Of a stretch of 20,246 nucleotides of DNA, positions 1-20,246 are shown piece by piece. The notes under the pieces were generated by a model. It searched no databases. It was given only the letters and a program-made list of their open reading frames with translations, and was not told where the DNA came from. Source of the stretch: a virus. Every line of letters begins with the position of its first letter. Position 1 is the first letter of the stretch. The stretch is from IMG/VR virus record IMGVR_UViG_3300044701_002379, positions 1 through 20,246 of that record; one strand, written 5' to 3'. The position numbers and the translations under genes were made by a program.

Positions 1-3
1 CAT
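1..3 (-). CDS. Start codon of the next downstream gene (runs off the window)
   Basis: On the minus strand an ATG occupies the last three bases of the window. It is preceded at a spacing of seven bases by GAGG, a usable Shine-Dalgarno sequence. GAGG overlaps the TGA stop of the structural gene just upstream, so translation is probably coupled. In this tail gene order the next product would normally be a distal tail, hub or tip protein, but no coding sequence is visible. Only the start is supported. Confidence 0.45.
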
Positions 4-12
4 TGTTTAGCC

Positions 13-918
13 TCAAGAGATTGCAGTTGGCCGCCAGCGTTGGGAAGGCAGGATGACAGAAGCCGGATTGATGTCGCCTTTGCTATAAACAGTCGATCCG
101 TTTTGTTTAACGTATCGATAGAGGTCGCCATTTGAACCCATCGCAACATTCCAGCCGATTTTCTGCCATTTGTAATTTAGTGTGACATCCAGAATTACTA
201 TGCCGTTTGACAATGATCGTTGCGTTGAAGATACGCCATCAAGTAGCACGCTTTCCGGTTCACAGTTGCCCCACATGGTCGATTCATTGACTCTGCCGAC
301 CTTATCCGCGAAATTTCCAGCGTCGATATAAAGACAGTTATGCAGCGTGATGTTCAAATTAAATGAAGGTTTGCGGACATATTCGCCGCCGGATAATGAA
401 GGGTCTTTGACGGTTGATGGAACTATTTGCAACCCCCCCGTTGCGGTTGCTGTTGACCATTTCAAGGCACCGCCCGGAATGCGGATCATCTGTGGTGAAT
501 ACTGGATATTGAACGAACTCATTTCAACCGGGCTGGTCTGGTCGAATTGCAAGGCCGGTATCGTGTCCGATCCGCTGACATCCATACCCCCGACCTGCTG
601 GCTCTGCGAATTGAACGTAACGTCAATGTGAGCCTTTTCAAAGTATTCACCGGGCGCACTGCCGGTCGTACCATCACCAGAGCCGCCAGATTTGACCCCT
701 ATTGGGTTGATGGTGGCTTCGGTGGCTTTCAGGTTAGGCGAGGCAGGGAAAGCCCATGGCGAGCCATCTATGGCCCCCAGAACGTCATTAACGAATGTGA
801 ACGCATTCGCCCAATCGACTTTGTACCGAACTTGAGCCGACAGGCCATTGGCACGGCTGCCGCTGTAGCGTGGCGGGCTGGTGTAACTGACCTTGTAAGC
901 AACCGAAGGGGCACCCAT
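13..918 (-). CDS. Phage structural protein downstream of the tape measure, family not identified
   Basis: This 301-residue protein has no signal peptide or membrane segment. It is rich in Ser, Gly, Asn and Thr with short beta-type stretches, as in tail or baseplate components. The C-terminal third has several Trp/Tyr residues (YKWQKIGWNV, SNGDLYRYV, PSQRWRP) that look like a compact folded domain. Its ATG overlaps the tape-measure stop by one base (TAATG), so the two are probably translationally coupled. Position suggests a distal tail or baseplate role, since genes directly after the tape measure usually encode distal tail and hub proteins. That is inference from gene order; I do not recognise the family. 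Confidence 0.6.
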   Translation of the reverse strand: MGAPSVAYKVSYTSPPRYSGSRANGLSAQVRYKVDWANAFTFVNDVLGAIDGSPWAFPASPNLKATEATINPIGVKSGGSGDGTTGSAPGEYFEKAHIDVTFNSQSQQVGGMDVSGSDTIPALQFDQTSPVEMSSFNIQYSPQMIRIPGGALKWSTATATGGLQIVPSTVKDPSLSGGEYVRKPSFNLNITLHNCLYIDAGNFADKVGRVNESTMWGNCEPESVLLDGVSSTQRSLSNGIVILDVTLNYKWQKIGWNVAMGSNGDLYRYVKQNGSTVYSKGDINPASVILPSQRWRPTAIS

Positions 919-2156
919 TAATTCAGTTCCTTAATCTGCTGCATGATTTCTCGCAGATCTTCCGTCTGCTTTTCGATAGCCTTGACGGTCGGGTCATCGC
1001 TGGTTGCAGCGTTGAAATTACGGTTGAATACGTCAGAAGCTCCGATGATTTCTGTACGTTGTTTTCTGAGTTCCAGGTCGCTGATGTTTCGCTCAATACC
1101 GGCGGCTTTGGCTTGCAGGCTTTGTCGCTCCAATTCATCCTTAACCATCTGATCAAACTCTTGACCGATGCTCTTTTGTTCCATTGCGGCCTTGAGTTTT
1201 TCGGTTAGTTGCAATTCAGGAACACGGCGTGCAAGTTCTTCAAATGCTGACTTGACGCCCTTTGACGCTTGGCCGAGCATGGTGAGTGCATCCATTTCGG
1301 CCTGATTGCCTTGAACGCCTTCTGCCATTAACTGCCGCTCAATGGCCATTTTTGCGGTTTCTGCCTGCCCTTTAATTGCGTCGCCAAACATGGACGCCAT
1401 CGTCTTATCAGTTTCAAATGATGCCTTGTTTCGCTCCGCTGAAATTAATCCACCACCTGCCGCTAAAGCCTCTTGCATTCGTGCCGCTTGTGGCTGGCTG
1501 ATTGAGAGATCAATCTGATTCCGCATAATCTGGCGGCCAGCGTCTTTATTGGCCTGAATCTGCTGCTGTTCGGTCATACCGAAGAATCGGCCAACCGCGT
1601 TATCACCAAAAAGGCCAGCCGCCTGACGCTGAAAGAACGCTTGCAGGCCAGACGTTTTATCCTGCTGCATTAGCTTTTCCGTCTCTGCCGCCAATGCTTT
1701 GACAGACGCAAGACTTGTATTGACCGAACCTGAAAAACCGGCTGCTGATGTTGCAAGTTTTTCAAAGCCGGTGCGGGTATCAAGCAGCTTTTCAATTTCA
1801 GGAATTGCATTATTAACGGCAATGGCTGTCAAGGTGAGGACTGAGCCAAACGCCATCGCTTTTTCTGCCGACATGCCCAGCGAACCAGCAGCCGAGGCCC
1901 CTAACTGCTCCATGTTGTTAATAATGCCACGGAAGCCATACTGAGCATCATCCGCCATTCGAGAGATTGCCAGCCCGAAGCCGCCAAAGCCACCACCCGC
2001 CGCCCTTCCTGATGACGACGATCCGGCCTGATTCAAGCTATTGCTGATTCGCTGTCCAGCCTGTTGAGCCTGTGCCATTGCCGACGCAAGGCCAGCGCGT
2101 AGCTGATCATCAGAGATGCCAAGCTCGACAGAAAGATTGCCGACGACTGTACTCAT
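918..2156 (-). CDS. Tail tape measure protein, short
   Basis: This 412-residue protein sits between the tail-assembly chaperone pair and a downstream tail gene, the usual tape-measure slot. The N-terminus (GNLSVELGISDDQLRAGLAS) matches the pattern of tape measures: a short beta stretch followed by a long Ala/Gln-rich amphipathic helix. A Ser/Gly linker follows at about residues 45-60. One hydrophobic helix lies near residues 103-125 (AMAFGSVLTLTAIAVNNAI). The C-terminal half is charged coiled coil rich in Glu, Gln and Lys. By the rule of thumb of about 0.15 nm per residue it would set a tail of roughly 60 nm, short for a siphovirus. Its ATG overlaps the TGA of the -1 frameshift extension upstream (ATGA), supporting coupled translation of chaperone and tape measure. 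Confidence 0.8.
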   Translation of the reverse strand: MSTVVGNLSVELGISDDQLRAGLASAMAQAQQAGQRISNSLNQAGSSSSGRAAGGGFGGFGLAISRMADDAQYGFRGIINNMEQLGASAAGSLGMSAEKAMAFGSVLTLTAIAVNNAIPEIEKLLDTRTGFEKLATSAAGFSGSVNTSLASVKALAAETEKLMQQDKTSGLQAFFQRQAAGLFGDNAVGRFFGMTEQQQIQANKDAGRQIMRNQIDLSISQPQAARMQEALAAGGGLISAERNKASFETDKTMASMFGDAIKGQAETAKMAIERQLMAEGVQGNQAEMDALTMLGQASKGVKSAFEELARRVPELQLTEKLKAAMEQKSIGQEFDQMVKDELERQSLQAKAAGIERNISDLELRKQRTEIIGASDVFNRNFNAATSDDPTVKAIEKQTEDLREIMQQIKELN

Positions 2157-2751
2157 GGTGTCGTTTCGTTGTTTCTGGCGTGGTGGTTCATGAGGTCAAA
2201 TGCAGTCACAACCGGCATTGAAACGGCTTGCTGGTAGCCGGTGTGCATTTCAGCCATCAGCCAAGCGACGATTCGGCCCCAGGTGATCCGGTCGCCACCC
2301 CCGGCATCGGCAGTTGGTCGCCTGCGGCTGGTGCTTTTGGGTCGTTCAGCCCTAACGCAATCCGGTGAACATTCATAAAATCGCCGTGATTGGCTTTGGC
2401 AGCGATTTCACGGGCTTCAGTCGATGATATGTGGCTGTTGTAAGCGGTAATCATGGCGACCAGAAACGCCATGCCGAATTTCGCACTGGTCAGAAATTGC
2501 GAGCTTGCCAGAGCGTTTAACGCATCAGGCGGCCAAAAATGAAGCTGCTGCAACTTCTCCTGAATCAGCCGTTCACGCATTTCAGCATCGATATGCTGAA
2601 GCGACTTACTGTTTTCCAGTGCCTCAAATGGCGTTGGCAGCGTCTGTAAGTAGTCTTCAAGCTCAACCGCTGCCCCTAGCGTCAATCGACCAAAGCGGAG
2701 CGTCTGGCCTGCAATTTCAACCGTTTCAATCGGTGCCGTTAATTTGCTCAT
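2153..2751 (-). CDS. Tail assembly chaperone, frameshifted long form (GT type), joined in the -1 frame
   Basis: The short chaperone ORF stops at 2257, leaving a 100-base gap before the tape measure. The -1 frame is open across this gap. It starts at the slippery heptamer C CCA AAA (codons 138-139, positions 2341-2335). After slippage it adds 60 residues, including the hydrophobic stretch WGRIVAWLMAEM and the segment VVTAFDLMNHHARNN. It ends in a TGA (2155-2153) overlapping the tape-measure ATG. The predicted fusion is 199 residues. This arrangement, two overlapping frames directly upstream of the tape measure joined by a -1 slip, is the conserved G/GT organisation of long-tailed phages (lambda paradigm). 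The long form is expected to bind the tape measure and recruit tail-tube subunits. Frame, heptamer and overlap were read directly; frameshifting itself is inferred. Confidence 0.8.
2257..2751 (-). CDS. Tail assembly chaperone, short form (G type)
   Basis: This 164-residue protein is the product of normal zero-frame termination. It is mainly helical and acidic, without membrane segments or signal peptide, as expected for a cytoplasmic chaperone. The start resembles other tail chaperones: a short beta strand with a polar turn (IETVEIAGQTLRFGRLTLGA). ATG follows a good ribosome binding site, GAGGGG, seven bases upstream. The last 25 residues, after the slippery codons 138-139, are Pro/Gly/Ala-rich and look like a terminator tail rather than a fold, consistent with the second frame being the functional C-terminus of the long form. 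The upstream neighbour is the predicted tail tube, which this protein probably helps polymerise around the tape measure. Confidence 0.72.
   Translation of the reverse strand: MSKLTAPIETVEIAGQTLRFGRLTLGAAVELEDYLQTLPTPFEALENSKSLQHIDAEMRERLIQEKLQQLHFWPPDALNALASSQFLTSAKFGMAFLVAMITAYNSHISSTEAREIAAKANHGDFMNVHRIALGLNDPKAPAAGDQLPMPGVATGSPGAESSLG
2335..2341 (-). promoter_or_regulatory. Programmed -1 frameshift slippery site CCCAAAA
   Basis: The heptamer is C CCA AAA in the reading frame of the chaperone gene, the X XXY YYZ form. After a one-base backward slip the P-site reads CCC and the A-site AAA, so both tRNAs keep favourable pairing. The -1 frame downstream has no stop until the tape-measure start. 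A GC-rich stretch follows that could form a stimulatory structure, for example GCCGC with GTGGC, but I could not fold it reliably. Confidence 0.75.
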
Positions 2752-2774
2752 GAATTGCCCCTCATGAAATGAAA

Positions 2775-3113
2775 TTAAGACCCGTTGCCGCGAAATGTAA
2801 TCGTGATCGGAATCGCGCCTTTAATGTCGGCATTGCCATATTGAACGGATTCAACGATGGCGGGAAATGTCGGTGCGCCGCTGCTCGACCAGGTGAGGTT
2901 GCCAGTTGCCCCGATGGTTAGCGGTGCGTTGCCAGTGGCATATACCGTTGCGGTGGCCTGACGATCACGCAGGGCACGGATCCGCTGAACGTATTCAGAG
3001 CCGGTGTCCGATACATCCGCCAGTTCTGCCGAGTCGGTAAGCGACACCGACGACACGGCAATATTTGAACCGGCAAATGAAAGCGTCGTGTTATAGAATG
3101 CGATCTTTGGCAT
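2775..3113 (-). CDS. Probable major tail (tube) protein
   Basis: This 112-residue protein is rich in Ser, Thr, Ala and Gly with alternating beta-strand patterns (TTLSFAGSNIAVSSVSLTDS, then ATVYATGNAPLTIGATGNLT) and few predicted helices. It lies between the tail terminator and the chaperone pair, the standard slot for the tail tube protein in siphoviruses. It starts at an ATG with a good ribosome binding site (AAGGGG, six bases upstream) and has short non-coding spacers on both sides, as expected for an abundant structural protein. At 112 residues it is short for a tube protein. The assignment rests on synteny and composition; a minor tail protein is the alternative. Confidence 0.6.
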   Translation of the reverse strand: MPKIAFYNTTLSFAGSNIAVSSVSLTDSAELADVSDTGSEYVQRIRALRDRQATATVYATGNAPLTIGATGNLTWSSSGAPTFPAIVESVQYGNADIKGAIPITITFRGNGS

Positions 3114-3132
3114 GGTTAGCCCCTTTCAGTTG

Positions 3133-3507
3133 TTAGATAGTCCAGAGAAGCGAAACGGAAATAGAAGCTGACCAGACGGCCATCTGATCGCCGTAGTTAA
3201 ATTCAACTTCAGCCGATTGCACGGTTGAACTGTAAAAGCCGCTGATATTGCCACGTTCAAATAGATTCACAATCGAATCATTTAGCGACAAAATGGCGGT
3301 GTCCGTTGTTTCGTAAGCCACGATTGTCGCGGTGGCTTCCCAATCTTTATTGGTTACATCCTGCTCGCCGGGAGTGACCGGGCCAATACGCAGCACGGCA
3401 AACGGGCAGACGGTGTTTTCAGGTGCCAGTTGATAATACAGCGGCACGGTGGGAATGGCTGCCGCCCATGCGGTTTTAATGGCAGTGATTCGGTTTGATA
3501 ATTGCAT
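3133..3507 (-). CDS. Tail terminator / tail completion protein (DUF3168-like)
   Basis: This 124-residue alpha/beta protein has an N-terminal helix (SNRITAIKTAWAAAIPTVPL) followed by a Tyr/Pro segment (YYQLAPENTVCPFAVLRI). That layout resembles the tail-completion families of siphoviruses, where a helix precedes a proline-containing strand and then a small beta sheet. It lies after the head-closure candidate and before the tail tube. Its ATG overlaps the stop of the upstream gene (TAATG). The family's role is to cap the growing tail tube and form the interface to the head connector. Sequence similarity is only suggestive; gene order gives most of the weight. Confidence 0.6.
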   Translation of the reverse strand: MQLSNRITAIKTAWAAAIPTVPLYYQLAPENTVCPFAVLRIGPVTPGEQDVTNKDWEATATIVAYETTDTAILSLNDSIVNLFERGNISGFYSSTVQSAEVEFNYGDQMAVWSASISVSLLWTI

Positions 3508-3830
3508 TATTTCTGTGAAAGCTCCACGGCCATTATTCTGAGGTGATGATTGCCGCGAGGCGTGTATTGTGGCATCACGCCCGTGATTTCAAACTGGTTG
3601 CCATTGAAATTGAATCGGTCGTATGTCACAGCCGGGCAGGCTGGATCGGCATAGACGACCACGCCAGTTGATACGCCGCCCGTGTTATTAATGACCTGTA
3701 ATGACTCTGACCGATGTTGTACATATGCCCGATAGCTGCTCCCCGTGGTCGGGTAGCTATAGCCAAAGCCTGCAATGTTGCTGGTCACTGCCGATTTGGG
3801 CAGAAGTTCGATGGAGTGTGGGAGCGTCAT
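3507..3830 (-). CDS. Putative head closure (stopper) protein
   Basis: This 107-residue beta-rich protein ends with the pattern NQFEITGVMPQYTPRGNHHL then a beta strand. That resembles the C-terminal strand and loop of small head-closure/head-tail adaptor proteins, in which a Y.PRG/H.. turn is common. It lies between the gp10-like neck protein and the tail terminator, overlapping the former by four bases (ATGA) and the latter by one (TAATG). Such proteins form the ring below the adaptor that seals the filled head. I infer the role mainly from position and size. Confidence 0.5.
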   Translation of the reverse strand: MTLPHSIELLPKSAVTSNIAGFGYSYPTTGSSYRAYVQHRSESLQVINNTGGVSTGVVVYADPACPAVTYDRFNFNGNQFEITGVMPQYTPRGNHHLRIMAVELSQK

Positions 3831-4465
3831 TTCGCGGCCTTTTGAACGGCAAGAGCGAATTGAAATAGAATAGCCTGCTGATTGGCTTCAAACGCGGGCC
3901 GCATGTAGGGGCGGGCGGGTAGAATGCCCCAACCTGTTTTTCCGCCAAGCTCCTGTACTCTGGCATAAATCAAGCCTTGTTTCGGCCCAACTTTGGCCCT
4001 GAGACCGCCCTGAACCTTTTCAACTACAATACGGGCAAGATTGCCAGTCTGCTTGTGTGGTGGCGTGCCAGGCTGTGAGGCTTGCACCCATCTGTGCAGC
4101 GGCTCGCCATACCAATAAACGCGGTTGACAGTCACGATATTTGTATGGGCCACCAATTTACCGAGCTTGACGTTCTTTGTGTATTTCAGCGTCCTGCCGG
4201 TAATCTTTGCCATCTGGCCATTACGCTCAATTCCAGCCCGACCCTGCCGCTTTCTGGTTGTGACCGGCATTAGTTTGTTGCCAGCACCTGTGACCGTATT
4301 AATGCCAGACTTTGCCACAGAGCCTTTACCGCTCACTGACAGCGATTTAACAGCCGTTCGCTGAACCATCTCGCCAGATTTCTGAACGGCTTTGACAAGT
4401 TCGCGATGCAGCCTGACAGAATATTCACCGCCCGACCATGTGAGCGTAAACGATGCTTTAATCAT
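3827..4465 (-). CDS. HK97 gp10-like neck/tail-joining protein
   Basis: This 212-residue basic protein has the signature of the HK97-gp10 family: a region with TPPHKQTGNLARI, then IYARVQELGG, then a C-terminal LPARPYMRPAFE. In this family a P..TG.L step and a VEfG/VQELGG plus P.RPFLRPA ending are typical. The N-terminal 110 residues are very basic (several K/R pairs) and longer than the compact members of the family. It overlaps both neighbours by four bases (ATGA), so it is part of the tightly coupled connector operon. Family members act at the head-tail joint or early in tail assembly. Confidence 0.78.
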   Translation of the reverse strand: MIKASFTLTWSGGEYSVRLHRELVKAVQKSGEMVQRTAVKSLSVSGKGSVAKSGINTVTGAGNKLMPVTTRKRQGRAGIERNGQMAKITGRTLKYTKNVKLGKLVAHTNIVTVNRVYWYGEPLHRWVQASQPGTPPHKQTGNLARIVVEKVQGGLRAKVGPKQGLIYARVQELGGKTGWGILPARPYMRPAFEANQQAILFQFALAVQKAAK

Positions 4466-4797
4466 CCTACCGCCACAATCTTATAAGGTGCCCATAACAT
4501 CTGAATTGCAACCGGGATGCTGCCCGCTTCAGGCGTGGCATAATTGACGTCGTAGTCGCCGATTTTCTCTTTGATGATCGTGCCGCCTGCCGGGTTAGAT
4601 GTCGCCATCCATTCGGCACACATCGCAATACCGGCCTTGACGCTATCAGTCAATTCGGCACCTGTAAAAGTCCGCCCTGTGAACTGGTCAAGCATGGTCG
4701 ATGCGGCAGTGAGTAAAACAGTGGCACGCATGGCGGACACACTGCCAAGCGTTTCAGCAAATAAGGCCGCTTCGTTTTGTGTTATATATGCAGGCAT
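4462..4797 (-). CDS. Head-tail adaptor (gp6-like connector) protein
   Basis: This 111-residue mostly helical protein is of the size and composition of gp6-like adaptor subunits, which form a ring beneath the portal. It contains a helix with STMLDQFTGRTF, the common pattern in which an Ala-rich helix leads to a FTGR turn, then a helix around AGIAMCAEWMA. It is the first gene after the capsid, separated from it by a hairpin terminator. The ATG is the only in-frame start because a TAA lies five codons upstream. No clear Shine-Dalgarno precedes it, so it may be expressed weakly relative to the capsid. Confidence 0.68.
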   Translation of the reverse strand: MPAYITQNEAALFAETLGSVSAMRATVLLTAASTMLDQFTGRTFTGAELTDSVKAGIAMCAEWMATSNPAGGTIIKEKIGDYDVNYATPEAGSIPVAIQMLWAPYKIVAVG

Positions 4798-4839
4798 AGT
4801 ACAGTAGTCTTATTTCAGGTGGATAAACAAAGTAAGATG

Positions 4840-4882
4840 AAAACCGCCCCCGGCTGCCGAAGCATCTGACAACCGGGAACGG
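4840..4882 (-). terminator. Intrinsic terminator-like hairpin after the major capsid gene
   Basis: On the minus-strand transcript the arm CCGTTCCCGGTTG (4882-4870) pairs with CAGCCGGGGGCGG (4856-4844). This gives 13 base pairs, three of them G-U, around a 13-base loop, followed at once by UUUU and a U-rich stretch. It begins 21 bases after the capsid stop codon. The structure fits a Rho-independent terminator or attenuator acting between the capsid gene and the lower-copy connector and tail genes. Confidence 0.7.
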
Positions 4883-4903
4883 CGAGGGGCACGCCCTCAA
4901 AAC

Positions 4904-6328
4904 TTACACGAGTTCCTGAATAATCTGGAAGGCTCGCGGATCTCTCACGGCACCGCCAAAGCGGTATTTGACCGCGATGCGGACGCGGTTCGCATAGGCC
5001 AATGACACCTCATCAATCGCGACGGTAAAGCCCTGCCGCAAGAGCAGGATGTATTCGTTAAAATCACCTAAGACAATCGACTTAGGCGTTGATGCACCCG
5101 ATGCAGGCACGAAGCCGTTGAAGTAAACCGGCTGGCCCATGATGGAAGGCGTAATACCTTGCACATAACCAGAGTCGGCAGAACCTAAGAAAAGGCTTCT
5201 GTTGGTGCTGTCATTCAACGCAACCAGCTTGCCATGAGTCGCACGACGCATGACCCATGAAAGGTTCGTCGCGTACTGGTCAGCAAGGGCATAGAAGCCG
5301 TCAATCACCTTTGATGCAACCAGCGTGTTATTGCTGGCCGTTTTGGTGATGCCGACTGAACTGTTTGAAATCACACCTTCGGCTTCGGTCGATGCGGTCA
5401 CACCGTTAATGACCTGATTATCAACCACAGCAGCAAAAGCCTTGCTGGCCTCTGTCTGGATGTAGTTGCTGATGCCTGCCACATCGGCGAAGAAATCAGC
5501 CGATACGTCAGTAAACATCGTGCCGGTGTTAACTGGAATCGTTAACTGGGTGAACGGGCCGGTGTCGATCTTTGACAGCGTGGTATTGACTGTTTCACCC
5601 ATGAACGGGCGGAACGTCGTACCATACTGCGGCGCGGTGGTGATGTTGTTCGTGTTTGAATCACGAGGGAACGTCACCTGATTGACATTTGTGTTAATGA
5701 CGCGACAGATGCGTGTCATTACAGGGGCAACCGTTCTGCCGACAACCACATCAAAGCGGAAATCAGGCGTAACGGTGTTCGTGCCGTTGGTGGTGGTGCC
5801 AAGTGTCATATCCTTACTGAAGGGCATATAAAACTCGTTTGAGGGCAAACCGAAGTCGCCGCCCTTGCCGTACACTTCCAGCATATTCCGCAGGCTTGAA
5901 CTCTTGACCAGTTCAATGCGACCGCGTGCCTGAATCAGTGCCTTGAAAGCCTGATGATATTCAGGTGATGCCAGTGCCGACTTGTCAGACGGATCGGCAA
6001 GCCCGCCATTATCCAGCACGCGGCCATCGTAAGAGACACGGGCGGGCTGATATTGGACATTAGCCCCGTAAACGGTCGGTTCGGGCCGATTCGGTTGACG
6101 TGCCATCTTTTCAATCATCTGGTTCGCACGCTCAAGCGATGCGGCCAACTGATATTCGGAATCACAGCGTTCAAGCTGGTCCATCAGGCTCGACAAGTCG
6201 GCAGACTTCTCTGCCCGAACTTCGTCAGGGGCTGAAACCAGTTCGTCACGCAGGCCCTGAACCTGCGCAGCCAGTCGGAGACGGTCTTCAGCAATCGCCG
6301 AAGCCGTGCGAGTCTCTGTCAAAGCCAT
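4904..6328 (-). CDS. Major capsid protein, HK97 fold, with N-terminal scaffold domain
   Basis: This 474-residue protein follows the prohead protease. Residues 1-75 form a charged coiled coil (DRLRLAAQVQGLRDELVSAP onward), the delta/scaffold domain that HK97-type capsids remove by proteolysis. The rest has family patterns: a strand with VPASGASTPKSIVLGDFNEY, an IDEVSLAYANRVRIAVKYRF segment and a C-terminal DPRAFQII. The probable cleavage region lies around residues 110-150, but I cannot fix the bond. The start is secure, because ATG is preceded by AAGGAGG at seven bases. A terminator-like hairpin lies 21 bases after the stop. Together these predict high expression. Confidence 0.93.
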   Translation of the reverse strand: MALTETRTASAIAEDRLRLAAQVQGLRDELVSAPDEVRAEKSADLSSLMDQLERCDSEYQLAASLERANQMIEKMARQPNRPEPTVYGANVQYQPARVSYDGRVLDNGGLADPSDKSALASPEYHQAFKALIQARGRIELVKSSSLRNMLEVYGKGGDFGLPSNEFYMPFSKDMTLGTTTNGTNTVTPDFRFDVVVGRTVAPVMTRICRVINTNVNQVTFPRDSNTNNITTAPQYGTTFRPFMGETVNTTLSKIDTGPFTQLTIPVNTGTMFTDVSADFFADVAGISNYIQTEASKAFAAVVDNQVINGVTASTEAEGVISNSSVGITKTASNNTLVASKVIDGFYALADQYATNLSWVMRRATHGKLVALNDSTNRSLFLGSADSGYVQGITPSIMGQPVYFNGFVPASGASTPKSIVLGDFNEYILLLRQGFTVAIDEVSLAYANRVRIAVKYRFGGAVRDPRAFQIIQELV

Positions 6329-6335
6329 GTTATGG

Positions 6336-6342
6336 CCTCCTT
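6336..6342 (-). promoter_or_regulatory. Consensus ribosome binding site of the capsid gene
   Basis: AAGGAGG lies seven bases before the capsid ATG and overlaps the TAA stop of the protease gene. It is a full match to the anti-Shine-Dalgarno core and the strongest site I see in the window. It suits a protein needed in hundreds of copies and implies coupled translation from the protease gene. Confidence 0.85.
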
Positions 6343-7024
6343 ACTTATGTCGCCGGTTTGGCGATTGAAAATCAGAAATGACACGATCAGCAAGCTCGCA
6401 TCGCTTGACTAAAGCGGTGAAATCGAGCAACTGACCGGCCACTTGCACAAAGCCAGTGGGTGGTAATGCCGGTGTATCACAGTCGTCGTGAGACTTGACT
6501 GCAATCACTTCCGCGCCGGGGTTGGCGGGGATAGGCACGATGGAGACTTCCAAGACCTCTGCCACCTCACTGATCAGGTTCGCACCTGACTTGGCGAGCT
6601 GCTTCTGGGCGTCGCTTGGCTTGTAGTTGTATTTCTGCCAGAGTTCGCGGATGGCTGAATCTGGGATGCGTGTCGGACGTTTGGCGTAAAAACTAATCGA
6701 CATTTTCCGCAATGCCTTTTCTTTAAGTAATTGGCGTACTTCCTGCCCTGATTTCGTGGCAGATAATGCGACGTCAACCATCAGGCCGCTTCTGTCTTCG
6801 TGGGCATCGATCAATGTGCCGATCACAGCAGATGTCTTGTTTTCATGGTCGGCAAGCACCATGCCGCCATCGTCCATAAATGTTTGGATAGCACCAGAAA
6901 AGGCACCGGGCAGAATGATGTCGCCCTGCCGGTCAATGTTGAGAAAGCGGGCGGCATAGCCCTTGAACGAGCCTGCACCGCTGCCGTTGACAGTCGTTTC
7001 GACTGCCTTCACGAGTTTTTCCAT
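6341..7024 (-). CDS. HK97-family prohead protease (serine protease, S78-like)
   Basis: This 227-residue protein has the family layout. An N-terminal beta segment (FKGYAARFLNIDRQGDIILP) leads to His60 in LADHE, then Ser109 in ALRKMSISF, and the conserved strand LEVSIVPIPANPGAEVI at about 158-174. The last carries the usual E.S.V..PANP pattern, with Glu159 a candidate third catalytic residue. The His/Ser pair matches the known HK97 gp4 arrangement. It lies directly before the capsid gene and would mature the capsid by removing its N-terminal scaffold domain. The C-terminal 50 residues are less conserved and probably self-cleaved, as in relatives. ATG is the start; its ribosome binding site is weak. 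Confidence 0.92.
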   Translation of the reverse strand: MEKLVKAVETTVNGSGAGSFKGYAARFLNIDRQGDIILPGAFSGAIQTFMDDGGMVLADHENKTSAVIGTLIDAHEDRSGLMVDVALSATKSGQEVRQLLKEKALRKMSISFYAKRPTRIPDSAIRELWQKYNYKPSDAQKQLAKSGANLISEVAEVLEVSIVPIPANPGAEVIAVKSHDDCDTPALPPTGFVQVAGQLLDFTALVKRCELADRVISDFQSPNRRHK

Positions 7025-7037
7025 TTGTCAGGCCCTG

Positions 7038-8300
7038 TTATTCAGTCAAAATAAAGGCGTTGATTGATTTGGCGTTGCCGATGGCGACTGACTCATAACC
7101 GCCCTCAATGGCGTTGGCAAAGTCGGCATCGGATGGCAGGATGTAGCCGTTATCAGCAGGCTTGACGGGCCGTGGCCATTCTTTTGGCACTTCGTCATCG
7201 AACACGACAACAGTTGTACAGCGGCAGCCCGGATGAAATGGCGGAAACTTCAGATTCTTATACGTTTCGTTTTTGCCGTTTTGGCCGAATGTGCCATCTT
7301 TGCGAATCACGGGGCATTGGCGTTTAATCGCATGACAGAGTGGGCAGGCGTCAGACGATAGAACCAACTCATAACCGGCCACGAAATCCAGGCCCCTTGT
7401 GGCCTCATATCGGCCTTGGTTGTAGGCTCTGGCTGATTCAGTGACAGCAATGCGACGGGCACGCCAGCGAGAGTTTTCATCCACCCATCGAGATACCCGG
7501 TCAACCGTATCGCCAAGCGTTTCGCCGGTTCTGATCGATTCGGCAATATCCTCACGAATCCCGTCAAGTGTCGTATTGAGATCGAAAATAAACTGGTTTG
7601 TCGTCTCTTGGCACAAATCCAGCGTAGCCGTTCGTGCCGCATCAATGACATGCGGAGCTTTCACCAGCCAATCGTCTGCGTCCTGCTGGTCAAGCTCTAC
7701 CAATGCCGCCCGGCCTGATTCGTCGATGTATGACGTAATCGTCGGGATAAATCGGTTGCCCATCTCGATACTGCCAGCAAACGGGTCGAGCGGATTAAAT
7801 TCTTTGGCCTTTGGTGGCTCGATAAACCGCCGCCATGTTTCAATCTGTTGTTTGCCGATTGCCAGCAGAATCGACCGGGCCGCACGGTAAAGCGGTTCAC
7901 CGTCCGGCATCGCGTCCAGCAGTTGTTTCGGTGTCTGGCGTGCTTTGACTGATTCACCACGGGCACGCTTGATGGTTTTGGCTTTGGCGTCTGCCCACGT
8001 TTTGCCCGCATCGCCGCCCCATGCCGCCCATGCCACTCTGCCGGGGCTTGGATAGCCTGCTTCGCCAGGTCGAAAGCCGGTGGCCCGCTTGTCAACCTCA
8101 TGGCGTGCGAACCATGCCGACATGGTGATGACCACATCTGGCGACAATTCGCCTGCTGACAGGATCTGGTCGGCCCGCCGCCGTGCGGTGTCGGTTCCAC
8201 CACGGCGACCGTCGGCCTTCCATTTCCGGTATCGTTCAGCCTCGGCCCGCATCCCCTCAGTGGGTGTCAGGTCGATTGTTTTGCCGTTTACGTTTGCCAA
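7038..8300 (-). CDS. MuF-type minor head protein with an N-terminal RHE/WGGD domain
   Basis: This 420-residue protein has two modules. Residues 10-110 carry a domain I know from phage head-region proteins, with RRGGTDTARRRADQI, MSAWFARHEVD and YPSPGRVAWAAWGGDAG. The C-terminal half is the SPP1 gp7/Mu F head-morphogenesis module: helical, ending in a metal-binding-type pattern, SSDACPLCHAIKRQC then FHPGCRCTTVVVF. Such proteins sit inside the head near the portal and help assembly and DNA ejection. The frame opens at a TTG directly after the upstream gene's TAG stop and has no Shine-Dalgarno; an ATG at residue 17 (8252) is an alternative, though its GAGGGG is too close. Because both genes share one frame, amber read-through is also possible. 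Confidence 0.85.
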   Translation of the reverse strand: MANVNGKTIDLTPTEGMRAEAERYRKWKADGRRGGTDTARRRADQILSAGELSPDVVITMSAWFARHEVDKRATGFRPGEAGYPSPGRVAWAAWGGDAGKTWADAKAKTIKRARGESVKARQTPKQLLDAMPDGEPLYRAARSILLAIGKQQIETWRRFIEPPKAKEFNPLDPFAGSIEMGNRFIPTITSYIDESGRAALVELDQQDADDWLVKAPHVIDAARTATLDLCQETTNQFIFDLNTTLDGIREDIAESIRTGETLGDTVDRVSRWVDENSRWRARRIAVTESARAYNQGRYEATRGLDFVAGYELVLSSDACPLCHAIKRQCPVIRKDGTFGQNGKNETYKNLKFPPFHPGCRCTTVVVFDDEVPKEWPRPVKPADNGYILPSDADFANAIEGGYESVAIGNAKSINAFILTE

Positions 8301-8693
8301 CTAATTTTTGATGGATTCAATCTGTTTGACAACTTCGTCAATCGTGGTCACTTTCGCGAGCCGCTGAATTAGACCGTCAGCACCTTGAAAGATGAGACAA
8401 GGCGTGCCGACTGCCTGAACCATTGGCTTTAAATGCAGCTTTTCTAGGGCGGCATCATCGGCACTGATAAAGCTGATTCGCTGGCCTCGGCTGGTAGCTG
8501 CGGCCATGATCTTTTCGTCACCGATCCAGTCAATCGATTTGGATCCGTAAACAAGCGTCAGCCAAGCCGGTTTGATTGGCTCTGGCGTTGTCTGCGTGGC
8601 TTCGCCTAACGTGCCGATCTTCTGACTTCCAAAGTACAAAGACAGGCACGCGGCAAGCGACAAGATGGCCTTAGACAGGCAATCCGAAGGCAC
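8301..8693 (-). CDS. Small thioredoxin-fold-like protein with N-terminal hydrophobic segment
   Basis: This protein is up to 130 residues long. The N-terminus is hydrophobic (AILSLAACLSLYFG) and contains LAAC, which could be a lipobox, or the segment could be a membrane anchor. The rest has a thioredoxin-like order: strand (AWLTLVYGS), helix, strand (ISFISA), helix, then GTPCLIF with a cis-proline-type GTP, strand and a final helix. There is no CXXC, so redox activity is unlikely. Start choice is uncertain. GTG at 8693 lacks a ribosome binding site, whereas TTG at 8663 follows AAGG by five bases, right after the upstream stop, and would give 120 residues but a shorter hydrophobic segment. It ends in TAG, the only amber stop I found among the genes here. 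Confidence 0.5.
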   Translation of the reverse strand: MPSDCLSKAILSLAACLSLYFGSQKIGTLGEATQTTPEPIKPAWLTLVYGSKSIDWIGDEKIMAAATSRGQRISFISADDAALEKLHLKPMVQAVGTPCLIFQGADGLIQRLAKVTTIDEVVKQIESIKN

Positions 8694-8865
8694 TTTTTAA
8701 GGTGAGCAAAAGCTCGCCCTGCCCTTCTTTCTTGGCGGATGCGATAGCCGCATCGCTTTCCACCTTGGCAGCATCAAGAGCGGCCTGCTTTTCGGCTGCG
8801 AATTTGCTTGTTACCTCGGCAACCAGCGTATCAAGCTGTGTCTGAATCTCAGGGTCAAGAGCCAT
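8671..8865 (-). CDS. Small Ala/Lys-rich coiled-coil protein
   Basis: This 64-residue protein is almost wholly helical with a high Ala, Glu and Lys content (AAEKQAALDAAKVESDAA), typical of a coiled coil, and ends in SAFGLPV. I chose ATG at 8865 because it overlaps the upstream TGA (TGATG) and has GAGG seven bases before it. A GTG one codon earlier is less well placed. No membrane segment is visible. It belongs to a run of short unknown genes between the holin-like pair and the head genes. A scaffold-like or lysis-accessory role is possible, but nothing in the sequence decides this. Confidence 0.55.
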   Translation of the reverse strand: MALDPEIQTQLDTLVAEVTSKFAAEKQAALDAAKVESDAAIASAKKEGQGELLLTLKSAFGLPV

Positions 8866-9080
8866 CACTTCACCTCGTCTTTCTTGGTTTCGGCAGGAAG
8901 AATCAGAACAGGAACGGCGTAAACCGACCCACGTTTGCGCAGGATGCGTTGCAGTGGGTTCGGTCGATAGATTTCACCTATCGCCACCGGCGACGCAACC
9001 ACGGGCGAAATTTGGACGTTTTTTGGGCAATCGCCTGATGGGCACTGAAGACCGTACATGACCACTATTTCACCAAACAA
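8865..9080 (-). CDS. Small hypothetical protein
   Basis: This 71-residue protein has two Cys near the N-terminus (LQCPSGDCPKN) and a basic central segment (NPLQRILRKRGSVYAVPVLI). I do not recognise a family. TTG at 9080 is preceded two bases upstream by AGGTGATC, matching the extended 16S 3' end complement. ATG at 9059 (residue 8) is the alternative start but lacks a good site. The stop overlaps the ATG of the coiled-coil gene. A 39-base spacer separates it from the upstream membrane-protein gene and shows nothing further. Confidence 0.45.
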   Translation of the reverse strand: MFGEIVVMYGLQCPSGDCPKNVQISPVVASPVAIGEIYRPNPLQRILRKRGSVYAVPVLILPAETKKDEVK

Positions 9081-9119
9081 CAGATCACCTGCCTTTCCGG
9101 GACTGAGGATCGAACAGAA

Positions 9120-9350
9120 TTACTTGGCTTTTTCGGCCTGTTGCATCTTGCGATAAGCAATAACGGCCTGAATCACTGCGGCAATGCCGATCAGGATTTG
9201 CGGAATGAGTCTGACAAACAGGTGCATGATAGATTCCTCAACTGGATGATTAACGACATAAGCCGCCCCCCAGATAGAACCTACGCCGTAAAGAGCAGAC
9301 TGGAGAAGTGACATCCCCGGCCCGGTGTCGTCTGTTGTTGCATCTTGCAT
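9120..9350 (-). CDS. Small membrane protein, holin-like candidate
   Basis: This 76-residue protein has two hydrophobic segments, about residues 14-33 (SLLQSALYGVGSIWGAAYVV) and 43-65 (LFVRLIPQILIGIAAVIQAV), and a charged C-terminal tail (YRKMQQAEKAK). Two transmembrane helices with a basic tail and small size fit class II-type phage holins. It starts at ATG with AAAGG nine bases upstream, four bases after the preceding small membrane gene. No endolysin gene is adjacent, so a lysis role is not confirmed; a head or tail-tip membrane-interacting protein is an alternative. Confidence 0.5.
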   Translation of the reverse strand: MQDATTDDTGPGMSLLQSALYGVGSIWGAAYVVNHPVEESIMHLFVRLIPQILIGIAAVIQAVIAYRKMQQAEKAK

Positions 9351-9354
9351 CAGT

Positions 9355-9564
9355 TCAGACCTTTATTTCTTTGCCTGACTTGAGAAACGAGATCGCTTGG
9401 CTAATGACAATGGCCAGCACCACGCCCGCCGGGGTTGTGGCTTCCACAATGGCGGGTAGATCGGCCTCAACGACAATCAGAATTGCCAGCAGGCCAGCAA
9501 GGGCGGCCCGCTTGACCGTTTTGCTGATCTGCTGCTTATTGATCTGCCCTACGATATCTGTCAT
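9355..9564 (-). CDS. Small two-helix membrane protein, holin-like candidate
   Basis: This 69-residue protein has a charged N-terminus (NKQQISKTVKR), a hydrophobic helix at about 20-37 (AALAGLLAILIVV), a short turn containing Glu and Pro, a second hydrophobic helix at about 45-61 (TPAGVVLAIVISQAISFL) and a basic tail (KSGKEIKV). This layout fits a phage holin. Its ATG overlaps by four bases the stop of the upstream 41-residue microgene (ATGA). With the next membrane gene it forms a tandem pair, reminiscent of holin/antiholin pairs, but that is inference. Confidence 0.55.
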   Translation of the reverse strand: MTDIVGQINKQQISKTVKRAALAGLLAILIVVEADLPAIVEATTPAGVVLAIVISQAISFLKSGKEIKV

Positions 9565-9686
9565 TTCTGGCCCCCCAGCTTAATGCCGCGTTTCTTGAGT
9601 TCGGCCACAATCTGCTCAAACGTCAGGCCCTGAGCTTTCAACTGCTCGACCAGTTCACGGGGTGATTGGCTTGGTTGATCGCTCAT
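9561..9686 (-). CDS. Microprotein, 41 aa, paralogue of the one at 11768-11887
   Basis: This short gene fills the gap between two annotated genes exactly. Its ATG overlaps the stop of the upstream chimeric gene, and its TGA overlaps the ATG of the downstream membrane gene. The product has a short N-terminal polar part, then a helix (SPRELVEQLKAQG), a turn, a second helix (TFEQIVAELKKRG) and the ending GIKLGGQK. The paralogue near 11800 shares QLKAQG, TFEQI, EL.KRGIKLGGQK and a 31-base DNA block with one mismatch. Two helices and a conserved C-terminus suggest a genuine small folded or helix-hairpin protein, possibly DNA- or protein-binding. The double coupling and the independent paralogue make it a real gene. 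Confidence 0.75.
   Translation of the reverse strand: MSDQPSQSPRELVEQLKAQGLTFEQIVAELKKRGIKLGGQK
9563..9593 (-). repeat. Direct repeat, copy B (31 bp)
   Basis: A 31-base block covering the 3' end of the 41-residue microgene matches the block at 11770-11800 at 30 of 31 positions, in the same orientation. Weaker similarity extends further into both microgenes. The two copies bracket a roughly 2.2-kb segment with three adhesin-related genes. Confidence 0.85.
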
Positions 9687-10240
9687 GATGGCCACACAAG
9701 TACAGGCAGTTCACTAATCACTTGTTCCGGCGTTGGCACGGGTCGTAAGCCAGCCGCAACATCGGCCTGAATCTGATAGGCCACAAGCCAGCACTGATCA
9801 CGCCAAGCGAAGAATGCTGCGTGTTCTGCCGCCCATTTTGGTACATTTGAGCCTTTATATGTGTCGATGGTCAGCAGACTGTCATATTCTCGCTGTCTGG
9901 CAATCGTGTCGAAATGGGCCTTGATGGCATCTGACGTGACGGCAACAGACCCTGCCGGTGTCAGCTTCCATCGGCATGTCTGCTGGTCAAGCGTGTAATA
10001 TTCATCAGGCCCCGGCTTGGGCGGAATGAAAGCGTCAAGGGCCGCGCTGTATTTATAGCCGATTCCCGCGTAATTCTTGCGGAATGATCCGTCCAGTGTG
10101 GTTCGCTTGCATGGAATGCCACGAACTTCGCTGTAATAAGTCTCCCAGTTAGTTGTTGAGCCTGCCTGCTGCACGCCCGCAATAACTTCAATCACGGTGT
10201 TTGACTGGTCAAGGAATGCGTAATAATCGACGTTGTTCAT
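9683..10240 (-). CDS. Fibre-associated chimeric protein (aquatic-phage domain plus tail-fibre C-terminus)
   Basis: The 185-residue protein has two halves. Residues 1-90 carry the pattern NWETYYSEVRGIPCKRTTLD, FRKNYAGIGYKYSAALDAFI, PPKPGPDEYYTLDQQTCRWK, a repeat type I associate with structural proteins of aquatic phages such as cyanophages. The remainder (YKGSNVPKWAAEHAAFFAWR and PEQVISELPVLVWPS) resembles the C-terminal region of tail-fibre-associated proteins. No membrane segment or signal is visible. Its start overlaps the polyglycine adhesin stop (ATGA) and its stop overlaps a microgene ATG. It probably serves as a fibre-tip, fibre-assembly or adhesin-associated protein. Confidence 0.6.
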   Translation of the reverse strand: MNNVDYYAFLDQSNTVIEVIAGVQQAGSTTNWETYYSEVRGIPCKRTTLDGSFRKNYAGIGYKYSAALDAFIPPKPGPDEYYTLDQQTCRWKLTPAGSVAVTSDAIKAHFDTIARQREYDSLLTIDTYKGSNVPKWAAEHAAFFAWRDQCWLVAYQIQADVAAGLRPVPTPEQVISELPVLVWPS

Positions 10241-11244
10241 GAAAAACTGATATTCCCTGTTCCTGCCGTAAATGAAACGACTTTGTTTGCCCCGACAGTT
10301 GTATTGCTGTAAGTCAATCCGGCTGCAATCGTGATGTTATTGGTTGACGGAAAGCGGACGATCACAATACCACTGCCGCCGTTTCCGGCAGTGGTTGCAT
10401 TCTGGCCGCCAGATCCACCACCGCCGCCGCCTGTGTTGGCTGTGCCATTGGCTCCGGCAGAATTAACGGCTCCGCCCGCACCACCGCCGCCAGATCCACC
10501 AGTGCCAGCAGTTCCCGCGTATGCGCCACCACCACCACCGCCCGCATAAGTTGTCGGCGTGCCAGTGATGTTTGAACTGGTGCCGTTGCCGCCAAAGCCG
10601 TTAACGGTGCCAGAACCTGCTCCACCCGCTTGTGACGAGCCACCACCGCCACCAGGCCCATAGACCGAAGCTGTATTACTACCCTGACCCCCAGAATTAC
10701 CTTGTCCAGAGGTTCCGCTGCCGGGAACACCCGCTTTAGAACTGCCGCCACCTGAGCCGCCCGAAAGACCGTTAAACGGGTTTTGATTGCCACCGCTTCC
10801 GCTGGCAGGCGCACCGCCACCACCACCGCCAATGGCTGTAAGATTGCTGAATGTGGAGTTTGAGCCGTTTGCGCCTTGGTTTGCGGCACCTGATGCGCCG
10901 CCAGCACCACCACCACCAACAGTCAGAGAGTAGTTTACGCTAAGATTGACTGACCGAGATCCAGACAATAAACCGCCAGCACCGCCACCACCACCGCCAC
11001 CATCGTTTGTCTGATGGTTCCCACCGCCACCGCCACCGCCAACGACCAAATAATCTACTGAAATAGTTGGATAATTGATCGTGCCATTCCAATTGACAAT
11101 ATAGCCGGTGTCACTCGTTTTACTGTAGATGATCCCATCTTTGGTATTGATGGCAATCTCGCCGTTTGTCAGATTACCAGCGACCGGGGCCGCTCCGGCA
11201 GTGCCGTTGCTTTTTAGAACGATTGTGCCGTTAAACGTGGGCAT
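10237..11244 (-). CDS. Polyglycine-rich receptor-binding adhesin candidate
   Basis: The 335-residue protein starts with a short trimeric-fibre-like attachment segment (GNLTNGEIAINTKDGIIYSK). It then has a long, extremely Gly-rich body (about residues 70-300) with many runs of 4-7 Gly separated by Ala, Ser, Asn and short hydrophobic steps. It ends in GGSGIVIVRFP and a beta-type tail. Such bodies are known from tip adhesins of T-even-like phages, where polyglycine II helices form a sandwich that carries variable receptor-contacting loops. The N-terminal segment matches virion fibre proteins, and the next gene codes for a fibre-associated protein. Read in another frame, the gene gives a long Val/Ala shadow ORF, a result of its skewed composition. 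The role in host binding is inferred. Confidence 0.7.
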   Translation of the reverse strand: MPTFNGTIVLKSNGTAGAAPVAGNLTNGEIAINTKDGIIYSKTSDTGYIVNWNGTINYPTISVDYLVVGGGGGGGNHQTNDGGGGGGGAGGLLSGSRSVNLSVNYSLTVGGGGAGGASGAANQGANGSNSTFSNLTAIGGGGGGAPASGSGGNQNPFNGLSGGSGGGSSKAGVPGSGTSGQGNSGGQGSNTASVYGPGGGGGSSQAGGAGSGTVNGFGGNGTSSNITGTPTTYAGGGGGGAYAGTAGTGGSGGGGAGGAVNSAGANGTANTGGGGGGSGGQNATTAGNGGSGIVIVRFPSTNNITIAAGLTYSNTTVGANKVVSFTAGTGNISFS

Positions 11245-11768
11245 CAGTATGACCCCCCGTTCAAGGTATCACCATTGGTAAAACCAGCCGCCGGAATGCT
11301 TGCCGATAGTGTGCCGTTAGATATGGTCAGGTTCGATCCTACTTTGATCGCTCCGAGCGATGTATTCGTGGCTGTCGGGATTGTTCCGCCGATATTGGCA
11401 TAAGTGAAATTGGCGGAAGGCAGATAGGCGGTCAGATTGGCGGGCGTTACATAGCGTCCATCGCCCCGGCCTTGTGTTAGTATCGAATCAGTACCCCAGA
11501 CTGTGACATTTGAGAGAGTGGCGTTATTGGCTGAAAGGGCCAGATTGCCCTTATTAACGACTATCTCAGAGTAGTTGGCCCCGGCATCGTCTGACGAATA
11601 GAAGCCGATCTGAGTCGCAATGTCCACAACTCGCACTTGCCCGGTTAGCGGGTCAATCGTTCCAGTCGGATCATTGATCTGGTAGTATTCAAACGCCCCA
11701 ATGCAGTGAACACCGTTGCCGGTGTAGTTGCTGACGTAGCCCTTATGTTTTGAAGATGAAAACGGCAT
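11244..11768 (-). CDS. Tail-fibre-like structural protein
   Basis: The 174-residue protein is poor in charged residues and rich in Asn, Thr, Ser and Gly. It has two fibre-type features. GRGDGRYVTPANLTAYLP matches the D.RY.T..NL linker of phage fibres. A segment near the C-terminus (SLGAIKVGSNLTISNGTLSA) is of the kind that follows a linker in trimeric fibres and recurs in the upstream fibre gene. It overlaps the polyglycine gene by one base and the upstream microgene by one base. It is probably a short connecting or side fibre; the order suggests it links the virion attachment point to the polyglycine adhesin, which is inference. Confidence 0.65.
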   Translation of the reverse strand: MPFSSSKHKGYVSNYTGNGVHCIGAFEYYQINDPTGTIDPLTGQVRVVDIATQIGFYSSDDAGANYSEIVVNKGNLALSANNATLSNVTVWGTDSILTQGRGDGRYVTPANLTAYLPSANFTYANIGGTIPTATNTSLGAIKVGSNLTISNGTLSASIPAAGFTNGDTLNGGSY

Positions 11769-11887
11769 TATTTCTGGCCTCCCAGCTTAATGCCGCGTTT
11801 TTGCAGTTCGATCATGATCTGCTCAAAAGTCATGCCCTGAGCCTTTAGCTGATCGATCAGTTCTTTTGTCGTTTGCGGTTGACTCAT
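11768..11887 (-). CDS. Microprotein, 39 aa, paralogue of the one at 9561-9686
   Basis: This short gene fills the gap between two fibre genes. ATG lies two bases after the upstream fibre stop, and its TAA overlaps the next ATG by one base (TAATG). The product reads as two helices (TTKELIDQLKAQG and TFEQIMIELQKRG) with the same ending GIKLGGQK as the other copy. Identity between the two is about two thirds and concentrated after residue 12. Conservation at protein level, with silent differences in the first two thirds of the DNA, argues that both copies are under selection. Function unknown. Confidence 0.75.
   Translation of the reverse strand: MSQPQTTKELIDQLKAQGMTFEQIMIELQKRGIKLGGQK
11770..11800 (-). 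repeat. Direct repeat, copy A (31 bp)
   Basis: Partner of the block at 9563-9593, same orientation, one mismatch in 31 bases. It lies at the 3' end of the 39-residue microgene. The distance of about 2.2 kb encloses two fibre genes and a fibre-associated gene. Confidence 0.85.
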
Positions 11888-11889
11888 AA

Positions 11890-12729
11890 TTAATTCACCC
11901 GCCGGATCGGTTGATAAAGCCTATCGGCAGCACCTTTGGTTAATAGCTCAAAGAAGCCCGGCGAGATGTTATTGATACCTTGTGCAACGCTGTAAAAGAA
12001 CACGCCATCGGCGGCTGTCATTTCAAAGCTGGTGAACTGCGTGGATGTAGTCAGCCCGAAAGTCAATCCTGCTGAAGAGGTGAAAAAGTAAATATCACTA
12101 ACAAGTGATACATTTGCGGTCCATGTTGTAACCGAAAAGTTTACCCCATAATCCAAATAAAGTGCCGTTTGTGATTCAGTCCCGTTGGTGTTTTTATGCC
12201 ATTTCGCAATGTAAGGATTTCCACCAAAGCCACCACCATACCTTAATCCAATAAAATTAATATGGGTGCCATTTCCTAGCCCATAGTTATTTGGGGTTGA
12301 AATTGTCTGATTGCTAATTATGCCATATAAGGGAGCGGTTGCATTTCCAACAGGCCCAATTTCTCTGATTGGCAGTGGAACAAGGCCGTCGCCTAAATTT
12401 ATGAAGTTCTGGCTTGATTCTTTGGCGTACAAATCATTGGCGATAGTTGTTACATCATTCGCCGTAAGCGTCACATTGCCCGTACGATTGTTGAACGTGC
12501 TGACACCGCCCGCCTGAGCCGACAACAGGCCATTTGCGTTGATCGTCAGATTGTCGCCAACGATGATGCCGCCCAATGTGTTTGCGGTGGCAGGTGGCAG
12601 AACATAGCTGTTGCCGGTCGTCTGTACGACCACCGTGTTATTCGGCTGTTGCCGCACCAGCACCTGATTGCTTGATGCCTGAATTGTCAGGCTGGTGCTG
12701 TTCGCTTGTCTAACGATGATATCAGCCAT
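11890..12729 (-). CDS. Tail-fibre protein
   Basis: The 279-residue protein is a fibre by composition and motifs: a short N-terminal attachment segment rich in Gln and Asn (RQANSTSLTIQASSNQVLVR), then the linker ATANTLGGIIVGDNLTINAN, then GGVSTFNNRTGNVTLTANDV, a repeat found in many phage fibres. After about residue 120 the sequence changes to an aromatic-containing part (INFIGLRYGGGFGGNPYIAK and later FFELL) that may be a tip or lectin-type domain. The DNA for that part (about 12060-12480) is visibly more A/T-rich than its neighbours, consistent with a separately acquired tip. It overlaps the upstream gene by one base. Confidence 0.72.
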   Translation of the reverse strand: MADIIVRQANSTSLTIQASSNQVLVRQQPNNTVVVQTTGNSYVLPPATANTLGGIIVGDNLTINANGLLSAQAGGVSTFNNRTGNVTLTANDVTTIANDLYAKESSQNFINLGDGLVPLPIREIGPVGNATAPLYGIISNQTISTPNNYGLGNGTHINFIGLRYGGGFGGNPYIAKWHKNTNGTESQTALYLDYGVNFSVTTWTANVSLVSDIYFFTSSAGLTFGLTTSTQFTSFEMTAADGVFFYSVAQGINNISPGFFELLTKGAADRLYQPIRRVN

Positions 12730-13079
12730 TATCGCGTGACTTCCGGCGTGACAGTGAGCGTGCCATAAAGCAGCCGATCAACCGTGGTGTCAGGCTTGAC
12801 CAGTTCAAGATCATAAACGTAACTGCCAGCGGTCAGATTAGCCGTTTGGGCGGCTGTCTGCTGCAAGGTAAAAGTGCCGTTGGCGGCTGATGTGATCGTA
12901 ATGTTGCCGTTGGTGGTCGACAGGTCAAGTGTCGTATTGGCGGTATAGGCTGGCCGGGCCTGCATGCGGATCGTATAACCCGACAGGCTGATATTCGTCC
13001 CGTTAGCCGTTTGATACTGGATCGACTGCGACCAGGTGGCCCCTTGCTCTATTGTCAGGTTGCAATTCCCGGCAGGCAT
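12729..13079 (-). CDS. Ig-like phage structural protein next to the portal
   Basis: The 116-residue beta-rich protein reads as a single Ig-like or small beta domain: IEQGATWSQSIQYQ, a turn with SGYTIRMQARPAYTANTTLD, the strand TITSAANGTFTLQQTAAQTA and the conserved-type YVYDLELVKPDTTVDRLLYG then TLTVTPEVTR. I know this pattern (G.T....dLtG...r...R, then YDLEL......RLL.G.....PEVTR) from phage proteins encoded beside structural genes, where it is thought to decorate the virion or attach fibres. It overlaps the portal stop by one base and the fibre ATG by one base. It likely begins the adhesin block by joining a fibre to the virion; that part is inference. Confidence 0.6.
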   Translation of the reverse strand: MPAGNCNLTIEQGATWSQSIQYQTANGTNISLSGYTIRMQARPAYTANTTLDLSTTNGNITITSAANGTFTLQQTAAQTANLTAGSYVYDLELVKPDTTVDRLLYGTLTVTPEVTR

Positions 13080-14377
13080 TATTCAGCCTCACCTTCTGCA
13101 ACATCTTCTGCCGCTTCGGCTGGCGTGTCCTGTGATTCAATTTCGGCATAGCCCATGATCTGCCGTGCCTCATTGAGCGACAACAGGCCGGATTGATACA
13201 AGGCCACGGCTCGATCTGACAAGGCTTTCGTATCTGCGGCTAACTCTTCAATCTGACTGGTATCAAACCTGACAGTTAGCATGCTATCAGGCTGAGCAAT
13301 CGCGCCGTCATAGCCGGTGGGAAGCGTTCGCACCAGCCTTGTAAGCTGCATTGAAAGCAGTTCCAAGAATGGAATAATCGCGTCCCTCCAGCTTGCCCGA
13401 TTGGCTTCAATCAGGTTGCTGTATGTTTTGCCCGTGTCGGGTTGTTTCAGCGACATTGGCGACCAGCCCAAGACACCGCAGACACGGGCCACTGCAATTT
13501 CGGTCATCTCTTGAACGGATAAATCTTTCGGGCTGAATCCCGGCGTTTTGATGTCAAGCTCGCCACCCTTGAAGATCAATGGCCTGCCGACGCCCTTGCC
13601 AGACACAGCCCGCTTGATGTCAGACTGAAGTACCGCGATATTGTCAGATGTCATCATCTGCGCCCCGGTGCCGGTCAGACTGACCAGCCAAGAAGGGACA
13701 CCCGATCGGCTCAAGATGGTTGTTTCATAGATTGCAGTCAGCTTGATCAGTGCCAACTCTGCCCGCACTGCCTCAAGCGGCGAACGGCCCCTTGCGGCTG
13801 TGGTCGATGACTTGCCGACCCGGAAATGCAGCATCCGCATGCGAGGTGTCGTGAACTGGAAGCCCCGCCCACCATCGAAGCCGACAAAGGGATATTCGGT
13901 GATTTCACCGATGGCCTGCCCGTATTTCGGCACTTGAAGCCAACTGTAGGGGATTGGCTGAAGTTCTCTGATCGTGCCACCCGTCTGGGTGTCTCTGTCA
14001 GAGATGGCAGGTACGTAGGCGTTGCCATCCTCCAAAAGCTGTTGATAGATAAATTCAACCAGCGTGCTTTCAGTCTCACCTGGTGCCGGTTCTTTCCAGA
14101 TCTGGATTAATGGATGGTCAACCGGCTCAAATCCGCCTTCCTCATCAAAGTAGCCGACCTGCAATATGGCCTTGCTGACGTTCCGCCGCATGGCTTCAAT
14201 CGCGGCACGAATGACGGGGTTGTCACAATACGGTCTGGCAAGATTGGCGTAATCGTCGCTTAACGCGTTGATCACATCGACTGACCATGCCGATACGTCG
14301 ATCTCAGTAGAATCAGCGGTAACGCCCGTGCGAAGTGCTTTCGAGCGGAGCCAGTTGAGTGGGTTGTAATCAGGCAT
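13079..14377 (-). CDS. Portal protein, HK97 family
   Basis: The 432-residue protein contains the portal pattern: a helix-rich wing start (NPVIRAAIEAMRRNVSKAIL), HPLIQIWKEPAP.E, LLEDGNAYVPAISD, then the clip/stem region (IAVARVCGVLGWSPMSLKQP) and a C-terminal TYSNLIEANRASWRDAIIPF stretch, typical of HK97-type portals (Phage_portal). The dodecameric portal ring forms the packaging vertex and links to the terminase upstream and the connector proteins. Its start overlaps the methyltransferase stop by eight bases. The end (about residues 410-432) is very acidic, a usual variable tail. Length is normal for the family. Confidence 0.92.
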   Translation of the reverse strand: MPDYNPLNWLRSKALRTGVTADSTEIDVSAWSVDVINALSDDYANLARPYCDNPVIRAAIEAMRRNVSKAILQVGYFDEEGGFEPVDHPLIQIWKEPAPGETESTLVEFIYQQLLEDGNAYVPAISDRDTQTGGTIRELQPIPYSWLQVPKYGQAIGEITEYPFVGFDGGRGFQFTTPRMRMLHFRVGKSSTTAARGRSPLEAVRAELALIKLTAIYETTILSRSGVPSWLVSLTGTGAQMMTSDNIAVLQSDIKRAVSGKGVGRPLIFKGGELDIKTPGFSPKDLSVQEMTEIAVARVCGVLGWSPMSLKQPDTGKTYSNLIEANRASWRDAIIPFLELLSMQLTRLVRTLPTGYDGAIAQPDSMLTVRFDTSQIEELAADTKALSDRAVALYQSGLLSLNEARQIMGYAEIESQDTPAEAAEDVAEGEAE

Positions 14378-15539
14378 TTGTAAATAGCGGTGCTTTATTT
14401 AATTCGTTTTCAATGCGTTTTCGTGCGATTTCAGCGTATTCAGGATTCAATTCAATGCCGATGAATTTAAACCCTTCACGCAAGGCTGCAACACCCGTTG
14501 AGCCGCTGCCCATAAACGGGTCAAGTATGGTGCCGCCCGGCGGTGTAATGAGTCGGCAGAGATAGGCCATTAAATCGATAGGTTTAACGGTCGGGTGGTG
14601 GTTCGTTCGTGGCCCTGATTCGGCTGTTGGTGGCCGCTCGCCATTCGTTACCCGATAATCTTGATCAGTCCATTTATTGCCATTAACACGATGGATTGAT
14701 TCCATCCCATCTAATCCCGCTTCCCGCTCTGCCTTGCTTGCTTTCGGGCAGTAGAAGAAACGGGCGGCGGAACCTACTAAATCTGTCACCTCATCGCTGC
14801 CATCGTGGATGAAATTGGCAGGCCAGCGGCCGGCGGCCGGGGTGACATTTCCGCCATTGCCTACACTGTTACTGATACACCAACCAGCAGGTGAACCGCT
14901 TCCAGTTGGAGATTTTTCGTTTCCAATCTCCACCCTACACCCATCGATATTCAGCCCGCCCGTTCCGTGTTCGAGTACGTTCGCTGCGACTGTGCCAGTG
15001 AGCGGTTTGCGGGCCATTGTGATCGGCTCCAGGGCGGGCTTCAGCGCAGTGCCCCAGCCGGCCCACTGCTGGGCTTCGGGGGTGGCGGGGGCGGTAAGCG
15101 GATCTCCGTCTTTATTTGTGTTGAGCCCAATACACGCGATATTGCCCGCACACCGGCCTTTGTTGTCTTTCGTGCCCACCACCTCCCGCTCAGCCCCTGC
15201 CGCCTTGTCAATCGCCTTGCTCACGTCCAGCGACTTCGGAAACCCCGACCCGTAAACCCATGCGATCATGTCCCGGATCTCAAAGCCCGCATCCTCAATC
15301 CGCACCGCCATGCGGTGTTGCGTTCGCGTACCGGCAAATGCCAGCAAATGTCCACCCGGTTTCAGTACCCGCAAACACTCCTGCCAGATGTCAGTTGACG
15401 GGACATCGTAGTCCCACTTTTTATTCATGAAAGCAAGCCCATACGGCGGATCGGTCACAATCGCATCGATTGATTCAGCGTCTAATGTCTTGAGAACGTC
15501 CAGACAATCGCCGGTATGCAGGCTGTAGGGTTGCGTCAT
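14370..15539 (-). CDS. DNA methyltransferase (beta-type, N6-adenine or N4-cytosine)
   Basis: The 389-residue enzyme transfers a methyl group from S-adenosylmethionine to a DNA base. It has the catalytic motif DPPYG at residues 30-34. The S-adenosylmethionine-binding motif DPFMGSGSTG lies near the end (340-349), preceded by HPTVKPIDLM (motif X). Catalytic motif first and binding motif last defines the beta class. DPPY favours adenine methylation. The region between (about 100-310) is the variable target-recognition domain. I start at ATG 15539 because it overlaps the terminase stop (ATGA); a GTG three codons earlier has no ribosome binding site. No cognate restriction gene is nearby, so it is probably an orphan enzyme for evading host restriction. 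It interrupts the usual terminase-portal order. Confidence 0.92.
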   Translation of the reverse strand: MTQPYSLHTGDCLDVLKTLDAESIDAIVTDPPYGLAFMNKKWDYDVPSTDIWQECLRVLKPGGHLLAFAGTRTQHRMAVRIEDAGFEIRDMIAWVYGSGFPKSLDVSKAIDKAAGAEREVVGTKDNKGRCAGNIACIGLNTNKDGDPLTAPATPEAQQWAGWGTALKPALEPITMARKPLTGTVAANVLEHGTGGLNIDGCRVEIGNEKSPTGSGSPAGWCISNSVGNGGNVTPAAGRWPANFIHDGSDEVTDLVGSAARFFYCPKASKAEREAGLDGMESIHRVNGNKWTDQDYRVTNGERPPTAESGPRTNHHPTVKPIDLMAYLCRLITPPGGTILDPFMGSGSTGVAALREGFKFIGIELNPEYAEIARKRIENELNKAPLFTNA

Positions 15540-16882
15540 GAAAACCACTGAAAAGAGCCGTTTCTGCTCAGGTAGTTGAAAGCGTCGGCTGCCGCGTCCA
15601 CTTGGTCATCATGCTGGCCAGTCGGGAAGCTGCAAAGCTCATCGATGAAAGCCCTGTTCCAGTCGCCCCGCTCAAGCTCCACAAGGCCAGCCTCACAAGC
15701 TGCCGCGAACGGCATGGCCCGCACTTCTTTAGAACCTGTAGGCCGGGCTGAAACAGTCGCGAACCCTGCCAGATTAATCTTGTCCTGTTCCACCTGATCG
15801 ACACCCGCGGCACCGGGATCTTGAGCAAGGTGAACAATCGTCTGAAGCCCGTCTATCTCTGCTGTTTGTCGCTGGATGGTTCGCCGTTGGGCTGGTGACC
15901 ATTGACCTCGTACAACGTGGGAGATTCGGTATCGATCACCGATTCGGCACATTCTGACGCCGCAGGTGTAGTCGCCCGCCCCCGGCGTTGCCGCTGTATC
16001 GTAAGCGCGGCAAGCCAGCCCTGAGCTATTGCCCCCGTCAACAATAGGCAACCAATCGTGACGGAAGAAGCCACCAGATCTAGGGCTAGGTCGCTGCTGA
16101 TAGAGGGCTGAGAATGCATAAGAACCAATGGCCTTTTTAATTCTGTCAAAGTCTGCGACGTTGTAACGATCTGGCCAGAGTGCTTGCCCCGGCTCTCTGC
16201 CGAGCGTATCACCTTCTTCGGCAATCGCTGGCAGGCTCACCACGTCCCACCGTTCACCGCCGTTATTTGCTTCTTCGAGCAACTGGCCTGCAAGGTCGAG
16301 CGAGTGCCAGCGGGTCATGATCAGCACGATAGCCGCGCCGGGGTGAAGGCGGGTGTAAAGGTCGTTTTGATACCAGTCGAGAACTCTTGCCCGGTAGGTC
16401 GGTGATTCAGCCTCTTGGCGGCTCTTCACTGGGTCATCGATAACGACCAGATCGGCACCGTAGCCCGTTACACCTGACCCGACACCGACCGCATACAACC
16501 CGCCGCCGTGGATACTTGACCACTGATTCTGTTTGTTTGAATCGTTGGCAAATTGAAAACCGAACCGACTGACGAGCCGCCGTGTTTGTCGGCTGAATGT
16601 GCAGGCGAGGCTGTGATTATAGGCTCCGACAATTACCCGCATGGTTTGGTTGCGGAGTAGTCGATAGGCCGGGTAATGAATCGTTGATTGTTCGCTTTTG
16701 CCGTGCCGTGGTGGCAGGAAAAGCATCAATCGCGTAATTTCGCCGTTTGTTACTCGGTCAAGCCGATTTCGGCAGAGTTTAAGATGATTCGGATGCCACT
16801 GATGATTCGGACTGACACGCTCTAAAAACTGCCATAAACCAGCTTTAATCAAGCTGTTCCGGGGCTGGCTCAGGGTCATCAT
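15536..16882 (-). CDS. terL: Terminase large subunit
   Basis: The 448-residue DNA packaging motor has the ATPase Walker A motif LPPRHGKSE (56-64), Walker B LVVIDD (145-150), the coupling motif TRWH (190-193) and the RNase-H-type nuclease domain. The nuclease domain shows Asp295 in YDTAAT, an acidic region in AQDPGAAGVDQ (353-363) and GQHDDQVDA (422-430) with candidate acidic metal ligands. It translocates genomic DNA into the procapsid at the portal and cuts it. The start is tentatively the first ATG at 16882, which overlaps the small subunit by 38 bases; a second ATG follows at once. Its stop overlaps the methyltransferase ATG. Confidence 0.95.
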   Translation of the reverse strand: MMTLSQPRNSLIKAGLWQFLERVSPNHQWHPNHLKLCRNRLDRVTNGEITRLMLFLPPRHGKSEQSTIHYPAYRLLRNQTMRVIVGAYNHSLACTFSRQTRRLVSRFGFQFANDSNKQNQWSSIHGGGLYAVGVGSGVTGYGADLVVIDDPVKSRQEAESPTYRARVLDWYQNDLYTRLHPGAAIVLIMTRWHSLDLAGQLLEEANNGGERWDVVSLPAIAEEGDTLGREPGQALWPDRYNVADFDRIKKAIGSYAFSALYQQRPSPRSGGFFRHDWLPIVDGGNSSGLACRAYDTAATPGAGDYTCGVRMCRIGDRYRISHVVRGQWSPAQRRTIQRQTAEIDGLQTIVHLAQDPGAAGVDQVEQDKINLAGFATVSARPTGSKEVRAMPFAAACEAGLVELERGDWNRAFIDELCSFPTGQHDDQVDAAADAFNYLSRNGSFQWFS

Positions 16883-17153
16883 CGTAGTTGTTTAACGTGT
16901 CGCCTGATTGATCGCTTGCGGCAACCTTGCCATTCAGTCTGTCGTAGATGGCTTGCCAATAACGAAAGTCGCCACCCAATGCTTGTTTCAATCCAACTTC
17001 AACCAGCTTGTCGAGTAAATCTGGCGAATTAACCAGAACCCTATCAAGGGCCTCATTCATATCCGGTCGTTTGGGCCTGCCTTTTGGGTTGCCGCTTTCG
17101 CCCGGCTTCCAAGGTGGTCGAAGTCCTGACCTGTCAGGATTAAGGTTTGCCAT
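16845..17153 (-). CDS. terS: Terminase small subunit (putative)
   Basis: The 102-residue basic protein has an N-terminal KPGESGNPKGRPKR-type segment, seen in a family of small terminase-region proteins (FKPG.SGNP.GRPKG), followed by a helical part with LDRVLVNSPDLLDKLVEVGL. It ends in an acidic tail. It directly precedes the large subunit and overlaps it by 38 bases. I choose ATG at 17153; an upstream in-frame TTG would add nine basic residues but has no ribosome binding site either. It would recognise the packaging site and recruit the large subunit. Identification rests mainly on position and the short motif. Confidence 0.65.
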   Translation of the reverse strand: MANLNPDRSGLRPPWKPGESGNPKGRPKRPDMNEALDRVLVNSPDLLDKLVEVGLKQALGGDFRYWQAIYDRLNGKVAASDQSGDTLNNYDDDPEPAPEQLD

Positions 17154-17182
17154 TTCAGTACGGTGCTTTTTTCGGTGCAATC

Positions 17183-17200
17183 ATCGGTGAAACTACCGAT
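17183..17200 (-). other. Short hairpin upstream of the small terminase start
   Basis: ATCGGT and ACCGAT form a six-base stem around AGTTTC on the minus-strand transcript, starting four bases after the upstream stop codon. No U-run follows, so it is unlikely to terminate transcription. The small terminase lacks a ribosome binding site, and the hairpin could affect its translation. This is speculative. Confidence 0.3.
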
Positions 17201-17204
17201 ATTG

Positions 17205-17630
17205 TCACCAGTCCACCCGCCCCCGCAGATTAACCATCGATTCAATCGCACCGCGGCCCGGCTGGGCACCCTTGTTTCGTCGCTTGTTGCCGGTCAGCCG
17301 CTGCATCTCTGCATTACGTTTGATGCGTGCCTCGCTAATGACCTTTTGGAGTGCATACTGGCGTTGCTCCCACCTTGCCGCAGCTTGCAGAACCGCATCA
17401 AATTTCTTATCGGCCCTGAGACATTTCAGGCAGATGGCGGGCTTGATCTTCTCAAGGCTCCTGCCACTGTCGCAGACCCCGCACGGTGATTTCTGGCTTG
17501 ACTCTCGCCAGCCGTCAGGTGGCATCATACCGACCAGTTCAACCGTCTGCCCGCCCAGGTACACTCTGACCTGCGCTTCGGCCCGTCGGTTAATTTGATC
17601 TTCAGATAATTCTTCTGACAACGAATCCAT
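17205..17630 (-). CDS. Zn-ribbon hypothetical protein upstream of the terminase
   Basis: The 141-residue protein has a four-Cys zinc-ribbon pattern: PCGVCDSG (about 49-56) and ICLKCLR (about 66-72). The N-terminus is acidic (SEELSEDQINRR), the region after the Cys set is helical (LQAAARWEQRQYALQKVISE) and the end is basic (LTGNKRRNKGAQPGRG). A zinc ribbon with a basic tail suggests nucleic acid binding. I do not recognise the family. It is the first gene of the packaging run and starts at an ATG after a 56-base A/T-rich gap, with no clear ribosome binding site. Confidence 0.55.
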   Translation of the reverse strand: MDSLSEELSEDQINRRAEAQVRVYLGGQTVELVGMMPPDGWRESSQKSPCGVCDSGRSLEKIKPAICLKCLRADKKFDAVLQAAARWEQRQYALQKVISEARIKRNAEMQRLTGNKRRNKGAQPGRGAIESMVNLRGRVDW

Positions 17631-17686
17631 TAAATATTGACACTAAACGCTAAAAAAAATTACCGCAATCGCAAATAAAAAAAGTT
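17631..17686 (-). other. A/T-rich intergenic spacer before the packaging genes
   Basis: This 56-base spacer is very A/T-rich (runs of 8 T and 7 T on the minus strand). It could hold a promoter or weak terminator for the packaging operon, but I find no convincing -10/-35 pair or GC-rich stem. It is the only A/T-rich spacer of its kind in the window. Confidence 0.35.
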
Positions 17687-17884
17687 TTATTTGTTTGGGA
17701 AATCAATGATTTCCGGCTCGTTAATTTCGCCCCATTTATGGAACCGCTTCAGCGGTGTTATCTCTTCTTCGTAAATCTCTGAGATTCTGAAATTGCCGTC
17801 ATCTTTACAAATAGCCGACACCACCCGCGTAACGAGTCGGTCTGGGTGTCGGTACTGGAAGTTGATGAATTTCTTGGTCGGCAT
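17687..17884 (-). CDS. Small hypothetical protein, possibly leaderless
   Basis: The 65-residue protein has an N-terminal basic segment (PTKKFINFQYRHPDRLVTR), a central acidic part (YEEEIT) and aromatic residues near the end (RFHKWGEINEPEIIDFPNK). It looks like a compact beta/alpha mini-domain of unknown family. I use ATG at 17884; an in-frame TTG at 17902 would lie inside the promoter-like repeat. No Shine-Dalgarno precedes the ATG, but an extended -10 box ends six bases before it, so the transcript may start at or near the ATG. Expression would then be set by the adjacent operator-like repeat. Confidence 0.55.
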   Translation of the reverse strand: MPTKKFINFQYRHPDRLVTRVVSAICKDDGNFRISEIYEEEITPLKRFHKWGEINEPEIIDFPNK

Positions 17885-17885
17885 A

Positions 17886-17900
17886 GTGCTATTATAGCAC
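17886..17900 (-). promoter_or_regulatory. Extended -10 promoter inside a 15-base inverted repeat
   Basis: On the minus strand GTGCTATAATAGCAC has seven-base arms around a single central base. It contains TGC followed by TATAAT, an extended -10 element (TATAAT at 17896-17891). The best -35 candidate, TCGAAA with an 18-base spacer, is weak. The repeat overlaps the stop codon of the resolvase gene. A repressor bound to the arms would cover the -10 box. Confidence 0.6.
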
Positions 17901-18344
17901 AACTTCCAGCGTGATTTCGACGCCCGGAGCCTCGTTTACATTGCACCAATGTTTCTGACAGAATCTCTCCGTCACCTGACAATCATCCTTATAGACAATA
18001 CCGGTCAGTGCATCTTCCGTGCATCTGATCAGCTTTGTCAGGTCGGGTTTCTGGATGTGGTGTTTCGGGGCGGTCTCTTTAATCCTGGCCGCATTCCTGC
18101 CGCTGCCGTAGTGGCATTTGGGCCGAGGGAAATAGAAGTCGATGGTCATAGCCACCGCTTCATTTGTCAGCTTGGCCCCGGCGTCAGTCATGGCCTGCTG
18201 AGCATGTAGCGATACGATAGACTGCCAGCTTGTTTTACGCTTGGCGGTGTCCATCACAATGATTCTGCCCGTTTTGGGGTGGGCAAAGGCTTTCTTTGAG
18301 CCGGATGGCGACGCGATGCCTGGGACAAAAAAAGAAAGTTTCAA
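17892..18344 (-). CDS. rusA: RusA-family Holliday junction resolvase
   Basis: The 150-residue protein matches RusA: N-terminal FFVPGIASPSGSKKAF, central FYFPRPKCHYGSG, then QKPDLTKLIRCTEDALTGIV and YKDDCQV. The catalytic carboxylates would be Asp101, Asp111 and Asp120 or Asp121, in a KPDLTKL..EDALTG...KDD context. The position two after Asp101, often Asp in RusA, is Thr103 here. The enzyme cuts four-way DNA junctions during recombination or before packaging. TTG at 18344 is supported by GAGG seven bases upstream; it overlaps the previous gene's stop (TTGA). Length is normal for RusA-like phage proteins, which are usually 120-150. Confidence 0.93.
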   Translation of the reverse strand: MKLSFFVPGIASPSGSKKAFAHPKTGRIIVMDTAKRKTSWQSIVSLHAQQAMTDAGAKLTNEAVAMTIDFYFPRPKCHYGSGRNAARIKETAPKHHIQKPDLTKLIRCTEDALTGIVYKDDCQVTERFCQKHWCNVNEAPGVEITLEVVL

Positions 18345-18739
18345 GGTTGTGCCTCAATTTCTGCAATCTGCTTGCCACGTTCGCTGACAGCCTTTGACAG
18401 ATGGCGTGCAATCCAGATGGGTGAAATCCTCATGTGTTTTGCCGACTCTCTTGGGTCACTTAAAACACGAATACCGTCAACGTACTGCAAATCACATTTA
18501 AGCGGACTTGCTATAAAATCGGCGAAAAACTGCATTGAATCAGGTAGATCGCTTCTCGGATGAAATGTCACTTTCATTGTGTAAGCTGGCAGAAAATGCT
18601 CTTTGTATTTGACCCAGTTAAATTCAATACATTGAATTGGAGTTGGAAATTCTGCCACTACATATTCATTGATCCATTTGCCAATATCTACCAGTTTTGA
18701 CCCCGGAAAATATTTCATAAAACCTTCGTCAAACATCAT
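18341..18739 (-). CDS. Hypothetical protein, 132 aa
   Basis: This unidentified protein has aromatic-rich alternating segments (IQCIEFNWVKYKEHFLPAYT, MKVTFHPRSDLP) suggesting a beta sheet, and a basic C-terminal helix (ARHLSKAVSERGKQIAEIEA). No signal peptide or membrane segment is visible. The DNA appears more A/T-rich than neighbouring genes. Two ATGs overlap the stop of the 35-residue membrane microgene; I use the first. It ends overlapping the RusA TTG start, so it is co-translated with the resolvase. Confidence 0.6.
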   Translation of the reverse strand: MMFDEGFMKYFPGSKLVDIGKWINEYVVAEFPTPIQCIEFNWVKYKEHFLPAYTMKVTFHPRSDLPDSMQFFADFIASPLKCDLQYVDGIRVLSDPRESAKHMRISPIWIARHLSKAVSERGKQIAEIEAQP

Positions 18740-18843
18740 CTACCCCGTTTCATCGCTTGCAGATACTTCACGACCAATACCACCATTACGACTGACAACG
18801 TAAAACACGCCACAGCACCGAGGATTGATAGGGTTATAGTCAT
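18736..18843 (-). CDS. Membrane microprotein, 35 aa
   Basis: This microgene fills the gap between the DUF3310 gene and the next gene with four-base overlaps at both ends (ATGA twice). The product is one transmembrane helix, ITLSILGAVACFTLSVVMVV, extended by LVV, followed by a basic tail (KYLQAMKRGR). Topology would be N-out, C-in by the positive-inside rule. The double coupling argues strongly for a real gene, although no homologue is known to me. It could be a membrane toxin, superinfection-exclusion factor or lysis accessory. Confidence 0.68.
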   Translation of the reverse strand: MTITLSILGAVACFTLSVVMVVLVVKYLQAMKRGR

Positions 18844-19058
18844 TTGTCGTATTCTCGCATTTTTTCAATCCGCTGAATTTCTCTATCTACATACCAACGT
18901 GCTTTTTTCAGATCCTCAATGGCATCGCCCTTTTCACCCGCCCGCCAAAGGTATTTGATAGCGTTGCCACGGCAGAAATTCATGTGTTCCGTAATCTGGA
19001 TGCATTCCACGGCGGACGGGTGGTTTTTGTAGTGGTTGGGGTTGATGGCGTCGCTCAT
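18840..19058 (-). CDS. DUF3310 family protein
   Basis: The 72-residue protein has the family signature: NPNHYKNHPSAVECIQITEH at the start, then GNAIKYLWRAGEKGDAIEDL and KKARWYVDREI. DUF3310 proteins are common in phages, small and conserved, with a suggested link to nucleotide metabolism. Their function is not settled. ATG at 19058 overlaps the stop of the upstream gene (ATGA) and has AAGGGG nine bases before it. An upstream in-frame TTG would extend the protein into the previous gene without any family similarity, so I reject it. Confidence 0.85.
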   Translation of the reverse strand: MSDAINPNHYKNHPSAVECIQITEHMNFCRGNAIKYLWRAGEKGDAIEDLKKARWYVDREIQRIEKMREYDK

Positions 19059-19348
19059 TCGGTCTGCCCCTTCCAGTGTTCGTACTCCCAACCATCTACT
19101 AATGGCTCTCTTTTGTCGGGAACCAAATCTCTGAGTCGTGTCATTGGATGAGAGGCCAGTCTGCCTGTTTTTAAGTTGCGTACCGCCCAGACCGGCGGGC
19201 TGACAATCCCGGCCTCTATGAGTGCGTTGGCAATCTTTTCGATCGGGATTGCCTGGTAATCATTCAGGAACCGCCCGAAATCGGCATCCATGAGTTCCGC
19301 GAATCGTTCGGCCTGCTCTTTTGTTATATCTTCAGGCTTGATCGGCAT
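19055..19348 (-). CDS. Hypothetical protein, 97 aa
   Basis: ATG at 19348 is chosen because GGAGG lies six bases upstream, and the in-frame TTG further upstream would overlap the previous gene. The protein begins with a helical, acidic part (KPEDITKEQAERFAELMDAD), continues FGRFLNDYQAIPIEKIANAL and ends in a short Trp-rich tail (DGWEYEHWKGQTE). No membrane segment or Cys set. I do not recognise a family. It is part of the small cassette with consistently overlapping ends. Confidence 0.6.
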   Translation of the reverse strand: MPIKPEDITKEQAERFAELMDADFGRFLNDYQAIPIEKIANALIEAGIVSPPVWAVRNLKTGRLASHPMTRLRDLVPDKREPLVDGWEYEHWKGQTE

Positions 19349-19868
19349 TGCTGGCCTCCGGATGCTCATCGCACATGCAGAATTTCGGCTGATTGCCGCA
19401 GTTTGGGCATTCAAGGTCGTCCAGCCTATTCCTCAACCGCTCGATCTCCGCCATTAAATAGCCTTTATTTTGGTGCAGGTCACTGTTGATGTGTTCGTAT
19501 GATTTTATTTCAAGAGCCTGTCTGTGCATTCCTCTGTTCAGCATCTTTAGCTCTCTCCGCTGGTGCTTAATTCGCCGCTGTAATGCTGCACGCTGAAACA
19601 CTTCAGCCGGTATAGCGGTATTTTCCAGTTGCTTTGCCTTTAACTCAAGATAGCGGACATACAAAGCCACCTGCTGCAAGAGTCTTCCATTATTGTCAAG
19701 CATGAGATCATCTCTGCCCCAATACCTGATTAGTTGCTTGGCTTCCTTCCATGGATCATCTGCTTGTTTTTCAATTTCGGCAATCTTTGTCTCAAACTTT
19801 TGCATGGCTTCTTTTGCCGCTTCAAGTGCGGCTATTTCAGCCTTGAGTTGTTCAATCTGTTCTCTCAT
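19332..19868 (-). CDS. Coiled-coil protein with C-terminal Zn ribbon
   Basis: The 178-residue protein starts at ATG 19868, overlapping the upstream stop (ATGA). Residues 1-40 are a long coiled coil (REQIEQLKAEIAALEAAKEA). The middle is helical and basic (RRIKHQRRELKMLNRGMHRQ). The end contains a four-Cys zinc ribbon, LECPNCGNQPKFCMCDEH, and an Ala-rich tail. The longer frame to a GTG further upstream would overlap the previous gene by about 100 bases and is unlikely. A coiled coil plus Zn ribbon suggests an oligomeric DNA- or RNA-binding factor, possibly a transcription or replication accessory. Family not recognised. Confidence 0.6.
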   Translation of the reverse strand: MREQIEQLKAEIAALEAAKEAMQKFETKIAEIEKQADDPWKEAKQLIRYWGRDDLMLDNNGRLLQQVALYVRYLELKAKQLENTAIPAEVFQRAALQRRIKHQRRELKMLNRGMHRQALEIKSYEHINSDLHQNKGYLMAEIERLRNRLDDLECPNCGNQPKFCMCDEHPEASNADQA

Positions 19869-20246
19869 TTTCCCGCCCTTTTCTGCTCTAGTTCTTTTCG
19901 CCTGTTCCGCCGTTTCATGGCACACGACAAACAACGGGTGCTGCCTTTCGCCACAATGCACTTGCAGTCAAGGCACTTGCCTTTCTCGGCTCGCTCCCGG
20001 CAGATCTGACAAGTGCCAGTTTTGTTATAGTTGGAAATCGGCAAGCCGCAGACGCTGCAGCCATAAAGGCATTGCGTGCTTTTTGTGATGACCACCAGCT
20101 TTTCTTCAACCGTTTCATAGCGGCCCGCTAAGGCATCTTCAAAGTATTTTCTTGCCGATTCTTCCGAGACGTTTAACTCACTGATCACCTCGGCAAATGC
20201 CCGGCGAATCGTGTTCCGTCTGACTGCTGATATGTCCCTTTCATAA
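19865..20246 (-). CDS. Zn-finger protein, partial (N-terminus outside the window)
   Basis: The frame is open from the stop at 19865 to the window edge. Codons upstream of the internal GTG (20188) translate to a plausible helix (SAVRRNTIRRAFAEVISELN), so the gene starts outside. The visible 126 residues contain a possible helix-turn-helix segment at the start, then an array of at least three Cys pairs: CSVCGLPISN, CQICRERAEKGKCLDCKC and CLSCAMKRRN. The last pattern resembles zinc-ribbon segments next to phage HNH or homing endonucleases. The tail is basic (KRRNRRKELEQKRAGK). Nucleic acid binding is likely. The GTG has no ribosome binding site, another reason for a partial call. Confidence 0.65.
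   Translation of the reverse strand, partial: YERDISAVRRNTIRRAFAEVISELNVSEESARKYFEDALAGRYETVEEKLVVITKSTQCLYGCSVCGLPISNYNKTGTCQICRERAEKGKCLDCKCIVAKGSTRCLSCAMKRRNRRKELEQKRAGK

Follow-up and report, generated by a model that had tools for sequence, protein, structure and literature searches.

Paralogous microgenes in the hypervariable adhesin operon of a group of probably temperate phages

Results

Gene content of the locus and its relatives

We analysed a 20,246-base virus record (IMGVR_UViG_3300044701_002379, positions 1 to 20,246), referred to here as the window. Its minus strand encodes, in order, a terminase, a methylase, a portal protein, an LtfC-like protein, the fibre gene fibA, the microgene micro2, the fibre gene fibB, a glycine-rich adhesin and a 185-aa protein, followed by the microgene micro1, two small membrane-protein-like genes, a Mu F-like head protein, a protease and the major capsid protein (MCP) (Table 1). 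The adhesin operon and the small membrane genes (9120-13079) are inserted after the portal and before the Mu F-like head gene, which is not where tail-fibre genes are usually located. The methylase gene (14370-15548), located between terminase and portal, also occurs in some relatives; in those without it the portal follows the terminase end immediately, making this a second presence/absence site. The Mu F-like head protein (7038-8300) has a widely shared N-terminal domain of ~130 residues, with 55-77% identity to proteins of many otherwise different viral contigs among the at least 600 matches listed, and the remainder is clade-specific.

Table 1. Features of the adhesin operon in the window
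Feature	Position	Strand	Basis or remark
LtfC-like gene	12729..13079	-	conserved upstream flank; phrog_1084; L-shaped tail fibre assembly phrog_3304
fibA, fibre gene	11890..12729	-	phrog_9625/25468, weak
Exchanged tract (fibA C-terminal part, micro2, fibB N-terminal part)	11494..12429	-	common to the window and L047
micro2, 39 aa, diverged paralogue	11768..11887	-	ORF; at the fibA/fibB stop-start junction; rare (3 contigs)
fibB, fibre gene	11244..11768	-	alignments of relatives
Glycine-rich adhesin	10237..11244	-	Pfam Gly_rich_2, E 8e-23
185-aa fibre-associated gene, by position of an assembly protein	9683..10240	-	phrog_7759, unknown function
micro1, 41 aa, core gene of the clade	9561..9686	-	ORF; ATG start
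69-aa small membrane-protein-like gene	9355..9564	-	ATGA overlap couples it to micro1; always accompanies micro1

Scans of IMG/VR yielded about 45 related viral contigs, whose structural proteins are mostly 93-100% identical to those of the window. We found no near match to the window in INPHARED, where the portal proteins of the closest cultured phages are only ~20-27% identical, and no match to the portal in the bacterial genomes searched. Given that all five long relatives (33-35 kb) encode a tyrosine recombinase, the group is probably temperate.

The two microgenes are related and micro1 is conserved

A sequence-only reading of this DNA had singled out micro1 and micro2 as paralogous genes of 41 and 39 codons bracketing two fibre-type genes and a fibre-associated gene, and this description holds up. 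Both are real open reading frames in direct orientation on the minus strand, with fibB, the glycine-rich adhesin and the 185-aa gene between them. They form a direct repeat that extends over 94 nt with 84% identity, and apart from simple repeats nothing else in the window comes close to this length; within it lie the reported 31-nt block with one mismatch, AAACGCGGCATTAAGCTGGGnGGCCAGAAAT, and a longest exact run of 20 nt. The proteins, described as about two thirds identical, share 74% of aligned residues and 70% across the last 37 (E-value 1.9e-15). As had also been observed, each end overlaps the next gene, as ATGA at micro1 and as TAATG at micro2. A GTG start for micro1 at 9695, which would extend the protein to 44 aa, was rejected as an artefact of ORF calling.

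Relatives of the microgenes were sought with DNA patterns and with a profile run over 2.16 Mb of retrieved DNA. The profile recovered 23 copies in 20 contigs, including the window, and no others; every copy sits either before the 69-aa membrane gene or between fibA and fibB. Two pattern matches in bacterial genomes were due to chance, one lying inside an unrelated protein and the other in a short non-gene frame. The microgene product has no relative at a meaningful score in Pfam, PHROGs, NCBIfam or PDB, and nothing in INPHARED scored better than E 3. A PDB profile match to TALE repeats was rejected as a summed-score artefact created by a repeated 12-residue stretch, with each single repeat at E above 400. 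The product is predicted to fold as a two-helix hairpin (pLDDT 82.5), for which Foldseek returned only unrelated helical hairpins at E above 1.

The copy before the membrane gene, micro1, was present in 20/20 contigs that hold the 5' end of the 69-aa gene and missing from the three (3/3) with a divergent membrane gene (~51% identity). It is kept when the adhesin module is swapped and is gone when the membrane gene changes. Its pN/pS is 0.067 over 13 distinct alleles. These patterns mark micro1 as a conserved protein-coding gene under strong purifying selection that is linked to the block downstream of it.

micro2 is polymorphic

The second copy occurs in three contigs, namely the window, L047 (IMGVR_UViG_3300035126_000624) and L070. 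In 25 contigs fibA and fibB are adjacent without micro2, and in four they are fused into one protein. Examples of the fusion are found in L053 (6070-7158, 362 aa) and in L062 (from 5545 onward), and the fused proteins and the window's fibB have their C-terminal sequence in common. The micro2 of the window and L047 differs from that of L070 (73% protein identity; strong divergence at silent sites, pS about 0.8), and the two forms accompany different fibA/fibB alleles at the same TAATG junction. Moreover, L044 lacks micro2 although its complete fibA is the closest to that of the window after L047. For these reasons we regard the presence of micro2 as a polymorphism, one that would have required either two or more gains or several precise losses. 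In L070 (2870-3020), micro2 is bounded by near-identical repeats of 13-14 nt, AAAAACTAATGTCA and AAAAATAATGTCA, which would permit its precise excision.

Adhesin modules are exchanged between conserved segments

Identity tracks computed across 11 relatives revealed alternating conserved and variable regions. The N-terminal ~100 codons of fibA are conserved and its C-terminal part is hypervariable; in fibB the N-terminal ~80 codons vary and the middle and 3' half are conserved. Conservation covers the N-terminal ~50 codons (40-60) of the glycine-rich adhesin and the C-terminal ~70 codons of the 185-aa gene, the rest of both being variable. Three conserved blocks emerge, from LtfC to fibA codon ~90-100, from the 3' half of fibB into the start of the glycine-rich adhesin, and from the end of the 185-aa gene across micro1 into the sequence after it. 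The centre of the proposed cassette (fibB 3' half and adhesin 5' end) ranks among the better conserved parts.

The expectation of swapped adhesin contents between conserved flanks was borne out. In L047, L064, L063, L069 and L013, an Mtd_N fibre and a different 195-aa gene replace the glycine-rich adhesin and the 185-aa gene, usually together with a laminin-G lectin (Laminin_G_3), and either downstream module is found with window-type or majority fibA, so that all four combinations occur. Both module types meet micro1 at the same base, being unrelated upstream and agreeing from TGAGCGATCAACC onward; at this joint the stop of the upstream gene is shared with the start codon as ATGA or GTGA (RTGA). 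The adhesin module is therefore exchangeable, with micro1 as its downstream border and upstream borders in fibA and fibB. A diversity-generating retroelement was considered, since relatives carry Mtd_N, and was rejected, as the reverse transcriptase family PF00078 had no match in the five long relatives. The same five genomes of 33-35 kb gave no match to the RecT or ERF families.

Comparison of the window with L047 locates the upstream borders. The two have the fibA/micro2/fibB tract in common and differ in the downstream module. From 12429 to 11518 we counted 15 mismatches in 912 positions (98.4% identity), compared with 59 of 650 (~9%) in the upstream flank from 13079 to 12430 (Fisher p 1.5e-11); downstream of the tract the sequences are unrelated, the change falling within fibB. 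The joints of the tract lie in the conserved coding segments of fibA and fibB, and micro2 is interior to it. Thus, the proposal that the microgenes are the borders of exchange stands for micro1, where a joint falls exactly at the start codon, and fails for micro2, which the comparison shows to be a diverged paralogue, carried as cargo inside the exchanged fibA/fibB tract.

The microgenes as recombination sites

It had further been proposed that the two microgenes act as direct-repeat recombination sites, allowing the cassette to be deleted or exchanged without frame damage. The orientation and the identity of the copies, the genuine swapping of modules and the joint at micro1 are in keeping with this model. 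However, it also predicts joints in micro2, fibA-micro-TM deletion products and homogenised copies, none of which was seen. The left joints are in fibA and fibB, and all contigs that span fibA to the membrane gene with micro1 (13/13) keep the whole cassette, with no deletion product among these complete spans. Single-copy variants, which should have been cassette deletions, lack micro2 alone, and fibA, fibB and the adhesins are intact in the 25 contigs concerned. The longest exact runs between the copies of the three two-copy genomes are only 20, 12 and 15 nt. Gene conversion is not evident either, as the window's own two copies differ at silent sites (0.45) about as much as micro2 differs from the micro1 of other genomes (0.49-0.57). 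Codon Arg33 is CGC in both microgenes of the window and L047 only (micro1 at 9561-9686 and L047:14078-14200, respectively) and CGT in micro1 of all others, which may be a weak hint of conversion and cannot carry the case. The repeat-mediated cassette is largely refuted, and we consider it very unlikely that the microgenes function in this way.

Signals for translational coupling

The last codons of the microgenes, for Leu-Gly-Gly-Gln-Lys, read CTG GGR GGN CAR AAA, which puts GGRGG 8-9 nt upstream of the following ATG, a start that overlaps or directly adjoins the microgene stop. The predicted anti-Shine-Dalgarno (anti-SD) duplex energy ranges from -9.3 to -10.2 kcal/mol at the membrane gene start, after micro1; before fibB it is -10.2/-10.7 with micro2 versus -5.6 to -5.9 kcal/mol without it. 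Only 9% of all ATGs on the minus strand of the window reach -7. All copies (23/23, 16 alleles) use GGA or GGG as the first codon of the Gly-Gly pair, compared with a GGR share of 23% among glycine codons in the window's genes, although the copies are related and so do not count as 23 independent events. Strong SDs also precede the LtfC, glycine-rich adhesin and MCP genes, and the feature is therefore not unique to the microgenes.

Both microgenes combine an overlapping stop and start with an SD in their own 3' end. From the strong SD and the overlap we infer that each microgene is probably a translational coupler, for the membrane gene in the case of micro1 and for fibB in that of micro2. Intragenic SDs have been found to matter for termination-reinitiation in most tested gene pairs of E. 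coli (PMC6728339). The junctions described here, ATGA and TAATG with the SD embedded in the last codons of the microgene, resemble those pairs and differ from them in that the upstream gene has only 39-41 codons and that a paralogue is placed before a second gene. In most relatives fibB lacks micro2, so a coupler is dispensable there. The tight protein conservation indicates that the peptide itself matters, which coupling leaves unexplained; besides coupling, the conserved two-helix peptide probably serves a further function.

Discussion

We propose that the hypervariable host-recognition operon of these probably temperate phages varies through ordinary mosaic exchange. Alternative fibre, adhesin and partner genes are exchanged by way of conserved coding segments (fibA codons 1-100 and the middle of fibB), with the RTGA stop-start overlap at micro1 as the one gene border also used for swapping. 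The second microgene travels as cargo inside the fibA/fibB tract, and the SD at the end of each microgene would direct ribosomes onto the gene that follows, the membrane gene after micro1 and fibB after micro2. Taken together, we consider it probable that host-recognition mosaicism by ordinary exchange, a conserved micro1, a cargo micro2 and a putative coupling role of the microgene account for the locus.

Alternatively, the microgenes may encode a small protein that works either with the membrane proteins or with each fibre unit, where it would serve as assembly factor, linker or plug, the coupling signals being only the normal load of dense phage operons. The low pN/pS, the predicted hairpin and the placement of each copy after a fibre-related gene are all consistent with such a protein. 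A fibre partner is, however, hard to reconcile with a micro1 that stays through adhesin swaps and disappears with the membrane gene, and the protein libraries offered no meaningful relative; we hold this explanation to be possible but somewhat doubtful. The two predicted helices and a weak similarity to the transcriptional-regulator family phrog_6831 (E 0.002 and 0.012) could instead point to a miniature DNA-binding regulator of the helix-turn-helix kind. Against this, there are two helices only, the best structure matches are unrelated, and the microgenes lie among late structural genes without intergenic DNA, and we consider a regulator very unlikely. The coupling idea can also be taken further, to a portable gene gained at least twice at the fibA/fibB junction that raises or balances expression of the downstream subunit. 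Here the two gains would be the different alleles of the window/L047 lineage and of L070, and we judge this extension unlikely.

Among T-even phages, hypervariable parts of adhesins lie between conserved coding segments through which their contents are exchanged. The fibre and adhesin regions described here are likewise bounded by conserved coding segments, and recombinants such as the window and L047 share one variable segment and differ in its neighbours. The genes and phages concerned differ from those of the T-even case, as does the joint at micro1, where the stop-start overlap of a separate microgene marks the border. In Alteromonas phages, host-recognition modules consisting of a fibre and its cognate chaperone are shared between distant phage families (PMC10579305). 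A fibre and its partner gene move together in both systems, but no microgene is described for the Alteromonas phages and exchange there takes place between distant families. Homology-driven mosaicism is common in temperate phages, with short mosaics bounded by partial identity and a median length of about 400-500 bp (PMC3945230). The tract reported here is likewise bounded by partial identity and measures ~0.9 kb; a difference is that the relatives showed no annealing protein of the RecT or ERF family. In itself, the exchange of adhesins seen here is of a known pattern.

The best reading of micro2 is that of an unusual clade-specific microgene, a putative coupler, beside ordinary adhesin mosaicism. 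The group constitutes a clean natural data set: its many backbones are nearly identical, the downstream adhesin module comes in two types and fibA in several alleles, and the joints are exact. The microgene family has no annotation in the protein libraries that we searched, is conserved within the clade and brings its own ribosome-binding site to each of two junctions. It would therefore provide a simple test of whether short cistrons tune the stoichiometry of fibre subunits.
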